In this document: piece after piece, positions 1 to 64,000 of the stretch | Layout: each line of letters begins with the position of its first letter | How positions within the stretch are numbered: position 1 is the first letter of the stretch | Virus record (IMG/VR): IMGVR_UViG_3300044295_000323 | Span: 1-64,000 of that record | From: a virus | Direction: 5' to 3' (one strand) | Length of the DNA stretch: 64,000 bases | Notes under the pieces: generated by a model | Told to the model about the DNA's origin: nothing | Databases searched by the model: none | The model's input: the letters and a program-made list of their open reading frames with translations, nothing else | Made by a program: the position numbers and the translations under genes

Positions 1-676
1 ACCTTGGCCACCTCGCGCAGGTGACCTTCGATCATCGCCCGGTTCCAGCTGTTCATGTCGCCGCGAGAGTGATGGACTTTTAGTCCTTCTGCGCGACAAG
101 CGCGAAGGAACTCGGTGAGCTGCACGTAATAGTCATTGGTAGCCCGAACACCGCTCCCGGAGTGATTTGTGAACGGCACAGGAGTGACCTCTTTCCCTCG
201 CCAAGCAGCGTCCCAGTAACCAAGAACATCCCAGAATCGAATGCCTTGATAACCAGCTGATCGGATACGTCCGAGCTCGGCTCGGACATCATCCTGTCGA
301 CCGTGGACCCATGCACTAAAGGCCTCTCCGAAGTGGCAGAAGAGAGGGAGCGCAGGCCCGCGATCATCACGGAAGCCAAGACGATCAGTGCGAAGGAAAC
401 CAGTAAGGCCGCTTGGTACATTTTGTCCCGGCTCGGGTGGGAACTTGACATCGTGAATCCTTTGATAGAGGGTTTGCTTGGCGTTCTCGTGCTTGGCCTG
501 GGGGCTGTCGTCCAGCCCATTAGACTGCCAGATGGAGATGTAGCCGCGTGAGCCCGACACCCAGACGGCCGCTGCGCGATCGTCGAACGCTTCGCCGATC
601 AAGCCCGGGTAGATCTCGTTCCGCAGCCAGTTGTAGATGTCGAGGACGAGGTCGTCCGGTGGTGGGTTATAGGCCA
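1..676 (-). CDS. Glycoside-hydrolase-like TIM-barrel protein (3' end outside window)
   Basis: The frame stays open from the ATG at 676 to the window edge, giving 225 residues with no stop, so the C-terminus is missing. After about 80 residues it reads like the beta/alpha start of a clan-A glycosidase: a strand ending LCFHFG-like (LPLFCHFGE), then GYQGIRFWDVLG and later GLKVHHSRGD. That spacing of small hydrophobic strands ending in F/H/R and a GIRFW motif resembles cellulase or galactosidase barrels. This is a fold-level resemblance only, and the catalytic acids would lie in the missing part. Its start overlaps the stop of the next upstream gene (TAATG), so it is translated as part of the same minus-strand operon. 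It could be a virion or exported carbohydrate-active enzyme. Confidence 0.55.
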
Positions 677-943
677 TTAGTGTACCTTGTCGTTGGGGAA
701 CATCGGCAGGATGTTCGTATCCGGCTTCAAGAACTCGGGAACCTTCACTGGCTCCATGTCGACATACGTATCGGTGTCGACTGGAATCAGCGCAATCTTC
801 TCGCCGTCGCGATTGCTCACGAGCAACATGGGGGGAGTGCCGGCAATGATGTTGAAACCGGCCTCCGTGAACGAGCGGACAGGGACCCGGCTCTCGCCGA
901 GTCCCTTCGTCACGGTGACGTTATACAGAATCCGCTCAGCCAT
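677..943 (-). CDS. Hypothetical protein, 88 aa
   Basis: A short acidic-to-neutral protein with alternating beta-like segments (RILYNVTVTKGLG, PPMLLVSNRDGEKIALIPV). No cysteines, membrane segment or known motif is visible. It is joined to both neighbours by TAATG stop-start overlaps, which supports the frame and start. The position directly after a DUF669-like gene hints at a replication or recombination accessory role, but the sequence itself does not show a function. Confidence 0.75.
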   Translation of the reverse strand: MAERILYNVTVTKGLGESRVPVRSFTEAGFNIIAGTPPMLLVSNRDGEKIALIPVDTDTYVDMEPVKVPEFLKPDTNILPMFPNDKVH

Positions 944-1650
944 TAGCGGCCCTGTCGCATCTTCAGCGGACCGAGGTCACGGTTCTGGTTGCTCGGCACC
1001 CACTCCGTGACACGGAGGCGAGCCTGCACCATTTCACCGCTCGGACCCTGGGCTTCCGTACGCCAGGTGCCGTCGCTGTTCCGGAACGCCGAGGCGCCCA
1101 GTTCAGCGGCCTTGTACGCGGCCTTCTTGTCCACGCCGTTCGCGATCTGCGCCTTCGCGTAGTTCACGTCCGTGCCCTTGTAGCCCAGACGAACCGTGAT
1201 CACGGGGTTCGTGCCGAGCATCTTGGCTAGCGCGTGGATGTTCTCGTTGAAGTCGGCCGTGACTTCGGTCGCATCGATCGACGCCAGGAGCTGGCAGAAC
1301 GGGTAGGTCTTCGGACCCGCGATCAGCTCGCCCGTCTTCCAGTTCTTGGGCTGGAAGCCGTTGGTGTAGATGTCCTCGAACACGCCGTAGCTGTCACCGC
1401 CGCTGTTCGCCTGACCCGAACCGTCATCAACGATGGCGATGCGGTTGACGAAGAAGATCGGATTGCCCTTCTTGTCCGTCAGCATTTCCTTGGTGTCCTT
1501 GTTGGTCTTGACACCACCCGACACGACGCGCACCCTGTAGTAGCCCGGCGTGGGGAGCGGACCGTCCTGGCCCTTTTCGCGACCCTCGGTCACCGACTTG
1601 GGATCGAAATCGAACGAATCATCGTGGAACTGCACATCCTGCTGCAACAT
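943..1650 (-). CDS. DUF669-like putative ssDNA-binding protein, 235 aa
   Basis: The N-terminus FDFDPKSVTEG followed by PLPTPGYYRVRVVSGGV resembles phage DUF669 proteins, which sit beside recombination ATPases and are thought to be OB-fold ssDNA-binding proteins. The body is beta-rich and the C-terminal part is basic (NRDLGPLKMRQGR) rather than the acidic tip of classical SSBs. Established context: DUF669 genes commonly neighbour P-loop recombinases, and here the next gene upstream is a P-loop ATPase. The family assignment is by eye and would need a profile search. A structured leader lies upstream at 1717-1784. Confidence 0.5.
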   Translation of the reverse strand: MLQQDVQFHDDSFDFDPKSVTEGREKGQDGPLPTPGYYRVRVVSGGVKTNKDTKEMLTDKKGNPIFFVNRIAIVDDGSGQANSGGDSYGVFEDIYTNGFQPKNWKTGELIAGPKTYPFCQLLASIDATEVTADFNENIHALAKMLGTNPVITVRLGYKGTDVNYAKAQIANGVDKKAAYKAAELGASAFRNSDGTWRTEAQGPSGEMVQARLRVTEWVPSNQNRDLGPLKMRQGR

Positions 1651-1716
1651 AGTCGTTACCTTTTCTCTGTCTCGTTTGTTGTTTACTTATGTAAGAGCCC
1701 CTCGCCCCTACACTAC

Positions 1717-1784
1717 TTAGGATGCCGCCTCGTTGTTGAGGTTACATCCTAATCTTGGTTGCAGGGGGCCGGTCTTTCACCGGC
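1717..1784 (-). promoter_or_regulatory. Structured leader with two hairpins
   Basis: In the 179-base gap before the gene starting at 1650 there is an 8-bp inverted repeat (TTAGGATG at 1717-1724, CATCCTAA at 1745-1752) enclosing a CCTC/GAGG pair. A second hairpin, GCCGGT-CTTTC-ACCGGC, lies at 1768-1784. Neither is followed by a T-run on the minus strand, so they look more like a folded 5' leader or RNA-processing site than an intrinsic terminator. Confidence 0.4.
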
Positions 1785-1829
1785 ATCGTCCTTCCCTGGC
1801 CTGTCGCCAGCCAACCCCCCTGCTTGAAC

Positions 1830-2828
1830 TTACACTTTGAGACGCTGGGTTGCCAGCGCCAGGTCGTTTACCCGGGCCTTGCGTCCGTCGGCCAGAGCCT
1901 GGTAGAACTTTAACAACGCATCCCCCGGCGTGTCGGCCGAGAAGAACTGCGGGAACGTGTCGTCGACGCCACGAGTACACGCCGTGTACTTGACCATCGT
2001 GTTGCCCTGGGGCGAGTAGTGAGGACGGGTGTAGATGCGGTAGTCGGAATCCAGATCGTCCACGTTCTTACCCGTGTGCGCGTCGGTCACCTTGGCCTTC
2101 TTCACGGCCGTCATGCAGTGAACCGTATTGTTGAAGTTGCGCTGGATCGAGCCCGTGAGCGCCTTTCCCACAACTTCTGGCCCAATCAGAGATTCCTTAT
2201 TGAAATCTTTTTCAGGGTTATTGTCACTTTCATGCGCTGTCCAGAGGACGTATCCCACTGGAAGGTTCTTCGAGCGCTGGAGGCACTCCAGGAGAGTTCG
2301 CTGGGCAACGTTATAATGGCTTGGAGGATTTCCACCAAACGCCGTTCCAGGTCCGCTTTCGAGCTTGCCAGTCTTGGGGTCAACGACTCCTTCGACAATA
2401 CGGATTGGACTGTCCTGTCCGATCTTTTCGCCGCGGCCACTCCTCTCGGCCAGCCCACCCTGGACATTGCCCATGATGTAGGCGCCGGCCACCGACAACC
2501 CTTCAAACACATAGACACCGATGTTCGTAATGTCGTTCCCAAACGTCTGGTCGCTGTACCCCAGGGGCCTCAGTTCGCCCTTGTGGTCTGGCCACCAGCC
2601 CGACGTTAGCTTCTGCATCGTATCCTGGGGCCAGGGCCGTGTGCCGAACTCGCACACTTCTGCCACGCCCGCCTCGATCAGGTGCTCGTACGTGAGGGCT
2701 GACCCGTCGCCCACGACCACCCGCGCCTTCTGTCCTGTCGTCTTATACACATGCTCGATCAATCGAGCGCATGCCTCAGACTTCCCTGTCGCCGGTCCAC
2801 CGTATACGCAATCAAAAACTTTGCTCAT
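1830..2828 (-). CDS. P-loop ATPase, recombinase/Sak4-type candidate, 332 aa
   Basis: Residues 10-17 are a Walker A motif (GGPATGKS) placed right at the N-terminus, as in RecA-like phage annealing ATPases of the Sak4/AAA_24 kind. A later strand GYVLWTAHESDN could carry the polar sensor residue. The protein is longer than a typical Sak4 (about 230-250 aa), so it may have an extra domain. I chose the ATG at 2828 because AGGAG lies six bases upstream; the in-frame ATG at 2834 would sit on top of that site. It is flanked by a DUF669-like gene and small paralogues. A likely role is ATP-driven DNA pairing or annealing; this is inferred from motif and context. Confidence 0.65.
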   Translation of the reverse strand: MSKVFDCVYGGPATGKSEACARLIEHVYKTTGQKARVVVGDGSALTYEHLIEAGVAEVCEFGTRPWPQDTMQKLTSGWWPDHKGELRPLGYSDQTFGNDITNIGVYVFEGLSVAGAYIMGNVQGGLAERSGRGEKIGQDSPIRIVEGVVDPKTGKLESGPGTAFGGNPPSHYNVAQRTLLECLQRSKNLPVGYVLWTAHESDNNPEKDFNKESLIGPEVVGKALTGSIQRNFNNTVHCMTAVKKAKVTDAHTGKNVDDLDSDYRIYTRPHYSPQGNTMVKYTACTRGVDDTFPQFFSADTPGDALLKFYQALADGRKARVNDLALATQRLKV

Positions 2829-3108
2829 TCGCATCTCCTACACTTGTATGATGCGCCTCCCAGAAGATGGTTACATTCTTATATTCGGGCCACAAGCTGA
2901 TCCCAAGTGGCGTATAACGGGCATGTCGATCGCTCGTGATGTAGAACCGCAGATTGCCTGTGATGACGCCGGCGTTACGCATGTCGTGACACAGTTGCTT
3001 GAAGTCCTCGAAGCTCCCAGCGTAGAGACGCACCGGTGGCTCCCCATCGACGAGTAACGAGGCGGCGTAGTCGGCGGCGAACTTTTGTTCCCAGTCCTTA
3101 ATCGTCAT
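2812..3108 (-). CDS. Small paralogue of the A..LL.G..P family, 98 aa
   Basis: The ATG at 3108 overlaps the stop of the upstream gene. The N-terminal helix and turn (AADYAASLLVDGEPPVRLY) match the same segment in neighbouring genes at 3098, 3342, 4652 and 5010 and in three genes near the DNA polymerase (59586, 59881, 60165). The remainder (LRFYITSDRH, LGISLWPE) looks like a beta-sandwich. No catalytic motif is visible. The function is unknown. Its repeated presence next to replication genes suggests a small accessory protein that has been duplicated and has diverged. Confidence 0.75.
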   Translation of the reverse strand: MTIKDWEQKFAADYAASLLVDGEPPVRLYAGSFEDFKQLCHDMRNAGVITGNLRFYITSDRHARYTPLGISLWPEYKNVTIFWEAHHTSVGDANEQSF

Positions 3109-3352
3109 CGTCGGGGTTCCATCGTAAGTCGTAGGGTTGGAGTTTGCGCATACCCCACACAATAAGTGTACGGTTTTCAATCTCTACGCGCACGAAGTTC
3201 CACAGACTGTTGGTCGTCTTCCCTCCTAATCTTTCTACAACATTGTCACCGCTTCGAAGAACCGGTGGGATGTAGCCCTTGGTCAACAAGGCCACAGCAC
3301 ACTTGGCCTTAATCTGCTCCAGAAGTTCGGACGCCGTGGGCTCAGTATTCAT
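3098..3352 (-). CDS. Small paralogue of the A..LL.G..P family, 84 aa
   Basis: The start at 3352 (MNTEPTASELL) overlaps the TGA of the preceding gene. The family segment is KAKCAVALLTKGYIPPVL, followed by a beta-rich region ending IVWGMRKLQPYDLRW and an acidic tail of four aspartates. It is shorter than its neighbours and has one cysteine. No enzymatic motif is visible. Confidence 0.75.
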   Translation of the reverse strand: MNTEPTASELLEQIKAKCAVALLTKGYIPPVLRSGDNVVERLGGKTTNSLWNFVRVEIENRTLIVWGMRKLQPYDLRWNPDDDD

Positions 3353-3572
3353 GATCGTCTCCCGGGAACTGGACGCCATCTGGGGATAATCTTTGGCGCC
3401 CGTAGAGCAGAACCCCACGATGTTGGTAGAAACGACTAAAGTTTCCGTCGACCAGCACACTCTTGGCATCCCAGCCGATGTACGCATGCTTAGGCAACTC
3501 TTCTCCCATCAGCAACTTGGTGGCAAACACGGCATCGAGCTTCTTCAATACGTCCTCTTTACTCAGTGTCAT
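3342..3572 (-). CDS. Small paralogue of the A..LL.G..P family, 76 aa
   Basis: It starts at 3572 (MTLSKEDVLKK) inside the last codons of the nuclease gene upstream, a typical translational coupling. The family signature is DAVFATKLLMGEELPKHAYIG, and the C-terminal half RGVLLYGRQRLSPDGVQF matches the 'plain strand then GIP/GVQ' ending of the other members. The function is unknown. Confidence 0.75.
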   Translation of the reverse strand: MTLSKEDVLKKLDAVFATKLLMGEELPKHAYIGWDAKSVLVDGNFSRFYQHRGVLLYGRQRLSPDGVQFPGDDHEY

Positions 3573-4659
3573 GGTGATCGATCCTCGGTTGGAACGTGTC
3601 TTGGTCAGGCTGCTGTCCTTCCCAGCACATGCCCATATAGGGGCACGCGTAGCCCCAGCCATACTTCAAACAAGCGTCAGACGACCGCTCGACCAGCCGG
3701 CCCAGCAGCGTCTGATATTCCTGGGAGTCGGCGCCGTAGCTCTTGGCACACTCGCTCAGCTGCGCCAGCTTGTCGGCCCACTTGATCTCCGCATCGACGG
3801 TGGCGTCCTTCGTTTGCAGTAGCTGATTGGGCGGCGGATACAGCGGGCCCGTGGTGCAGAACTGATCCTCGATATCTGTTCCCAGCCAGTCGAAGAACTC
3901 CGCGTCGTTCCAATGGTAGAGATAATACTTGGCGCTACCGGCCCCCGGGTACTTCTTATGCACGATGCCGCCCTTTGCCCACGCCCGGGTCCACGCTGAG
4001 CCCCAACCTGAGCCGTCCTTCTCGTTCTTGCCAATCAAGAGTCCCTCGTACTGGATGCCCAGCACGGGCTCCTTGGTGCGCTCCACTAGCGCCTGAACGT
4101 AGAGATGAGTCTGATCGCTGTTGCGATACCGATCCACCCAGTTCGCATCCAAGGAACCAATGGTCTTGAAGTCCACAATCAGCAGGTGCCCGTCGCTCTT
4201 GCGGCGCCAGATCTGGTCCATTCGCAGTGACTGGGCGACCATGGGATGCATCGACCACTGCCACTCCTGTTCGGACGACACGCGCTCGAAGTCCTGCGAA
4301 AGCTGGGTCCAGCGATGTTGCATCCAGCCCTTGACGGCCCGGCGAATTACGGTCTTCCACACGGTCTGCCGCGCTTCGTCCAGGCCCAAAGGTTCCGGCA
4401 TAAAGGGCTGCTGTGTCAAGAGCCACGCTTCCCAGTCTTGGCCCTGGATTGCCAAGTCGAGGGCGCCATGGATGAGCTGGCCCCTCACCTTGACAAACCC
4501 CGCATCCTCCTGGTCATCGCGTGGGCTAATACCGCCGACCTGATCGTCCAAGTTGTATTCGGGGTGTAGTTGATGATAGCCACGGTACCGCTTCATCTCG
4601 CACAGCTTGCGAGTCGCCACAGCTGACCGGCTGATAAGAATGGGTGCGCTTTTAGCCAC
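3559..4659 (-). CDS. PD-(D/E)XK nuclease with four-cysteine (Fe-S type) signature, 366 aa
   Basis: The core of a RecB/Cas4-family nuclease is visible: H64 in HGALD, D148 in LRMDQIW, and D163/K165 in LLIVDFKT. Four cysteines sit as in Cas4/AddB-type Fe-S nucleases: C20 in TRKLCEMKRYRG and C330, C339, C345 near the C-terminus (ACLKYGWGYACPYMGMC). These enzymes bind DNA ends and are 5'-3' exonucleases or recombination nucleases; the exact activity here is inferred. I place the start at a GTG (4659), with GAGGA seven bases upstream and overlapping the previous stop. The next in-frame ATG would remove the first cysteine of the cluster. It is coupled to the ATPase/DUF669-like set, which makes a plausible phage recombination module. 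Confidence 0.8.
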   Translation of the reverse strand: MAKSAPILISRSAVATRKLCEMKRYRGYHQLHPEYNLDDQVGGISPRDDQEDAGFVKVRGQLIHGALDLAIQGQDWEAWLLTQQPFMPEPLGLDEARQTVWKTVIRRAVKGWMQHRWTQLSQDFERVSSEQEWQWSMHPMVAQSLRMDQIWRRKSDGHLLIVDFKTIGSLDANWVDRYRNSDQTHLYVQALVERTKEPVLGIQYEGLLIGKNEKDGSGWGSAWTRAWAKGGIVHKKYPGAGSAKYYLYHWNDAEFFDWLGTDIEDQFCTTGPLYPPPNQLLQTKDATVDAEIKWADKLAQLSECAKSYGADSQEYQTLLGRLVERSSDACLKYGWGYACPYMGMCWEGQQPDQDTFQPRIDHHDTE

Positions 4660-5035
4660 AGATGTCCTCGATGTATTCGTCAAATGAGTATGGGCAGTAC
4701 ATATCAAGCATGCTTTCTGCGAGGTCGGTCTCCCAGACCTTGATACCTGTGGCACCGATTAGTTGGTTCCAATTTGATGGCACCCCCACTATGTCTGGAA
4801 TAGCAGAGGCCGACACGTAAAATGACGAGAAGTCGCCCGTTCGTGTCATGAACATCGGCTCTACCGTGATCGTATCGTTGCCGATCATGATCTTAAGACA
4901 TTTGCCCACGAGCCCGCGTTCTTTCTTCAAGACGGCCCAGACCGCTCCGCCCACTAAGAGTCCACTAATTTTGACTCCAGTTTCCAGCGTGGCTGCGACT
5001 GCGGCCGCTTCAAGCAGTTGTTGACACTTGCCCAC
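4652..5035 (-). CDS. Paralogue of the A..LL.G..P family, 127 aa
   Basis: A GTG at 5035 with AGGAAG upstream gives a start that overlaps the preceding stop by 26 bases. The N-terminal helix GKCQQLLEAAAVAATLETGVKISGLL matches the family. This member is longer, with extra beta strands (DTITVEPMFMTRTGDFSSFYVS) and an acidic end YIEDICG. The function is unknown. An upstream ATG at 5110 is possible but would overlap the previous gene by 100 bases. Confidence 0.65.
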   Translation of the reverse strand: MGKCQQLLEAAAVAATLETGVKISGLLVGGAVWAVLKKERGLVGKCLKIMIGNDTITVEPMFMTRTGDFSSFYVSASAIPDIVGVPSNWNQLIGATGIKVWETDLAESMLDMYCPYSFDEYIEDICG

Positions 5036-5441
5036 GTCTTCGCTTCCTTTCTTGCTTCCGCTTGTCTCGGTTGGCCTTGACGGGCCCGCCGGCAACGGGG
5101 CGCCTATCAAAGGGGATCACGTCTTCAATGACTCGGCGCTTCCATGTACCGTTCTCCACTAGCCGAATACCCCACTTTGGGGCCGCTGTCACAAAGTACA
5201 GCCTATACTTGTCCCCTAATTCATAGGGTCTAGCCGGAAAGTTCGGGAGGTTCAACATCTCGGCCAGTTTTAATCCGACGTCGATATCAGTTCTTCCGCT
5301 ACTCCAGAACTTCAATTCAACGCCGCCGATAATCTCAGCCATGATGGCCGCCTTCAAAAACTCTAGCGCTTCCTCTGCGGTCGCCACGCGCCGAGCTGTG
5401 CGATCAGCGCGACCGGCCAGCACAGGATCCACATTATCCAT
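5010..5441 (-). CDS. Paralogue of the A..LL.G..P family with basic tail, up to 143 aa
   Basis: The family helix EEALEFLKAAIMAEIIGGVELKFW is followed by a beta-rich part (YRLYFVTAAPKWGIRLVE) and a strongly basic C-terminus (ANRDKRKQERKRRRGQ) suited to nucleic-acid binding. The ATG at 5441 has an AGGGGG site, but a GTG at 5387 just before the family helix is also possible. The first choice overlaps a possible small membrane gene on the same strand. Confidence 0.65.
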   Translation of the reverse strand: MDNVDPVLAGRADRTARRVATAEEALEFLKAAIMAEIIGGVELKFWSSGRTDIDVGLKLAEMLNLPNFPARPYELGDKYRLYFVTAAPKWGIRLVENGTWKRRVIEDVIPFDRRPVAGGPVKANRDKRKQERKRRRGQVSTTA

Positions 5442-5488
5442 CCCGGCCCCCTAGGTTTCCACTCGCTTGGTTGATTTTCCTCTGCCAT
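5363..5488 (-). CDS. Possible 41-aa single-pass membrane protein
   Basis: An ATG at 5488 preceded by AAAGGTGG opens a 41-residue frame with a Trp-rich hydrophobic segment (residues 17-34, WIMWILCWPVALIAQLGAW) and a basic end RPQRKR, the layout of a type I small membrane protein. It overlaps the next gene by 79 bases in another frame, so either this ORF or the long N-terminus of that gene may be an artefact. Confidence 0.4.
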   Translation of the reverse strand: MAEENQPSEWKPRGPGWIMWILCWPVALIAQLGAWRPQRKR

Positions 5489-5563
5489 GTCGCCACCTTT
5501 CTACATATGAGATGGCGCAGGCGCGTGAGACGTTACCTCCTCTCCCCTGTGTAAAACAGGGGT

Positions 5564-5592
5564 GAAAAGAAGAAAGCCGGCGCTGGCCGGCT
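5564..5592 (-). terminator. Intrinsic terminator after the helicase gene
   Basis: On the minus strand, stem AGCCGGC/GCCGGCT (5575-5592) with a 4-base loop is followed by TTTCTTCTTTT. This is a standard Rho-independent terminator placed 35 bases beyond the helicase stop. A second dyad, CCCCTGT/ACAGGGG at 5544-5562, follows without a T-run. Confidence 0.8.
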
Positions 5593-5626
5593 CCTTCCCA
5601 ATTACGATTCTGTCGTGTGTTGGTCA

Positions 5627-6601
5627 TTATTGTCCGTTCGTTGTGGGGGCCGGTGTTGGCCCCGTTTGTGCAGTCTGCCCATAGAGATGGGGGAAGTACT
5701 TATGAATACGACGAATAGCCGACGAGCGCGAACAGTCGAGCCGCTTAGCTACAATACTTGCCAGCGCATTCTGGCTCGGCTTGCCTCCGAGCTTGAGCCG
5801 CTCAGCATCGATGATCAGCTTGTGCTGCACATCGTCCGCCTCGGGCTGGATGAACACCAGTCCCGTCTGCGGGTCCTGGAAGACCGACTCAATGGTCTGC
5901 CCTGTGGCGCGACCTTTGAACATTAACCGTTTCTGTGTGAGTTTCATCACGACGTCCATGCGGCCGGCGACATATGAGGATCCACGCCCCTGGTCCATCA
6001 TGTCGTCGTCGCCGCTCACCGTCATCATGGAGTCCTTACGACTATGACTCAGCAGCATAATGGCCGACGGCCGGCACGCGTCCACAAGGTGAGCAATCAC
6101 ATTCCGCATGGTCGTCGAATCGTTTTCGTCCCCGCCGTGTACTTCACGGAGGGTGTCGATGATCGTCAACACTGGCTTGATCGCGGCGATGGATTGCTTC
6201 AACCATGTGAGCTCGGTCTGAGCCGGATTGAGGATATTAAACGGAAACTCGGGCACCTGGTACATGTCCGCAATCCACAGGTTGCTCCCGCCCCCGTTGA
6301 CAAACTTGATGCGCCCGAGACGGTCTGACCATTCTTCACGGGGCGTATCGATCTGGAGGTAGGCGACGGGCCCGGGGAGTCTGATGTCATAGCCACACCA
6401 GTCTTCCCGGCCGTCCACGATGGCCTGCGCCATCGACAGAGCGAGAAAACTCTTACCGGTCTTTGGTTTACCGAAGACGTTGATCAAGCCACCAACGGGA
6501 ATGAGCTTGTCGATGACCCAGGGCTGGGGGGCTTTGGGTAACGCGAGGTAGGAATCTGCGGGAACGAAAAACGTGGCTGGTTCAGTGACGGGCTGGGTCA
6601 A
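5627..6601 (-). CDS. RepA/RecA-fold hexameric helicase-type ATPase, 324 aa
   Basis: The Walker A motif is GKPKTGKS (residues 44-51), with the Walker B strand LTIIDTLREVHGG near residue 145 and a downstream LLSHSRKD loop. This combination is typical of RepA-like (AAA_25) replicative helicases and related RecA-superfamily ATPases of phages. The C-terminal 50 residues (SQNALASIVAKRLDCSRSSAIRRIHKYF) look like a winged or plain helix-turn-helix. It probably unwinds DNA for the phage polymerase at 57028. The start is a TTG at 6601 with AGGAG seven bases upstream; no ATG is available near it. The ribosome site is partly inside a 10-bp hairpin. A terminator follows the gene. Confidence 0.8.
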   Translation of the reverse strand: MTQPVTEPATFFVPADSYLALPKAPQPWVIDKLIPVGGLINVFGKPKTGKSFLALSMAQAIVDGREDWCGYDIRLPGPVAYLQIDTPREEWSDRLGRIKFVNGGGSNLWIADMYQVPEFPFNILNPAQTELTWLKQSIAAIKPVLTIIDTLREVHGGDENDSTTMRNVIAHLVDACRPSAIMLLSHSRKDSMMTVSGDDDMMDQGRGSSYVAGRMDVVMKLTQKRLMFKGRATGQTIESVFQDPQTGLVFIQPEADDVQHKLIIDAERLKLGGKPSQNALASIVAKRLDCSRSSAIRRIHKYFPHLYGQTAQTGPTPAPTTNGQ

Positions 6602-6610
6602 GATTAGGCT

Positions 6611-6636
6611 CCTAGGGCTGAGATGCCAGCCCTAGG
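6611..6636 (-). promoter_or_regulatory. 10-bp hairpin overlapping the helicase ribosome site
   Basis: A perfect inverted repeat (CCTAGGGCTG, loop AGATGC, CAGCCCTAGG) ends inside the AGGAG that precedes the TTG start. Folding would hide part of the Shine-Dalgarno sequence, so it could limit helicase translation. No T-run follows, so termination is less likely. Confidence 0.45.
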
Positions 6637-6660
6637 GCCCCGGTTACACCGGCTGCAGTT

Positions 6661-7080
6661 CTAGTCATGGTTTGGTTTCCTCAGCATGAGACGATCCAGG
6701 CGCCACCTCCACCACGTACGGCGCGGCACGAACTTGGCGCAATAACGGCTGCTCCGTGAGTCACCACATTCATGGTACCGTCTCCACTCAAACCACGTTG
6801 AGTAGTCCCACTCCGTGATACCTCTGACGTAGCGGAATGCGGGTCTGTCATTTGGCCTCATCATGCAGCGCCATTCAGATGGGCCCATCTCCAGAGCTAA
6901 GGCGGCCCAAATCCGCTGCTGTAGAGTGTACCGGAACCGAAGATCGCAGTCCCTGCAGGCATTGGTCGGTGTACCCGTGAGGGTTTCAGATGTGTAGAAC
7001 GCGAGGCGTTTCGCCTTGGCCCGTGAGGTCCTGGCCCAGAGAGCCAAGACCACCACGGTGCCTATCGTGAGTGTCCACAT
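6661..7080 (-). CDS. Membrane-anchored cysteine/tryptophan-rich protein, 139 aa
   Basis: It starts at 7080 just after the preceding stop. Residues 1-17 form one hydrophobic segment (MWTLTIGTVVVLALWA). The rest carries spaced cysteines (CRDC, then C, HECG, YCAKF) and ends RRTWWRWRLDRLM. The spacing of CxxC...C...C and the closing WW-x-W/F-R motif is shared with the genes at 8284 and 19473, so the three form a small local family of probable zinc-binding proteins. The function is unknown; the soluble part would face the cytoplasm or periplasm depending on insertion. Confidence 0.65.
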   Translation of the reverse strand: MWTLTIGTVVVLALWARTSRAKAKRLAFYTSETLTGTPTNACRDCDLRFRYTLQQRIWAALALEMGPSEWRCMMRPNDRPAFRYVRGITEWDYSTWFEWRRYHECGDSRSSRYCAKFVPRRTWWRWRLDRLMLRKPNHD

Positions 7081-7081
7081 C

Positions 7082-7513
7082 TTATTTGCCCAACGTCTTG
7101 GTAGCGCCAAGCGCCCTCATTGCGTTAGAGTACGCCGCCATCTGAGCCACGTTGACTGCGGTACCAGCCGTCTCGTTAGCGTCTTCCTCTCCGTCCATCA
7201 CGAGAACGGCGAGGGCGGCGGTGAGTTGATCCAGCTGGGCGCGGATGGACTTGAGCTCCTCGGCGGCCATCCTGGCCAGCTCAGTCTTGGAGAGCCGGCG
7301 CCGACGCTCCTCTTCCATCTGCCGCTGCTGCTCCATGTACTGCTTGAGCATTTTCATGGTGTATTCTGCGTCTCGTCGTTCGTTCATACGATCCTTCCAC
7401 GCTTCGGTTGTTGTCTTGACTTTCATCCAGTCGCCGCCCCCGGCGCCAGTAGGCCAGAAGGGGCCCTGCGTGGGGTCATAGGAAACGTACTGCGGATTGT
7501 AGATGTTACTCAT
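7082..7513 (-). CDS. Hypothetical coiled-coil protein, 143 aa
   Basis: It starts at 7513 (MSNIYNPQYVSYDP) overlapping the previous stop. After a Pro/Gly-rich N-terminus, a long charged helix (EYTMKMLKQYMEQQRQMEEERRR) predicts a coiled coil around residues 45-95. The end (NAMRALGATKTLG) is again helical. It is probably oligomeric. No motif indicates a function. Confidence 0.7.
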   Translation of the reverse strand: MSNIYNPQYVSYDPTQGPFWPTGAGGGDWMKVKTTTEAWKDRMNERRDAEYTMKMLKQYMEQQRQMEEERRRRLSKTELARMAAEELKSIRAQLDQLTAALAVLVMDGEEDANETAGTAVNVAQMAAYSNAMRALGATKTLGK

Positions 7514-7781
7514 CTGTGCTGCTCCGGTGCCCGACGTGGTAAGACTTGCACCGGACGCACCAATAGACGTCGATGGGCCGGTCGGATACGATGTCGTTAC
7601 GCTCTTCGTACCGCTTAAGTGATCGAGCTGCCGCCTCAGCCAGCCCCTCTGAACGATGCCGCTTTTTCCCGACGCAGCCTCGGATGACTTTGGCTGGGAA
7701 CTTGTGTCGGGTCTTGATGAACTTTCCGAACCACAAGAGTCCTGCACATGGAGCTCCTGTTCCGACGATGGTGTTGTACAT
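7506..7781 (-). CDS. Small zinc-ribbon-like basic protein, 91 aa
   Basis: The N-terminus is hydrophobic and Gly-rich, followed by a basic helix (KRHRSEGLAEAAARSLKRYEER) and a C-terminal VYWCVRCKSYHVGH. The C-x2-C with a trailing H-x2-G-H is a recurrent ending in small phage zinc proteins. It starts at 7781 directly after the previous stop. Nucleic-acid binding is plausible but not shown. Confidence 0.7.
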   Translation of the reverse strand: MYNTIVGTGAPCAGLLWFGKFIKTRHKFPAKVIRGCVGKKRHRSEGLAEAAARSLKRYEERNDIVSDRPIDVYWCVRCKSYHVGHRSSTDE

Positions 7782-7785
7782 GACA

Positions 7786-8154
7786 TTACCTAGTCTCCTT
7801 TCGCTCAAACTTTGCCTTAAGTTCCTCGTACTTCTTGCGATCCTTTTCCTTCTTGGCGTCTTCGCGTTTCTTGATAGCCGCTGCACGAGCCGCCTTGTGC
7901 TTCTCTTGTTCTACCTCTTGCTGCTGGATGAATCCACGGATTGAGTTCAGGCGAACCTGAATCGGCACGTCGTCCTTCACGATCACCACCGAGTGCCTGC
8001 CATGCGGCATTTTCAAATGGTGGTGCCACTTCATGAGCTGCCGAAGTTCCTCGTCCGTGATGTGCTCCCAGTCTGAGATGCTGTCAACGATCACCGCCGA
8101 CGAACCGTAGTCTGTGTCGGAATCGTACACGGCAAGAATCTTAACGTCCGGCAT
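7786..8154 (-). CDS. Hypothetical protein with C-terminal coiled coil, 122 aa
   Basis: The first 60 residues are a mixed alpha/beta domain (VKILAVYDSDTDYG, HSVVIVKDDVPIQVRL). From about residue 80 to the end the sequence is a highly charged Lys/Glu/Arg helix. It sits in the tightly coupled operon between a 91-aa zinc-ribbon-like gene and a very basic 43-aa gene. The function is unknown. Confidence 0.7.
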   Translation of the reverse strand: MPDVKILAVYDSDTDYGSSAVIVDSISDWEHITDEELRQLMKWHHHLKMPHGRHSVVIVKDDVPIQVRLNSIRGFIQQQEVEQEKHKAARAAAIKKREDAKKEKDRKKYEELKAKFERKETR

Positions 8155-8155
8155 C

Positions 8156-8287
8156 TTACTCTCCTTCCTCTCTCTGATGCTTCCAGTTGAGTTTGTGTTT
8201 CACCTGGGTACGCCGGTCCCGGTGGGCCCGAGTGGGCTTGGGGATCGGCGCCCGTGGCAGCTTCGGCTTCTTCGTTGGCTTCTTCAT
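8156..8287 (-). CDS. Very basic 43-aa protein
   Basis: The ATG at 8287 overlaps the stop of the Cys-rich gene upstream (AAATGA). The product is dominated by Lys, Arg and Pro (KKPTKKPKLPRAPIPKPTR). It is likely unfolded and nucleic-acid binding. Length and composition give no family. Confidence 0.6.
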   Translation of the reverse strand: MKKPTKKPKLPRAPIPKPTRAHRDRRTQVKHKLNWKHQREEGE

Positions 8288-8565
8288 TTGGCGGCTCGCA
8301 AGTGCCACCAGCGACGGGGCTTTTCCTTTGGCTCCCAGAGTTTCCCCTCTGGGCCGCAATCGTAACCCGTCTGGCGGTGTGTTTCGCACTTTACTGCCTG
8401 ACCCTGCTCTTCCATTTCTCCTGTCAAAAGGTTCACGCTCTTTGTGATGCGGTACCCGCAGTCGTATTCTGTGTAGTAGCCCTTGCGTCGGTGCTTACAG
8501 TCTTTGCAGAACTTGAGCGGGTACCCCCGAGTTAATGTTTCGTATGCTTTATCTATGGCGTTCAT
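8284..8565 (-). CDS. Cysteine-rich protein ending in RRWWHL, 93 aa
   Basis: Cysteines are arranged as FCKDCKHRR, then DCGYR, KCETHR and DCGPEG, followed by a Pro/Lys linker and RRWWHLRAAK. This is the clearest member of the local C-x2-C / WW family (also 6661 and 19473) and suggests a bound zinc ion. The start at 8565 overlaps the preceding stop by four bases. The role is unknown. Confidence 0.75.
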   Translation of the reverse strand: MNAIDKAYETLTRGYPLKFCKDCKHRRKGYYTEYDCGYRITKSVNLLTGEMEEQGQAVKCETHRQTGYDCGPEGKLWEPKEKPRRWWHLRAAK

Positions 8566-8864
8566 TCCTGGGTTCCTCGTTGTTGACGAAGCGCTTCTCG
8601 TTGATCACGACACTTCATCAGCTTCTTGTTCTTGTCTGCCAGCTCCCCCTTCAGCCGCTCGATCTCGGCTGAGAGGGTGGTGAGCTGGGCCAACACGGCA
8701 TCAATGGCCGCGACTTCCTCGCGCCATTCCTCTGCAAATATCTCGTCCCCAAGCGCCACCGGCTTAGCAAGATCGCGGGCCAAAACAAAGCGCCGATCCT
8801 TCAGCACCTTGATGGCTGTTTCCGTCTGCTGGCCTGGCGTCTCCGGCTGCTTGATCTCGCTCAT
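8562..8864 (-). CDS. Coiled-coil protein, 100 aa
   Basis: It starts at 8864 (MSEIKQPETPG), overlapping the stop of the lipoprotein gene. Residues 45-95 (TTLSAEIERLKGELADKNKK) form an obvious heptad coiled coil. The head region KDRRFVLARDLAKPVALGD may be a short folded element. No function is apparent. Confidence 0.7.
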   Translation of the reverse strand: MSEIKQPETPGQQTETAIKVLKDRRFVLARDLAKPVALGDEIFAEEWREEVAAIDAVLAQLTTLSAEIERLKGELADKNKKLMKCRDQREALRQQRGTQE

Positions 8865-9130
8865 TTGGACTCCTTCGGCTCCGGTAATGGAAACAGAACG
8901 GGCTTTTGTGCTTCGCGCACGAATTGCCGGAATTGACCGACCGATACACACCACACCTGCCACTCGCTCCCGAAGTTGGCGTCTTGGAAACACAACGGCC
9001 GCACGTCTGGAACTTCACGCCTGATAACAAGTTGATCAGTCTTATCGTTGGCTACATCTGTCTTTCCTGCGACAGCGTTATCACAGGCCGTAGCCAATAG
9101 CGCCAACGCGACCATTACCAACATTCTCAT
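8861..9130 (-). CDS. Predicted lipoprotein, 89 aa
   Basis: The N-terminus MRMLVMVALALLATAC is a lipoprotein signal peptide with a good lipobox before C16. The mature part holds LCFQDANFG and VWCVSVGQFRQF, which match the ending of the second lipoprotein at 22692 (ICIELDNAEF, VCNLTVGQLRIQ). The two are paralogues 14 kb apart. It would be anchored in a membrane of the host. Possible roles include superinfection exclusion or lysis accessory function, but nothing in the sequence proves either. Confidence 0.75.
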   Translation of the reverse strand: MRMLVMVALALLATACDNAVAGKTDVANDKTDQLVIRREVPDVRPLCFQDANFGSEWQVWCVSVGQFRQFVREAQKPVLFPLPEPKESK

Positions 9131-9276
9131 GGCTGCTCCCTCACAACTGTTGCCGTCCGGCAGAAGTGACAGAATTTCACTCGCTTCTCCTGCCTGGTCA
9201 GTTCGCGGAAGATGCCCCGACGATGGCAGCAGGGGCATTGCGTGACCACCTGTTTCATCCTGGCGCTGAGGGTCAT
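9127..9276 (-). CDS. Small zinc-ribbon protein, 49 aa
   Basis: The frame runs from an ATG at 9276, with CAGGAG seven to eight bases upstream, to a TGA that overlaps the next start. Two cysteine pairs (TQCPCCHRRG and KFCHFCRTA) separated by about 16 residues make a compact zinc ribbon. The start, stop coupling and motif together make it a real small gene. Confidence 0.65.
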   Translation of the reverse strand: MTLSARMKQVVTQCPCCHRRGIFRELTRQEKRVKFCHFCRTATVVREQP

Positions 9277-9470
9277 GGCTGCTCCTGTGCGGAAATGTTC
9301 TGCTCGATGGCGTCTTCCAGTCCCTCGAAGTTGATCTTCAGGTCGATCAGAGACGCAAGCAGGTCTTGACGCCTGCGATAGCGGGCCTCAAGCGCATCCA
9401 GCGAATCACGCACGTCGTCGATAAATGGCTGCACCGCAATCGCGGGCTCGTATCGCTTGCGCTTGCTCAT
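9273..9470 (-). CDS. Hypothetical helical protein, 65 aa
   Basis: It starts at 9470 (MSKRKRYEPA). The body is a long amphipathic helix (DVRDSLDALEARYRRRQ) and the end is acidic. It is joined to both neighbours by overlapping stop-start codons and preceded by AGGAGCAGCC. The function is unknown. Confidence 0.65.
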   Translation of the reverse strand: MSKRKRYEPAIAVQPFIDDVRDSLDALEARYRRRQDLLASLIDLKINFEGLEDAIEQNISAQEQP

Positions 9471-10192
9471 GGCTGCTCCTGTGGGGCCGGTGCGGAGAGA
9501 GGCATCCAGTGCGTAGGCTCTGACGGCATTGCCCCCGCAGGTGACCACCAGCACGCATCACATGCTGACCACCATACGACCCGACGAATACATTGTGCGT
9601 GTTGCCCAGACGCGCCTTCCGCGTAATTCCATGCCGCTAGGATCTCAACGCCGTTTTCCTTCTTCGCCGTCTCAATCGGCTGCCAGCCCGTGGCCTGTCC
9701 GCTCCCCTGTGGGGCGGCAGAGAGGGCGGCGTCGAGGCCGCATTTACAAACGGGCCACATGGCGACAGTCGTGCGTCCTTCTTTCTCGGCGCGTTCGTAA
9801 GCCAAAACTGGGCAATCATCGTCATGCCGCGCTCGGTATCGCGTCAGCAGGGAGGCGTCTGGGCTCCCCTGTGGGCGGGAAGGGCGGGGCCGTGGTGAGC
9901 TGTCAACATCTCCCGACCCCTCATCAACTTGCTCGCTCTCAGGCGTGCGCTCGGCCTTCAGCTTCGCCAGTTCCGCTTCGGCGACTTCCGCCCGGTGCAT
10001 CCACTCAATCAGGCGTTCCCCTTGAGCCAGCGACTTGTTGCCGCAGTCAGCTTGCACGGCGGTGATAAGGAAATCACGCGCTACGGCGTAATCACCGATG
10101 TGGCCGGGTTCGCGCACCATTCGCGCTACCGCGTCATCGAGTTTGATTCTGGCCTGCTCCACCGTCTCTGCCTGTGGGGGTGTCTGGGACAT
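9467..10192 (-). CDS. DUF551-domain protein, 241 aa
   Basis: The C-terminal 75 residues contain GWQPIETAKKENGVEILAA, a Trp-rich middle (VVWWSACDACWW) and PTHWMPLSAPAP, the hallmark pattern of DUF551, a small phage domain of unknown function. The N-terminal 120 residues are helical and charged, with a possible metal site at HDDDCPVLAYERAEK. The fusion makes it longer than a bare DUF551 protein. The start at 10192 (MSQTPP) is just after the previous stop. Confidence 0.75.
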   Translation of the reverse strand: MSQTPPQAETVEQARIKLDDAVARMVREPGHIGDYAVARDFLITAVQADCGNKSLAQGERLIEWMHRAEVAEAELAKLKAERTPESEQVDEGSGDVDSSPRPRPSRPQGSPDASLLTRYRARHDDDCPVLAYERAEKEGRTTVAMWPVCKCGLDAALSAAPQGSGQATGWQPIETAKKENGVEILAAWNYAEGASGQHAQCIRRVVWWSACDACWWSPAGAMPSEPTHWMPLSAPAPQEQP

Positions 10193-10196
10193 ATCG

Positions 10197-10316
10197 TTAC
10201 CTACCCTTCCGCTCTGGTCTCGCCATGTACGCCACAAATACCAATCCCGCCAGCACGATCACAAGCGAGCCAATATCTCGGGCGTGATGATCCAAGAAAT
10301 CCCACATGCTCATCAT
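10197..10316 (-). CDS. Small membrane protein, 39 aa
   Basis: The ATG at 10316 has AAGGAG nine bases upstream and overlaps the previous stop. Residues 16-31 (GSLVIVLAGLVFVAYMA) form one membrane span, followed by a basic tail ERKGR, so the C-terminus probably stays in the cytoplasm. Its compact coupling in the operon supports it as a gene. Confidence 0.6.
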   Translation of the reverse strand: MMSMWDFLDHHARDIGSLVIVLAGLVFVAYMARPERKGR

Positions 10317-10630
10317 GATACTTGCTCCTTGGATGCCGCCAGGGTCATGGCGGGTTCGGGCGCCGAGGCTTTCCGGGGCGCCACCTCCACATAGACGATG
10401 TGCTTGCGGACGGCCACTTCCCCGGCCACCTGCTTGGACTTCTTCAAGACGCCGGCGAGGTTAGCGGCCGCGTACTTGGACCCCATATAGATCGGCAGGA
10501 CCTGGCCCGGCTGAGCTTTCTTCAAGGCCTTAACGACCTGGTCGAGGCGCGTCTTGTGCTGGTGGGCGCGCTTGACCCGGGGGATCGACGCAATAGGCTG
10601 ACCGATGGACATCTGTGCTTTACGGCTCAT
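10313..10630 (-). CDS. Basic hypothetical protein, 105 aa
   Basis: A Lys/Arg-rich N-terminus (RVKRAHQHKTRLDQVVKALKK) precedes a beta/alpha part (VLPIYMGSKYAAANLAGVLKK and HIVYVEVAPRK). The order strand-helix-strand resembles a small regulatory fold, but no family is recognised. An AAGGAG-type site precedes the ATG at 10630. Confidence 0.65.
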   Translation of the reverse strand: MSRKAQMSIGQPIASIPRVKRAHQHKTRLDQVVKALKKAQPGQVLPIYMGSKYAAANLAGVLKKSKQVAGEVAVRKHIVYVEVAPRKASAPEPAMTLAASKEQVS

Positions 10631-10647
10631 CTCACACTCTCCTTAAG

Positions 10648-11064
10648 TTAGATCTTCCCGATTAAACGGCGGCGGGTAAAGTCCGCCACGACTTTGGCTG
10701 CGTTCGACGACGCCCGAGTGCAGGGCGCCGGTTTGAAGCGGTCACGGTAGGACTGCTTCTGGTTGTAGCGATAGATACACCACTGCCCCTTGAGCATGTC
10801 GGGCAGGACTTTGACACCCGCATCTTCTTCTACCTGAGTGGTGGCTGGTCCGCGCACGGAGTACTGCAGGCCCTTCATGACGCGCTTTGACTTGCCGGTG
10901 GCCTTGGCATAACGTAAGACCCACCACTGGTCCGCGCATCCTGGGATGCGCTGACGCCATGAGCAATGCCAGGTGTCGCTGTCAGTGAACTGGCGCCACT
11001 CCCCGAGTGACTCGAACTCCGCTGGGATCCGTGGTAGCTGGTCCATGTATTCGTTGGTTGTCAT
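10648..11064 (-). CDS. RLTGE-family paralogue, 138 aa
   Basis: This is the leftmost recognisable member of the Trp-rich family that fills 10.6-23.8 kb. It has LGEWRQFTDSDTWHCSWRQ and QWWVLRYAKATG in the body and ends KVVADFTRRRLIGKI, a variant of the family helix (A-x-x-hydrophobic-x-x-RLTGE). It has an AAGGAG site six bases before the ATG. It sits just downstream of a strong hairpin and the ribbon-helix-helix gene. The function is unknown. Confidence 0.7.
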   Translation of the reverse strand: MTTNEYMDQLPRIPAEFESLGEWRQFTDSDTWHCSWRQRIPGCADQWWVLRYAKATGKSKRVMKGLQYSVRGPATTQVEEDAGVKVLPDMLKGQWCIYRYNQKQSYRDRFKPAPCTRASSNAAKVVADFTRRRLIGKI

Positions 11065-11106
11065 GTTCTCCTTCCCCTTTCATCTCGTCTAAGGCCCCTT
11101 TGGGCG

Positions 11107-11147
11107 GGTATGTCAGAGGGACCCTTATAAAGGGTCCCTGACATACC
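11107..11147. terminator. Long inverted repeat, probable terminator
   Basis: GGTATGTCAGAGGGACCCTT and its near-complement on the far side (through 11147) form a stem of about 18 bp around ATA, with a two-base bulge. It lies in the only gap between the ribbon-helix-helix gene and the next gene. There is no long T-run on the minus strand, so it could end transcription partly or stabilise the regulator mRNA. Confidence 0.5.
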
Positions 11148-11149
11148 TA

Positions 11150-11545
11150 TTAGGTTTTGTCCCGATCTTCTTTCTTATCAACACTTACGGGTGTTCCACT
11201 TTCCGTTTCATCAACTTCGGTGGAATTGTTAGTAAGTAATTCAATCTCCTCCTGGTCGCTGGCCGCCCGGATGTCCTTCACATCCTCTGGGAACTTCAGC
11301 TCGATGCCGTTGTTGCCCCATCGCACGGGCCGGTGCTTACGGACGAACTCAGCGGCGGCCGCCCTGAGGACCACGGGCAAGGGCTGGAAGGTCGACTGGC
11401 TGATCTTCATCAGCTTCTCGTGGATCTTCTTGGGCAGGCGGTAAGTGACTTGGACGGTCGGGCCCATCGAGGACTTGCCCCGCTTGCGGCCTGGCCGAGA
11501 TTTCACCACGTCGTCGAACTCTGGGTAGTTAGGGTCGTATGCCAT
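11150..11545 (-). CDS. Ribbon-helix-helix DNA-binding protein, 131 aa
   Basis: Residues 30-72 carry the RHH pattern: a short beta strand VQVTYRLPKK, helix IHEKLMKISQSTF, a turn, then helix PVVLRAAAAEFVRKH. A basic N-terminal arm (SRPGRKRGKS) and an acidic tail of about 50 residues flank it. RHH proteins of the Arc/MetJ/CopG type bind operators as dimers, the beta strand entering the major groove. This is the clearest transcription regulator in the window and a candidate reader of the palindromes at 15.8-26.5 kb. That link is an inference. The ATG is at 11545 with no Shine-Dalgarno and a promoter only 11 bases away. Confidence 0.75.
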   Translation of the reverse strand: MAYDPNYPEFDDVVKSRPGRKRGKSSMGPTVQVTYRLPKKIHEKLMKISQSTFQPLPVVLRAAAAEFVRKHRPVRWGNNGIELKFPEDVKDIRAASDQEEIELLTNNSTEVDETESGTPVSVDKKEDRDKT

Positions 11546-11556
11546 AGTTGTTAGAT

Positions 11557-11565
11557 AGTATACCA
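11557..11565 (-). promoter_or_regulatory. Extended -10 promoter for the RHH gene
   Basis: On the minus strand TGGTATACT is an extended -10 element. The -35 at 17-bp spacing is weak (TTATCC). The ATG begins 11 bases after the -10, so transcription would start only a few bases before the start codon, giving an almost leaderless mRNA and explaining the missing ribosome site. Confidence 0.5.
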
Positions 11566-11575
11566 CCCCCGGACG

Positions 11576-11965
11576 TTACGGATAATCTGTCCCACTGTTT
11601 GACAACAGCGCCAGTTCGGAATCTTCGAACTCGCAGCACTCGAACCTCGACAGCGCCACCACGGCCGACACCACCGCGTCCCACGTTCGGTAGCGGTCGT
11701 TCAGGATGAACCAAGGGCGGGAACCCAGGCTGGTGGCCCGCTTGTCATCCCGTATCACGATGTAGTAGAACTGGGGCCGGCACAGAATCCAGATATTAGC
11801 GTTATTGTAGCACAGCCCATCCGGGCCCCCTTTGCTGTAGTACCACGCGTACTTGTCCGTATACGACTCCTGCCATTCGAATTGCGAGCGCCACGGTTCC
11901 GGCATGCGCCACTGCCGGCGCTTGGGCTCCGTCGGTTCGTCAACGGTGATTGTGTCAAGAGCCAT
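11576..11965 (-). CDS. Trp/Tyr-rich protein, divergent RLTGE-family member, 129 aa
   Basis: The body has the family style (FEWQESYTDKYAWYYSKGG, ANIWILCRPQFYYIVIRDD) and a terminal helix WDAVVSAVVALSRFECCEF in place of RLTGE, followed by a 20-residue extension. The ATG at 11965 directly precedes the neighbouring stop. It is probably a diverged paralogue. The function is unknown. Confidence 0.6.
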   Translation of the reverse strand: MALDTITVDEPTEPKRRQWRMPEPWRSQFEWQESYTDKYAWYYSKGGPDGLCYNNANIWILCRPQFYYIVIRDDKRATSLGSRPWFILNDRYRTWDAVVSAVVALSRFECCEFEDSELALLSNSGTDYP

Positions 11966-11967
11966 TA

Positions 11968-12399
11968 CTAGGCACCTCCTGTCAGTCGAGCGGCAGCAAC
12001 GGCCGCCATAATGGACTTCTCACTCGTGAGCCACTTGGTTGCTTGCCACTCCCCTTGTTCGAGCCAGAGGACTTTGTAGCGATCCTTGGGCCCGTAGGCG
12101 TGGCCCATGAGCCAGATGCCGTTATTCCAGACGACAGTGTTTCTCTCCAGCCTTGTCCCGTGCTTCCAGAACCACGTCCCGTCGCCTCCTTCGGACCACG
12201 CGTTGAATGTCTTCCGAAGACCTGGCGGGCGAGCCGGCTGACGTGACTTGATCACTGACGCGTCAGAATTCCATGGTGGTTTTGTCACAGCTTGCGCCAC
12301 TATGCGTGACGTAATCTGCTGCTGGAGTTGCTTTACAGCAGCGAGCTTGCCAAGCACGATGGTCTTCACGTGCCGTGAGACGAAGGACTTGGTCGCCAT
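11968..12399 (-). CDS. RLTGE-family paralogue, 143 aa
   Basis: An N-terminal basic helix of about 40 residues is followed by the Trp-rich region (TWFWKHGTRLERNTVVWNN, GIWLMGHAYG) and the closing helix SIMAAVAAARLTGGA. This fits the family in full. The start at 12399 overlaps the stop of the GP88-like gene (TAATG). Confidence 0.75.
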   Translation of the reverse strand: MATKSFVSRHVKTIVLGKLAAVKQLQQQITSRIVAQAVTKPPWNSDASVIKSRQPARPPGLRKTFNAWSEGGDGTWFWKHGTRLERNTVVWNNGIWLMGHAYGPKDRYKVLWLEQGEWQATKWLTSEKSIMAAVAAARLTGGA

Positions 12400-13130
12400 T
12401 AGCGCACCAGCTCCGTCTTGCCGTCGTGAACGAAGCCGCCCTTGACACCCTCGGCCATACGGGCATTAGAGCCCTTCCACCGCAAGCCCACCACCACGCC
12501 CTCAGGATCGAGAAACCGCAAGTCGTCCTTGTCCCCGTCGACGACCCGGAGCCACTTGCCCTGGACCTTCAACTTGGCCGGCAGCTTCCCATCCCGCCGC
12601 ACATTGAAGACGACAGCCATGTTGATGCCGAACTGCAAGCAGTGTGCCAGGTCAGCCTTGGTCGTCTTCTCGCTCACGCTGTAGGTCAGGTGGTAGTTGT
12701 CGAGCACCCGGCGCCGGGGCACGGGGAGCTTGGTGTAGTCATAGAACTGCACCGTGGGATTCAGGTTGGCCAAGCTATGGGCCAGACCGGGCCGATCGGA
12801 GAGCAGGTTCGGCCGGACCGCCAGCTTCTTGTGCGTCTTGGCCAAGGCCTTGATCTCCTTGTCGACCTTCGCGACGAAGCCCTTGTAGTCAGTCATGTAC
12901 TCCTGGGTCCGACGCGCCCGTGCCTTGACGCTGGCAGGAAACACATTCATCCCCGTCTTAGCCAGACAGACGTCGGCACACGTGCCGGCCATGGCACACA
13001 TGGTCGGTAGTGTCTTGCCCAAGACGAGCCCCGCTTCCGTGGCCGGGCTCAGGTTCAGTCCCACGGTTTTCCAGCCCCGGGCCTTGGACTTGTCGAGCTT
13101 GTATTGTGAGGTTGTCAAGTAACTAGCCAT
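12399..13130 (-). CDS. GP88-like protein, 243 aa
   Basis: The N-terminal half has PTMCAMAGTCADVCLAKTG followed by a run of arginines (SVKARARRTQEYMTDYKGF), then AVRPNLLSDRPG and NPTVQFYDYTK and YHLTYSVSE. This order (Cys cluster, AR-x-x-RT, RxN, QFYDYTK, YHLT-S) is characteristic of the phage GP88-type family of unknown function. The clustered cysteines C45, C51 and C55 may bind metal. The family name is from memory of the pattern and should be checked with a profile. Confidence 0.6.
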   Translation of the reverse strand: MASYLTTSQYKLDKSKARGWKTVGLNLSPATEAGLVLGKTLPTMCAMAGTCADVCLAKTGMNVFPASVKARARRTQEYMTDYKGFVAKVDKEIKALAKTHKKLAVRPNLLSDRPGLAHSLANLNPTVQFYDYTKLPVPRRRVLDNYHLTYSVSEKTTKADLAHCLQFGINMAVVFNVRRDGKLPAKLKVQGKWLRVVDGDKDDLRFLDPEGVVVGLRWKGSNARMAEGVKGGFVHDGKTELVR

Positions 13131-13446
13131 CGTGATTACTCCTTTTCCAGATCGTACGTTTACGTTTAACTTCGGGTGTTGGGGCGTCTTCAGGGTCGAA
13201 GAGTCTGTTCATGCCGATGTCATTCTTGCAGAAGGCTTCACCAAGACCCCCATAATGCGCGCCGGCTTTGTTGCCGCACAGCGGGCACGGACCTACGGCT
13301 GCATTGACTTCGTCCCAACAGTCAGAATCGTACAGACTCTCCTCTCCACGCAGAATTTTTAAGAGCGCCTCCATGTGGATGATCCACTCTTGTTTCTCTT
13401 TCTTGTAGTCTGGTGGTTTCTTCTTTGCTTTGCGCGTATGGGCCAC
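13123..13446 (-). CDS. Zinc-binding hypothetical protein, 107 aa
   Basis: The start is a GTG at 13446 with a strong AGGAGG site. A basic N-terminus (RKAKKKPPDYKKEKQE) leads to GPCPLCGNKAGAHYGG and EAFCKNDIG, which make a partial zinc finger (C-x2-C...C). It is coupled to the GP88-like gene. Nucleic-acid or protein binding is possible. Confidence 0.7.
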   Translation of the reverse strand: MAHTRKAKKKPPDYKKEKQEWIIHMEALLKILRGEESLYDSDCWDEVNAAVGPCPLCGNKAGAHYGGLGEAFCKNDIGMNRLFDPEDAPTPEVKRKRTIWKRSNHDG

Positions 13447-13476
13447 TTCTTTCCTCCTGGTTTCAGGGCCACATGG

Positions 13477-14286
13477 CTACTTGCCCTCGCCTGTCATGCG
13501 AAAGATGGCACCCTCGGCCGCCAACGTCGACGTGTCCACGTCCGGCAGTTCGATCGTCGTGCGCTCGGACTTCTTGGGCTTAGTGTCTACTCGCCCCACG
13601 ATATCCTGTGGTACGTAGGCGCGGAACTGCGGCACCACCTTGATGATCTGGTTGACCGTCTTGTAGGTGTCGAGCAGCTTGGACACATCAGCCTGGATCT
13701 TCTCCCACCGATCACGAATCTGCTCGGCCTCATCCATGAGCTCGATGTGGCGAGAGAGTTCCGTCACGCCGGGCAACTGCGGATAGGCCTGCCGAATCGA
13801 TTCAAACATGGCGACCGTGATCTGTGGTGTGGACAAGCGGTTGTCTGCCACCGCCGAACATGGACGTGAGTAGGCTGCGTGGGACGCCGGCGCATGCAGG
13901 AAGTCCTGGATGTGCGTGTAGCGATGGTTGTCCCGGCTGGGCGGCTTATCCCATCGGACGCCTTCCTTCTCGCGAGCCAACAATCGACGGAGCTCCGATG
14001 CTGTGTAGTCGTTCGACAGGTAGTACTCGGTGGACTTCGGCACAAAGATCTTCTTGGTGATGACGATCAGCCGCTCCTCTTCACCAAACAGATCGAGCCA
14101 CCCCTTGGGGATCTTGTCGTAAAGATCCACGTGGGGGTACATGGACAGCCGGCTGATGAGCTCCGACATGTCCACGTTGGTCGTGTTGTTGTAGTCCGGC
14201 AGCTGCTCTTTCAGGGCGGTGGCGGTCATCTTCACCACCTGCTCGTCCACTCGCCGACGGACGTCTTTTGAAATCGTGACAATCAT
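13477..14286 (-). CDS. Hypothetical protein, 269 aa
   Basis: It starts at 14286 (MIVTISKDVRRR) after AAAGGAG. It is mainly helical with a central region LIVITKKIFVPKSTEYYLS and a His-rich loop (RDNHRYTHIQDFLHAPASHAAY). The second half (EQIRDRWEKIQADVSKLLDTY) suggests a coiled coil. No family is recognised. It lies between the GP88-like gene and the VWA/MoxR block and may work with either. Confidence 0.7.
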   Translation of the reverse strand: MIVTISKDVRRRVDEQVVKMTATALKEQLPDYNNTTNVDMSELISRLSMYPHVDLYDKIPKGWLDLFGEEERLIVITKKIFVPKSTEYYLSNDYTASELRRLLAREKEGVRWDKPPSRDNHRYTHIQDFLHAPASHAAYSRPCSAVADNRLSTPQITVAMFESIRQAYPQLPGVTELSRHIELMDEAEQIRDRWEKIQADVSKLLDTYKTVNQIIKVVPQFRAYVPQDIVGRVDTKPKKSERTTIELPDVDTSTLAAEGAIFRMTGEGK

Positions 14287-14299
14287 GTGTGACTCCTTT

Positions 14300-14848
14300 C
14301 TAGAGTTCCAACTGGAACGGTTGTGCGGTCCGAAGCTGATTGGCCAAACGCTTACGCTTCTCTTTCTGCGCTGAGTCCAAGCCAGGGTTGACAATCGCGG
14401 CGGCCTTCGCGACAAACAGCTTGTCATAGAAGTACAAGTGACCGTTCCGCAGTGCCTGTCCATCCAACGTGCCTATGTTATTGTGGTACGTGCGCTGGAT
14501 GGAGTTGATCTGCGGCGCAGACAAGTTCTTGCCCAGCAAGTAGGCAGCATTGTCGGCCGCGCATAGGTCCTTCAACGCCTTGATCTGTTCCGGCGCTAAC
14601 GTCTTGGGGTTCACCGAGAAGTAGGTGTCGTAGCCACGTAGGCCCAAATTGAGGGTGGCGCTCAGACGATGGGCGATCTTGTAGGCTTCACCCCGGCCCA
14701 CACTATAGCCCTCTTCCAGCATCTTGATCACCGAGGAGCGAATCCTCGGTGAGAGTTTGCCGCCGTCAAAAACGGCGCTAGTGATGACGAGACCGGGCGT
14801 GCCGGCAAGTGCGCTCCATGCGAGTTGCTGTTCTCTCTCTTTATCCAT
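14300..14848 (-). CDS. Hypothetical protein, 182 aa
   Basis: I chose the ATG at 14848, with AAAGGA eight bases upstream and overlapping the previous TAA, over the ATG at 14857. The protein is helical (DSAQKEKRKRLANQLRTAQ) with a middle region rich in Asn and Tyr (RTYHNNIGTLDGQALRNGHLY). No motif is recognised. Confidence 0.65.
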   Translation of the reverse strand: MDKEREQQLAWSALAGTPGLVITSAVFDGGKLSPRIRSSVIKMLEEGYSVGRGEAYKIAHRLSATLNLGLRGYDTYFSVNPKTLAPEQIKALKDLCAADNAAYLLGKNLSAPQINSIQRTYHNNIGTLDGQALRNGHLYFYDKLFVAKAAAIVNPGLDSAQKEKRKRLANQLRTAQPFQLEL

Positions 14849-15128
14849 TTTGATCATCCTTTCCTGTGAGTCTCCACACGATGTACTTCCGCTTGAGTTC
14901 TCGAAGCGTCTTGGCTTTCACGGTGCACATGGGATCTTTGCCGTTTATGTATTCAAGCTCCCAACGATACGCCATTTTTCTGCGTTTCTGATGCAGCCAC
15001 ATCCAACACACAAGGTTGGGGTTGTCAGTATAAGGTCCAAAGAACCAGTACTTTATGGCGGTTCCTTGCATCCGCACTGGCCGTTCATGAATAATCGAGG
15101 CAACGGCCCTATCAAGTCGCGTGATCAT
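14841..15128 (-). CDS. RLTGE-family paralogue, 95 aa
   Basis: The body shows the family style (IKYWFFGPYTDN, VCWMWLHQKRRKMAYRWELEY) and ends with the helix LRELKRKYIVWRLTGKDD. Start and stop overlap both neighbouring members, so three paralogues are translated as a coupled series (14841, 15125, 15507). The function is unknown. Confidence 0.8.
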   Translation of the reverse strand: MITRLDRAVASIIHERPVRMQGTAIKYWFFGPYTDNPNLVCWMWLHQKRRKMAYRWELEYINGKDPMCTVKAKTLRELKRKYIVWRLTGKDDQNG

Positions 15129-15517
15129 TCTTCACACAGCTCCTTTCCCGCCAACCTATAGGCGGCGAACTTCGCCTTAAGTTGGTGTAGTTCCGTGGCT
15201 TCAATCGACCAGTCTTTAGCCGAGGCCCCATACACTGTCCCGTTGCGCACGACAATGGACTGCCACAGCTTCCACCCGTTCTTCGTCAGGGCCAGCCGGT
15301 AACAGCCAGAGTTCTTGTCATTCCAGTGCCACGACCAGTTGTCTGCATTCCACGTCACACGCTGGACTTCATTGATAGGGTCTTTGGCAAGCACTTTGTT
15401 GGGGATGAACTGTGGGAACCACTTGGCCACCACCATCTCGGCGCTCCGTGTCCGAGGCTGATACGGTGGGGGACACACCTGGTCGTAGTGCTCCCCATGT
15501 CTATTTTTACTCGGCAT
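15125..15517 (-). CDS. RLTGE-family paralogue, 130 aa
   Basis: The N-terminal 60 residues are unique (CPPPYQPRTRSAEMVVAKWF). The family core begins at VTWNADNWSWHWNDKNSG and ends LHQLKAKFAAYRLAGKEL. It has an AGGTGAAGG site before the ATG at 15517, which overlaps the previous stop. Confidence 0.8.
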   Translation of the reverse strand: MPSKNRHGEHYDQVCPPPYQPRTRSAEMVVAKWFPQFIPNKVLAKDPINEVQRVTWNADNWSWHWNDKNSGCYRLALTKNGWKLWQSIVVRNGTVYGASAKDWSIEATELHQLKAKFAAYRLAGKELCEE

Positions 15518-15824
15518 CCTTCACCTTTCCTGTCAGGCGATAGTAGGCGATACCCTCGACACACGGACGGATCGAACGGGACCACCCGGTGTTGAGACCC
15601 ACCCATGTCCCAGAACGCTTATCGGTGTCGTCCCAGGCCCACGCTCGCCACTCCACGCGATTCGGGCCAGAGATGCAGGCGATCTGGATGTTCCAGCCGC
15701 CGATGTACCACGCCATATAGTCATCGTTCCGAACTTCAGTCGCCGTAACAGCGTTGGAAAAGAGACGCCTGACAAGGGCGTCTCTTTTTTGTTGGGTATA
15801 GCGTCGATGCTTGAGGTCGTTCAT
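15507..15824 (-). CDS. RLTGE-family paralogue, 105 aa
   Basis: The core is MAWYIGGWNIQIACISG and EWRAWAWDDTDKRSGTW, with the ending VEGIAYYRLTGKVKD. Its ATG at 15824 lies only two bases from the palindrome at 15827-15842, whose centre supplies the best ribosome site (AGGTG). Expression of this member must therefore be affected by whatever binds or folds the palindrome. Confidence 0.8.
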   Translation of the reverse strand: MNDLKHRRYTQQKRDALVRRLFSNAVTATEVRNDDYMAWYIGGWNIQIACISGPNRVEWRAWAWDDTDKRSGTWVGLNTGWSRSIRPCVEGIAYYRLTGKVKDAE

Positions 15825-15826
15825 GT

Positions 15827-15842
15827 TGTAGCACCTGCTACT
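15827..15842. promoter_or_regulatory. Palindrome 1 of the TGTAGCANNTGCTACA array
   Basis: TGTAGCACCTGCTACT, with 15 of 16 positions fitting the consensus. It abuts the start codon of the 15507-15824 gene and contains its ribosome-binding AGGTG on the minus strand. Confidence 0.7.
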
Positions 15843-15857
15843 TTCCACGCCGCATGG

Positions 15858-17153
15858 CTACTTCTCCTCGTGGATCGAGAAGGGGACGTGCTCGCCGTAG
15901 CCGGGCACGACCTGGGACGAGACGCACCACACCACGGGCACATCCACCGGACTGCTCGTGCTGAAGTCCGTGTAGCCATCCGTCAGGCAGACGATCACCT
16001 CGACGTCTTGCAGCTTCTTCGCAATCCACCGGAAGCCCGCTTCCATATCGGTGCCACCGCCGGAGTAGAACTCCAGCTTCACCTCGTCGCCCTGCGCCGG
16101 CACGAACTCCAGGTGCTTCTGGACCTGGGTGTCCACATAGAGGACATGCACCTTGCTGGGGTTGCACTGCTCAATGATGCGTGCCATGTGGCCGGCGTAG
16201 TGCCGCAGTTCGATCTCGGAGATCGAGCCCGACACGTCGATCTGCAGGCAGATCTCGCCCATCATGGGCGTCTTGCCCACCCACGGCAGGTAGTGCTCGG
16301 TGTAGCGACGGTTGCGCTTGGCCCACGTGGACTCTGACCGGGCGAACGAGGTCATGTAGCGTTCGAGCTTCTCGTACCACGGCACCTTAGACTCGATCAG
16401 TTCGGCCGCCCACTTGCCAATGGCACCGGGCAGCTTGCCCTGCATCTTGGCCGTCTGGGTGGCCTGCGCGATAGCGACCTTCATCTCGGCCTCCTGCTGC
16501 TTGGCCTGATCGGCCGTCATCGGGCCGCCCTTCTGCACCAGGTCACGGCCCACCCCGCCGATGGCCTGCCCGTGTCCGGGGCACTGGCAGGGTTGCCCAC
16601 CCTTGCCGTGCTTGTGCTGCTTGGACTTCGACTTGCCCTGGCCCTGCTTGGACTGCTGTTGGCCCTGGCCCTGACCATCTTGCCCGCCATCGCCGTCCTG
16701 GCCTCCGCCCTGCTGCTGGTCGCCCACTTCGCCGCCGCACTGGGCGCACTTCACGGGCGGCAGTTCGTTGTAGATCTGGTCGGTCGTCTTGTCCTTGCTG
16801 CCCGGCATGTCGATGCCGCCCTCGATCATCTTGCCGATGCCGTCCTGCTTGAGCAAGTCGTTGATGAACGCATCGCCGGCGATGTTCCACTTCAGCTGGT
16901 GCCGATGGCCGAGACGTCCGGCGTGCTGGCACACCACGTGCATGACCTCATGGGCGAGGAGGAAGATCACTTCTTCCACGTCCATGTTCTCGATGAACTT
17001 GGGGTTGTAGTAGATCTGTCCCCACTGATCGACGGCCGCCGTCGGGCACCACGGTTCGGTGACGGCGACGAGGGGACGTCTCAGCAAGATCGAGGCGAAG
17101 AACGGGTGCTGAAACACCATGTGCGCCTTAGCGCGTTCGAGAACTGTTGCCAT
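15858..17153 (-). CDS. Metallopeptidase-like plus VWA domain protein (DUF2201 type), 431 aa
   Basis: The N-terminal domain has HEVMH (residues 68-72, zinc-metallopeptidase HExxH) followed by WNIAGDAFIN, the DUF2201 N-terminal pattern. A linker (about 140-200) of Gln, Gly, Asp and Lys joins it to a C-terminal VWA domain with an intact MIDAS: DVSGS at 306-310, the GGGTD loop, and LTDGYTD. VWA proteins bind partner proteins through a metal. Paired with a MoxR ATPase (17780-18805) they form a chaperone-like remodelling unit in bacteria. Start 17153 (MATVLERA) follows AAGGAG. The pair is separated here by two small genes. Confidence 0.85.
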   Translation of the reverse strand: MATVLERAKAHMVFQHPFFASILLRRPLVAVTEPWCPTAAVDQWGQIYYNPKFIENMDVEEVIFLLAHEVMHVVCQHAGRLGHRHQLKWNIAGDAFINDLLKQDGIGKMIEGGIDMPGSKDKTTDQIYNELPPVKCAQCGGEVGDQQQGGGQDGDGGQDGQGQGQQQSKQGQGKSKSKQHKHGKGGQPCQCPGHGQAIGGVGRDLVQKGGPMTADQAKQQEAEMKVAIAQATQTAKMQGKLPGAIGKWAAELIESKVPWYEKLERYMTSFARSESTWAKRNRRYTEHYLPWVGKTPMMGEICLQIDVSGSISEIELRHYAGHMARIIEQCNPSKVHVLYVDTQVQKHLEFVPAQGDEVKLEFYSGGGTDMEAGFRWIAKKLQDVEVIVCLTDGYTDFSTSSPVDVPVVWCVSSQVVPGYGEHVPFSIHEEK

Positions 17154-17207
17154 TGGATTACGCTCCTTCCTGAACACTGACGTTGTTGTTATTCACGTTT
17201 CCCACTG

Positions 17208-17393
17208 CTACCACATAACTCCTTGTCCGGCGAGGTAGAAGAACCACGCCGCGAATCCGAAACAGACTAATGCGATCCACCCGGTGCCGATCCGACCCAG
17301 CATCATGTTGTCTGACATGAGGAACATCCACGCGTAGAAGTTCCAGCACCACACCAGACCGCACGCGACTTGTGACCACTTACTCCACGACAC
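17208..17393 (-). CDS. Two-span membrane protein, 61 aa
   Basis: The GTG at 17393 has GGAG six bases upstream and overlaps the stop of the previous gene. Two hydrophobic segments (VWCWNFYAWMFLM at about 14-26 and WIALVCFGFAAWFFYLAG at about 39-56) make a small hairpin membrane protein. It lies between the VWA and MoxR genes, so it might give that module a membrane anchor; this is speculation from position. Confidence 0.6.
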   Translation of the reverse strand: MSWSKWSQVACGLVWCWNFYAWMFLMSDNMMLGRIGTGWIALVCFGFAAWFFYLAGQGVMW

Positions 17394-17793
17394 GCGTGAC
17401 TCCTTTCTTCTGTGTAGCCGATGCTACAGGCTCAAACTCGCCGGTCAACTTGAACACCGTCATGATCGCCACCACGTCTTCATCGGTGCGGCAGGCGACG
17501 TTCTTGGTCCCAGTACCGACATGATCAACAAGTCGAAGGACCCACCGGCGCCCAGTTCGTGAACCTTCCACTGGGCCTAGTACTCCTGGAGAATAGTCAC
17601 TACTCCAGGTACGGAACTCGTCCGCCGTGGTGATGAAGATCCCCAGCTTTATATCGTTTTGCCGGCGATCACCCGGTTCTCTGTAGATCTGCCACCAGTC
17701 CCTAGCAACTGGACCGGGGGAGGTCAGGGGTACCGGAATCGGTACCCCTGAGTTGGTCGTCCGAACGATGCCATCTGGATTAGAAGATGACAT
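17380..17793 (-). CDS. RLTGE-family paralogue, 137 aa
   Basis: The core begins at RDWWQIYREPGDRRQNDIKL, continues GRRWVLRLVDHVGTG, and ends VVAIMTVFKLTGEFEPV with a 14-residue extension. The ATG at 17793 overlaps the MoxR stop. Two unusual DNA elements lie inside the gene: an 11-bp hairpin near the start (17724-17751) and a palindrome of the array near the end (17413-17428). Confidence 0.75.
   Translation of the reverse strand: MSSSNPDGIVRTTNSGVPIPVPLTSPGPVARDWWQIYREPGDRRQNDIKLGIFITTADEFRTWSSDYSPGVLGPVEGSRTGRRWVLRLVDHVGTGTKNVACRTDEDVVAIMTVFKLTGEFEPVASATQKKGVTRVVE
17413..17428. promoter_or_regulatory. Palindrome 2 of the array, inside a coding region
   Basis: TGTAGCCGATGCTACA. One position in the left arm departs from the consensus. 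It lies in the last codons of the 17380-17793 gene and 20 bases upstream of the GTG of the next gene, the same position relative to a start codon as the intergenic copies. Confidence 0.55.
17724..17751. repeat. 11-bp perfect inverted repeat near a gene start
   Basis: TCAGGGGTACC, loop GGAATC, GGTACCCCTGA. It lies 43-70 bases into the coding sequence of the 17380-17793 gene. It would fold as a stable RNA hairpin and could slow translation or be a processing site. Confidence 0.5.
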
Positions 17794-18805
17794 CGGAGTT
17801 CTTCACCGTCCAGTCGATGAAGGCCTTGTTAGAGCGGAGCTTCTTGTCCCGCACCAGCGCGTCCTTCACGCACAGCACGCTGAATTCCTTGGGCATCCGC
17901 GCCATGTAGTCGAGGACGAGGTTAAAGTTGGCCGGCGTGGCCTTGTTCGCCAACGCACCCGAGATGGCGTACTGTGTCGCCGGGTCGGTCGGGACCTTGG
18001 CCTTCTGCGGATTCTTCAACACCTCGTCCAAGTCCGGGAGGTTCATGTAGATGCGGCGGAAGCCGATGTACTCGGCGGCCGCACCCTCGCCCACCTCGCC
18101 CGCCACGTTGCCCATGTAGCAGGCTTCGTCGAGTGTGTCCGGAATCAGGCTGACCTTCTCCCAGCTACGGGGCGTCGGATTGCTGCTGCGGTTCGGGTCG
18201 AAGTCGAACAGCAGGTTCGGCTTGAAGCGCAGGAACTGGATCATGTCGGTGGGCAGGCCGTTCGGCTGGGCGAAGCCCTCAATCCAGTCGTCCAGGTTCA
18301 CGTCGAAGTGGAGCATGCGGACGCGGTTGCCAAGCTTCGTCGACAGGCGATTGGCGCCCGACTTGTCCTCAGTGCGGTTGCCCGTGCAGACCACGTAAAG
18401 TTCGTCCGTGAGCTGCAGGTCGCCGACCCGCTTCTCCAACAGCAGGCCCGAGAGAACGTTCTGCACCGGCATTGTGCTGTCAGTGAACTCGTCCAAGATC
18501 AGGCTCGCCGGCCCCGTCCCCTTGCGGATGTTGTAGAGGATGGACGGCGGCACCCAACGCACCGACTCGCCACTCAGCTCCGGCAGCCCGAGAAAGTCGC
18601 ACGTGTCGAGGTGGCTCGGGTGCATGAACAACTGGCGCTCCTTGGGAATCGCCTTGCCGTCCGACGCCACGAGTTCCTTGATCGCGTCCTTGGCCACGCT
18701 CGTCTTGCCACCGCCGGGCGCGCCGGTGATGAGGAAGCGGACTTCGTGACCACGGGGAGCCGCGAACTGGGCGGCGAGGGACTTCTTGATTTGAGTGTAG
18801 CGCAT
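17780..18805 (-). CDS. MoxR-like AAA+ ATPase, 341 aa
   Basis: Walker A GAPGGGKT is at residues 28-35, Walker B SLILDEF at about 100, and the sensor-1 region VVCTGNRTED is followed by an arginine-rich loop (KLGNRVRMLHF). The layout is that of MoxR-family AAA+ ATPases, which act with VWA-domain partners to remodel or load metals into target complexes. The partner at 15858 supports this. In phages the target is unknown. The ATG at 18805 has GGAG upstream and is preceded by a dyad at 18868-18888. Confidence 0.85.
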   Translation of the reverse strand: MRYTQIKKSLAAQFAAPRGHEVRFLITGAPGGGKTSVAKDAIKELVASDGKAIPKERQLFMHPSHLDTCDFLGLPELSGESVRWVPPSILYNIRKGTGPASLILDEFTDSTMPVQNVLSGLLLEKRVGDLQLTDELYVVCTGNRTEDKSGANRLSTKLGNRVRMLHFDVNLDDWIEGFAQPNGLPTDMIQFLRFKPNLLFDFDPNRSSNPTPRSWEKVSLIPDTLDEACYMGNVAGEVGEGAAAEYIGFRRIYMNLPDLDEVLKNPQKAKVPTDPATQYAISGALANKATPANFNLVLDYMARMPKEFSVLCVKDALVRDKKLRSNKAFIDWTVKNSDVIF

Positions 18806-18867
18806 GGTGTGATTCTCCTCAGTCGTGGGGTTTCTTTATCGTAGGTCTCCCACGGTCCTACGCACAG

Positions 18868-18888
18868 CCAGTAGCACCATGCTACTGG
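18868..18888. promoter_or_regulatory. Palindrome 3, wide-spaced variant
   Basis: CCAGTAGCA-CCA-TGCTACTGG, arms of nine with a three-base centre instead of two. It lies in the 76-base gap before the MoxR gene and overlaps the stop of the upstream gene. It belongs with the TGTAGCANNTGCTACA set by its TAGCA/TGCTA core. Confidence 0.55.
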
Positions 18889-19202
18889 TCTGTATCTTGT
18901 GGACACCCGGTAAGGAGTTCCGCCACAAGGGCGGCCCTCAACTCATCCCAGGTATCAAATCGTTGAACAGGCCTATCCGAGTTGTAGTAGCGCAACCACA
19001 AAGGTTGTGCAGGATAGCCAATTTGCTCTTCGTCTTGTGCCACTTTTATGCCGATCTGCACACCGACGTTACCTATGTAGCCACGATAGTTTGTCCAATC
19101 ACCATTGGCATCATACCGCTGTCTGTCGAGCGTGCGGTAGAATCCCCACTCATTGAGCTGCTCTATGACGGTGTCGAGTTCTTCCGGTGTTAGGGCTGGC
19201 AT
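18882..19202 (-). CDS. RLTGE-family paralogue, 106 aa
   Basis: It starts at 19202 (MPALTPEELDTV) overlapping the previous stop. The core is WGFYRTLDRQRYDANGDWTN and PLWLRYYNSDRPV. The terminal helix WDELRAALVAELLTGCPQD gives the LLTG variant. The function is unknown. Confidence 0.75.
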   Translation of the reverse strand: MPALTPEELDTVIEQLNEWGFYRTLDRQRYDANGDWTNYRGYIGNVGVQIGIKVAQDEEQIGYPAQPLWLRYYNSDRPVQRFDTWDELRAALVAELLTGCPQDTDQ

Positions 19203-19468
19203 GTGTCGTCCTCGTTGTCTTCGATTCCCAAGTGAAAGAGTAGCACACGGCGGACAAGTTCCTCTTCGGATGTCAGGCCGATGCTGCACACATTGCTCGT
19301 ATCGTAGGATGTGTGCGTGGCGCATACGTCGCCCTGGGCAGTTCTCAGAATCCACCACCCTGGACCGGTGTTTGTTCCTGTCGACGCCCACATGGTAGTC
19401 CCACGTGTGGTATTGCGCTCGGGAATTTTCTTGAGTTGTAGCTTTGCTACAAGTTCGTCCAGCGTCAT
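19190..19468 (-). CDS. RLTGE-family paralogue, 92 aa
   Basis: It starts at 19468 (MTLDELVAKLQLKK). A short core (TTMWASTGTNTGPGWWILRT) is followed by the closing helix SEEELVRRVLLFHLGIEDN, where RLTGE has become HLGIE. The order of elements is conserved, so it is placed in the family with moderate confidence. Confidence 0.65.
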   Translation of the reverse strand: MTLDELVAKLQLKKIPERNTTRGTTMWASTGTNTGPGWWILRTAQGDVCATHTSYDTSNVCSIGLTSEEELVRRVLLFHLGIEDNEDDTCQP

Positions 19469-19472
19469 GGCG

Positions 19473-19841
19473 TTACGATCTCCAGAATTGCCACCACCGC
19501 TTGGGTGCAGGGTGGACTGGGGGGCGCGGCTCGAACCACTGACCTTCGATGTTGCACAGGTAATCCATGTTGTGCCCATTCCGCAACACCGAACAGTACT
19601 TAAACGAGTGTTGTGTTTGCTTGGGATTTCTGCATTCGTCGAAATTAGCTATGCCGCGTAGAGTACACAGCGCCTGCCGGTACCAATGAATGCAATCCAC
19701 GCAGCGCTTCTCCTCGACGCCGTGTTCGAGCAAGTAGATGATGCGCTCCTGGGTGCGGCGCTCATGGAGCTCGCGCACTAATTCCTTGACGAGCAGGCGC
19801 GGGAAGAATCGCAGTAAAAACGCACGTTTGAACTTCTGCAT
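19473..19841 (-). CDS. Cysteine-rich protein of the C-x2-C / WW family, 122 aa
   Basis: A basic helical N-terminus (RAFLLRFFPRLLVKELVREL) leads to KRCVDCIHWYRQALC, DECRNPKQ, KYCSVLRN and YLCNIEGQWFEPRP, ending KRWWQFWRS. The cysteine spacing and ending match 8284-8565 and, more loosely, 6661-7080. It probably binds zinc. The ATG at 19841 overlaps the stop of the broken paralogue upstream. Confidence 0.75.
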   Translation of the reverse strand: MQKFKRAFLLRFFPRLLVKELVRELHERRTQERIIYLLEHGVEEKRCVDCIHWYRQALCTLRGIANFDECRNPKQTQHSFKYCSVLRNGHNMDYLCNIEGQWFEPRPPVHPAPKRWWQFWRS

Positions 19842-20071
19842 TAGACTTCTCCTGTCAGACGCCACGCCACGAAGCGGGCCTCGGCCTCTTTCAGGCCCAC
19901 GTTGTTGGCAATCTTCACTGTATTTGCATAACCGGGGTAGCCCAAGTAGATGCGCCACACATTTCGTTAATATGGAGTGGGAATTTCTTCCAGACGTCGC
20001 CGCCTAGTGAACGAAAGCCCCAGGTATGGAAGATACCTGGGGCCTTGACGGTCGTTCGTGTCGTGCTTCAT
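19841..20071 (-). pseudogene. Broken RLTGE-family gene
   Basis: An ATG at 20071 with AAGGAG upstream opens 34 residues ending at a TAA (19967-19969). In the same frame, just beyond, comes a clear family C-terminus, VWRIYLGYPGYANTVKIAN and ARFVAWRLTGEV, with no good start of its own. In the +1 frame the missing middle can be read (HTWGFRSLGGDVWKKFPLHI). So two frame changes separate three pieces of one paralogue. An 11-bp hairpin (20017-20043) sits at the first junction. This is either decay, an assembly error or, less likely, recoding. Confidence 0.65.
20017..20043. repeat. 11-bp perfect hairpin inside the broken paralogue
   Basis: GCCCCAGGTAT, loop GGAAG, ATACCTGGGGC. On the minus strand it is followed by TTTCGTT, a weak terminator tail. 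It coincides with the point where the reading frame of the broken gene departs from the family. Confidence 0.55.
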
Positions 20072-20083
20072 CTCATGTGCTCC

Positions 20084-20563
20084 TTAGACGTGGTAAGTCA
20101 GCGTCTTACGACCGCTGCCCTTGCACGCGGGACACGGTTCGTTCGCGTTGTCGGCACTGTGCCCGAGTCCATTGCACGCCTGGCACTTGGGGGCCGGCAC
20201 CTGCGGACTCACGATCTCCGTGTTCGGGGGCGCGGCGTGGAACCCAATGCGCACCGACTTGGACTTGACATTGCGGCTGCCGCTCGGGGTCTCACCCACC
20301 TCGTCATCCTCGGCGCTCATGTGGCGTTTCAAGTTCTTGAGCATAATGCCCGCCCCCAACGCGGACCCCTCGGCCCCCTTGCGCAGGGCCGGCATCATGT
20401 CCCATAGGTAAGCGGCCAAGATCAGGGCCGTCACGACTATGCCCAAGATCTGGGTGGGATAGTCCATGCCAGCCTGGCGCAAGATCCATCCGACCTCGAT
20501 GCCCCCGCCGACGACGATGGTGAGGTCTGCGATCAGCGCCACACCGGTGAAGAATGTTTTCAT
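20084..20563 (-). CDS. Membrane protein with DnaJ-type zinc ribbon, 159 aa
   Basis: Two hydrophobic stretches (TFFTGVALIADLTIVVGGGI near residue 3 and ILGIVVTALILAAYLW near 40) anchor it in the membrane. The C-terminus has CQACNGLGHS and CPACKGSGR, two C-x2-C-x-G-x-G repeats as in the DnaJ cysteine-rich domain. These repeats bind one zinc and can hold unfolded substrates. The ATG at 20563 follows AAAGGAG; a palindrome lies 37 bases upstream. The role is unknown. Confidence 0.7.
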   Translation of the reverse strand: MKTFFTGVALIADLTIVVGGGIEVGWILRQAGMDYPTQILGIVVTALILAAYLWDMMPALRKGAEGSALGAGIMLKNLKRHMSAEDDEVGETPSGSRNVKSKSVRIGFHAAPPNTEIVSPQVPAPKCQACNGLGHSADNANEPCPACKGSGRKTLTYHV

Positions 20564-20599
20564 ACGTGTCTCCTTTTCTTTTTGCTACGTTGACCAGGA

Positions 20600-20615
20600 T
20601 GTAGCACCTGCTACA
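20600..20615. promoter_or_regulatory. Palindrome 4 of the array
   Basis: TGTAGCACCTGCTACA, a full match. It spans the TAG stop of the 20611-20922 gene and precedes the ATG at 20563. Confidence 0.75.
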
Positions 20616-20922
20616 CCTCTGTGGGAGATTCACCTGTTAGACGCCACACGGTGAACCATTGATACACTTGCATCCAGTCGTCCGTCATGGGAGATGCTTG
20701 TATTATTTTATTCGTGGCTTGGTCTGTGGTGTAGAGGGCCGCGAATGAGCGATCTGCCGACAGCCAAATGAGAGACTCCCCGTTGGTAGTCGCCTTGGCA
20801 ATGAAGATGCGCCACGAGATGTCGGTAAACCTTTCGTTGTTCGTGGCCCACCGAAATTCGGACTCCCGCCCAGATAGGGCACCCACCGGGATGGGATAAT
20901 CCGCTAACTTTCTTAAGGCCAT
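20611..20922 (-). CDS. RLTGE-family paralogue, 103 aa
   Basis: It starts at 20922 (MALRKLADYPIP) within the end of the previous gene. The core is SEFRWATNNERFTDISWRIF and ESLIWLSADRSF. The end MQVYQWFTVWRLTGESPTEV is a textbook family ending. Its stop codon lies inside palindrome 4. Confidence 0.8.
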   Translation of the reverse strand: MALRKLADYPIPVGALSGRESEFRWATNNERFTDISWRIFIAKATTNGESLIWLSADRSFAALYTTDQATNKIIQASPMTDDWMQVYQWFTVWRLTGESPTEV

Positions 20923-21236
20923 GTGAACTCTGGGTAGGTGAACTTCAGCCACACCACGTAGGCAATCAGGTCCCGGTCGGTCTTGAACGATTTGTCCTTC
21001 GGGGTACTGGCCCCCTCAAAGAAGATACGTATGACCCACTTCGCCCCCTTGATCGTGGCCCGATCGCTTTTCGCCAACGGCTTCGAAACCATCTTGTAGT
21101 GTTCGACGGTCGTGATGTAGATGCGGGGGCCGCCGAACGTGGCCTGTTTTGTCAATAACCACCAGCTCCACGTAGCCCACGTGGTGGGGATGGGAAACGT
21201 GCCCGTGTTGATGTGGTCTCGTTTAGCGTCGGCCAT
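20913..21236 (-). CDS. RLTGE-family paralogue, divergent end, 107 aa
   Basis: It starts at 21236 (MADAKRDHIN). The core TTWATWSWWLLTKQATFGG and AKWVIRIFFEGAS fits the family. The terminal helix LIAYVVWLKFTYPEFTWP has lost RLTG. It overlaps neighbours on both sides. Confidence 0.7.
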   Translation of the reverse strand: MADAKRDHINTGTFPIPTTWATWSWWLLTKQATFGGPRIYITTVEHYKMVSKPLAKSDRATIKGAKWVIRIFFEGASTPKDKSFKTDRDLIAYVVWLKFTYPEFTWP

Positions 21237-21369
21237 AGTCCCACCAGTTCTCTTGTTGATGGGTCGTCGCAATCGCTACAGTCCCAAGGCCTTCCAGATA
21301 GGGGTCAGCTCGATATTTCTTGAACCAATAGAACCAGCCCCATTTGTAGCGTTTCCACTTTGGCTTCAC
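21223..21369 (-). CDS. Basic aromatic-rich protein, 48 aa, GTG start
   Basis: The GTG at 21369 has AAGGAG eight bases upstream and overlaps the stop of the preceding gene; the stop overlaps the next start. The product is rich in Trp, Tyr and Lys (KPKWKRYKWGWFYWFKKYR) and ends NWWDYGRR. It may be a truncated relative of the Trp-rich family. No function is known. Confidence 0.65.
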   Translation of the reverse strand: MKPKWKRYKWGWFYWFKKYRADPYLEGLGTVAIATTHQQENWWDYGRR

Positions 21370-21668
21370 TTGTGTGCTCCTTTCTTCAAACGTGGCGCCA
21401 GGTTCTGGCAGAGACGACTGGCCCTTAACCAGCGGTCTAACGTGTAGCGTGTGCTACAGGTATCGATCTGGCGATAGATGCCCAGCGTTAGGTTGGACGT
21501 GCCCCGTGTGGGTGTCGTCTTCATCATCTTGGTGTGCAGATGGGGGCCCGAGAGATTCTTCCATAGTCCGAGCTTCCCATATTGGAGCTCCCGCTTCAGT
21601 GCGACCAACTGCCACTTCTTGGCGTTGGCCTTGGGCCCTTGGGCAATGAGCGAATAACGCATCAGCAT
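21366..21668 (-). CDS. Basic hypothetical protein, 100 aa
   Basis: The ATG at 21668 (MLMRYSLIAQG) has AGGAG seven bases upstream. It is rich in Lys and Arg, with KKWQLVALKRELQYGKLGLW near the start and a terminal helix LDRWLRASRLCQNLAPRL. It could be a far relative of the Trp-rich family but lacks its ending. A palindrome of the array is encoded in its middle. Confidence 0.65.
   Translation of the reverse strand: MLMRYSLIAQGPKANAKKWQLVALKRELQYGKLGLWKNLSGPHLHTKMMKTTPTRGTSNLTLGIYRQIDTCSTRYTLDRWLRASRLCQNLAPRLKKGAHK
21443..21458. promoter_or_regulatory. Palindrome 5, imperfect, inside a coding region
   Basis: TGTAGCGTGTGCTACA: the six-base arms TGTAGC/GCTACA are intact, but one inner arm base departs from the consensus. 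It lies 73 bases upstream of the GTG at 21369. Confidence 0.5.
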
Positions 21669-22009
21669 GGGGCAACTCCTGTCATGATGAGGACGGCGAG
21701 ATCTGCAAGGGCATCCTCGGGGCGGCGTCGGCCACAATAGGGACCATTCATATAGTTGCGCGCACCGTTCTTATCGGGGGGCCCGAGCTTGTGAATGAGC
21801 CACTCTCCGTTGCGCATGTTGTAATCGTCGGACTTATTGTTCTCATCTTTGCAGAACACGAGCAGGTATTCACCATCGGGTGATCGCCACGACGCATACC
21901 AACTTCCCGGTCTCGCGTAATGATCGTTCCACCAGTCGGTGCCAAGAACGTCGAACTCCTTGGGCAGCTCTTTCGGCACAGGCACTGGCAACGCCTTTCG
22001 TCGGCTCAT
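21662..22009 (-). CDS. RLTGE-family paralogue, 115 aa
   Basis: The core is TDWWNDHYARPGSWYASWRS and DYNMRNGEWLIHKLG, and the closing helix is EDALADLAVLIMTGVAPC (MTG variant). Its start overlaps the previous stop (ATGA). The function is unknown. Confidence 0.8.
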   Translation of the reverse strand: MSRRKALPVPVPKELPKEFDVLGTDWWNDHYARPGSWYASWRSPDGEYLLVFCKDENNKSDDYNMRNGEWLIHKLGPPDKNGARNYMNGPYCGRRRPEDALADLAVLIMTGVAPC

Positions 22010-28682: not shown

Positions 28683-30341
28683 GTGCCCCCTAGAAAACTC
28701 TCTAAGCAAGAAGAAGTCCTCAAGGGGCTTCCTACAACGACGTCTGACCTCGGATTCCTGCCCTTTAAGGACGTCATCGAGGATCCGATGCTGATGAAGC
28801 CCCTGTGGGACCAGCTCTCGGCGCCGCAGCAGGTGGCGTTGAAAGCGTTCTATGGGCTCCCACTGGAGGGCCGCGAGCTCGACATTTGGGCCATTTTCCA
28901 GGACTCCTGCACCTACGATCCCCTTGGGTACGTCACAGATATCGTGCGAGTACCCTACACGCCCAAAGAATACTCACTCCTGGTGGGTATTCTTGGGCGG
29001 CGTTCGGGGAAATCAAGCCAAATCACGGCCTTTGCCACCCTCTACGAGATCCTCTTTGGGGGTCACATGAAGGACGTGATGAAGGGCCAGGACGTAGTAG
29101 TGCCGTATATTGCGCAGGACTTGGCGACCGCGAAGGCCAACATGGTCTTTGTGGCGCTGATGGCCCAGCAGGTACCCCTATTAGCTAAACAGATTAGCTA
29201 CTTCTCGCGGGATCGCATCGAATTTAAGAACGGCATTGTGATGTTGCCAGAACCCCCCGCCATCAAGACCGGTCGTGGCTTCGCCATGCCGATCGTCATT
29301 GGCGACGAGGTGGGGTTTTGGTACAAGACGGCTGAAGCGGCCAACCCTGACGTTGAGGTCCAGCGAGCTGTCCGTCACGCCCAGGCCCAGTTTTCCAGGG
29401 CCAAGCAGTTCCTGATCTCGACGCCCTATACCGAAGAGGGCTTGCTGTGGAAGTATCACCGGGCCGGCACCGCCGGCGCCAAGACCTCGCTCGACAAGCG
29501 CGACCAATTTGCTGACGTTCTGGTGTTGCAGGCGTCGACGGCCGCGATGGAGAACCCCAGGATTAGCCGCAAGCGCCTGGTCGAACTCCAGATGGAAGAC
29601 CCTGACGCCTTCATTCGTGAGTCGTTAGCGCGGTTTGTCTCGTCGATTAATAGCTATTTTCCGGCCGAGTTGATCCACAAGGCCACGATGCAGAACAAGG
29701 CCGAGCGGACCCGCGCTGAAAACGAAGACAGCGGAATGTTGCCTAATTATGTGGCGGCGATGGACCCGGCGTTCCGACATGACGACTTTGCCTTCTCGAT
29801 CTTCCACGTCGACAAAGATGGAACCGTAGTCCAGGACGTCCTCAAGGTCTGGAGCCCTAACGAGAATGGCGGCCAACGCCTCAACCCGGGGGACATCTTG
29901 GCCGAAATTGGCGCGATTTGCCACAACTGGAACATTGGCGTCGTCTATAGCGACCAGTATCAGTTGGAATCACTCCAGCAGATGGCCCAAACCTACAACT
30001 TCTCCATCATCGGCAAGGACTTCACGGGGGCGAGTAAGGCCAAGATCTATGGCTCGTTGCTCCACCTGATGAGAACGGAGAAGATCAAGCTGCTCGATAA
30101 GCCGGTCATTATCACGCAGTTGACGCAACTTCAGAAGAAACTGGGCGCCATGAACACCGTACGCATCAGCGCCCCGAACGGAAAACACGATGACGTGGCT
30201 AGCGTTATTGCTCTGGGTGCTTCTGTGGCCCTAATGCATCGTCCCGACATCAAGCTCGTCAAGAAGGAGCCCACGTTATTTGACTTGGGTATGGATTGCA
30301 TCCGGCGCCGGCGTCTGGAAGCAGAAGAGGTGTGGACTTAA
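28683..30341 (+). CDS. terL: Terminase large subunit, 552 aa
   Basis: The ATPase domain has Walker A GRRSGKSS (105-112) and Walker B MPIVIGDE with D208-E209. The nuclease domain shows acidic residues in the expected order: D361 in AAMDPAF, an aspartate in VVYSDQYQ, and KHDDVASVIALG near 512. It powers DNA packaging into the prohead and cuts concatemers. The start is a GTG at 28683, without a clear ribosome site, so it may depend on coupling to the gene ending at 28676. The length is normal for the family. Confidence 0.95.
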   Translation: MPPRKLSKQEEVLKGLPTTTSDLGFLPFKDVIEDPMLMKPLWDQLSAPQQVALKAFYGLPLEGRELDIWAIFQDSCTYDPLGYVTDIVRVPYTPKEYSLLVGILGRRSGKSSQITAFATLYEILFGGHMKDVMKGQDVVVPYIAQDLATAKANMVFVALMAQQVPLLAKQISYFSRDRIEFKNGIVMLPEPPAIKTGRGFAMPIVIGDEVGFWYKTAEAANPDVEVQRAVRHAQAQFSRAKQFLISTPYTEEGLLWKYHRAGTAGAKTSLDKRDQFADVLVLQASTAAMENPRISRKRLVELQMEDPDAFIRESLARFVSSINSYFPAELIHKATMQNKAERTRAENEDSGMLPNYVAAMDPAFRHDDFAFSIFHVDKDGTVVQDVLKVWSPNENGGQRLNPGDILAEIGAICHNWNIGVVYSDQYQLESLQQMAQTYNFSIIGKDFTGASKAKIYGSLLHLMRTEKIKLLDKPVIITQLTQLQKKLGAMNTVRISAPNGKHDDVASVIALGASVALMHRPDIKLVKKEPTLFDLGMDCIRRRRLEAEEVWT

Positions 30342-30625
30342 TGGCAGCGAAGAAAGCTGATCTCAGCGAAGAACTCGTCCTGCTCGTTAAAGAAATGATG
30401 AAGCAGCAGGCCGAGGTGTTGAAAGTCGCTATGGAAACCCAGAAGTCCCAGGCCGAAGTCCTCAACAAGTGGATTGGGATGTTCACGCCCCAGGCCCAGC
30501 CCTATAAGTCCACCACCGAAGACGAACGTGCCAAGCTCCGCGAGGAGATGGACGCGGCCCAGTGGGAGCCTGTAACGGCCCCGATGTTCCCCGATACTGA
30601 CGGAGACCTGTTCAATGGAATCTAG
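30341..30625 (+). CDS. Coiled-coil protein between terminase and portal, 94 aa
   Basis: The ATG at 30341 overlaps the terminase stop (TTAATGG). Residues 5-45 form a long helix (ELVLLVKEMMKQQAEVLKVA) and the C-terminus is acidic. Small coiled-coil genes at this position often encode head-assembly accessories; here that is inferred from position. Confidence 0.7.
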   Translation: MAAKKADLSEELVLLVKEMMKQQAEVLKVAMETQKSQAEVLNKWIGMFTPQAQPYKSTTEDERAKLREEMDAAQWEPVTAPMFPDTDGDLFNGI

Positions 30626-32777
30626 TTTCGCCGCCCCTGTAGACACGAGCGGCGTCCCCACCCCAGGCGCCACCGCAGGGCCCGTCCCAGATCAGCAGAT
30701 CGCCACAGCTGGGCGCGTCGAGTCTGACGCTCAGCTCGTTAGCGAGATCTACAATAAATATGATCTCCGGCGTCAGATGCGTCGTCCCTATGAGGTGCAG
30801 TGGTATCTGAACGCGTCTGCCCTCCGAGGCTTCCCTGACGTCAGGTGGAACGCCGAGCTCAACCGCCTGGAGATCAAGCGAGAGCCGGCCCATCGGAAGC
30901 GCCATCGCATCAACCACATCAAGCCCAAGTATGTGGCGCGAGTCGCCAAGTATACGAAGATTCCACCGAATCCCACGGTGGTGCCCGCCACGTCGGACCG
31001 CGAAGACATCTTTAACGCCCGCGCAAGCCAGAAGGTCCTTGAATACTACACCCGGAAGGGCCAGTTGCGTCAGAAGTTTATGTCGGCCATGCAGTGGGTG
31101 CCGCTGACAGGCAAGGCGTTCTGGTGGCTCCATTATGACGACAACCAGATGAGCTTCTCCCCGGTGGAGCTCGATGGTGAGCGTCGGCCCATTATGGGCG
31201 AAGTGGAGTGTAGTTTCGGGAGCGCGTTCGAATTTCTGCCGGCCGACCCTGGAATTGAGCTCCTGGCGGACCAGCCCGAGATTCATCGCGTCCGTCTGGA
31301 GCGCTGTTCAGATATTGAGAAGCGATATAACCAGCTTCCAGGAACGATCGCCAAGGAGTCGAACAACAACGACTTGTTCTTCTACCAGCGCCAAATCGCC
31401 GACCTTGGCACTCGTCAGCAGGGAATCGCCTCGCGTTCGGCCCAGTCCATTGCCGAGAATGACTCCACGAACGACGGTTATGCGCTCGTCATCGAGACGT
31501 TCACCAAGCCGTGCGCCAAGTATCCCTTTGGCCGCTACGTGGTGGTGGCAGGGAAGAAGCTGCTGAAGAAGCAGGACTCGATCCCGGGCAACTTCCAGGC
31601 GGTCCACAAGAACCCCTATCCGTGCGTCGAATTCTCAGACGACGCGGCGCCGGGACAGTTCTGGCCGGACGCCTTCATCGAGCGCCTGGTGGGACTGGCC
31701 AGCGAATATAACGAGTATCGGTCGAAGATGGCGGAGAACATGGCCATGCACTTCTTCCCCAAACTCGTGGTACCGAAGCAGCTCAATCTCGCGGCCGACG
31801 CCTACACGTCCGAAGCGGGCGAGCGTCTGGATGTGAACTGGATCCCTGGCATTCAGATGCCATCATTCCTGCAGCCCGCCAGCGTCATCGGTGACGCCTG
31901 GAACGTCCTCAATACGATCCGTAAGGAGATGGACGACATCACGCTCATCTACCCGACGGCCGTGGGCGGCGCGGGTGGAACGAACAGTGGCTTCCAGGCC
32001 AATTTGCTCCAGGAGGCGGCGGACCAGGTCCATGGGCCCTCTATCGCCCGGAACGCCATGGCGTTAGAAGAAGCCTATATCAAGATCCGTCACTTGATGA
32101 AGATCAGCTACGACATCCCGAGGTTGGTGTCGATCGCGGGCAAGAATAACATTCCCGAGGTCTACGAATTTAGCTCTAGCCAGATCGACGAGCAGGCCGA
32201 CGTTCGTATCGAGCCCGATACGATGATGCCCATGCTGAGGTCTGCCCGTGTGGACATGATCCGGGGCATGTACCAGGATGGCCTCTTTGGCGATCCGCAG
32301 GATCCCGCCACGAGAAAGCGCGTCCAGGACATGATCCGTATGGGCTATAGCGACTTCGAGATCGATCGCGATCAGCGTGACCAGGAGCAGGCCCAGTTGG
32401 AAAACATCCAAATGGGGCGCGGTGAAGAGTTGCCGAAGCCGCAGCCGTGGGAAGACCACAAGATCCACTGGGAGCTCCACACCGACTTGTTCAAGTCGCC
32501 CGAGGCCCAGCAGTGGTCCGACCAGCAGCGTCTCTCCGGCGCCTGGCATGCGATTGTGCATCTTTCATATATCAGCATTCCGGACGCGTTGCAGATGGCC
32601 GGCGAGTTTGGCCTGGCCATGAAGCTCCAAGAGCTGCTCTCACTGCGCCAGGCGGGCATGCCCGTTCCGCCAGCGCCCCAACCCCAGCCCATGGCCCCAC
32701 CCCAGGCCCCCGGGGGCGCAGGAGTCCCCCCTCCAGGAGCTCCTCCCCCCGGTCCTCCCATTGGGCCCCAAATGTAA
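30615..32777 (+). CDS. Portal protein, 720 aa
   Basis: It is large, placed directly after the terminase and before the scaffold and capsid genes. It contains the portal-type core (SRKMAENMAMHFF-like helix, IYPTAVGGAGGTNSGFQANL loop, then a long helix ALEEAYIKIRHLMKISYDIP). The C-terminal 60 residues are Pro/Gly/Gln-rich (PQAPGGAGVPPPGAPPPG). The length of 720 is typical of podovirus portals with a barrel extension. It forms the dodecameric ring for DNA passage. The start overlaps the previous gene. Confidence 0.85.
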   Translation: MESSFAAPVDTSGVPTPGATAGPVPDQQIATAGRVESDAQLVSEIYNKYDLRRQMRRPYEVQWYLNASALRGFPDVRWNAELNRLEIKREPAHRKRHRINHIKPKYVARVAKYTKIPPNPTVVPATSDREDIFNARASQKVLEYYTRKGQLRQKFMSAMQWVPLTGKAFWWLHYDDNQMSFSPVELDGERRPIMGEVECSFGSAFEFLPADPGIELLADQPEIHRVRLERCSDIEKRYNQLPGTIAKESNNNDLFFYQRQIADLGTRQQGIASRSAQSIAENDSTNDGYALVIETFTKPCAKYPFGRYVVVAGKKLLKKQDSIPGNFQAVHKNPYPCVEFSDDAAPGQFWPDAFIERLVGLASEYNEYRSKMAENMAMHFFPKLVVPKQLNLAADAYTSEAGERLDVNWIPGIQMPSFLQPASVIGDAWNVLNTIRKEMDDITLIYPTAVGGAGGTNSGFQANLLQEAADQVHGPSIARNAMALEEAYIKIRHLMKISYDIPRLVSIAGKNNIPEVYEFSSSQIDEQADVRIEPDTMMPMLRSARVDMIRGMYQDGLFGDPQDPATRKRVQDMIRMGYSDFEIDRDQRDQEQAQLENIQMGRGEELPKPQPWEDHKIHWELHTDLFKSPEAQQWSDQQRLSGAWHAIVHLSYISIPDALQMAGEFGLAMKLQELLSLRQAGMPVPPAPQPQPMAPPQAPGGAGVPPPGAPPPGPPIGPQM

Positions 32778-32786
32778 AAGTGACGA

Positions 32787-32815
32787 TTGACTTTAGCCAC
32801 AAGATGTGGTAGACT
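32787..32815 (+). promoter_or_regulatory. Sigma70-type promoter for scaffold and capsid genes
   Basis: TTGACT (32787-32792), 17-bp spacer containing CCACAAGATGTGG, TAGACT (32810-32815). It is almost identical to the promoter at 27722. It begins ten bases after the portal stop and leads into a leader of about 160 bases. Confidence 0.8.
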
Positions 32816-32974
32816 TTTTTATACAACTCCCCAATATGTAGCTGACAGTGCTATGTATTGGTGCTCCGTGGCAACCCCGCCCCGGGGCTCTTACTGTCCC
32901 ACTCGCCAAGATTCGCAGAATCAGCCAGTGCGTAGCTAGTACGCCCGTTCGGGACCTAGCCCTCTGCAACCTCA
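32816..32974 (+). promoter_or_regulatory. Long 5' leader before the scaffold gene
   Basis: There is no gene here. It contains CCCCG-CC-CGGGG (around 32876-32887) and GTACGCCCGTTCGGGACC, which can fold. No clear Shine-Dalgarno precedes the ATG at 32975, so leader structure may matter for translation. Confidence 0.35.
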
Positions 32975-34015
32975 ATGTCAGTGACAAACGTCGTTACGGC
33001 CCCTGATTCGATTCAGCCAGCGACCATCGACTTTCAGGCCCTCCGGGCAAAAGCGATGGAGCATCCAGCGGGAAATGAAGTGGAAGCGGTTGCATCACCC
33101 GAACCCACCCCGGCGCCCGCTGTTAGTGATCCGGTAGCCCAGAGCACTCCCCCGGAGCAGGCTCCTCAGGCAGTAGACGCGGTAGCCCAGGCCAAAATCC
33201 TGGAACTCAGCGACACGGACCAGATTCGAGTCAAAGTTGATGGCAAGGAAGAGATCGTCAGCGCGAAGGACTATCGCGATGGCATCTCACGAGAAGCCGT
33301 TTTCACCAAGCGTATGCAGACGCTGGCCGAGCAGCGGCGTGAAGCCGAAGCTCAGTTAGCCGCGCAGTACGCACAAGTGCAGCGAGAAGCAGAAGCGATC
33401 GCGTTGGCCAAACAGCAGTTTGCCGCGCAGTTCGACGCTCTGCGAACTCCAGCGTCTCAGTCCGTAGCTCCGCAGACAGCGCCCCGTGCGCTGGACCCGC
33501 AGGAGCTGGCCACTCTGGGTGATGTAAATTCCACGATCGAACAGAAGCTCGAAGCGATTCGCAACGAGCAGAAGTCGCAGCAAGAGGCGTTCGTACGAGC
33601 GCTTGGCGAGGCGAGCCAGCAGGTTCAGACGCAGGCCCAGCTGCAGCGAGACACGATTGATTTTACGAATCACCTGCAATCGGTGATGAGTAAGCCTGAG
33701 TACCAGGTGTTGAATCGCGTGAGCCCGTTTGCAGAGGAGATTGTTCGGCAGAAGGTCGCCGCGATGGAGCCCCGCTCCATGGCAGAAGCGAAGGACTTCG
33801 CCGACACGTATGTCCGGGGCTGGTATCAGGACGTGACGGCTGCGATGGTGGAATCGGCTAAACGGCAAGAGGTCGCAAAGGCCCAGGCCAGACTAGAACC
33901 CCCACAGGGTTCGGCACCCCCGCCAGTTGCGCAATTCAAGCCCGGCGATGCGTTCCGCAAGGACGGAAAGTTCGATTGGGCGGCTCTTCGAGCCCGCGCT
34001 GAGGGGATGCTCTAG
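32975..34015 (+). CDS. Scaffolding protein, 346 aa
   Basis: Acidic and Ala/Gln/Glu-rich, with long predicted coiled coils (MQTLAEQRREAEAQLAAQYA, then VQREAEAIALAKQQFAAQF) and a Pro-rich flexible N-terminal part. An early motif IRVKVDGKEEIVSAKDYRDG is shared by many phage scaffolds. The basic C-terminus (RKDGKFDWAALRARAEGML) would contact capsid. Position between portal and capsid agrees. It guides prohead assembly and leaves before or during packaging. Confidence 0.85.
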   Translation: MSVTNVVTAPDSIQPATIDFQALRAKAMEHPAGNEVEAVASPEPTPAPAVSDPVAQSTPPEQAPQAVDAVAQAKILELSDTDQIRVKVDGKEEIVSAKDYRDGISREAVFTKRMQTLAEQRREAEAQLAAQYAQVQREAEAIALAKQQFAAQFDALRTPASQSVAPQTAPRALDPQELATLGDVNSTIEQKLEAIRNEQKSQQEAFVRALGEASQQVQTQAQLQRDTIDFTNHLQSVMSKPEYQVLNRVSPFAEEIVRQKVAAMEPRSMAEAKDFADTYVRGWYQDVTAAMVESAKRQEVAKAQARLEPPQGSAPPPVAQFKPGDAFRKDGKFDWAALRARAEGML

Positions 34016-34075
34016 TTAGGAAGTCTTCCCTAGGAAGCTTCATCTCCCCGGACACACGTCCAGAAAGCTACTCTC

Positions 34076-35311
34076 ATGGCATTCGATTACACGGCAGCGA
34101 CTCCTATTCTGAAGGAAGTCTACCTGCCGGCGTTGCAGGAACTCCTGAACAACGCCACTCCGCTCCTGTCCGCGATTGAGAAGGATATTACCCCGGTTGA
34201 GGGTGGTAACTTCGTCATCGCGATCCACCGTACCCGCAACAACGCGGCCGCCATTGGCCGTGCGGAAGGTGGCACGCTCCCGACCGCTGGAACCCAGGGC
34301 TATGCCCGGGCGATCGTGCCGGTGAAGCAGCTCTACTCGCGCATCAACGTGTCGGGTAAGGCAATCGCCAGCACGCGTTCCAACAAGGGTGCCTTCCTGA
34401 AGGCGCTGGAGTCGGAAATGCAGTACGTCATGACCGACACCAAGCGCGGTCTGAACCGTCAGCTCAACGGCGACGGTACGGGCGCTTTGGCGTACTGGAC
34501 CGGTGCGGACAACACCACGCCGGCGACCGTGGACGACAACCTGGGCAACGGCACCACGCACCTCCCGGTGGGTAGTGTCACGTGCGACTTGATCGATACC
34601 GACAACTCCACGAAGAACGGCGACTCGATCGTCATTACGCGTGGCGCGGTGGGTACGTCGACCACGTCGGTCAGCTGGTCGGGCTCGGTGTCGAGCTCGG
34701 GCGACGGTGACTATCTCGTCCTGGAAGATACCCTGGGCTACGAGATGACCGGTATCCAGGCTGTCATCAACGACGCGGACCCGGCGCTTCTGAGCGGCGG
34801 TCTCCACGGCCTGACCGTGGCGTCCTATCCTGATTGGAAGGCCGTCGTGATGGGTTCGGATTCTTCGCAGGAAGACCTGACCTTCGTCAAGATCCAGCAG
34901 CTCATCTCGCGCATCGTCAACGAATCGGCGTGCGACGAGAGCGACCTGAAGATGTTCCACTGCCACCCGGCGGTGCGCGACACCTACGTCAAGCTGTGCC
35001 AGGACGAGCGCGTTTTCTATAACGTCATGAAGCTCGATGGCGGCTGGGAAGCCGTGACCTACAACGGCAAGCCGATCGTGGCGGACAACCAGTGCCGTCG
35101 CAACGCCCTGTTCCTGATCAATCCGTCGAGCCTCTCGCTGATGCAGATGGCCCCGCTGGACTTCATGGACAAGGACGGCTCGGTGTTCTACCGCATGTCG
35201 GGCGGTGACGTCGACGCGTACGGCGCCACGGCGTTCGTGTACCAGGAACTTGGTTGCAAGGTTCGTAATCAGAACGGCGTGATCAAGGGAATTAGGGAGG
35301 TCTGGTCATAG
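34076..35311 (+). CDS. Major capsid protein (HK97 type), 411 aa
   Basis: It follows the scaffold gene. The N-terminal arm (EVYLPALQELLNNATPLLSA), a Gly/Thr-rich E-loop-like stretch (GRAEGGTLPTAGTQGYARAI) and an A-domain with repeated strands fit HK97-fold capsids. An inserted Ser/Gly region around residues 165-220 (VSWSGSVSSSGDGDYLVLED) could be a surface domain. No protease gene is visible nearby. The start has no strong ribosome site. Confidence 0.85.
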   Translation: MAFDYTAATPILKEVYLPALQELLNNATPLLSAIEKDITPVEGGNFVIAIHRTRNNAAAIGRAEGGTLPTAGTQGYARAIVPVKQLYSRINVSGKAIASTRSNKGAFLKALESEMQYVMTDTKRGLNRQLNGDGTGALAYWTGADNTTPATVDDNLGNGTTHLPVGSVTCDLIDTDNSTKNGDSIVITRGAVGTSTTSVSWSGSVSSSGDGDYLVLEDTLGYEMTGIQAVINDADPALLSGGLHGLTVASYPDWKAVVMGSDSSQEDLTFVKIQQLISRIVNESACDESDLKMFHCHPAVRDTYVKLCQDERVFYNVMKLDGGWEAVTYNGKPIVADNQCRRNALFLINPSSLSLMQMAPLDFMDKDGSVFYRMSGGDVDAYGATAFVYQELGCKVRNQNGVIKGIREVWS

Positions 35312-35321
35312 AAATTTGGAG

Positions 35322-35350
35322 TTGACTTTCTAGCTCAGCTGTAGTACACT
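35322..35350 (+). promoter_or_regulatory. Sigma70-type promoter within a hairpin, before an HNH gene
   Basis: TTGACT, 17-bp spacer, TACACT (35345-35350). CTAGCTCAG and CTGAGCTAG flank a 10-base loop around the -10, so the promoter also encodes a 9-bp hairpin. The HNH gene starts just after it at 35357, which implies a very short leader. Confidence 0.7.
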
Positions 35351-35356
35351 GAGCTA

Positions 35357-35947
35357 GTGAAGAAAACATCAAATCTTTCTCCAGATCAACTCATTGAGCT
35401 TCGGGCCAAGCGTGCAGCCTACATGCGTAGGTACAACGCAAGGCCCGAGGCCAAACTCCGAAATAAAGAACGCAATCTACGATACAAGTCACAAAGGCGG
35501 GAAAAGTTAGCAGCACAAGAAAGTGCCCGCTATTATGCGAACCACGAAAAGGCTCTAGAGTACAGACGCCAATATCGACATTCCCTAAGTCCAGAAGAAA
35601 AAGCCAGGCAACAACAGATCCGAAAAGAGTGGGCCCAGCAAAATCCTGATCGAGTCGCAGCGTCTTACCAACGACGTAAACACACCGATGCGTATCGGTA
35701 TAAGGCCACAGAACAAAAGGGCAAACGTAAAGCTCGGGTTTCTGGAGCGCGTATCGAACGAATCAATTGGCGTCAGGTGTGGTCCACGTTTGACGGCACG
35801 TGCAATCTTTGTAAGAAAGAACTCCGCATCGGAGTTCACACCTACCACTTCGATCACATTGTAGCGTTGAGCCGAGGTGGCGCACACAGCACAGACAATC
35901 TTCAGATCGTCCACGCAAAGTGCAACCTTTCCAAAAATCGCTACTAA
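35357..35947 (+). CDS. Free-standing HNH homing endonuclease, 196 aa
   Basis: The GTG start is at 35357. A long basic helical N-terminus (residues 1-130) precedes an HNH domain: CNLCKKEL, FDHIVALSRGG, then LQIVHAKCNLSKN. It is more AT-rich than its neighbours and has its own promoter, both signs of a mobile gene. Such enzymes nick or cut related genomes and spread by repair. It lies between the capsid gene and the next head gene without disrupting either. Confidence 0.9.
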   Translation: MKKTSNLSPDQLIELRAKRAAYMRRYNARPEAKLRNKERNLRYKSQRREKLAAQESARYYANHEKALEYRRQYRHSLSPEEKARQQQIRKEWAQQNPDRVAASYQRRKHTDAYRYKATEQKGKRKARVSGARIERINWRQVWSTFDGTCNLCKKELRIGVHTYHFDHIVALSRGGAHSTDNLQIVHAKCNLSKNRY

Positions 35948-36000
35948 CCCTACTGGCCTAGATGTGAAGCTATCCGCTGGGCTGTTAATAGGAGCACACC

Positions 36001-36402
36001 ATGGCAGATATTTCGAAGCGCATTAAGACCCCCCGGCGTGAACGTGGCGACTACGCCCTCAAGACCGCCGCGTACGATCTCAAGAACAGCGAGTCCGGTT
36101 CTGTGTTCCAGTGGGACTCGACGACCGCGTTCAACTTCAACCTCCCCCGCGTACGCCCCGAGTTTAAGGGCGTCTTCTTCGATTTCGTCATCAATACGGC
36201 GGCGTCCAGTGGCACCGGCCACGGCGTCTCACCGGATTCCAATGACAAGATCATCGGTTGCGGCCTGACCGCAGCGGATAACAAAGACGTCTATTTTGCC
36301 ACGGCGGGTGACGCCGTGGGCAACGGGTTCCGCCTTGTGTCCGACGGCCTGGATGGTTGGGTCATTTTCCACCTGAACGGCACCCTCAGCCGCGAAGCCT
36401 AA
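36001..36402 (+). CDS. Probable head decoration or minor head protein, 133 aa
   Basis: AGGAG lies before the ATG. A basic N-terminus (SKRIKTPRRERGDYALK) is followed by beta-rich segments (FKGVFFDFVINTAASSGTG, then DGWVIFHLNGTLSREA). Placement two genes after the capsid suggests a decoration protein. No family is recognised by sequence. Confidence 0.6.
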   Translation: MADISKRIKTPRRERGDYALKTAAYDLKNSESGSVFQWDSTTAFNFNLPRVRPEFKGVFFDFVINTAASSGTGHGVSPDSNDKIIGCGLTAADNKDVYFATAGDAVGNGFRLVSDGLDGWVIFHLNGTLSREA

Positions 36403-36415
36403 TGTAGAGCCTCCG

Positions 36416-36452
36416 GGGGAGTGAGGAAACTTACTCCCCTTGACTCTTTCCT
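36416..36452 (+). terminator. Hairpin with GAAA tetraloop, probable terminator or attenuator
   Basis: GGGGAGTGAG-GAAA-CTTACTCCCC is a 10-bp stem (one G-T pair) closed by a GAAA tetraloop, followed by TTGACTCTTTCCTT. It lies 14 bases after the stop of the gene ending at 36402 and could lower expression of downstream head genes. Confidence 0.65.
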
Positions 36453-36466
36453 TACGAGGCTTCTAC

Positions 36467-37030
36467 GTGGACAATCCGCAAGACTTCCAAGACAAACTTC
36501 ATAACGCGTTTGATGGGCGACTGCGCCTCCGATGGTCTAACCAACGAGGCGAGTACCAGATCGAACAACGTGTGGCCCGTGGCATTGTGAACTTTCCGGC
36601 GCCCGATGACCAGGACGAGCAGATCCGTCTCAAAGACGGCTACTTCTACGTCATGAGCATTCGCAACGGGGATCGCATGCCGTGTCCAAAGTGCCACCAC
36701 ACGCTGAAGGTCCCCATTCGCGAAGTTCGAGAGCTCAAATGTGGCGCGTGTGAGGCCCGTGGCCAGGACTATCGCGTCATTGCTGGCTACTACCCGCTTG
36801 ATGATCAGCTCCTGAACTACCTCAAGATGATCGACCCTCTGCGCGGCGCCTCCAAAGAGATGCGCGCCCGGATCGACAAGCACAACGCCGAGTTCACCGA
36901 TAAGCAGCGGGACAAGGTGTTGACGCAACTGCGGGACGCGGCCGCAGACGACTTTACCCGCATCGCGGGAATCCCAACCACAAGCGTGAGCAAGATCATG
37001 CCGGGCACCGAAGGGGTCCGGGGAGCCTAA
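36467..37030 (+). CDS. Zinc-ribbon head-region protein, 187 aa
   Basis: I chose the GTG at 36467 with GAGG seven bases upstream over a TTG at 36440, which lies in the hairpin tail. A zinc ribbon (MPCPKCHHTLKV and ELKCGACEARG) is at about residues 73-100. The C-terminal half is helical. It may be a head-completion or virion-associated DNA-binding protein; this is inferred from position. Confidence 0.65.
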   Translation: MDNPQDFQDKLHNAFDGRLRLRWSNQRGEYQIEQRVARGIVNFPAPDDQDEQIRLKDGYFYVMSIRNGDRMPCPKCHHTLKVPIREVRELKCGACEARGQDYRVIAGYYPLDDQLLNYLKMIDPLRGASKEMRARIDKHNAEFTDKQRDKVLTQLRDAAADDFTRIAGIPTTSVSKIMPGTEGVRGA

Positions 37031-37033
37031 GCT

Positions 37034-37396
37034 ATGAGTGACGCCAAATTTTTCATGCGGAAGACGCCGTATACGACGGAGCAGTTGACCGTCTCGAACG
37101 TCGTCAAGCAGTTGACGAGCGCCAAGGTTTTGAATACCGCTGGCGCCGAAGACGATGGATCGTCGCCGGCTCGGTGGGCCGTGACGTTTCCGGCCGATGC
37201 AGTCCAGGTCGAGTTGATGGACTCCAACGGCATCTATTACACGCTGGACGGCTCCACACCCTCAAGTACCAACGGTGGCCGATTGAGCGTCATGGGCGAC
37301 ATGATCATCGTAAGTGGCCGCACTAAGATCGCCAATCTGAAGATGATCCGCGTCGGATCAGATTCTGTTGTGAACGTGACCTACTACAGGGACTAA
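37034..37396 (+). CDS. Beta-rich virion protein candidate, 120 aa
   Basis: It starts at 37034, four bases after the previous stop. The sequence is a series of strands (RWAVTFPADAVQVELMDSNG, GDMIIVSGRTKIANLKMIRV) compatible with a beta sandwich, as in connector or decoration proteins. No motif is specific. Confidence 0.65.
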   Translation: MSDAKFFMRKTPYTTEQLTVSNVVKQLTSAKVLNTAGAEDDGSSPARWAVTFPADAVQVELMDSNGIYYTLDGSTPSSTNGGRLSVMGDMIIVSGRTKIANLKMIRVGSDSVVNVTYYRD

Positions 37397-37400
37397 TCGC

Positions 37401-38087
37401 ATGAGGCAGCGTACATCGATCGGTATGACGATTCTGCTCTTGCTGGGTCTCTCCGTTTGGAGTGACGCGCAGAGCGTCGTCAGAAGTTCCATCACGAGTT
37501 TAACGGCCGGCGTCACGGGCACCTTGCCAGTGGCCAATGGCGGCACCAACAGTTCCACGGCCCTGTCTGGGTCGTCGATCGTCATTTCAAACGGCACCGG
37601 AATCGTGCAGGGCTCAGCCGGTACCACGACGACGGTGCTCCATGGTAATGCGTCTGGGGCGCCAACCTACGGGGCGGTGACGCTCACGACGGACGTGACC
37701 GGCACGCTCCCAGTATCGAATGGCGGCACCGGTGTCACCTCCGCGTCTGCTCTTAGAAACTTGTCGACGGCGGTCTCCGCCCTGTCAGACGGTGCCACGC
37801 CGGCACTCGATGCCTCGCTCGGGAACGTCTTCACGTTGTCGGCGGCCGGCAATCGAACGATCGCCGTTCCCACAAATCCCACGTCGGGGCAGAAGATCAT
37901 CATCCAGCATTATGCGAGTGGTGCGGATCGCACATTGTCGCTGAATACGGGCGCTGGTGGGTTTCGTTATGGCACTGACATTACGGGCCTTACTGCAACG
38001 ACGTCTGGAAAGACGGACTACATCGGCGCCATTTATAACGCCACGGATTCCAAGTGGGACGTGGTGGCCTATGTGAAGGGGTACTAA
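37401..38087 (+). CDS. Signal-peptide-bearing tail-fibre-like protein, 228 aa
   Basis: Residues 1-23 (MRQRTSIGMTILLLLGLSVW) are a Sec signal peptide with a likely cut after SDA. The mature part has two TGTLPVANGGT-type repeats (ITSLTAGVTGTLPVANGGTN and VTGTLPVSNGGTGVT), the common motif of trimeric phage fibres, and a C-terminal domain (TDYIGAIYNATDSKWDVVAY) found in fibres of many phages. A signal peptide on a virion protein is unexpected. Confidence 0.75.
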   Translation: MRQRTSIGMTILLLLGLSVWSDAQSVVRSSITSLTAGVTGTLPVANGGTNSSTALSGSSIVISNGTGIVQGSAGTTTTVLHGNASGAPTYGAVTLTTDVTGTLPVSNGGTGVTSASALRNLSTAVSALSDGATPALDASLGNVFTLSAAGNRTIAVPTNPTSGQKIIIQHYASGADRTLSLNTGAGGFRYGTDITGLTATTSGKTDYIGAIYNATDSKWDVVAYVKGY

Positions 38088-38974
38088 TGCGTCGCCTAGT
38101 GGCCATTTCGCTCATCTTCCTCCTGACCATCTTCACGGCGCCGATGCAGGCGGCGCTGACGGTGGACGTGCTCTTGGTTGCCGGAGGCGGTGGTGGGGGT
38201 AAGGGCAACGCCGGTGTCGGGGGTGGCGGCGGGGGTGCTGGCGGCGTCAAGGAAACCAGCGGTGTTTCTGTGTCACCAGGCGCGTACAGCGTCGTGGTGG
38301 GCATGGGTGGTGCTGGATCAAGCACGAATAATGTGGTCGGATCAAGCGGCACAGATTCAACGTTCACGGGTGCAACCACAGCTGTCGGCGGGGGTGGTGG
38401 GTGGACGTACGATCAGGGCGGCGGCACCACGAGCGGCAACGGGGGATCCAGTGGTGGTGCAGCGTGGTGGGGCGCGCCAGGAACGGCAACGGCTGGCCAA
38501 GGTAATCAGGGTGGCACGTCGGTTTTTGGGGACAATGGCGGTGCGGGTGGTGGCGGTGCCAGTGCCACAGGCGGCGCCGCAGGCAGTACAGGCGGTGCCG
38601 GTGGCGCCGGCGTGTCAAGCAGCTATAGTGGCTCGGCCACGACGTACGGTGGTGGCGGAGGCGGTGGTGGCTCGACGGGTGGCGCAGGTGGCAGTGGTGG
38701 TGGTGGAGCCGGGGCTACAGGTGCCGTCGCCGGTACCGATGGGACGGCAAACCGTGGTGGCGGGGGCGGTGGTGGGTATTCGACAAGTAATGGTGGCGCG
38801 GGTGGCTCTGGTATCGCGATTATCCGGTATCTGACCGGCACGTTGACGGCTACTGGCGGCACCATTACGACCTCTGGCGGCTACACAATCCATACGTTCA
38901 CCTCAAGTGGCACATTTACGGTGACAAATAGTGCGAAACATCGCATGTTCCTTCTTTTCCCAGGGGACGAGTAA
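38087..38974 (+). CDS. Secreted glycine-rich protein, 295 aa
   Basis: The ATG at 38087 overlaps the previous stop. A signal peptide MRRLVAISLIFLLTIFTAPM with a cut near MQA precedes a body of Gly/Ser/Ala repeats (VAGGGGGGKGNAGVGGGGGG). The ends AYSVVVGMGG and FTSSGTFTVTN match a small domain at the end of glycine-rich tail-adhesin proteins. Polyglycine-II bundles of this kind contact receptors in T-even adhesins. A paralogue lies at 43460. Confidence 0.75.
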   Translation: MRRLVAISLIFLLTIFTAPMQAALTVDVLLVAGGGGGGKGNAGVGGGGGGAGGVKETSGVSVSPGAYSVVVGMGGAGSSTNNVVGSSGTDSTFTGATTAVGGGGGWTYDQGGGTTSGNGGSSGGAAWWGAPGTATAGQGNQGGTSVFGDNGGAGGGGASATGGAAGSTGGAGGAGVSSSYSGSATTYGGGGGGGGSTGGAGGSGGGGAGATGAVAGTDGTANRGGGGGGGYSTSNGGAGGSGIAIIRYLTGTLTATGGTITTSGGYTIHTFTSSGTFTVTNSAKHRMFLLFPGDE

Positions 38975-39286
38975 ATGAAGTGGATGGTCGCCGTTCTCTT
39001 GAGTAGTTGCCTTGTAGCGCCGGCATTCGCTCAAGAGCCCCTGACGCCGATTGAAAAAGAGCAGCTCGCAAGGGCTGCTCTTTTAGCTCAAGTCGACACC
39101 TTGACGCAGGAGTTGGCCAAATGGCGGCGTGAAGCCGCCGATTTGGCCATTCGCGTCAGCCAGCTGGAAGTCGTCCTGCAACAGAAACTGAATGCCCAGT
39201 ATTGGGCCGAGTTGAAAGCGTCCATCGAGGCCAATCACCCAGGGCAGACCCTGAACGAGAAGGGTCAATTGGAGACAAAGAAATAA
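38975..39286 (+). CDS. Exported coiled-coil protein, 103 aa
   Basis: A signal peptide (MKWMVAVLLSSCLVAPAFA, cut before QEP) is followed by a heptad-rich helix (LARAALLAQVDTLTQELAKW and IRVSQLEVVLQQKLN). LLSSC could alternatively be a lipobox. It would be a periplasmic helical protein. A spanin-type or assembly role is possible but unsupported. It starts one base after the previous stop. Confidence 0.7.
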   Translation: MKWMVAVLLSSCLVAPAFAQEPLTPIEKEQLARAALLAQVDTLTQELAKWRREAADLAIRVSQLEVVLQQKLNAQYWAELKASIEANHPGQTLNEKGQLETKK

Positions 39287-40224
39287 TGCGTACCTTCAAA
39301 GATCTCCAAGACGTGGTGCTCGATTGGATGGCCGACTCGGATAACACCGGGCTCTTGCGAACCCTGGTGTCAGACGCCATCAATCGCGCCCACCAGAATC
39401 TGCTCAATGACGATCGGTACGATTTCATGCTGTGGCCGCGTACCGAAACCATCAGCGTGGTCGCCAACACGAAAGCGTACGCGCTGCATCCCCGGTTTGG
39501 CCACCCGTTGTTTTTCTACAATCCCACGACAGATGAGTACTTGGAAGAGGTGGCCCCGAAGGGCCTCCTGGAATCTGGTGAAGACTGGCAGGACGGCCAG
39601 GTTAGTGAGCCTGAACGGTTTATGCTTACTGGCCTGCAGAAGCTCCTCACTCAGCCCACAGCTGCTGGTGTCGTTACTGTTACTACTACGGGCGGAACTG
39701 AGTCTTCTGCAAATTCTGTCGTTGTTACGGGAACCTACAATGGCGCAGTGGTTAGTGAGACGCTATCGTCAGGTTCAAGCTGGTCCACCCTTACCGGCAC
39801 TCAGTCGTTTGATGTCATAGAAGACATCACCAAGGTTGGTGCGACATGGACTCGCACCATCACCGCGACCTGTAACGCCCAGACAATCTTGACACTAGGC
39901 GCCTCTGACTATGGGGCTCAGTACCGGGTGTTTGAGCTCCTGAGTAGCCCTACGCAGAGCGCCACCGTCCAATACCGCTTCTACAAGCAGCCGCGTCAGC
40001 TCGTGCGTGATAACGACATTCCCGACCTGCCCATGGGCTTCGACGACATCTTAGTCTATGGGGCGCTCATTGCTATGCATGGCTACACACGAGCCACCGA
40101 TGCCGAGATGACATGGTGGGCGAAGCAGCAGAAGACGCTGATTGACACCATGCAGGAAACTTACCGCTCGACACGTTCCATGGGCGGCCGACCGACGTTT
40201 GTTCGCTACATCCCCAGGGTCTAA
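39286..40224 (+). CDS. Head-to-tail adaptor-like protein, 312 aa
   Basis: The start is at 39286 (MRTFKDLQDVVLDWMADSDN). The N-terminal helices (LVSDAINRAHQNLLNDDRYD, then FMLWPRTETISVVANTKAYA) resemble podovirus neck or adaptor proteins. The middle (VTTTGGTESSANSVVVTGTY) reads as an inserted Ig-like domain. The C-terminal part LVYGALIAMHGYTRATDAEM is again adaptor-like. It lies directly before the nozzle-like gene. Confidence 0.7.
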   Translation: MRTFKDLQDVVLDWMADSDNTGLLRTLVSDAINRAHQNLLNDDRYDFMLWPRTETISVVANTKAYALHPRFGHPLFFYNPTTDEYLEEVAPKGLLESGEDWQDGQVSEPERFMLTGLQKLLTQPTAAGVVTVTTTGGTESSANSVVVTGTYNGAVVSETLSSGSSWSTLTGTQSFDVIEDITKVGATWTRTITATCNAQTILTLGASDYGAQYRVFELLSSPTQSATVQYRFYKQPRQLVRDNDIPDLPMGFDDILVYGALIAMHGYTRATDAEMTWWAKQQKTLIDTMQETYRSTRSMGGRPTFVRYIPRV

Positions 40225-42410
40225 TGGCTGATCTCTACCAGGAAATCACCGAATTCAGCGGCGGCGTGCAGTCGTCGGCAGCGGCAGATCGTATCCCGTT
40301 GAACGCCACCCCGTTGGCGATCAATACCGCGTTTCGGAATATTGGCTCGAAACAAGCCAATCTTGGGACGCGGCCAGGTCTCGTGACGATCAACTCGACC
40401 GCGATTGCTGGCAGTCCGGCCATTCAGTTTCAGCGACTCTACGCCTATGATGCGGGGAGCTCGTTCTATAACTATTTGGCCCTAGTAACGAACACGGGCC
40501 GTCTCTACTTTAAAGACACGTCTGACACACTGACGTCTGAGCTCACACCGCCGGCCGATTTCCGTGGCACCGCGAGCCATCTCTTTGCCACAGGCGACAG
40601 CCTGATCGACGGCACCGTGATGAACAACCGACTATTCTTAGTGGATCAGAATAGCGAACTGCGCAGTCTGTTGAACCAGACCTATAAGCCGTGGGGCTTG
40701 AGCCCCTTGGCGACGTGGACCGCAGCTGGCGCTGCCTCGGGCATCAACGCGATGCCCAACGAGACCTACGACGTCTCGATCACGACGTATGATTCAGCGA
40801 CGGGTGCTGAGTCGGCCATCGCCACCTACACGTCTGTCGCGATCGGCGGCGCGAATCGCCGTCTCAAGATCGACATCACGCCCACGAGCACAGAGTCCGC
40901 CACCTACTCCCACTGGCGCGTCTACGTTCGGCGCCAGACGACCCAGGCGGATCTCTACAAAGTCTCGAATCTCTACAACGCGGCCGGCACCCTGACGATT
41001 ACGGACAGCAACATCCCGATCGCCACCACCACCATCTATGCGGACTTGAGCTCGGCGCAGATCGCCGCCCTGACGACCGTGGCGCCCAGTGCGGCTCAGT
41101 ATGGGCTGCCGCCGACGGACATCCGCTACGTCTGCACCTATGGACGTCGTCTCATTTGTGCGTCGGACCGGAACGTCTACTGGTCGCTGATCGACAAACC
41201 GGATTCGTTCCCGACGACGGCCTTCGAGCCCATTGAAACGGGCGAAGGTGATCGCATTACGGGCGTCTATCCGTTTAGCTCCGAACTGTGCGTCGTCACC
41301 ACGACGACCTCAACCTGGGGCATCTTTGGATCCGATCCAGAGACGTGGGTCATTCGCCCTATTGACCATAGCGTGGGAAGTGTTTCTCATCTGTCGATCA
41401 CAGAGTATGACGGCAAGCTCGCCTGGTGGTCGTCCGAACGTGGTCCGGTCTTCTTTGACGGCGAAAAGCTGAGCTTCCAGGCACTTGACGATCTGGGTGT
41501 CCAGGCCGTCGTAGGCGACATTGAACCGTCGTCGATGAGCAAGATCTACGGTGGCTATGACCCGCAGGGACAGCGCATCCTGTGGTCGGTGGCGCCCGTG
41601 GGCACGCTGACGCGTCTGACGCGACTGATCCCCTACAACACCAGGATCCAGCGGTTTGAAGCCTCCTATTGGAATCCTATGGATGTCTCCTCGATGTCGA
41701 TGGGCTATCTGGCCGATGGCACCCAGCGGCTCTTTGTGGGCGGCTTTGGCGGTCAGTTGTTCTACTTCGACAAAGACACGATGAACGATGGTGTTGTGAG
41801 CGGCACGTCTACGCAGACGTTTACGCCAAGCACGTCTACGATCACCACGATCGACGGGACGGGGTTTGACACCACGGGCGCCGGTCTGGCCGAGCGCTAC
41901 GTCGTGGTGTGCGATAGCGACAACCGCCCGATGGGCAAGTCGCGCATTAGCTCGAACACGTCAACGGTGCTAACGCTGGCGAACGGTATCAGCGGCCTCA
42001 CGGCTGGGCGCTCCCATACGGCCTATATTGGGGGCCCCGACATGCGGCTCTATACCAAGTGGCTCGATCTGGAGCAGACGTTCAATCGCAAGCGCTTTGA
42101 CCGCCTCTACTTGCAGGCGCAGAGTAGCGGCGACGTCAGCGCGGCCTATGTCGCGACTCAGGTCGACTTCATTAACGAAACACTGGCACCGCAGAATCCG
42201 TTCCAAGTCTCGGGGGCGTCCTGGGATTCGGCTGTCTGGGACACCTCTCAGTGGGCCGGCGTGGGTCAGCTCAAGAAACGCATATTTATTGGTCGTACCG
42301 GCCAGTCCTTGCGTGTGTCCATGTTTCACTTCAAGCCCGATGTGGACTTGACAGTGCATACGATCGGTGTGTTAGCGAGACAGCAGTCGGAGCGATACTA
42401 CGGTGACTAA
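40224..42410 (+). CDS. Tail nozzle-like protein, 728 aa
   Basis: It starts MADLYQEITEFSGGVQSSAA, a typical start for short-tail nozzle proteins (T7 gp12-like in size and position): a folded beginning with FSGGVQ and an RIPLNATP loop, then repeated beta blades through residue 700. YGRRLICASDRNVYWSLIDK and WWSSERGPVFFDGEKL fit beta-propeller repeats. It would extend the adaptor and carry fibres. The identity is from size, repeats and gene order. Confidence 0.75.
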   Translation: MADLYQEITEFSGGVQSSAAADRIPLNATPLAINTAFRNIGSKQANLGTRPGLVTINSTAIAGSPAIQFQRLYAYDAGSSFYNYLALVTNTGRLYFKDTSDTLTSELTPPADFRGTASHLFATGDSLIDGTVMNNRLFLVDQNSELRSLLNQTYKPWGLSPLATWTAAGAASGINAMPNETYDVSITTYDSATGAESAIATYTSVAIGGANRRLKIDITPTSTESATYSHWRVYVRRQTTQADLYKVSNLYNAAGTLTITDSNIPIATTTIYADLSSAQIAALTTVAPSAAQYGLPPTDIRYVCTYGRRLICASDRNVYWSLIDKPDSFPTTAFEPIETGEGDRITGVYPFSSELCVVTTTTSTWGIFGSDPETWVIRPIDHSVGSVSHLSITEYDGKLAWWSSERGPVFFDGEKLSFQALDDLGVQAVVGDIEPSSMSKIYGGYDPQGQRILWSVAPVGTLTRLTRLIPYNTRIQRFEASYWNPMDVSSMSMGYLADGTQRLFVGGFGGQLFYFDKDTMNDGVVSGTSTQTFTPSTSTITTIDGTGFDTTGAGLAERYVVVCDSDNRPMGKSRISSNTSTVLTLANGISGLTAGRSHTAYIGGPDMRLYTKWLDLEQTFNRKRFDRLYLQAQSSGDVSAAYVATQVDFINETLAPQNPFQVSGASWDSAVWDTSQWAGVGQLKKRIFIGRTGQSLRVSMFHFKPDVDLTVHTIGVLARQQSERYYGD

Positions 42411-42714
42411 TGAAGACCGGGTCTATTTTGACCGCCAAATCCCCTCGACCCAGTACGAGTATGTAGACGCCTATTTTCCGGCCGCTGATACCGATATCAA
42501 GATCCCATTGAGTCGCCTTCGCCTCGATAATCCTGAGGAAATTCGATGGCTTGACATTTCTCCAGGAACGGTGTATAGTGGTGGTGTAGACACTGTGGCC
42601 CACGTCTACAGATCTTCTGGCCCTTCCCGGGGCGCCTTCACTAGTAGCGCCATTGTCCTGCGATCCACGGTAGCCGGTTACCGGACCAGGCTTCTCCTCT
42701 TCGTTGAACGATAA
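42403..42714 (+). CDS. Small virion protein candidate, 103 aa
   Basis: The GTG at 42403 overlaps the nozzle stop. Beta-rich: TDIKIPLSRLRLDNPEEIRW, IVLRSTVAGYRTRLLLFVER. It is unrelated to any family I recognise. A consensus-like promoter is encoded inside the gene (42551-42579). Confidence 0.65.
   Translation: MTNEDRVYFDRQIPSTQYEYVDAYFPAADTDIKIPLSRLRLDNPEEIRWLDISPGTVYSGGVDTVAHVYRSSGPSRGAFTSSAIVLRSTVAGYRTRLLLFVER
42551..42579 (+). promoter_or_regulatory. Strong sigma70 promoter inside a coding region
   Basis: TTGACA (42551-42556), 17-bp spacer, TATAGT (42574-42579). This is the best match to the bacterial consensus in the window. It would drive the fibre, holin and endolysin genes that follow, separating late lysis expression from the upstream promoters. 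Confidence 0.75.
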
Positions 42715-43460
42715 TGAAAAAGCTACTCTTTCTTCTGACTCTGCTGGCGCCCGTTCCTGTGTGGGCCCAGATCTCCATCCCCAATACGTTCAATCCTGGT
42801 GACACGATCTATTCGAGCCAGGTCAATGCCAATTTTACGGCGCTCGGTTCCGATAGTTTGAATCGGACGGGTGGGACCATTACTGGCAACATTACAGTTT
42901 CTAACGGCATCACGATCGATGGTATCGATCTGAGTGCCTATTTGGACCAGAGCGTCAAAGTGGCGGCGACACCGACGTTCGCGGGCCTGACGATCAGCGG
43001 CACGGGTGCCTCGAGTCTGGACATCGGCGGCGGTCTGAATGCCGGCACGGGCAACGTCGCCATCATCAGCGCGACGGGCAAGATTCCCGCGTATTCGTCC
43101 ACATATTTCACGTCGACGAAGCTGACGAACTACTCTGAGACCAAGGCGGCCCCGTCGATTTCCTCGAATACGCTGACGCTGGATCTGTCGACCGCCTCTC
43201 ACTTTGTTGTCGCGTTGAACGCCAATATTACGACGCTGACGATCTCCAATGCCCCAACGTCAGGTGACGCTGGATCGTTTGTCCTAGTCTTTACGGCTGA
43301 TGGATCGGCCCGCACTGTGACGTGGCCGGCGAGTGTGAAGTGGCCGGCAGGCGTGGCCCCGACGCTCACTTCTACGAACAACAAGAAAGACTTCTTCACC
43401 TTTGTCACCTATGACGCCGGGACCACGTGGTACGGCTTTGTGGGTGGGCAGAACTTCTAA
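42714..43460 (+). CDS. Signal-peptide-bearing fibre-like protein, 248 aa
   Basis: The signal peptide is MKKLLFLLTLLAPVPVWA, cut before QIS. The mature part starts with IPNTFNPGDTIYSSQVNANF, a motif known at the start of several phage and bacterial surface beta proteins, then Gly/Thr/Ser repeats and an end domain (FFTFVTYDAGTTWYGFVGGQ) seen in fibres. It starts within four bases of the previous stop. Confidence 0.75.
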   Translation: MKKLLFLLTLLAPVPVWAQISIPNTFNPGDTIYSSQVNANFTALGSDSLNRTGGTITGNITVSNGITIDGIDLSAYLDQSVKVAATPTFAGLTISGTGASSLDIGGGLNAGTGNVAIISATGKIPAYSSTYFTSTKLTNYSETKAAPSISSNTLTLDLSTASHFVVALNANITTLTISNAPTSGDAGSFVLVFTADGSARTVTWPASVKWPAGVAPTLTSTNNKKDFFTFVTYDAGTTWYGFVGGQNF

Positions 43461-44428
43461 TGCAGACAGTATTAGCCTTGACGCTGAGCGCCGCTCTTGT
43501 CTGGGCGCCCATTGATCAACTCACCAAGCTGCTCCTGGCGCAGACGTCATTCACGATGGTTTATACCGGGACGGCGTCTGGATCCTGGACGCCCACCACT
43601 GGTGCCACGTTAGATTTTGGCCCTGGTACCTACTCCATCACGGTGTCAAAGGCGGCCACCCTGACGTTCGACGCGGTCGCCGCAGGTGGTGGGGGTGGTG
43701 GCACGAACACCACGGGCGCTACACCCGGCGCGGGTGGAGGCGGTGGCGGGGCCATTAGTCGTGGCAACAGCATCGCCATGGCCCCGGGCAACACCTATAC
43801 GCTCATTGTGGGCGCCGCTGGCTATGGTGGCGGTGCAGGAGTCGCAGGCGGTGCCGGTGGCGACACGAGTTTCGTAAATGCTACCTCTGTGACTACGTAT
43901 GTGTATGTCGGTGGTGGTAGTGCTGGTCAGGGCGCAGACGCCTCGGGTCTGACAACGCCAGGTGGTGCGGGTGGCACTGTGAGCGTGGGATCTGGTGGTG
44001 TCGCTGGCGGCGCAGGTGGTAACGGCAACCCGGCCGGCGGTTCTGATATGTACGGCGCCCAGAATGCCAACGGTACGGGCGGTGGTGGTGCCGGTGGTCC
44101 AGTTTCGACGAGCACCACACCAGGCCAGGCGGGCTACGGTGGTGCCTCTCCAGCAGCTGGTACGTCTGGTACGGGCGGTGCGGGTGGCTACAGCGGCGAC
44201 ACCATCAGCATTGCCGCCACAGCCGGTACATCAAGTAGTGGCGCAGGTGGTGGTGTTGAAGTCGCGGCGGGCGGCATTAACGGCGGTGGTGGTGGTGGTG
44301 GCGGCGGTGGTGCCTCGATCGCTGGTGGATACTACGGTGGCGGGGGCGGTGGAGCAGGTGGTTCAGGCGGCGGTGGTTCAGCCTCAGGTGGTGCCGGCGC
44401 AAACGGCCGAGCCCGATTTACGAAATAA
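43460..44428 (+). CDS. Secreted glycine-rich protein, paralogue of 38087, 322 aa
   Basis: The hydrophobic N-terminus MQTVLALTLSAALVWAP could be a signal peptide. The body alternates Gly runs (VAAGGGGGGTNTTGATPGAG, GGYYGGGGGGAGGSGGGGSA) with short strands (NTYTLIVGAAGYGGG). The closing GANGRARFTK is also common in glycine-rich tail adhesins. Likely receptor-binding tip or secreted coat. Confidence 0.75.
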   Translation: MQTVLALTLSAALVWAPIDQLTKLLLAQTSFTMVYTGTASGSWTPTTGATLDFGPGTYSITVSKAATLTFDAVAAGGGGGGTNTTGATPGAGGGGGGAISRGNSIAMAPGNTYTLIVGAAGYGGGAGVAGGAGGDTSFVNATSVTTYVYVGGGSAGQGADASGLTTPGGAGGTVSVGSGGVAGGAGGNGNPAGGSDMYGAQNANGTGGGGAGGPVSTSTTPGQAGYGGASPAAGTSGTGGAGGYSGDTISIAATAGTSSSGAGGGVEVAAGGINGGGGGGGGGGASIAGGYYGGGGGGAGGSGGGGSASGGAGANGRARFTK

Positions 44429-44439
44429 TAGGAGCAGAC

Positions 44440-44838
44440 ATGACGCAGTTTCAGGACGTAATTAATGAAGCCGTGAAGGCGATTGTTGTGACTTCCATTG
44501 GCGCGATCGCCCCCCTGGTGGTGGCCATTGTCGTCAAGATCTTCCAGAAGTTCCACATTGAACTGAGCGAGGTGCAGGAAGTGAAGATCCGTGGCGCCGT
44601 GCAGAACATCTTGCTGGAAGTGGAAGAGTGGGCCTCGCATCGTCTGAAGGCGAACTTCGAAGTCACTTCGGGCCAGAAGTTGGAACGGGCGGTGGAAGCC
44701 ATCGTGACCAAGTTCCCAGGCATTGACGACGAGGAAGCGACCAAGCTGGTGCGCGAAGAGCTGCCCAAAATTGGCCTCGGAGCCGTCAGTTTTTTAGCCG
44801 AGGCGGCCAAGGCCGCGACCCAGAACCCGAGCAAGTAA
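44440..44838 (+). CDS. Holin-like membrane protein (LLH type), 132 aa
   Basis: AGGAG precedes the start. One hydrophobic segment at about residues 13-35 (IVVTSIGAIAPLVVAIVVKI) is followed by an amphipathic helix with charged residues and an Ala-rich end. This layout fits the phage holin LLH family. Neighbouring endolysin four genes on supports a lysis role: pore formation that frees the endolysin. Confidence 0.7.
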   Translation: MTQFQDVINEAVKAIVVTSIGAIAPLVVAIVVKIFQKFHIELSEVQEVKIRGAVQNILLEVEEWASHRLKANFEVTSGQKLERAVEAIVTKFPGIDDEEATKLVREELPKIGLGAVSFLAEAAKAATQNPSK

Positions 44839-45068
44839 TGCCGGAGCCCAAGCCTCCCGTCAGTATCCAGGCCGATGAGCAGCTGAAGAAACTGCTCGCC
44901 GACCTTCCGTCCACCGGGCGCGGGATCGTCACAGCCACCGTTACGAACGACGGGGCTCAGATCGATTTCGCGACCAAGATCAACTCGCACTTTACGTCGT
45001 CGGCCTATTGGCAGAAGCCCCGTACGGGGGCTGCTACATGGGGCGCCAGAGCAACCGTGCAATGGTAG
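44838..45068 (+). CDS. Small protein of the lysis region, 76 aa
   Basis: It overlaps the holin stop by one base (TAATG). A Pro-rich N-terminus, then STGRGIVTATVTNDGAQIDF and a Trp-rich end WQKPRTGAATWGARATVQW. No membrane segment. The function is unknown. Confidence 0.65.
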   Translation: MPEPKPPVSIQADEQLKKLLADLPSTGRGIVTATVTNDGAQIDFATKINSHFTSSAYWQKPRTGAATWGARATVQW

Positions 45069-45075
45069 TCGAATC

Positions 45076-45321
45076 ATGCCCAGTAGCCCCGTCACCCGTG
45101 AAGAGCTCATTGCTCACCTAGATCCGATCAAGAGCGACGTCCAGGAAATCGTGACGTTGTTGAGGGAACAAAACTCTGCCATATCGGACACCAAGACCGA
45201 AGTGGCGGTCTTAAAAGATCGTCAGCCCACACGCCAGGCCATGGCGTGGGGCGCCGGTGCGGGTTCGTTCGTGGCCGCCCTCGGCATGCTCTTGGACTAT
45301 CTGCGATTCCACTCCAAATAA
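45076..45321 (+). CDS. Tail-anchored membrane protein of the lysis region, 81 aa
   Basis: A helical N-terminal half (AHLDPIKSDVQEIVTLLREQ, a coiled coil) and one C-terminal membrane segment (AMAWGAGAGSFVAALGMLLD). The arrangement resembles XhlA/hemolysin-type holin accessories. It ends on the start of the endolysin (TAATG). Confidence 0.65.
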   Translation: MPSSPVTREELIAHLDPIKSDVQEIVTLLREQNSAISDTKTEVAVLKDRQPTRQAMAWGAGAGSFVAALGMLLDYLRFHSK

Positions 45322-45764
45322 TGACGCCCTTTCAACTCGCCCAGCGGTACGTTGGTATTCATGAGCTCATTAAGGGTGATCATCCCCTGATCCAGTGGTG
45401 GTTGTCCCTGTGTGGCTTTCCCATGAACGTCACCGATGAAGTGGCGTGGTGTAGCGCCTTCGTTAATGGGATGTGCTGGGAACTGAGACTCCCCCGGTCG
45501 AAGTCAGCAGCGGCCCGCAGTTGGCTCCAAGTGGGAACGCCCATTAGCATTAGCCAGGCCATGCCGGGCTTTGACGTTGTCGTCTTAAAGCGCGGTCAGG
45601 GTCAACAGCCTGGGCCCGATGTGATCAATGCTCCGGGTCACGTAGGCTTCTTCGCCGGCATGGAAAACGGCAAGGTGCTCGTCCTGGCCGGGAATCAAGG
45701 GAACGCTGTGAGCGTCCTCGCATTTCCCCTCGGGGACGTCCTGGGCATTCGGCGGGTGAGCTAA
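45321..45764 (+). CDS. Endolysin, NlpC/P60-like (TIGR02594 type), 147 aa
   Basis: Catalytic cysteine C44 in AWCSAFVNG, histidine H107 in APGHVGFF and a polar third residue in LAGNQGNAV follow the order of NlpC/P60-type peptidases. The conserved tail LGIRRVS matches TIGR02594-like lysins. It has no signal peptide, so it depends on the holin. It cleaves peptidoglycan at the end of infection. The start at 45321 overlaps the previous stop. Confidence 0.85.
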   Translation: MTPFQLAQRYVGIHELIKGDHPLIQWWLSLCGFPMNVTDEVAWCSAFVNGMCWELRLPRSKSAAARSWLQVGTPISISQAMPGFDVVVLKRGQGQQPGPDVINAPGHVGFFAGMENGKVLVLAGNQGNAVSVLAFPLGDVLGIRRVS

Positions 45765-45766
45765 CC

Positions 45767-46234
45767 ATGAATCAGATGCCCATGTACAGGCCCCAGAATC
45801 GGGACGCCCAGGCGCCCCAGCCCGGGCCACAGCCGCAGACGCAGGAGAACAACGGCGGCCCCAAGGGTTTCGGGCAGCCGGCCGCCCCCAACCGGATGAG
45901 CCAGCCCCCGCAGGGCCGCTCTCCGCAACCTCCCCAGGGTCCACCCCCTGCGCAGACGCCCGGGAACGGTCAGCCCCCCAATCTGTATCCACCGCAGATG
46001 CCGCCCAACCCGGCCTATCAGCTGTGGTCGAACCGCAATAGCTTGAGTCCCGATCAGCTGATCACACAAGCCTTTGTGGCCTACACGGGCCAGCCCCCGA
46101 CGCCCGAGCAGATTCAGATGTTCATGCAGTCGGCGTCCAATACCGACGATCTCGTGCAGCAGCTTATCAACTTGCAGCATCCGGGCCAGCCCTCGATGGT
46201 GCAGCAGGCCGTCAATCCCAACCCACAGTTCTAG
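45767..46234 (+). CDS. Proline/glutamine-rich protein, 155 aa
   Basis: Residues 1-85 are Pro/Gln/Gly-rich (PQPGPQPQTQENNGGPKGFG) and probably unfolded. The C-terminal part (LSPDQLITQAFVAYTGQPPT) is helical. It begins the row of ejection-type genes that runs to 53111. A virion component by position only. Confidence 0.65.
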   Translation: MNQMPMYRPQNRDAQAPQPGPQPQTQENNGGPKGFGQPAAPNRMSQPPQGRSPQPPQGPPPAQTPGNGQPPNLYPPQMPPNPAYQLWSNRNSLSPDQLITQAFVAYTGQPPTPEQIQMFMQSASNTDDLVQQLINLQHPGQPSMVQQAVNPNPQF

Positions 46235-46237
46235 CCC

Positions 46238-46897
46238 ATGGCACAAGACGATTATCTGAATCAGGCGATTCTCGGCGGTAGCAGCTTCTGGGATCCTAAC
46301 CGTCGCAAGGATCCCTTTAGCACGGACCCGAACGACATCGTCAAGGATCCCAGCTACGGAACGCCGCAGATCCAAAAAGTAGAGGATCGTGAGTGGCAGT
46401 CTCACGTGGATCCCTTTACGGGGTTCACGCCGAAGCACGCCATGGAAGGCTTTGACTTCGCCCGCCTGCAGGATCCCAACAAGAGCGCGAAGGATGCGTT
46501 TGCATGGCTCGCCCAGCAGGCGCCCCCGCCCCCCACGGACAACAAGGACGCGTTGGGCGTGTGGTTCAACACCTATATCAAGCCCGGCATGCAGAAGCTC
46601 GGCCACAACGTCACCGATGTCCAGGGTGACAAGTTCCGCTTTAACAACTGGCAGGGCGACTTCTGGGTCGACTACGGCCGTGGTGCCGGTGCCCCTGGGG
46701 GCGCGTTGGCGTGGCAAGCCGACTATGCCAGTGGCGGTCCATCGAACCAGGCCTACAAGCAAACGCAACAGGCGATCTTGACGCCGCAGCAGACGCAGAC
46801 GAAGACGGCCGGTGTCCCCCAGACGTACGGGCAGGGCACGGACTTGAGCAACTACTACGACTACCTGGGCCAACTCCTGAAGCCTGAGGAACGCTAA
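46238..46897 (+). CDS. Virion-associated protein candidate, 219 aa
   Basis: The central part (GFDFARLQDPNKSAKDAFAW, then VTDVQGDKFRFNNWQGDFWV and GAGAPGGALAWQ) matches a recurring module I know from phage structural proteins, where a charged strand is followed by D-x-x-R/x-GAG-x-GG-x-AW. The end has AGVPQTYGQG, shared as AGVPQSYGGQ with the next gene. The function is unknown. Confidence 0.65.
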   Translation: MAQDDYLNQAILGGSSFWDPNRRKDPFSTDPNDIVKDPSYGTPQIQKVEDREWQSHVDPFTGFTPKHAMEGFDFARLQDPNKSAKDAFAWLAQQAPPPPTDNKDALGVWFNTYIKPGMQKLGHNVTDVQGDKFRFNNWQGDFWVDYGRGAGAPGGALAWQADYASGGPSNQAYKQTQQAILTPQQTQTKTAGVPQTYGQGTDLSNYYDYLGQLLKPEER

Positions 46898-48006
46898 TGT
46901 ACAATCCCGACGAAGACCGCAATCCAGGGGACTATGTCCCGCCTCCGGCCGGGCAGTCTGACGAGACGCCCAGTAATCACACCGCTGAGCGCCAGGTGAA
47001 TCCACGCTGGAACGGTGGCTCCCCGCCCGCCTCGGCGCTCCCCACGGGCCCCGATGGGAAGACAACCCATGGCTGGGTGTGGACCGGCTCTGACGAATAC
47101 GATCCCAACGGCAACTGGACGCAGGTTCAGGGCAAGGGTATTGGATTTGGCAACTACAACGTCGGTGGTGGGCCGCCCAAGACCGGTGGGAACACCAATA
47201 CCGGCGGCAACACCTCTCGCCCTGGTGGCGGGACGTCTGGTCTCGCGGGCGTGCCCCAGAGCTACGGCGGCCAGTCGATGTTCTCAGGCAGCGTCCCCAC
47301 GCTCGATGATGCCATTCGTGAGAGTAAGAAGCTGGCGCCGGCTCCCACGATTAGCCCCTATGCACAGTTCCAGGCGCCTCAGGCGGTCGGCCTTGATCAG
47401 CGGAACCAGATCATGCAGGCGGTGTTGAACAAGCCGCAGGTCATGGATCAGCGCACGCAGGATCAGCTGTTCGAGCAGCAGAAGGAGTTGCAGAACTCCT
47501 TGGCTCAGCAATCCCGTGAGCGGGCGGCCCAGACAGGAGCCGGGCGCGGTCTCCAGTCCAACGGTGGCTATGCAGCCGCGACCAACGCCCAGATCGAGGG
47601 GGACTTCGGGCGCAACTTGCTCCAGTCGCAGCGCGACATTGCGGTGAAGGCGGCGGATCTGAATCGTCAATCAGAGCTGGCGGCTGTCCAGATGCAGGAA
47701 GCCTTGAGCCAGGGCGACTTCAATCGTGCGGCCCAAGCCTACCAGGTCCAGCTTCAGGCGCAGAACCTCTACGACGAGCTCCGGTTTAAGGCAGCGGAGT
47801 TTGACCGGGGCAACGTGGCGCTCGCGGCCCAGAATCTCATGGCCGGTCGTCAGCAGAACATGGCTGAAGGGGTCGCGTCGTTCCAGCAGTACCTGGCGCA
47901 GCGGCAGATGGAAGAGCAGATGCGCCAGTTCAACGAACAGATGGGCCTCAACTGGAGCAAGTTCGGGTGGGACCAGATCATCGGCGCCACGGGTCAGTTT
48001 AAGTAA
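46897..48006 (+). CDS. Ejection-type internal protein candidate, 369 aa
   Basis: A Gly/Pro/Asn-rich N-terminal half (GGNTNTGGNTSRPGGGTSGL) is followed by a long helical, Gln-rich half (QLFEQQKELQNSLAQQSRER, LAQRQMEEQMRQFNEQMGLN). Such Gln/Ala helices occur in T7-like internal core proteins. It starts overlapping the previous gene. The role is inferred. Confidence 0.65.
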   Translation: MYNPDEDRNPGDYVPPPAGQSDETPSNHTAERQVNPRWNGGSPPASALPTGPDGKTTHGWVWTGSDEYDPNGNWTQVQGKGIGFGNYNVGGGPPKTGGNTNTGGNTSRPGGGTSGLAGVPQSYGGQSMFSGSVPTLDDAIRESKKLAPAPTISPYAQFQAPQAVGLDQRNQIMQAVLNKPQVMDQRTQDQLFEQQKELQNSLAQQSRERAAQTGAGRGLQSNGGYAAATNAQIEGDFGRNLLQSQRDIAVKAADLNRQSELAAVQMQEALSQGDFNRAAQAYQVQLQAQNLYDELRFKAAEFDRGNVALAAQNLMAGRQQNMAEGVASFQQYLAQRQMEEQMRQFNEQMGLNWSKFGWDQIIGATGQFK

Positions 48007-48018
48007 AGGTTCCCAACG

Positions 48019-49563
48019 ATGGATGAATTCTATAAGCAGTATCTGCAGCAGATGCAGAATCAGAACAAGTGGAGCTCGCCACAGAATCTGATCAACCTGG
48101 CCACCCTGGGACTAAGCGGCATCAGCGGCCTCGCGTCCGGTAACGCAGCGTCCCGACAAGCTGACCAGAGCGCGGACCAACTCGCCTACCAGCGGGCCCA
48201 GGACGACTACATGCGGCGCCTTACGGCTCGCACAGGGCTAGAGTCGGCGATCCGTGGCCAGCTTGACGACAGGTCGGCGAGTGCGGTAAACTTCCTGAAC
48301 GGCTCCCCTCTGGGCGCCGAACAGGACTTTGCCAACAAGTACGCTCGTCTGCGCGGGCTGAGCTCGGCCGTTGAGAACTTCCAGCCCTCAGCGCCGACCG
48401 ACCCCAACATCTTGCGGTCGTATAATCCCGGCCCCAACCTGTTGAGTGCCTTCACGAGCCAAGACTATCGCAACAGCATCAGCCCAGAAGCCACCGCTGC
48501 CTCAATCGCGGAACGACGCAAGGCGCTGAACGCCGTCAATCCCGATTACCAGTTTGGTTCGATGAGCGCCTATGGGCTCCCGAATAGCCAGGACGCCGCC
48601 GTCGAGCAGTCACGTCAGGGCTTCGCCTCGGATCGCCTGTCGCGTGAAAACCAGCTCTATCAGCTGCTGGTGAACCAGATGCAGGAGGCGAGTAAGCCGC
48701 TGTATCAGGGCTCCCAGGCCGACCCAAGTCAGGCGCAAGCGGCCGCGCAGCCCGAGAAGAAGAAGGGCTTCTGGTCCAAATTGGGCTCAGCGTTGCTGCC
48801 CATCGCGGGTGTCGCTTCGAACTTTCTCCCCGGTGTTGGTCCTATCCTGGGCACGGTGCTGAGTGGCGTGGGGGGTGCAGCGGGCGGCGCCCTGAGCGGT
48901 GGCCTCAAGGGTGCCATCCTCGGGGGCGCCTCTGGTGCAGCCGCCGGATACGGCCTCAACAAGGCCGGCCTTGGTATGGATGGCCATCAGCTCAACAATG
49001 CCATGAGTGCGAAGAGCCTCCCGGTGGGGAACTTCGTCTCCCCTAGAGTAGACGGCACGCTTCCAAACTTGATGTCGTCTCCGATCTCTCAGCTCGTTGG
49101 CGGTGTTACGGCCTCAGCCCCTGGAGTGAAAAGTGGGGGTGGGGGCTACAACGGCCCCTCGATGGTGCCGCCGTGGCAGACGCCTCCGCCAGCCTCGCAG
49201 CATCCGTTCCCGGCGCCCGTGCCGAGTCACACGCCTGGTGCGTATCAGCCTCCGCAGATGGCGCCTCAAGCTTCCCATGGGCCGTCTCCGGTCCAAGCGG
49301 CGGTGTTGCAGGGTGGTCAGCCCCAGGCAGCTCCTGCGCCTCAGGACGGCCTCTCGCCCCTGATGCAGGATCCCAAGACGGGTAGCGTCCTGCGTGTGGC
49401 TCCGAAGGACATCCAGCGCTATATGTCGATGGGGTGGCGTCAGCTGCCTCAGTCGCCGTCTCTGATGCAGAGCATCATGAATACGCCGGGGTTCCGTAAC
49501 TTCAGCTCCACCCTGGGCAACGACACCCGGGGCGCGATGCGCGATCTTGGCATTCGACAGTAA
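48019..49563 (+). CDS. Ejection-type protein with glycine-zipper segment, 514 aa
   Basis: The first 240 residues are helical (QSADQLAYQRAQDDYMRRL). Residues about 255-325 are a hydrophobic Gly/Ala region (LPGVGPILGTVLSGVGGAAG, GGALSGGLKGAILGGASGAA) typical of membrane-inserting glycine zippers. The rest is Pro/Ser-rich. This fits a protein that enters the cell envelope during DNA ejection, like internal virion proteins. Confidence 0.7.
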   Translation: MDEFYKQYLQQMQNQNKWSSPQNLINLATLGLSGISGLASGNAASRQADQSADQLAYQRAQDDYMRRLTARTGLESAIRGQLDDRSASAVNFLNGSPLGAEQDFANKYARLRGLSSAVENFQPSAPTDPNILRSYNPGPNLLSAFTSQDYRNSISPEATAASIAERRKALNAVNPDYQFGSMSAYGLPNSQDAAVEQSRQGFASDRLSRENQLYQLLVNQMQEASKPLYQGSQADPSQAQAAAQPEKKKGFWSKLGSALLPIAGVASNFLPGVGPILGTVLSGVGGAAGGALSGGLKGAILGGASGAAAGYGLNKAGLGMDGHQLNNAMSAKSLPVGNFVSPRVDGTLPNLMSSPISQLVGGVTASAPGVKSGGGGYNGPSMVPPWQTPPPASQHPFPAPVPSHTPGAYQPPQMAPQASHGPSPVQAAVLQGGQPQAAPAPQDGLSPLMQDPKTGSVLRVAPKDIQRYMSMGWRQLPQSPSLMQSIMNTPGFRNFSSTLGNDTRGAMRDLGIRQ

Positions 49564-49572
49564 GAGGTACCG

Positions 49573-50448
49573 ATGAGCTTTCTTGACATTCTTGGCGGAC
49601 TCGCCGGCGGTCTGAACTCGGGCTTGGGCCAGGTCCAGGCTCGACAGGACGAGCAGCGCAAGCTGGCCAATATCGACAAAGAAGCCCTGCTGCGTCAGTA
49701 CCAGGAGAAGCGTCTCCAGGACGCCCAGGACCTAGCTGAAGCGCAGGCCCAGTACGGCGCGATGGAAGACGGGGTCGAGCACGATCCTACCGATCCCGTA
49801 TTGGGGCATCTGGTCAAACGTCTGGGCGCCGCCGCGTTCATCAAGGGTCCCAACGGTGGGCTGATGAAGAAGCAGCGGGCCGCTGATGCGTTGGCCGAGA
49901 TCAACCTTGCTGAAGCGCAGAAGAACCAGCCCATCAACGCCCTGAAGCGCGAAATGGAAGCAGGCGACCTGGGCCGGCGTCAGGCTCTCATTAAGAGCTT
50001 GGAGTCGCAGTTCGGGCCCGATTGGCAGTCCCAGCTGGCCAACCCCAAGATCCCCCTGGACAAGCGCCAGGCCTGGGGTCAGCAGCTGTTTGGCAAGAAT
50101 GATGCCCTCTACAGCCCACAGGAACGTCTCCAATATAGTGATGTGGTGGCGGCCGCGCATGAGAATGCGATGGCAATGGCCCCGTATCGTGCCGCTGGCG
50201 CCCAGGCGTCTTTGGCTCAGGCTGGTGACGTCTCGATCAACAACAAGCAGAAGTACGAAGATCAGTTTGACAAACTGACCGAGAAGAACATGAAGATGAT
50301 GATGCTGAAGATGAACAACTTGCCGGAATATCTGCGGTTGCGTTCAGCATTTGTGCAAGAACAGATGGGGCCAACTGGCCCTGCCCCTGCAGCGCCCCAG
50401 TCTGGCGGTCGCATCGTCTACGACGTCAACGGTAATCCGATTCGCTAA
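49573..50448 (+). CDS. Helical ejection-type protein, 291 aa
   Basis: Heavily helical and charged (QVQARQDEQRKLANIDKEAL, then LLRQYQEKRLQDAQDLAEAQ) with a short beta end GGRIVYDVNGNPIR. It is preceded by AGAGGTACCG. It probably forms part of the internal core with its neighbours. Confidence 0.65.
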   Translation: MSFLDILGGLAGGLNSGLGQVQARQDEQRKLANIDKEALLRQYQEKRLQDAQDLAEAQAQYGAMEDGVEHDPTDPVLGHLVKRLGAAAFIKGPNGGLMKKQRAADALAEINLAEAQKNQPINALKREMEAGDLGRRQALIKSLESQFGPDWQSQLANPKIPLDKRQAWGQQLFGKNDALYSPQERLQYSDVVAAAHENAMAMAPYRAAGAQASLAQAGDVSINNKQKYEDQFDKLTEKNMKMMMLKMNNLPEYLRLRSAFVQEQMGPTGPAPAAPQSGGRIVYDVNGNPIR

Positions 50449-53111
50449 TGCCAGTCATCATTCGAGATAACCAAGGCCGGGAACATGAATTCCCGGACGG
50501 GTTTGATCCACAGCGTGCGGCCGCTATTGTGAGGGCCTCCACCGGAGGGCAGACCCCCGGTCCCGCTCCTACGCCGGCGCTCCCAACGACGACACCGGAC
50601 GCAGGCCCTGCGGAGGCTGAAGGTCTGCCTAAGGATCATACCATGTTGGAGACCGCCTTGGGCGTCCTCAACACGGTCCCGCGTTTGATCGAGGGTGGCG
50701 CCACCAATGCCATGCAGGTGGCCAAGGGCAAGAAGTCGTTTGGTCAGGGCCTCTTGGATACCGCCAAGGAACTGAACCCCTACAGTACGACGACGGGCGA
50801 GACGCCGCTCGCTGAGCTCGGCATGGAGCCTGGCCTAGCGCGGACGGCCCTCGGCTTCGGGTTGGACATTGCGGCGCCTGTGGGCCCTGTTGGTGCCGCT
50901 GCGGGTCTGGGCGCCAAGCTGCTCGGGAAGGGCGTCGGCAAAGCGGCGATGAAGGTGGCGCCTGAAGTCTCCGGCAAGGTGGTCAAGGGCTTCAACGACG
51001 CGTTCGTGCTCTATCCAGGGCTGGATACGTTCGTGGGCAAGTCGGGCCTGACCGCGCAGGATCGCCTGCGCTTGAACGAGTCTCAGATCCACGCGGCCCA
51101 CGCGGCCGTCAAGAACGAGCTCGCCAAGATCTTCGCTGGCATCCAGGATGCGGACCGGGCCAAGATCGCCGACTACATGAACGATCCGGTGACGTTTGCG
51201 CTCTCCGACCAGACGCACCTTGATGCGGCGTCGAAGGCCAAGACGTTGCTGGATAACCAGTTCGCTCGCGAAATCGAGAAGGGCGTCCAGCACCGTTGGA
51301 AACTCGGTGATAGTGGCGAAGTGTTGTTGGACGATCAGCTCAAACCGATCTCAAACAAGATCGACAACTACTACCCGTGGGTCATGCCGGCCCGCGACGG
51401 GCGCAATGTGCTCGAAGTCAACGCGCTCCCGACAGCTAACCGCTTCAACAAGGCGCGTACGCTCGAAGACTGGGCCGCCGCCAAGGACGCGGGCGCCGAA
51501 GTTGATCCCATTCAGGCCATCAGCAAGCGTATTAACGTGGGTGAGCGTGCCGCGACGAACGCCGGATTGTTTGAAGACATGGCGAAGGAGTTCGGTGTCG
51601 AGCTCAAGAAGGGGGCCCGTCTGCCCCAGGGCTATCGACGCCTGAATCCGGATCGACTCCAGTTGGTCGACTTGGACAAACTGGATGCGCTCCAGGGCGT
51701 TGTGTTGCCGAATGAGATTGCGGACGCACTGGAAAAGAATCACGTCATCTTCAAGGATCCCCAGGGATTTGGGGCCTTGTTGAAGAACATCAACCAGGGC
51801 TTTAAGACGGTCGTTACCTCGTGGAACCCAGCCCACCATGCCAATAACTTGCATGGCAACATGGCGCTGATGGCCATGGGTGGTATGACGCCGCAGGGCA
51901 TTGCTCGCGCCTATAGCCCGGGCGAGCTGCGAAACTTGACGACGCTGTTGGGCGATCCGCTGAAGCCGACGCCCCAGAACGTCCTCGATACGTTGCGGAA
52001 CCAGAAGCTAGTCCCCAATATGACCGTTGGGGATGCGCTCGATGCCGCCAAGAAATATAACCTGTTTGGCTCCAGCGAGGCGAGCATCGACCTGGAGCGT
52101 GCGTTGGGCCATGACAAGGGAGTCATTGGGCGAATCACCGATAAGGCTCGCTACAACTCCAGTCGCTACATCGAAGATCCAGCCAAGTGGGCGCTCTTCA
52201 AGGACCAGCTCCTGAAAGGTAAGTCCGCCGAACAAGCCGCGATTCACGTCAAGAATCACCTGTTTGACTACGCAGAACTGACGGACACGGAGAAAGCCAT
52301 CCGCGATTACGGCCTCATGCCCTTCTACACCTGGATGCGGAAGAACCTTCCGCTCCAGGCTCAGAAGGCAACTGAGGGTAGCCTGGGTCTGGAAAGCCTC
52401 AACCCGATGGCGAAGCAGACGTTCCGCCGTCTCAACCTCACGTACGATTTGCCGAACAAGTTGAATCCGGCCCAGGAAGGGATCCAGGACCCCCAGTGGA
52501 TGCGCGAGGACGGCTATGTGCCAAACCCCCTGGCGCCCGAAGGGGAAGACGGCTCCCGGCAGATGGTTCGGCTGGCAAACCCCAGCCTGGATCTGAACAA
52601 GCTGAGCCCGAACGCGCTGGCCAGCCAGTTGGGTCCTATTCCTAAGACGTTGATTGAACTGGCGACGGGCCGAGATCTCCGGACGGGGAAGCAAGTCCTG
52701 GGAACGCCCGATGGCTACGTGGCCGCGAATCCTCTTAGTGCTGTGTTGGAACAGGCGCGCATGAAGGGGGCTCCACTGGGGCCGCTCGCAGCCGGCGCCC
52801 AGTCCACCATCGACGGCAAGGTGATCCAGCCCGAGGCGATCGCGTTCGCCCTCAATCATATTCCCCAGCCGTGGGTCCCCTACCTGCAGCGGGTGGCGGG
52901 CGATCCTGGCGAAACGATCGGGACCAAGATGAATACGCCCATCGGCAAGAAGGTCATGAGCTTCGTCCTTCAGGGGCTCGGGCTGACGATGCGCGACATT
53001 ACGCCGGAACAGCAACTCCAGATTTTCCAGAAACTTATGGACAATCTGACCGATAAGCCCATCAAGAACGAGATGATTAAGGCGACGGGGGCAGCTCTGC
53101 GTAACCAATAA
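50448..53111 (+). CDS. Large internal virion or ejection protein, 887 aa
   Basis: The largest protein of the arm. The beginning MPVIIRDNQGREHEFPDGFD is a start used by many large phage virion proteins. There is a hydrophobic Gly/Ala segment at about residues 140-170 (GLDIAAPVGPVGAAAGLGAK) and a conserved-looking module WNPAHHANNLHGNMALMAMG with a central helical body. No catalytic motif is clear. Inferred role: DNA ejection channel or chaperone. It overlaps the previous stop. Confidence 0.7.
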   Translation: MPVIIRDNQGREHEFPDGFDPQRAAAIVRASTGGQTPGPAPTPALPTTTPDAGPAEAEGLPKDHTMLETALGVLNTVPRLIEGGATNAMQVAKGKKSFGQGLLDTAKELNPYSTTTGETPLAELGMEPGLARTALGFGLDIAAPVGPVGAAAGLGAKLLGKGVGKAAMKVAPEVSGKVVKGFNDAFVLYPGLDTFVGKSGLTAQDRLRLNESQIHAAHAAVKNELAKIFAGIQDADRAKIADYMNDPVTFALSDQTHLDAASKAKTLLDNQFAREIEKGVQHRWKLGDSGEVLLDDQLKPISNKIDNYYPWVMPARDGRNVLEVNALPTANRFNKARTLEDWAAAKDAGAEVDPIQAISKRINVGERAATNAGLFEDMAKEFGVELKKGARLPQGYRRLNPDRLQLVDLDKLDALQGVVLPNEIADALEKNHVIFKDPQGFGALLKNINQGFKTVVTSWNPAHHANNLHGNMALMAMGGMTPQGIARAYSPGELRNLTTLLGDPLKPTPQNVLDTLRNQKLVPNMTVGDALDAAKKYNLFGSSEASIDLERALGHDKGVIGRITDKARYNSSRYIEDPAKWALFKDQLLKGKSAEQAAIHVKNHLFDYAELTDTEKAIRDYGLMPFYTWMRKNLPLQAQKATEGSLGLESLNPMAKQTFRRLNLTYDLPNKLNPAQEGIQDPQWMREDGYVPNPLAPEGEDGSRQMVRLANPSLDLNKLSPNALASQLGPIPKTLIELATGRDLRTGKQVLGTPDGYVAANPLSAVLEQARMKGAPLGPLAAGAQSTIDGKVIQPEAIAFALNHIPQPWVPYLQRVAGDPGETIGTKMNTPIGKKVMSFVLQGLGLTMRDITPEQQLQIFQKLMDNLTDKPIKNEMIKATGAALRNQ

Positions 53112-53135
53112 GGGTGTGTAGCATCTTACTTAATG

Positions 53136-53157
53136 TGGGTAGATCTTTACCCATTTT
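53136..53157 (+). terminator. Weak intrinsic terminator
   Basis: TGGGTA-GATCTT-TACCCA followed by TTTT, 25 bases beyond the large ejection gene. The stem is only six pairs, so termination is likely partial. Confidence 0.55.
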
Positions 53158-53167
53158 GGGAGACGGG

Positions 53168-53602
53168 ATGCCTCAGACACACGAAGAGCGGCTCACATAT
53201 CAACGACGGAAGCGTCGGGAAGTGGGCGACCGATACACGAAGAAGTACGAAAAGACCCCTAAAGGCTTCGTCATGCGCGCCTACAGAAACATGCAATCGC
53301 GTGTCACTGGGGTGCAGACCAAGAAAGCTCATCTGTATAAAGGTCTTACTCTCCTTGATCGCCAGGAGTTTTATAGCTGGGCTTTGGATGACTCAGAATT
53401 TCGTCGGCTCTACAAACGGTGGGTTGAGACAGGCTATGAGCATCGTCTGACCCCCTCGATCAATCGGATCGATTCCAACAAAGGTTACACGCTTGACAAC
53501 TTAGAGTGGGTTACGCACTCCGTCAATTCGTCACTGGGGGGTGCGAGCAGTAAGCGCCGCCACGTTCGTTCACTTCTTGAGGTCTATGAACATGTCGGCT
53601 AA
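53168..53602 (+). CDS. HNH-type homing endonuclease-like protein, 144 aa
   Basis: The ATG at 53168 has GGGAG six bases upstream. A basic N-terminal region (YQRRKRREVGDRYTKKYEK) precedes SINRIDSNKGYTLDNLEWVT, the ending seen in many phage HNH endonucleases (S-x-DRID-x-x-KGY...N-x-x-W). The N-terminal cysteines of classical HNH are absent, so it may be a shortened or AP2-linked form. More AT-rich than its neighbours. Confidence 0.7.
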   Translation: MPQTHEERLTYQRRKRREVGDRYTKKYEKTPKGFVMRAYRNMQSRVTGVQTKKAHLYKGLTLLDRQEFYSWALDDSEFRRLYKRWVETGYEHRLTPSINRIDSNKGYTLDNLEWVTHSVNSSLGGASSKRRHVRSLLEVYEHVG

Positions 53603-54341
53603 CAAGCTTGAATCTATTCTGATTGTCCCGGATTGCCACATTCCATACCACGATGCGGCTGCGTTTGAGCTGATGCTTAAGGTAGGGAAGGATCTCAAAC
53701 CGAAGCATCTCTATACGATTGGGGACTTTGTTGACTTCTACACGGTGAGTAGTCATTCGAAAGACCCCAACCGTACGATCCATCTGGCGGACGAACTCAA
53801 GGCCGCCGAAAAGGAATTGGACCGCTTGGATCGCCTGGGGGCCCAGAACAAGGTCTATATCGGCGGCAACCACTGTGATCGCCTGACGCGCTACTTGCAA
53901 GATAAGGCGCCAGAACTCTTCAATGTGGTCAAGATCCCCGATCTTTTGCATCTGAATGATAGGGGCTGGAAGTATGTACCGTATAAGGCCCACACCAAGC
54001 TGGGTAAAGTCCACTTGACCCACGACGTGGGCACGGCTGGACGCAATGCGATCTTCAAGTGTCTGGACACCTACCAACACTCCGTCATCACTGGACACAC
54101 CCATCGATTGGCATATGTGGTTGAAGGGAACGCCGTTGGCGAGTTCAAGCTGAGCGCCCAGTTTGGCTGGCTCGGGGACGCGGCCAAAGTGGACTACATG
54201 CAGGAAGCCAAAGTCCTGAAAGATTGGGCGTTAGGTTTTGGCGTGGGCTACTACGAGCCGCTCACTGAATACGTCTATATGACCCCGGTACCCATTGTCA
54301 ACCACACGTGCGTGGTCAATGGGAAGTTGTACAAAGTCTAA
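53592..54341 (+). CDS. Calcineurin-like metallophosphoesterase, 249 aa
   Basis: Metal-binding motifs are in order: PDCH (13-16), GDFVDF (about 44), GGNHC (about 92), THD and GHTHR (about 170). The enzyme hydrolyses phosphoesters or phosphodiesters with two metals. Its phage substrate is unknown. Phage relatives include nucleases and phosphatases acting on nucleic acids. The start at 53592 has GAGG nine bases upstream and overlaps the HNH gene. Confidence 0.85.
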   Translation: MSANKLESILIVPDCHIPYHDAAAFELMLKVGKDLKPKHLYTIGDFVDFYTVSSHSKDPNRTIHLADELKAAEKELDRLDRLGAQNKVYIGGNHCDRLTRYLQDKAPELFNVVKIPDLLHLNDRGWKYVPYKAHTKLGKVHLTHDVGTAGRNAIFKCLDTYQHSVITGHTHRLAYVVEGNAVGEFKLSAQFGWLGDAAKVDYMQEAKVLKDWALGFGVGYYEPLTEYVYMTPVPIVNHTCVVNGKLYKV

Positions 54342-54397
54342 CCATCATTGTCAACAACTCGTTCGCAGCCCTAGGAAAGGTCTATCGAGGCTAATCC

Positions 54398-55237
54398 ATG
54401 CCCGTAACTAAACTTCCACCCAACTCCCTGCTAGAGGAGATCAAGCGCTACCTGGAACAGATGGCCCAGCCCGGCCTGAACGACTCTGTGCCCGTGGCCC
54501 AAGGCAAAGGCTTCGTCAGCGGTGCCCTCCAGTCGATGATCCCCAGTGAAAAGGATCAAGTGCTCCCGATGCCCATGGCTACGGTCGAGGAGCCAATGAT
54601 GGTGGCCGGTAAGCGTATTCACTCTCTATTGAGAAACCATCCCATCGACCAACTCCAACGCATGATCGATCAGGGATACGACGTTGAAAACGTCTGGTTT
54701 CACGGCACTAATTTTAGAGCAAATAGCGGTCTTGCCACTGATAATGGTGATCCTCCTGGTTTGTGGGATTGGCCAGCTAAACTTTCAAATCCGCACGATC
54801 CTAAAGGATTTTCTCATATTAAGCCGAGCGGAAGTGGGGTAAATGGGCCTGGAATTTACCTGACAAATCAGCCGGCAGAAGCTGATGAGTATGCCAAGTG
54901 GGGCGGCCACATCTATCCTGTTGTCACAAAAGGCACTACCAAAGTAGTGAACCGCATGGATGAAAATCAACCGGTGTTCGACGGAGGTATAAGAGGCATA
55001 CCTCTTGGTAGATCTTCCGATCCAGGAACAGACAGTCTTCAGTATCATGGTGGGCCGGATTACTTAGTGACCCCGAGGTGGGAAGGTGATTCTTTGCATA
55101 AAATTGTGAGGGCACCTAAAGACGTCAGATCAATCTTTGCCAAGTTCGATCCCACAAAGTCTGACCACGCGGATCTCTTGGCGTCGTTTCTTGCAGCACT
55201 CGGCGTTGGAATGGGAGCACATGAGCGCAAAGACTAA
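54398..55237 (+). CDS. ADP-ribosyltransferase-like protein (ART-PolyVal type), 279 aa
   Basis: The first 95 residues are a helical tail module. The rest has VWFHGTNF (H of the H-Y-E triad), GIYLTNQPAEADEYAK (Y), a YHGGPDYLV loop and the closing APKDVRSIFAKFDPTKSDHA, the typical end of phage-linked ART domains (IRS-x-x-AxFDP). These enzymes transfer ADP-ribose from NAD to host targets or act inside virions as injected toxins. The catalytic glutamate is not certain. The DNA becomes more AT-rich from about 54700, a sign of a separate origin for the domain. Confidence 0.65.
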   Translation: MPVTKLPPNSLLEEIKRYLEQMAQPGLNDSVPVAQGKGFVSGALQSMIPSEKDQVLPMPMATVEEPMMVAGKRIHSLLRNHPIDQLQRMIDQGYDVENVWFHGTNFRANSGLATDNGDPPGLWDWPAKLSNPHDPKGFSHIKPSGSGVNGPGIYLTNQPAEADEYAKWGGHIYPVVTKGTTKVVNRMDENQPVFDGGIRGIPLGRSSDPGTDSLQYHGGPDYLVTPRWEGDSLHKIVRAPKDVRSIFAKFDPTKSDHADLLASFLAALGVGMGAHERKD

Positions 55238-55616
55238 AGACCCCCAGTTCGTGATCGTCAAAGCACAGCCTGACGTCCCAGTTAAGGGGCTAGAAGTGTG
55301 GGGCTGTGAATGGGAAGACGCGCACTGGGATAGTGGCGAATATGAAAAGGGGCAAACTAACCATCGTCCCGTCAACTACGTCAGCGTAGGTATTCTACTC
55401 AAAGACGATGATGTAGGGTTTGCCGTTGCAACTGACATTTGTGAGACTGGTACCTTTCGTGGAATCAATTTTGTCCCGACGAAAATGGTCGTGCGAAAGT
55501 GGCGGATTGGGAAGCTGGCACCCTCAAATCGACAAAGTCGGTCGACGCCCACGTCTCCAGCCAGTCACTTGAAATCGACTGAGACCATTTCAGATACGCA
55601 ATCCGAGCCAAGTTAA
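55221..55616 (+). CDS. Hypothetical protein with disturbed C-terminus, 131 aa
   Basis: The ATG at 55221 follows GGGAG and overlaps the previous gene. The first 92 residues form an alpha/beta domain (FVIVKAQPDVPVKGLEVWGC, VSVGILLKDDDVGFAVATDI). After TKMVVRKWRIGKLAPSN the sequence is low-complexity Ser/Thr/Pro because it runs antisense through an endonuclease VII remnant. The original end seems lost. Confidence 0.6.
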   Translation: MSAKTKDPQFVIVKAQPDVPVKGLEVWGCEWEDAHWDSGEYEKGQTNHRPVNYVSVGILLKDDDVGFAVATDICETGTFRGINFVPTKMVVRKWRIGKLAPSNRQSRSTPTSPASHLKSTETISDTQSEPS

Positions 55617-55719
55617 AGCCGTCTTCCTTGGCCATGCCGATAGCTGAGTTACAGTGTTGGCAAAGCAGCTCCCTACGATGCGTACGAGCTTTTGCTGCAG
55701 GCGTTGTGTTTCTCGTCAT
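55465..55719 (-). pseudogene. Remnant of an endonuclease VII-type gene, antisense
   Basis: On the minus strand, ELLCQHCNSAIGMAKEDGFN followed by ARIAYLKWSQSIS is the C-terminal half of recombination endonuclease VII (C-x2-CN-x-AIG, then D-x-x-x-L-x-x-A-x-x-YL-x-x-W). The first zinc and DHDH part is missing and the tail runs on through sequence that fits no family. So this is a truncated insertion. It lies on the opposite strand to all neighbours in this arm. Confidence 0.6.
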
Positions 55720-55748
55720 ACTGATAGTTTACCATAGGAAGCCCCATC

Positions 55749-56111
55749 ATGCCCGACATCGACAACCGATTCCTCAAGCCCCCAGTCCTAGGCTATAACG
55801 ACCGGCCGCAGCTCACCCAGGTCAAGCCTGACACCCCGAGCCAGGATGATTTGCAGAAAATGATCATGCAGATCATGATGGACCGGACCCAAGTGGATCC
55901 GAGTAAACTGAATCCCGACGGCCAGTCCCAGTGGGACGCCGTGCAGCAATTCCTGCAGATGATGCATGAGCACATGCAGGGAAACCCAGAGATCGCCGGC
56001 AAGGTTGGCGGCAAAGCCCTGACGATGCTCGATGTGTTGAAACGGCAGAGCCCGCGTCCGGCCCTGGTTGGTAGCATCCCGCCCAACGTTCCGTTCAAGC
56101 CACAGCAATAA
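55749..56111 (+). CDS. Last gene of the plus arm, hypothetical, 120 aa
   Basis: It has an AGGAAG site before the ATG. Methionine- and Gln-rich helix (LQKMIMQIMMDRTQVDPSKL, MMHEHMQGNPEIAGKVGG) and a Pro-rich end. It may be a small virion protein. It ends at the bidirectional terminator. Confidence 0.65.
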   Translation: MPDIDNRFLKPPVLGYNDRPQLTQVKPDTPSQDDLQKMIMQIMMDRTQVDPSKLNPDGQSQWDAVQQFLQMMHEHMQGNPEIAGKVGGKALTMLDVLKRQSPRPALVGSIPPNVPFKPQQ

Positions 56112-56140
56112 GAAAGGGCCCTTGCGGGCCCTTTCGTTTT
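56112..56140. terminator. Bidirectional intrinsic terminator between converging arms
   Basis: GAAAGGGCCC-TTGC-GGGCCCTTTC (10-bp stem) with GTTTT on the plus side and CTTATT on the minus side. It separates the plus structural arm from the minus replication arm. Confidence 0.9.
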
Positions 56141-56144
56141 GATG

Positions 56145-56504
56145 CTAGTTGTCTTTGACCCACCACTTCTCGCCGCCGGACCACATGAACCAGTTGGTGC
56201 CAGGGACGGCCGGCGTGAAGTACGTGTTAGCGAACCTAGGTTCGAGACGTTGGTCGTAGATGCCCTTTGTGGGCTTGACCCACGTGATGACGAATTCCTT
56301 GCCTACGGGTCCTACGTACTCAGCTTCACCAATATATTGCTTAGTCTCGAAGTCGATCAATTGAATATGACCGCGCGAGTTGTAGTAGTGCCCAAGGTTC
56401 TCCTTGAAACTACTCATCGTTGGTGACGGGGTTGGTTTAGCTGCACCCACGCCAGTCAGAATCAACTCGGCTACGAAGGCCTGTACTTCGGGGTTAGACT
56501 CCAT
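56145..56504 (-). CDS. Trp-rich protein, distant relative of the RLTGE family, 119 aa
   Basis: It starts at 56504 (MESNPEVQAFVAELILTGVG) overlapping the previous stop. Here the family-like helix ending LTG lies at the N-terminus and the Trp-rich part (GTNWFMWSGGEKWWVKDN) at the C-terminus, a reversed order compared with the 10-24 kb paralogues. It may be a rearranged member or a chance likeness. Confidence 0.55.
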   Translation of the reverse strand: MESNPEVQAFVAELILTGVGAAKPTPSPTMSSFKENLGHYYNSRGHIQLIDFETKQYIGEAEYVGPVGKEFVITWVKPTKGIYDQRLEPRFANTYFTPAVPGTNWFMWSGGEKWWVKDN

Positions 56505-56871
56505 GGCCGTACTCCTGGCACTCGTCGCCCGGGTCACGGTGGCTTGAGCAGTCAAACGCTGGGGCAGCGTTTCGTCGCCGCATGTAGCTGAGCTGGAGAG
56601 CGCAGTACATGAGTCGATCCATATAGCTGTCGAGTAGCGCTTCGTTAGCCGGAGTCTTGCCAGAACGTTCAAGCTCACGGATCCGAGCATTCTTAATCCC
56701 CACCATGACTTTGAATACCGTATCCACGTCCACCCCCGATTCTGCGGCCGCTTCTTCAAAGTTGCTGTACGGATTGTCGTTGCGGGCATAGTCATGGCCT
56801 TTCCGCGCATGGAGTGCCCGCATGTCGTCAAGCAGGGCGTCGAAGTCTGGGTTGTAGCTATTAGAGTTCAT
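56494..56871 (-). CDS. MazG/DUF1599-like protein, 125 aa
   Basis: The pattern ARKGHDYARNDNPYSNFEEA, GVDVDTVFKVMVGIKNARI and a later EALLDSYMDRLMYCALQLSY matches the DUF1599 (nucleotide modification-associated domain 1) family, an all-alpha MazG-like fold. Such proteins may hydrolyse or sense nucleotides. It is followed by a 25-residue Cys/His/Asp-rich tail. It lies next to the DNA polymerase, so a dNTP-related role is likely but unproven. Confidence 0.7.
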   Translation of the reverse strand: MNSNSYNPDFDALLDDMRALHARKGHDYARNDNPYSNFEEAAAESGVDVDTVFKVMVGIKNARIRELERSGKTPANEALLDSYMDRLMYCALQLSYMRRRNAAPAFDCSSHRDPGDECQEYGHGV

Positions 56872-57028
56872 CGTCTGGGTCCGGTTCTAGCAGCTCCCGC
56901 TGCCCTTCTTTAAACGCTTCCCGATAGGTAATCTCATACAGCTCCTTCACTTGATCCTGGATCTTGTGAGGGAGCTTTCTGTTTTTGAGCTCCGTGAGGA
57001 GGGCTTCCAGCAAGAGGGGTGCATTCAT
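56861..57028 (-). CDS. Small helical protein, 55 aa
   Basis: The ATG at 57028 overlaps the polymerase stop (TAATG) and the stop overlaps the next start. It is one or two helices (LEALLTELKNRKLPHKIQDQ, LYEITYREAFKEGQRELLEP) ending in acidic residues. The perfect coupling makes it a likely gene. The function is unknown. Confidence 0.65.
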   Translation of the reverse strand: MNAPLLLEALLTELKNRKLPHKIQDQVKELYEITYREAFKEGQRELLEPDPDDEL

Positions 57029-59586
57029 TACACTTCAACCTTCCGTACCGTCCTCATGCCCCCCGGATTGCCATCTGGAAAGGACCGCTTACTCGGCTCC
57101 GTATCCATCTCGCAATCCGCCCAGTTGTAGCCACGATCAACTTCACAGCCGATCCGTAGACCCCCTAACTCTACCACAGGTCGCGTCAGGGTTTCAATCA
57201 GGAATTCTGTCGCCTCATCTGCCATAGCTTCTGGAACCTCAAGGAGATAGCCGTCATGAACGGTGACGTTCGCCGGCATGTAGTCTGCCCACTTGGATGT
57301 CCCAAGGATGAGCAAGGTGTCGCGGCAGAACGAGCCCGCGCAATTCTGTGGAATAAAGGCTAGGGCCCGTTTGGAGTCCTGTCCGAGTTTGAGCTTCGGC
57401 TTCCCACTGTCGTCATAGAGAATGTTGCCGGCGTCATCGCGCTTGAACGTGTACACGTCGTGGAAGCGGTGACGATAACCCCAGGGACTCTGAAGTACCC
57501 CTTCGCGCTTGGCTTGTTCGCGGGTACGTTCTTGCCACGCCTCCAGGGCGGGCATGACCGCAAAGATCTTCTTCTGAATGGCCTTTGCGGAGCCGATCGT
57601 GGGGAACAACTCCGGGTTAGTCATGTGCATCAGATAGGGATCTCCACCGTAGAGCAGGAGATATACGGCCGTCTTGAACTGGTTATAGAGCCCCTTGTGT
57701 TCGTCTTTGGTGCGCTTGATGTTCTCGTCCGTAAACGCCCAGCCTAGTTCCTGACAACACAGATAGGCGTGGATCGACTTCTTAGCTACCGCCGTGAAGT
57801 TGGCGTCCCCAATCAACTCGCCTGTCACCACCGCTTCAATCGACGTGGAGTCAGCTTGGACGAAGACGTGGCCAGGACGAGCCACAATTTGGCGGCGCGC
57901 CTTCTTTGCCCACTTGTTGGACTCGCGTTTGCCTACGTTCTGCAAATTGTAGTTACGGGATGCGAGGCGCCACGTGGACGGCGCATTCACATACTGGGTA
58001 TGAATTAGTCCAAGATCATCTGGCACATACATATAGGTGCTCAGGGTCTTGGCCACCTGGCTGTATTTCAGGACTTCCCCATAAATCGGATGCTGGCTTC
58101 CAAATTGCTTAGCAAGTCGTGCGAGATGATTCTTGTCCATCGTTGCCGACTTCGTCTTGTGGTTCCAGCCGAGCGGGTGCTTGAAGTACTTCGCGTACGT
58201 TTGGAGCTGATCCGACGAGCCGAGGTTGAATTCCTGGAGGACATCATAGACTTCTTTCTCGCCCCTGATCACCTGGGTGACGGCGCCGTGACACGGATTC
58301 TTCTTGCCGCCCTTCAAGTGCTCGGACTTGTTGGGCATGGGCTGCTGACACTTCGAGCAGATCTTGATGTCTGCCGGCACCATCACGCGGTCAAACTCGC
58401 CCTCAGTGGGCATCGTCGACACACGCTCCCGTGGCTGGAGCTCACGCGGCACCATCTTCGCTGCCTCACTACGCAGCTTGGCCTTCTCGCGCTCCATCTC
58501 GTCCCGCAGCAGCGTCTGATAAGGGATGTCGATACGGTTGCCCCGAAGACCCGCCTTGCGCAGGATCGGCATCAGTTGAGTGACGTGACGCTCGAACAGC
58601 GGCCACTGGCCGTAATGCTCAAGATCCCGCCGAATCCCCAGGAAGTTTTGCAACGCCACGTCCGCGTCCATCGCCGCGTATCGGGCGAAGTTGACATCAT
58701 TCAAGTGTTTCCACGGCATGACGTTGGTGTAGAACGATGAGACCCATTCGAGGCCCTTGGGCAGGTCGGACTCCAGGATGTGCCAAGCGTCCTGCGCGTC
58801 CCAAATGGTTCCTCGAACTGGGAATCCCTCTGCTTCTAGACGAGGGACGTCGAAGGCAAGACAGTTCCATCCCACCTTTGGGTGGTCGCTGGCCAGGAGT
58901 GCCCGGATGCCGTCCAGGAATTCACGATTCCATGGTACAGAGGCTCCAGTGTGTGGCTGATTGGAGAACGCGATACGAAGCATCGCCCCTTCTGGGACGC
59001 CTTCCTGATCATCGTCCTCAGCTCGGAGGCCCTTGGGCGTGTACTGGGTTTCGATGTCGAACGAGATGGGGTCTTTGGCGTCGAGGACTTTTTGGACATA
59101 GTCATTCCATTCCTTGGGAGTCTTGGGGTCAAGCAGGTAGTTGTCACGATAGCGTGTGACGACGCCGCCGTTCTTCACGGCGTGTTGAATGTCACGGACC
59201 CAGACAGACTGGAACCGCGCTGGTTTGTTCAAGAGCTGGGAGCCCGAACCCTGGCCGTGACGAGCCACCAGGTCGTGGATACGCATCGTGGAGATCACCG
59301 TAGCGGGCGACCCGGGCCAGCTCATCACAGCTTGAGTGCGGCCGCGCCACCGGAAGAGATCGCTATTTTGGGTCACCAACGTCATGGCCATCTCGCCCAT
59401 GGTCACGATTGTGTGAACGTCGTTGGCCACGGGGCGCACCCCGGGCTGCAGGCGCCACGACTCCTGGGGAATCGTCACGATGGTCTCGGGGTTCTCAATG
59501 CCGGCCCGCTGCCACATGCGCGTCCACATGGCGCCCTTGGTGTCGTCTTGAGGGCACACGACGACAATGCCCGGATCCCACAGCAT
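57028..59586 (-). CDS. polA: Family A DNA polymerase with 3'-5' exonuclease, 852 aa
   Basis: Exonuclease motifs: D177-x-E179 in SFDIET, N241-D246 in WNCLAFD, Y303-D307 in RYAAMD. Polymerase motifs: TWRLASRNYNLQN, motif A with D579 (QADSTSIE), motif B K638-x3-Y642-x3-YG, motif C H777-D778. A zinc-finger insert (CSKCQQPM and PCHG, about 410-433) lies between the domains. The residue at the Phe762 position is tyrosine, as in T7. The N-terminal 130 residues may be a worn UDG-like fold. It is the phage replicase, probably with the helicase at 5627. Start at the ATG coupled to the previous stop. Confidence 0.93.
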   Translation of the reverse strand: MLWDPGIVVVCPQDDTKGAMWTRMWQRAGIENPETIVTIPQESWRLQPGVRPVANDVHTIVTMGEMAMTLVTQNSDLFRWRGRTQAVMSWPGSPATVISTMRIHDLVARHGQGSGSQLLNKPARFQSVWVRDIQHAVKNGGVVTRYRDNYLLDPKTPKEWNDYVQKVLDAKDPISFDIETQYTPKGLRAEDDDQEGVPEGAMLRIAFSNQPHTGASVPWNREFLDGIRALLASDHPKVGWNCLAFDVPRLEAEGFPVRGTIWDAQDAWHILESDLPKGLEWVSSFYTNVMPWKHLNDVNFARYAAMDADVALQNFLGIRRDLEHYGQWPLFERHVTQLMPILRKAGLRGNRIDIPYQTLLRDEMEREKAKLRSEAAKMVPRELQPRERVSTMPTEGEFDRVMVPADIKICSKCQQPMPNKSEHLKGGKKNPCHGAVTQVIRGEKEVYDVLQEFNLGSSDQLQTYAKYFKHPLGWNHKTKSATMDKNHLARLAKQFGSQHPIYGEVLKYSQVAKTLSTYMYVPDDLGLIHTQYVNAPSTWRLASRNYNLQNVGKRESNKWAKKARRQIVARPGHVFVQADSTSIEAVVTGELIGDANFTAVAKKSIHAYLCCQELGWAFTDENIKRTKDEHKGLYNQFKTAVYLLLYGGDPYLMHMTNPELFPTIGSAKAIQKKIFAVMPALEAWQERTREQAKREGVLQSPWGYRHRFHDVYTFKRDDAGNILYDDSGKPKLKLGQDSKRALAFIPQNCAGSFCRDTLLILGTSKWADYMPANVTVHDGYLLEVPEAMADEATEFLIETLTRPVVELGGLRIGCEVDRGYNWADCEMDTEPSKRSFPDGNPGGMRTVRKVEV

Positions 59587-59879
59587 TAGCGATGGCACTC
59601 CTTTGGAAAGCGTTGATAGTGATAGTGATCGGCCCCGGACTCTTCCCGCGTCACGACTAGGAAGTCGTAATCACTAGGTTCCACAATATAAAGTGGGATG
59701 CCATGGAAGTTGCGGACGTAGGGAGCCACATCTTTGTGGATAAAGAGGCGCTCCCAGTGTGGAAGCAAGTGCAGGCTGGACTTCAGGGCGATCGACTTAC
59801 TCAGGTCGATCCTCAGGGGGTCACCCCCTTGGAGCTTGAATGCTGTAATTTCGCTCAGCAAGTAGTCGTGATAGGTCAC
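59586..59879 (-). CDS. Paralogue of the A..LL.G..P family, 97 aa
   Basis: The GTG at 59879 just after the previous stop is the likely start. The first helix and turn (DYLLSEITAFKLQGGDPLRI) and the end (HGIPLYIVEPSDYDFLVV) match the family near 3-5 kb. The function is unknown. It is coupled to the polymerase start (TAATG). Confidence 0.65.
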   Translation of the reverse strand: MTYHDYLLSEITAFKLQGGDPLRIDLSKSIALKSSLHLLPHWERLFIHKDVAPYVRNFHGIPLYIVEPSDYDFLVVTREESGADHYHYQRFPKECHR

Positions 59880-59880
59880 A

Positions 59881-60168
59881 TTAGCTAGGATGCTCCAACT
59901 CGTCTGGGGTTTCACTCATGTCGTCGAGGCCGATCACGACACGGATGCCCCAGTCGTGGCAGTCGGGCTCCTCAAACACATGGAGCTTCTTGTCCGGCGT
60001 GACCTCGAACATGATGTTCGGAATCTCGATGCCACGAGACCTAACACCCATCTCGTTCAGTAAGATTCGATAGGCTTCCTTGCCAATGTCGACGTAGTTG
60101 ATGGGATCGGTGCCCCGAGTGATGGTCGCGGCCGCAACCGCCGTCTTGATCTGTTCGCTAATGGTCAT
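59881..60168 (-). CDS. Paralogue of the A..LL.G..P family, 95 aa
   Basis: MTISEQIKTAVAAATITRGT and DPINYVDIGKEAYRILLNEM carry the family helix, the G..P turn and the following strand and helix. The second half (CHDWGIRVVIGLDD) has the conserved WGI/GIP strand. It has an overlapping start and an acidic C-terminus. Confidence 0.7.
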   Translation of the reverse strand: MTISEQIKTAVAAATITRGTDPINYVDIGKEAYRILLNEMGVRSRGIEIPNIMFEVTPDKKLHVFEEPDCHDWGIRVVIGLDDMSETPDELEHPS

Positions 60169-60527
60169 TCGTGGGACTCCTTTGATACACGCTTCCAGAG
60201 TATGCTGCTTTCGTTAAGAGACTTCTTCACCGCCGGAAGATACACGTCCTTAAGGACAGATCGCATCGCAGCATTGTAGTCGATCTCTCGTAGAACAAAT
60301 TCAATAGATGCCTCGTCCTCTAGACTTGGCGCTACTGGGATGCCTTTCCACATCACGAGTTCGTTCTCAATGCAACCTCCGAGTGGAACCTCTTCGTTGA
60401 GCATCCGCGTGTACGCCTGGTACATCTGTGGCGACATCTGGATGGTGAACGGCTTCTCGTTGCCATGAATGAGAATGGCGGCCACGTGGGCCGCCTTCAT
60501 CTGGGTCTCTAGTTCGTCTCGTGTCAT
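60165..60527 (-). CDS. Paralogue of the A..LL.G..P family, 120 aa
   Basis: MKAAHVAAILIHGNEKPFTI, then SPQMYQAYTRMLNEEVPLGG and NELVMWKGIPVAP form the clearest copy of the pattern helix-G..P-strand-helix-strand-GIP. A 45-residue helical extension follows. Its start overlaps the previous stop (ATGA). Confidence 0.75.
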   Translation of the reverse strand: MTRDELETQMKAAHVAAILIHGNEKPFTIQMSPQMYQAYTRMLNEEVPLGGCIENELVMWKGIPVAPSLEDEASIEFVLREIDYNAAMRSVLKDVYLPAVKKSLNESSILWKRVSKESHE

Positions 60528-60967
60528 GCGATCACCAGGGAGATCTCGGTCTTTTCCGTTGACCGCTTCGCCGGATTATATTCGGTGAGGCGGATGACCC
60601 ACCAGTTGCCCCACGGCCAGCGACTAAAGTGGACTTGCGGGAACTCGGAGCGTAGCCAGTTTTGCAGCAGCTCATGACACGCCCAATGAATCTCTACGAT
60701 GCGCTTCGAGCCTGTCAGCCGGTCGCTCACGCGCATCGCCAAGACCTGGTCCTTCAACGCGGCCTTGAATCCCGGGATGTTGATACCCAACTTGAGGGCT
60801 TCCTTGGACGCATCCCCCAGGAGTGACTCCTGGGGGATGATCTCGCGAATCTGCCCCTCCTTGCCTTCCTTGATCAAGCGTTCGCGTTCGGTCTCGTCCC
60901 ACTCCAGATCTTCTTCAATGTCTAGGTCAGTGCGTTCCCAGATTCGAACTTCGGGTTCCTTGCCCAT
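60524..60967 (-). CDS. Hypothetical protein, 147 aa
   Basis: An acidic N-terminal half (WERTDLDIEEDLEWDETERE) and a C-terminal part with Trp-rich strands (VHFSRWPWGNWWVIRLTEYN). It is placed between the RNR gene and the paralogue cluster. No motif is recognised. Confidence 0.7.
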   Translation of the reverse strand: MGKEPEVRIWERTDLDIEEDLEWDETERERLIKEGKEGQIREIIPQESLLGDASKEALKLGINIPGFKAALKDQVLAMRVSDRLTGSKRIVEIHWACHELLQNWLRSEFPQVHFSRWPWGNWWVIRLTEYNPAKRSTEKTEISLVIA

Positions 60968-60975
60968 AGCGCCTC

Positions 60976-62871
60976 TTAGATCTCGCAGAGTCCCCCGACG
61001 CAGGCGAACTCCGAATTAACGGTCGTAATGTCTTGCGTCTCCTGAATGAGATGCAAGTCCAGGGCCGTTGGTAACAGCGCCAGCCGGCGCTCATATTCGT
61101 CCTTGGTAATCTCTTCGTAGGGCGCCAAGGGATAGATATTGGTATCCTTCGGCAGGAAGCTCAGACCACCAATGGCGTCCCATGACATCCGCAGGAAGGA
61201 CGTCACCCCCACCCATTCATCTGGATGGACGTAGATGGTGCAGGAGGGGTTGTGTTCTGTCCAGCATTTCTTCCACATCAGCCAATAGGAGAGCTGGTCC
61301 AGGGCCGACAGTTGATCCCGCACGATGGCTCCATCGGGACTCTTCACCGGGAGCTCCACCACCCACTGTTGGGCCTCCTCTAGTGTGCCTTGGGCGGTCT
61401 CGGGAAATACCGGCAACCCACGGTCTCGAAGATGCAGGCCAATAGGGGAGCGTGCAGCAACACGCAATCGGCGAACGTAATACGGAGCGTACCGAGCGTG
61501 AATACCTGAGCTAGTATCCAGGAATTGAGCACTGTTGCCACTAGGCTTATTGCAAGTAACGGCCGCGCTTGCCGCCACGCCAAGCAAAGCTGCCCAGCCC
61601 TTATTGACTTCGACGGCCACGTCTTTGAGGTGCCCCAAAAGACGAGGTGTAGTATGCGGGTCGCACAAGAGGGGACAATCGCAAGCCCCAGTAATATCAA
61701 CACCGAGCAAGCGTTCCTCGTCACAGTTGGCCTTCCACTCAGGGCTCAAATAGCTGAAGTTAGTCAACGTACTTTGGATCGTCCCCAGAATCGCAGCCAG
61801 GTTGACCTTGTGTTCGAGCGTCTGGGTCGTGTCATCAGGGCGCGCCACTGCGATCGATAGGTTGCAGAACTGACGCGGGCGCAGGATGATCTCCCCACAG
61901 GGGTTAGTGCCAAAGTCGTCCCGCACGGCCCGTCGTTGAGGGACGGCGCCGTCACGCCGAAACACACCGGGCTCTCCCGTGCCGTTGCCGGCCAGTTGGG
62001 CCATCCACGAAAGGAGATCGCTGTCCTTGACGGGGCCCGTGGCGACCATGCTGTTGTTGGCCATGGCCAGCTCTGGCATCACTTCCCAGAATTTGCCGTT
62101 CTTGGCCGACAGCATCTCCTGATCGTCGGCGTCAAACAGGGCTATTTCGGCCGCTCGTCGTACGCCCCCAACCTGGACAATAGACCCACACATTGTCGCC
62201 AGTCGATGGACGTCAAGCGGGCGCAACGCTTGACCCCGTCGAGCCCGGATGATATCCCAACTTTTATCAAGAAGATCACGGAGGGGCTTAGGCCCTGAAG
62301 CTCGACCACCCTTGGTGTGGAGCCATTCTCCCTCAGGGCGAATCTGCGAATAGTCGTACTGCCGCTTGACCCCATCAAGCGCATCTACGAGCCGCTGCTT
62401 AAACGCGTCAGCCCACCCTTCTGTCGAATCATCAATGACATAGATGTCGTCCGTATGGGAGTCAGTGTCCTTTACTTTGGGCCACTTCTGGATGTGGACC
62501 TTCTCAACCGAGTACCCCACACCAGTGCCTTGCATGAGGATGTACAGCAACTCCGCAAGGTCGCGGGGAGCTTCGAGTACGGTATACGCGCAGTTGTACG
62601 CCCCAACGTTACAGCGGTCGAGCGAAGGGCCCGCCATTTGGACAATCCGCATCGACGGCAATACGTCCCGACGAAGAATCGCATCGTGAAGGTTGGACCA
62701 GACTTGGCCTGGAATTTTCTTGGCGCCGGGCGCTTTTTGGAGCCACTGAGTGACGCGGGACGTGACTTCGGCCCACGTTTCACGCCGGCTCTTTTCCGGG
62801 ATCCACCGCGCATACTTGTCATAAAGGGTTAGCTCCGTAATGAACTCTGCACCTTTGCAATCTCGCTTCAC
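60976..62871 (-). CDS. nrdJ: Class II (B12-dependent) ribonucleotide reductase, 631 aa
   Basis: Active-site features of the monomeric RTPR type: N-x-C-x-E as N322, C324, E326 in TNPCGEI; a redox cysteine in AYNCAY (C94); GTGVGYSVE; and a C-terminal pair C624-x4-C629 (ACVGGLCEI). It makes deoxyribonucleotides with adenosylcobalamin, without oxygen or a second subunit, for phage DNA synthesis. It is about 100 residues shorter than the Lactobacillus enzyme. GTG start coupled to the HNH gene stop, with AAGGTG upstream. Confidence 0.93.
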   Translation of the reverse strand: MKRDCKGAEFITELTLYDKYARWIPEKSRRETWAEVTSRVTQWLQKAPGAKKIPGQVWSNLHDAILRRDVLPSMRIVQMAGPSLDRCNVGAYNCAYTVLEAPRDLAELLYILMQGTGVGYSVEKVHIQKWPKVKDTDSHTDDIYVIDDSTEGWADAFKQRLVDALDGVKRQYDYSQIRPEGEWLHTKGGRASGPKPLRDLLDKSWDIIRARRGQALRPLDVHRLATMCGSIVQVGGVRRAAEIALFDADDQEMLSAKNGKFWEVMPELAMANNSMVATGPVKDSDLLSWMAQLAGNGTGEPGVFRRDGAVPQRRAVRDDFGTNPCGEIILRPRQFCNLSIAVARPDDTTQTLEHKVNLAAILGTIQSTLTNFSYLSPEWKANCDEERLLGVDITGACDCPLLCDPHTTPRLLGHLKDVAVEVNKGWAALLGVAASAAVTCNKPSGNSAQFLDTSSGIHARYAPYYVRRLRVAARSPIGLHLRDRGLPVFPETAQGTLEEAQQWVVELPVKSPDGAIVRDQLSALDQLSYWLMWKKCWTEHNPSCTIYVHPDEWVGVTSFLRMSWDAIGGLSFLPKDTNIYPLAPYEEITKDEYERRLALLPTALDLHLIQETQDITTVNSEFACVGGLCEI

Positions 62872-63302
62872 TGTCGCACCTTCCCATATCGTCCACGGCC
62901 CCGACGTTCTCTGTCATCTGCGTTATCGGCGGGGGTTCCTAGTCGCAGATGCGCTGGATTCACACAGCTTGGGTTATCACATGAATGCAAGACATGCCAT
63001 TCATTCGGCTCTTGCACGAACAACGTATAAGACACTCTATGCGCTGTTAGACACTGACCTTGAAAAGAAAAATACCCGTACCCTGCCGGATGTTTAGACG
63101 CGTTCCAATTCCAACACATCGAGGTCTTATCAACTTTCTTCAAGAACCGAACGCGTACTTTTTCGAGTGCTTCCGCTGTGTATGGTTTCGCATTCGCCTT
63201 TTGAAAGCGCCGTGTCCACTTCTTGCGATGTGTTCTAACTTTGTCTGGATTCGCCTTGCGCCAACGAGCCGTTCTAGCCCGAGCTGCTTCCTCACGAGTC
63301 AT
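62868..63302 (-). CDS. HNH homing endonuclease, 144 aa
   Basis: A basic helical N-terminus (RTARWRKANPDKVRTHRKKW) precedes an HNH_3 domain: MCWNWNASKHPAGYGYFSF, AHRVSYTLFV, VLHSCDNPSCVNPAHLRLGT. More AT-rich than the RNR gene. It directly precedes the RNR gene and is coupled to its GTG, so it may target or travel with that gene. The start could also be the ATG at 63317. Confidence 0.88.
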   Translation of the reverse strand: MTREEAARARTARWRKANPDKVRTHRKKWTRRFQKANAKPYTAEALEKVRVRFLKKVDKTSMCWNWNASKHPAGYGYFSFQGQCLTAHRVSYTLFVQEPNEWHVLHSCDNPSCVNPAHLRLGTPADNADDRERRGRGRYGKVRQ

Positions 63303-63314
63303 GCCTATATGATG

Positions 63315-63356
63315 CAAAAGAAGAGGACCAGGTTACGGCGAAGTAACCTGGTCCTC
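63315..63356 (-). terminator. Strong intrinsic terminator upstream of the HNH/RNR genes
   Basis: A 14-bp perfect stem (63323-63336 with 63343-63356) closed by a six-base loop (TTCGCC on the minus strand), followed by TTCTTTT. It stands between the small zinc genes and the HNH gene, so read-through or a further promoter must feed the RNR gene. Confidence 0.85.
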
Positions 63357-63396
63357 AGTGCGCAGCCTCGTTTAGCTCTTATCTGCGCCGGCTAAC

Positions 63397-63453
63397 TTAA
63401 CACTTACAGGGGGCCTTGCCACAGCTCTTGCACTTGCCGCCTTTCTTGGCCAC
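63397..63453 (-). CDS. 18-residue cysteine-rich microprotein
   Basis: The GTG at 63453 has GGAGG eight bases upstream. The product, MAKKGGKCKSCGKAPCKC, has four cysteines in 11 residues and six lysines. It resembles a minimal zinc-binding knuckle. It lies between the FmdB-like gene and a terminator. The ribosome site and cysteine content argue against chance. Confidence 0.6.
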   Translation of the reverse strand: MAKKGGKCKSCGKAPCKC

Positions 63454-63468
63454 TACGCATCACCTCCT

Positions 63469-63657
63469 TTATTCAGGGCCGAACCTCGGGGTCCAGCCGT
63501 GTCCCTTGAAGGAGATGCCGCCCAGGGAGTAGATCTGCTCCATCTTGACGCCGCACTTCGGGCACTGGACAACGTCCGGCTTCTCTTTGACGGTGCAGAT
63601 AAACTCGACTTCACCGTCGCACTCTGGCGTATCGCACTTGTAATGGTAGGTGGGCAT
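63469..63657 (-). CDS. FmdB-family zinc-ribbon protein, 62 aa
   Basis: It begins MPTYHYKCDTPECDGEVEFI and carries a second pair VVQCPKCGVKMEQIYS, the pattern of FmdB-type putative regulatory zinc ribbons (Y-x-C...C...C-P-x-C-G). Small copies occur in many phages. The function is unknown. The start overlaps the previous stop. Confidence 0.85.
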   Translation of the reverse strand: MPTYHYKCDTPECDGEVEFICTVKEKPDVVQCPKCGVKMEQIYSLGGISFKGHGWTPRFGPE

Positions 63658-63959
63658 TAGAGCTTCTCCTCGATGTAGCCCGGCGTCCCGCCCGTATGGT
63701 GTGTGGGCGCCTGGCCTTTCAACTGCTTCTTGTAGTTCCGTATCCAGTCAGCTCGAAGCATCGCCAGCTCTTTGTCGAGCATCTTGACGAACTCTTGCTC
63801 GTCTGCCTTTGCTGCCATCAAGGATGTGTACTGGACGCGTCCGTACATATGAATCACGTTGTTGGTGCCGCTCTCCGTGCTGGTCGTGAGACGATCAGAG
63901 TGAAACACTCTGATCGTCGGCACCATCCCGAGCATGACCATAAAGGTTCGTCTGAGCAT
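63657..63959 (-). CDS. Hypothetical protein, 100 aa
   Basis: Start at 63959 overlapping the preceding TAA. N-terminal part beta-like (TIRVFHSDRLTTSTESGTNN), C-terminal half helical (EQEFVKMLDKELAMLRADWI). No motif is recognised. Confidence 0.7.
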   Translation of the reverse strand: MLRRTFMVMLGMVPTIRVFHSDRLTTSTESGTNNVIHMYGRVQYTSLMAAKADEQEFVKMLDKELAMLRADWIRNYKKQLKGQAPTHHTGGTPGYIEEKL

Positions 63960-64000
63960 TAGAGTAACCGTCCTTGCAGGATGAACCCGCGCTCGAAGCT
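63959..64000 (-). CDS. C-terminal end of a gene cut by the window
   Basis: Thirteen codons ending GRLL and a TAA that overlaps the next ATG. The rest is beyond base 64000. Confidence 0.6.
   Translation of the reverse strand, partial: SFERGFILQGRLL

Follow-up and report, generated by a model that had tools for sequence, protein, structure and literature searches.

A MoxR-type AAA+ ATPase and a zincin-VWA protein of the N4 gp24/gp25 type, encoded within a larger conserved gene set of phages: a probable replication-phase remodelling pair

The genes gp24 and gp25 of phage N4 are core genes of the N4-like phages and are transcribed in N4 in the middle period, and in roseophage RPP1 structural proteins are encoded near the gp24/25 homologues (PMC4193335). 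In the group 2.2 jumbo phages, a MoxR ATPase is accompanied by a metallopeptidase-vWA fusion protein, and a role in virion assembly has been proposed (Iyer et al. 2021, PMC7824862). For the NorQD system it has been described that a finger of the VWA domain enters the AAA pore and that ATP hydrolysis twists the VWA domain, across a linker, relative to the N-terminal domain (PMC13036017). The locus described in this study, on the minus strand of the window (the whole stretch of 64,000 nucleotides analysed, part of a virus record of 64,896 bases), encodes an AAA plus zincin-VWA pair of an already known kind, the N4 gp24/gp25 type. The genes of the locus and two genes further downstream, as obtained from simple gene calls made without Prodigal, are as follows:

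17780..18805, minus strand: MoxR-type AAA+ ATPase of 341 aa (AAA_5; PHROG 1297; N4 gp24-like), assigned from Pfam, PHROG and PDB profile matches
17380..17793, minus strand: P0003, an orphan of 137 aa with a C-terminal KLTGE tail; no Pfam or PHROG match, one paralogue
17208..17393, minus strand: hydrophobic ORF of 61 aa, putative small membrane protein; GTG start, Shine-Dalgarno sequence AAAGGAG
15858..17153, minus strand: zincin (DUF2201_N) plus VWA (DUF2201) protein of 431 aa (PHROG 1314; N4 gp25-like), assigned from Pfam, PHROG and AF2
14300..14857, minus strand: protein of 185 aa, cluster C9, found by the profile of relatives at 1.7e-10
13477..14286, minus strand: Nmad5-type protein of 269 aa, cluster C0, C-terminus RMTGEGK, found at 6.5e-21 by a profile built solely on close relatives

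The first four genes are transcribed in the order AAA (18805-17780), P0003 (17793-17380), 61-aa ORF (17393-17208) and VWA (17153-15858). Overlaps of 14 nt are present between AAA and P0003 and between P0003 and the hydrophobic ORF, but the VWA gene, starting at ATG 17153 with a good Shine-Dalgarno sequence, is set apart from the hydrophobic ORF by 54 nt, so that the description of all these genes as overlapping, given in the initial annotation, has to be corrected for this junction.

As judged from its sequence, the product of 17780..18805 is a MoxR/AAA_5 ATPase, for which a hexameric form and ATPase activity are predicted. It matches Pfam AAA_5 at 1.2e-4 (22.5 bits against a cut-off of 22 bits) and PHROG 1297 at 2.8e-64, and carries the Walker A/B, sensor and arginine residues, including sensor 2 and the arginine finger; among 14 homologues, Walker A/B, sensor 1 N143, R161 and R213 are all invariant. 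When the family profile was compared with PDB, midasin Rea1 was the best solved relative (1.6e-25), and NorQ was matched at 2.5e-4.

For the VWA protein, Pfam matches were obtained with DUF2201_N (PF13203) at 1e-45 and with the DUF2201 VWA-like domain (PF09967) at 2.7e-19, together with a match to PHROG 1314 at 4.9e-84. The zincin motif H68-E-x-x-H72 and the complete MIDAS, consisting of D306, S308 and S310 (DxSxS), T368 and D392, are intact as had been noted at the outset, and comparison of 35 homologues indicates that H68, H72, N90, D94 and N98 of the zincin and all the MIDAS residues are invariant in the whole set, and that the catalytic Glu position, E69, is kept in 34. The zincin profile matches weakly the proabylysin-type MJ1213 (6e-4). 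The AF2 model of the protein has a pLDDT of 83, and a Gly/Gln-rich disordered linker of about residues 140-210 lies between the zincin and VWA domains. The model of the VWA domain (residues 295-429) matches VWA folds of PDB, including MDN1-MIDAS, at Z about 11-13; for residues 1-130, no solved zincin fold was among the PDB fold matches listed, the second look at which covered the VWA domain only. The label 'HNH endonuclease', attached to PHROG 1314 and to many GenBank phage records, was set aside, as Pfam gives DUF2201_N plus VWA instead and no HNH family was detected in the Pfam scan up to E 1; this name of the zincin-VWA family is probably a propagated misannotation. The window protein also carries in its linker the Cys pairs CAQC (residues 136-139) and CQC (189-191) with His nearby, which are absent from nine other homologues checked and possibly form an extra metal-binding ribbon.

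Compared with the N4 gp24/gp25 pair (Schitoviridae, PHROG 1297/1314), the window pair agrees in both families, gene order, strand and location near DNA polymerase, but the identity is about 26-34%, the N4 relatives are mostly without DUF3150- and Nmad5-type genes, and the gap of the window pair holds two orphans. The group 2.2 jumbo phages share the N-terminal zincin-vWA fusion paired with MoxR (PMC7824862), but the context is that of structural genes in the jumbo phages and of replication genes in the window. NorQ-NorD of Paracoccus (PMC13036017) and midasin/Rea1 likewise combine an AAA_5-type ring with a MIDAS-bearing VWA domain, and the AAA profile matches both, but NorD and midasin are without a zincin domain of the phage kind and have NOR and pre-60S particles as clients. 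Judging from the model, the phage protein would follow the same plan as NorQD, except that its N-terminal domain is a zincin and its linker a disordered Gly/Gln stretch. In Synechococcus phage MinM2 and the Planktothrix phages (65,014 bp), a MoxR gene, a small gene, a DUF3150 gene, three small genes and the VWA gene follow each other on one strand as in a similar locus, but here DUF3150 is kept and an Nmad5-type gene was not found.

Relatives of each of the two proteins are present in hundreds of phage records, and a total of 151 loci with both AAA and VWA genes was collected from IMG/VR and phage records. A scan of viral contigs with the single VWA sequence gave no relatives, genome contigs gave only distant relatives in Bacilli MAGs, and nothing informative was obtained from NCBIfam and PADLOC. 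As read, 149 of the 151 loci have the AAA gene ahead of the VWA gene with both on one strand; one of the two exceptions is the window's own locus in reverse, and after correction the order is kept in 150, leaving a single real exception. The initial annotation had proposed a MoxR-type ATPase paired with a VWA partner bearing a metallopeptidase-like domain, and this is borne out by the Pfam and PHROG matches and by the gene order, the pair being kept across phages. The possibility of random association in relatives, raised in the same annotation, does not apply to the AAA-VWA pair, but it does apply to the two genes enclosed by the pair in the window.

After analysis of 83 non-redundant loci, the AAA-VWA gap was found to contain a DUF3150-type or Nmad5-type gene in 41, other genes in 27, and almost no gap was left in 15. 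When loci with 50-80% VWA identity are compared in pairs, the larger gap genes (DUF3150- or Nmad5-type) of the two loci belong to one family in 882 of 882 comparable pairs, whereas for the small inserts this is so in only 44 of 269, indicating that the larger gap genes are stable and the small inserts labile. In the closest relatives found (loci L018-L028, with VWA proteins 44-59% identical to that of the window), the order is AAA - C1 - VWA - C0, and in L018, L019, L023 and L024 a member of the C9 family is located directly before VWA, between AAA and VWA. The C1 proteins, about 275-300 aa in length, are DUF3150-like (PF11348), with matches at E of 0.1 or lower for 8 of 23 members (down to 1.2e-7) and matches below threshold for several members; the C0 proteins, about 220-280 aa, are Nmad5-like (PF18757), with matches at E of 0.1 or lower for 26 of 45 members (down to 1.4e-12). 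No relatedness between C0 and C1 was detectable (hhalign probability 0.6%). With a model of the Nmad5-type protein (pLDDT 69), the fold search of PDB gave no confident match, and the matches in BFVD include Nmad proteins, weakly. On this comparison, the larger conserved set of the clade is AAA - DUF3150 - VWA - Nmad5, followed in most loci by DNA polymerase A. In N4 and most Schitoviridae tested, neither DUF3150- nor Nmad5-type genes were found, indicating that these partners are clade-specific. Among the papers searched, we found none joining the AAA, DUF3150, VWA and Nmad5 families; this larger set of genes and its link with DNA polymerase appear to be unreported so far.

Within the window, the C0 protein (13477-14286) gives 19 bits against Pfam Nmad5, below the 27-bit cut-off, and it is recovered in a six-frame search at 2.7e-33 with a profile that includes the window member itself. 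The C0 and C9 homologues are both located downstream of VWA, C0 at a distance of 1.6 kb, and a downstream Nmad5-type gene is common to the close relatives and the window. Six-frame profile search of the window genome gave no homologue of C1 (DUF3150), and L024 is likewise without it. The window locus thus appears to be a variant of the set, in which DUF3150 is absent, Nmad5 is displaced downstream of VWA, and two orphans occupy the gap.

Neither P0003 nor the 61-aa ORF has a Pfam or PHROG match. The view of P0003 as one of a family of RLTGE paralogues stands for a single gene of the genome (20913-21236, E 2e-4), but the remaining RLTGE proteins of the window share with P0003 only the C-terminal helix and the LTG tail. 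No relatives of P0003 were found in nine related genomes, its comparison with 50,697 phage records gave chance matches only, and the P0003-type profile detected among the relatives only a gene of L024, at E 0.08, and nothing when compared with the profile of the small gene following AAA in L018, L022 and L023. A combined P0003 profile that recovered genes of L020 and L021 at 3e-5 was set aside, the grouping behind this profile being unproven. The 61-aa ORF, described before as a two-span membrane protein, does contain two hydrophobic stretches, of which the first, however, is weak (mean hydropathy over 17 residues of 1.4 or less, versus 2.0 for the second). Predicted membrane ORFs are not more frequent in AAA-VWA gaps than elsewhere (8 of 57 versus 140 of 879; Fisher p 0.85). 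Since no relatives of P0003 were found in the nine genomes and membrane ORFs are at the background rate in the gaps, P0003 and the 61-aa ORF are best read as passenger genes, inserted labilely between AAA and VWA.

Repeated sequences were also observed in the window. The palindrome GTAGC-N3..5-GCTAC is present at 14 sites, versus 0.2 expected, between 15828 and 26545, exclusively in the early minus-strand region (15828, 17414, 18871, 19438, 20601, 21444, 23005, 23839, 24540, 24825, 25201, 25654, 25833 and 26533), for the most part 17-66 nt ahead of the start of a gene; at the locus it is located upstream of AAA, in the end of P0003 upstream of the membrane ORF, and just after VWA. Since the arms do not vary and the loops measure 3-5 nt, the element may be a hairpin in the RNA or a regulatory site that is repeated. 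Another sequence, TTGACTTTNNCCACAAGATGTGGTAG, is present on the plus strand in two near-identical copies (27722-27747 and 32787-32812; none expected in shuffles), in front of or between the structural genes of that strand, and these copies are possibly late promoters or operators. The minus strand also encodes, at 12399-13130, a protein homologous to gene product 88 of mycobacteriophage (PF17338, 8.5e-32).

The Nmad5-type partner proteins end in an [RK]L[TSA]G-like tail, which is common to several small proteins of the window. The LTG tail was found in 9 of 22 early small genes, versus 112 of 3240 background genes. With the pattern [KRASHNQ][LIM][LMTSIA][GE] within the last 12 residues, 61 of 79 C0-type proteins were positive, versus 28 of 1049 other genes of the same loci, and within the window 8 of 27 minus-strand genes at 10-24 kb (including C0) were positive, versus 1 of 71 elsewhere (binomial 6e-6 against background). 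The figures for this pattern are descriptive, the motif having been picked after the sequences were seen, and outside the Nmad5-type family no enrichment was detected in related loci (28/1049, versus 44 for an inner control stretch). The shared tail appears non-random, but homology of the RLTGE proteins is not thereby established. As the one result in favour of the idea, the tail gives a hint that the machine meets small proteins; that it is a docking tag, recruiting a changeable set of small proteins as clients to the AAA/zincin-VWA machine, is highly improbable.

As to the role of the pair, its neighbours are informative. Of the 77 non-redundant loci in which the downstream sequence extends over 5 kb or more, 59 have DNA polymerase A downstream on the same strand, and none has it upstream. 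In the window, DNA polymerase A, a ribonucleotide reductase and a RecA/helicase-like AAA protein are encoded in the same minus-strand arm as the pair, the polymerase being about 20 kb from the pair if the genome is circular, and the plus strand carries the terminase, portal and major head genes. The linkage to DNA polymerase A, together with the location of the pair in an arm apart from the structural genes, favours a replication-phase role, and the locus is probably that of a phage replication-phase MoxR AAA+/zincin-VWA remodelling pair of the N4 gp24/gp25 type, included in the larger conserved set.

A virion-assembly chaperone combined with a maturation peptidase, the pair folding and clipping structural proteins, was proposed by Iyer et al. 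2021 (PMC7824862) by analogy with the MoxR-VWA pair of Acidianus two-tailed virus. The pair does adjoin virion genes in Klebsiella phage RaK2 and a gene annotated 'virion structural protein and packaging' in S-TIM5, and the location of structural protein genes near the gp24/25 homologues in RPP1 (PMC4193335) is in agreement; however, the polymerase linkage in 59 of 77 loci, the middle transcription in N4 (PMC4193335) and the position of the window pair in the early arm, on the strand opposite to the head and tail genes and apart from them, render this reading unlikely. Take-over of the host or counter-defence, with the zincin-VWA arm dismantling a host complex and Nmad5 protecting or modifying phage DNA, is very unlikely: the pair is core and not accessory in N4-like phages (PMC4193335), PADLOC gave no match, and no base-modification enzymes were recognised among the window genes scanned, even though the early position, the wide but patchy distribution, and work on Dhillonvirus that connects Nmad5 with DNA modification and with sensing through the Tmn defence system (PMC11846954) would fit. 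The membrane-linked machine of AAA, VWA, two-span protein and P0003 acting on RLTGE proteins, as originally suggested from four co-directional genes with two 14-nt overlaps and compatible with the tail common to Nmad5-type partners and small window proteins, is hardly credible, because neither insert is conserved (44 of 269 pairs in the same family, no P0003 relatives in nine genomes), membrane ORFs are not enriched in the gap, and P0003 is truly similar to one paralogue only.

For the replication-phase remodelling pair, a mode of action may be drawn from NorQ-NorD and midasin. The hexameric AAA ring would form a complex with its partner by gripping the VWA domain, and the MIDAS metal site would hold a client through an acidic ligand. 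Driven by ATP hydrolysis, the VWA domain would rotate relative to the zincin at the N-terminus, with the flexible Gly/Gln linker between the two, and by this movement the MIDAS-bound client would be remodelled or, by proteolysis, clipped. The client would most likely be a replication-phase protein or complex, with Nmad5 or DUF3150 perhaps as an adaptor.

Both N4 genes, gp24 and gp25, belong to the core of a large family of phages. The linkage to DNA polymerase A and the clade-specific linkage to DUF3150 and Nmad5 point to replication rather than virion assembly, and the wider conserved gene set makes the job of this machine easier to test.
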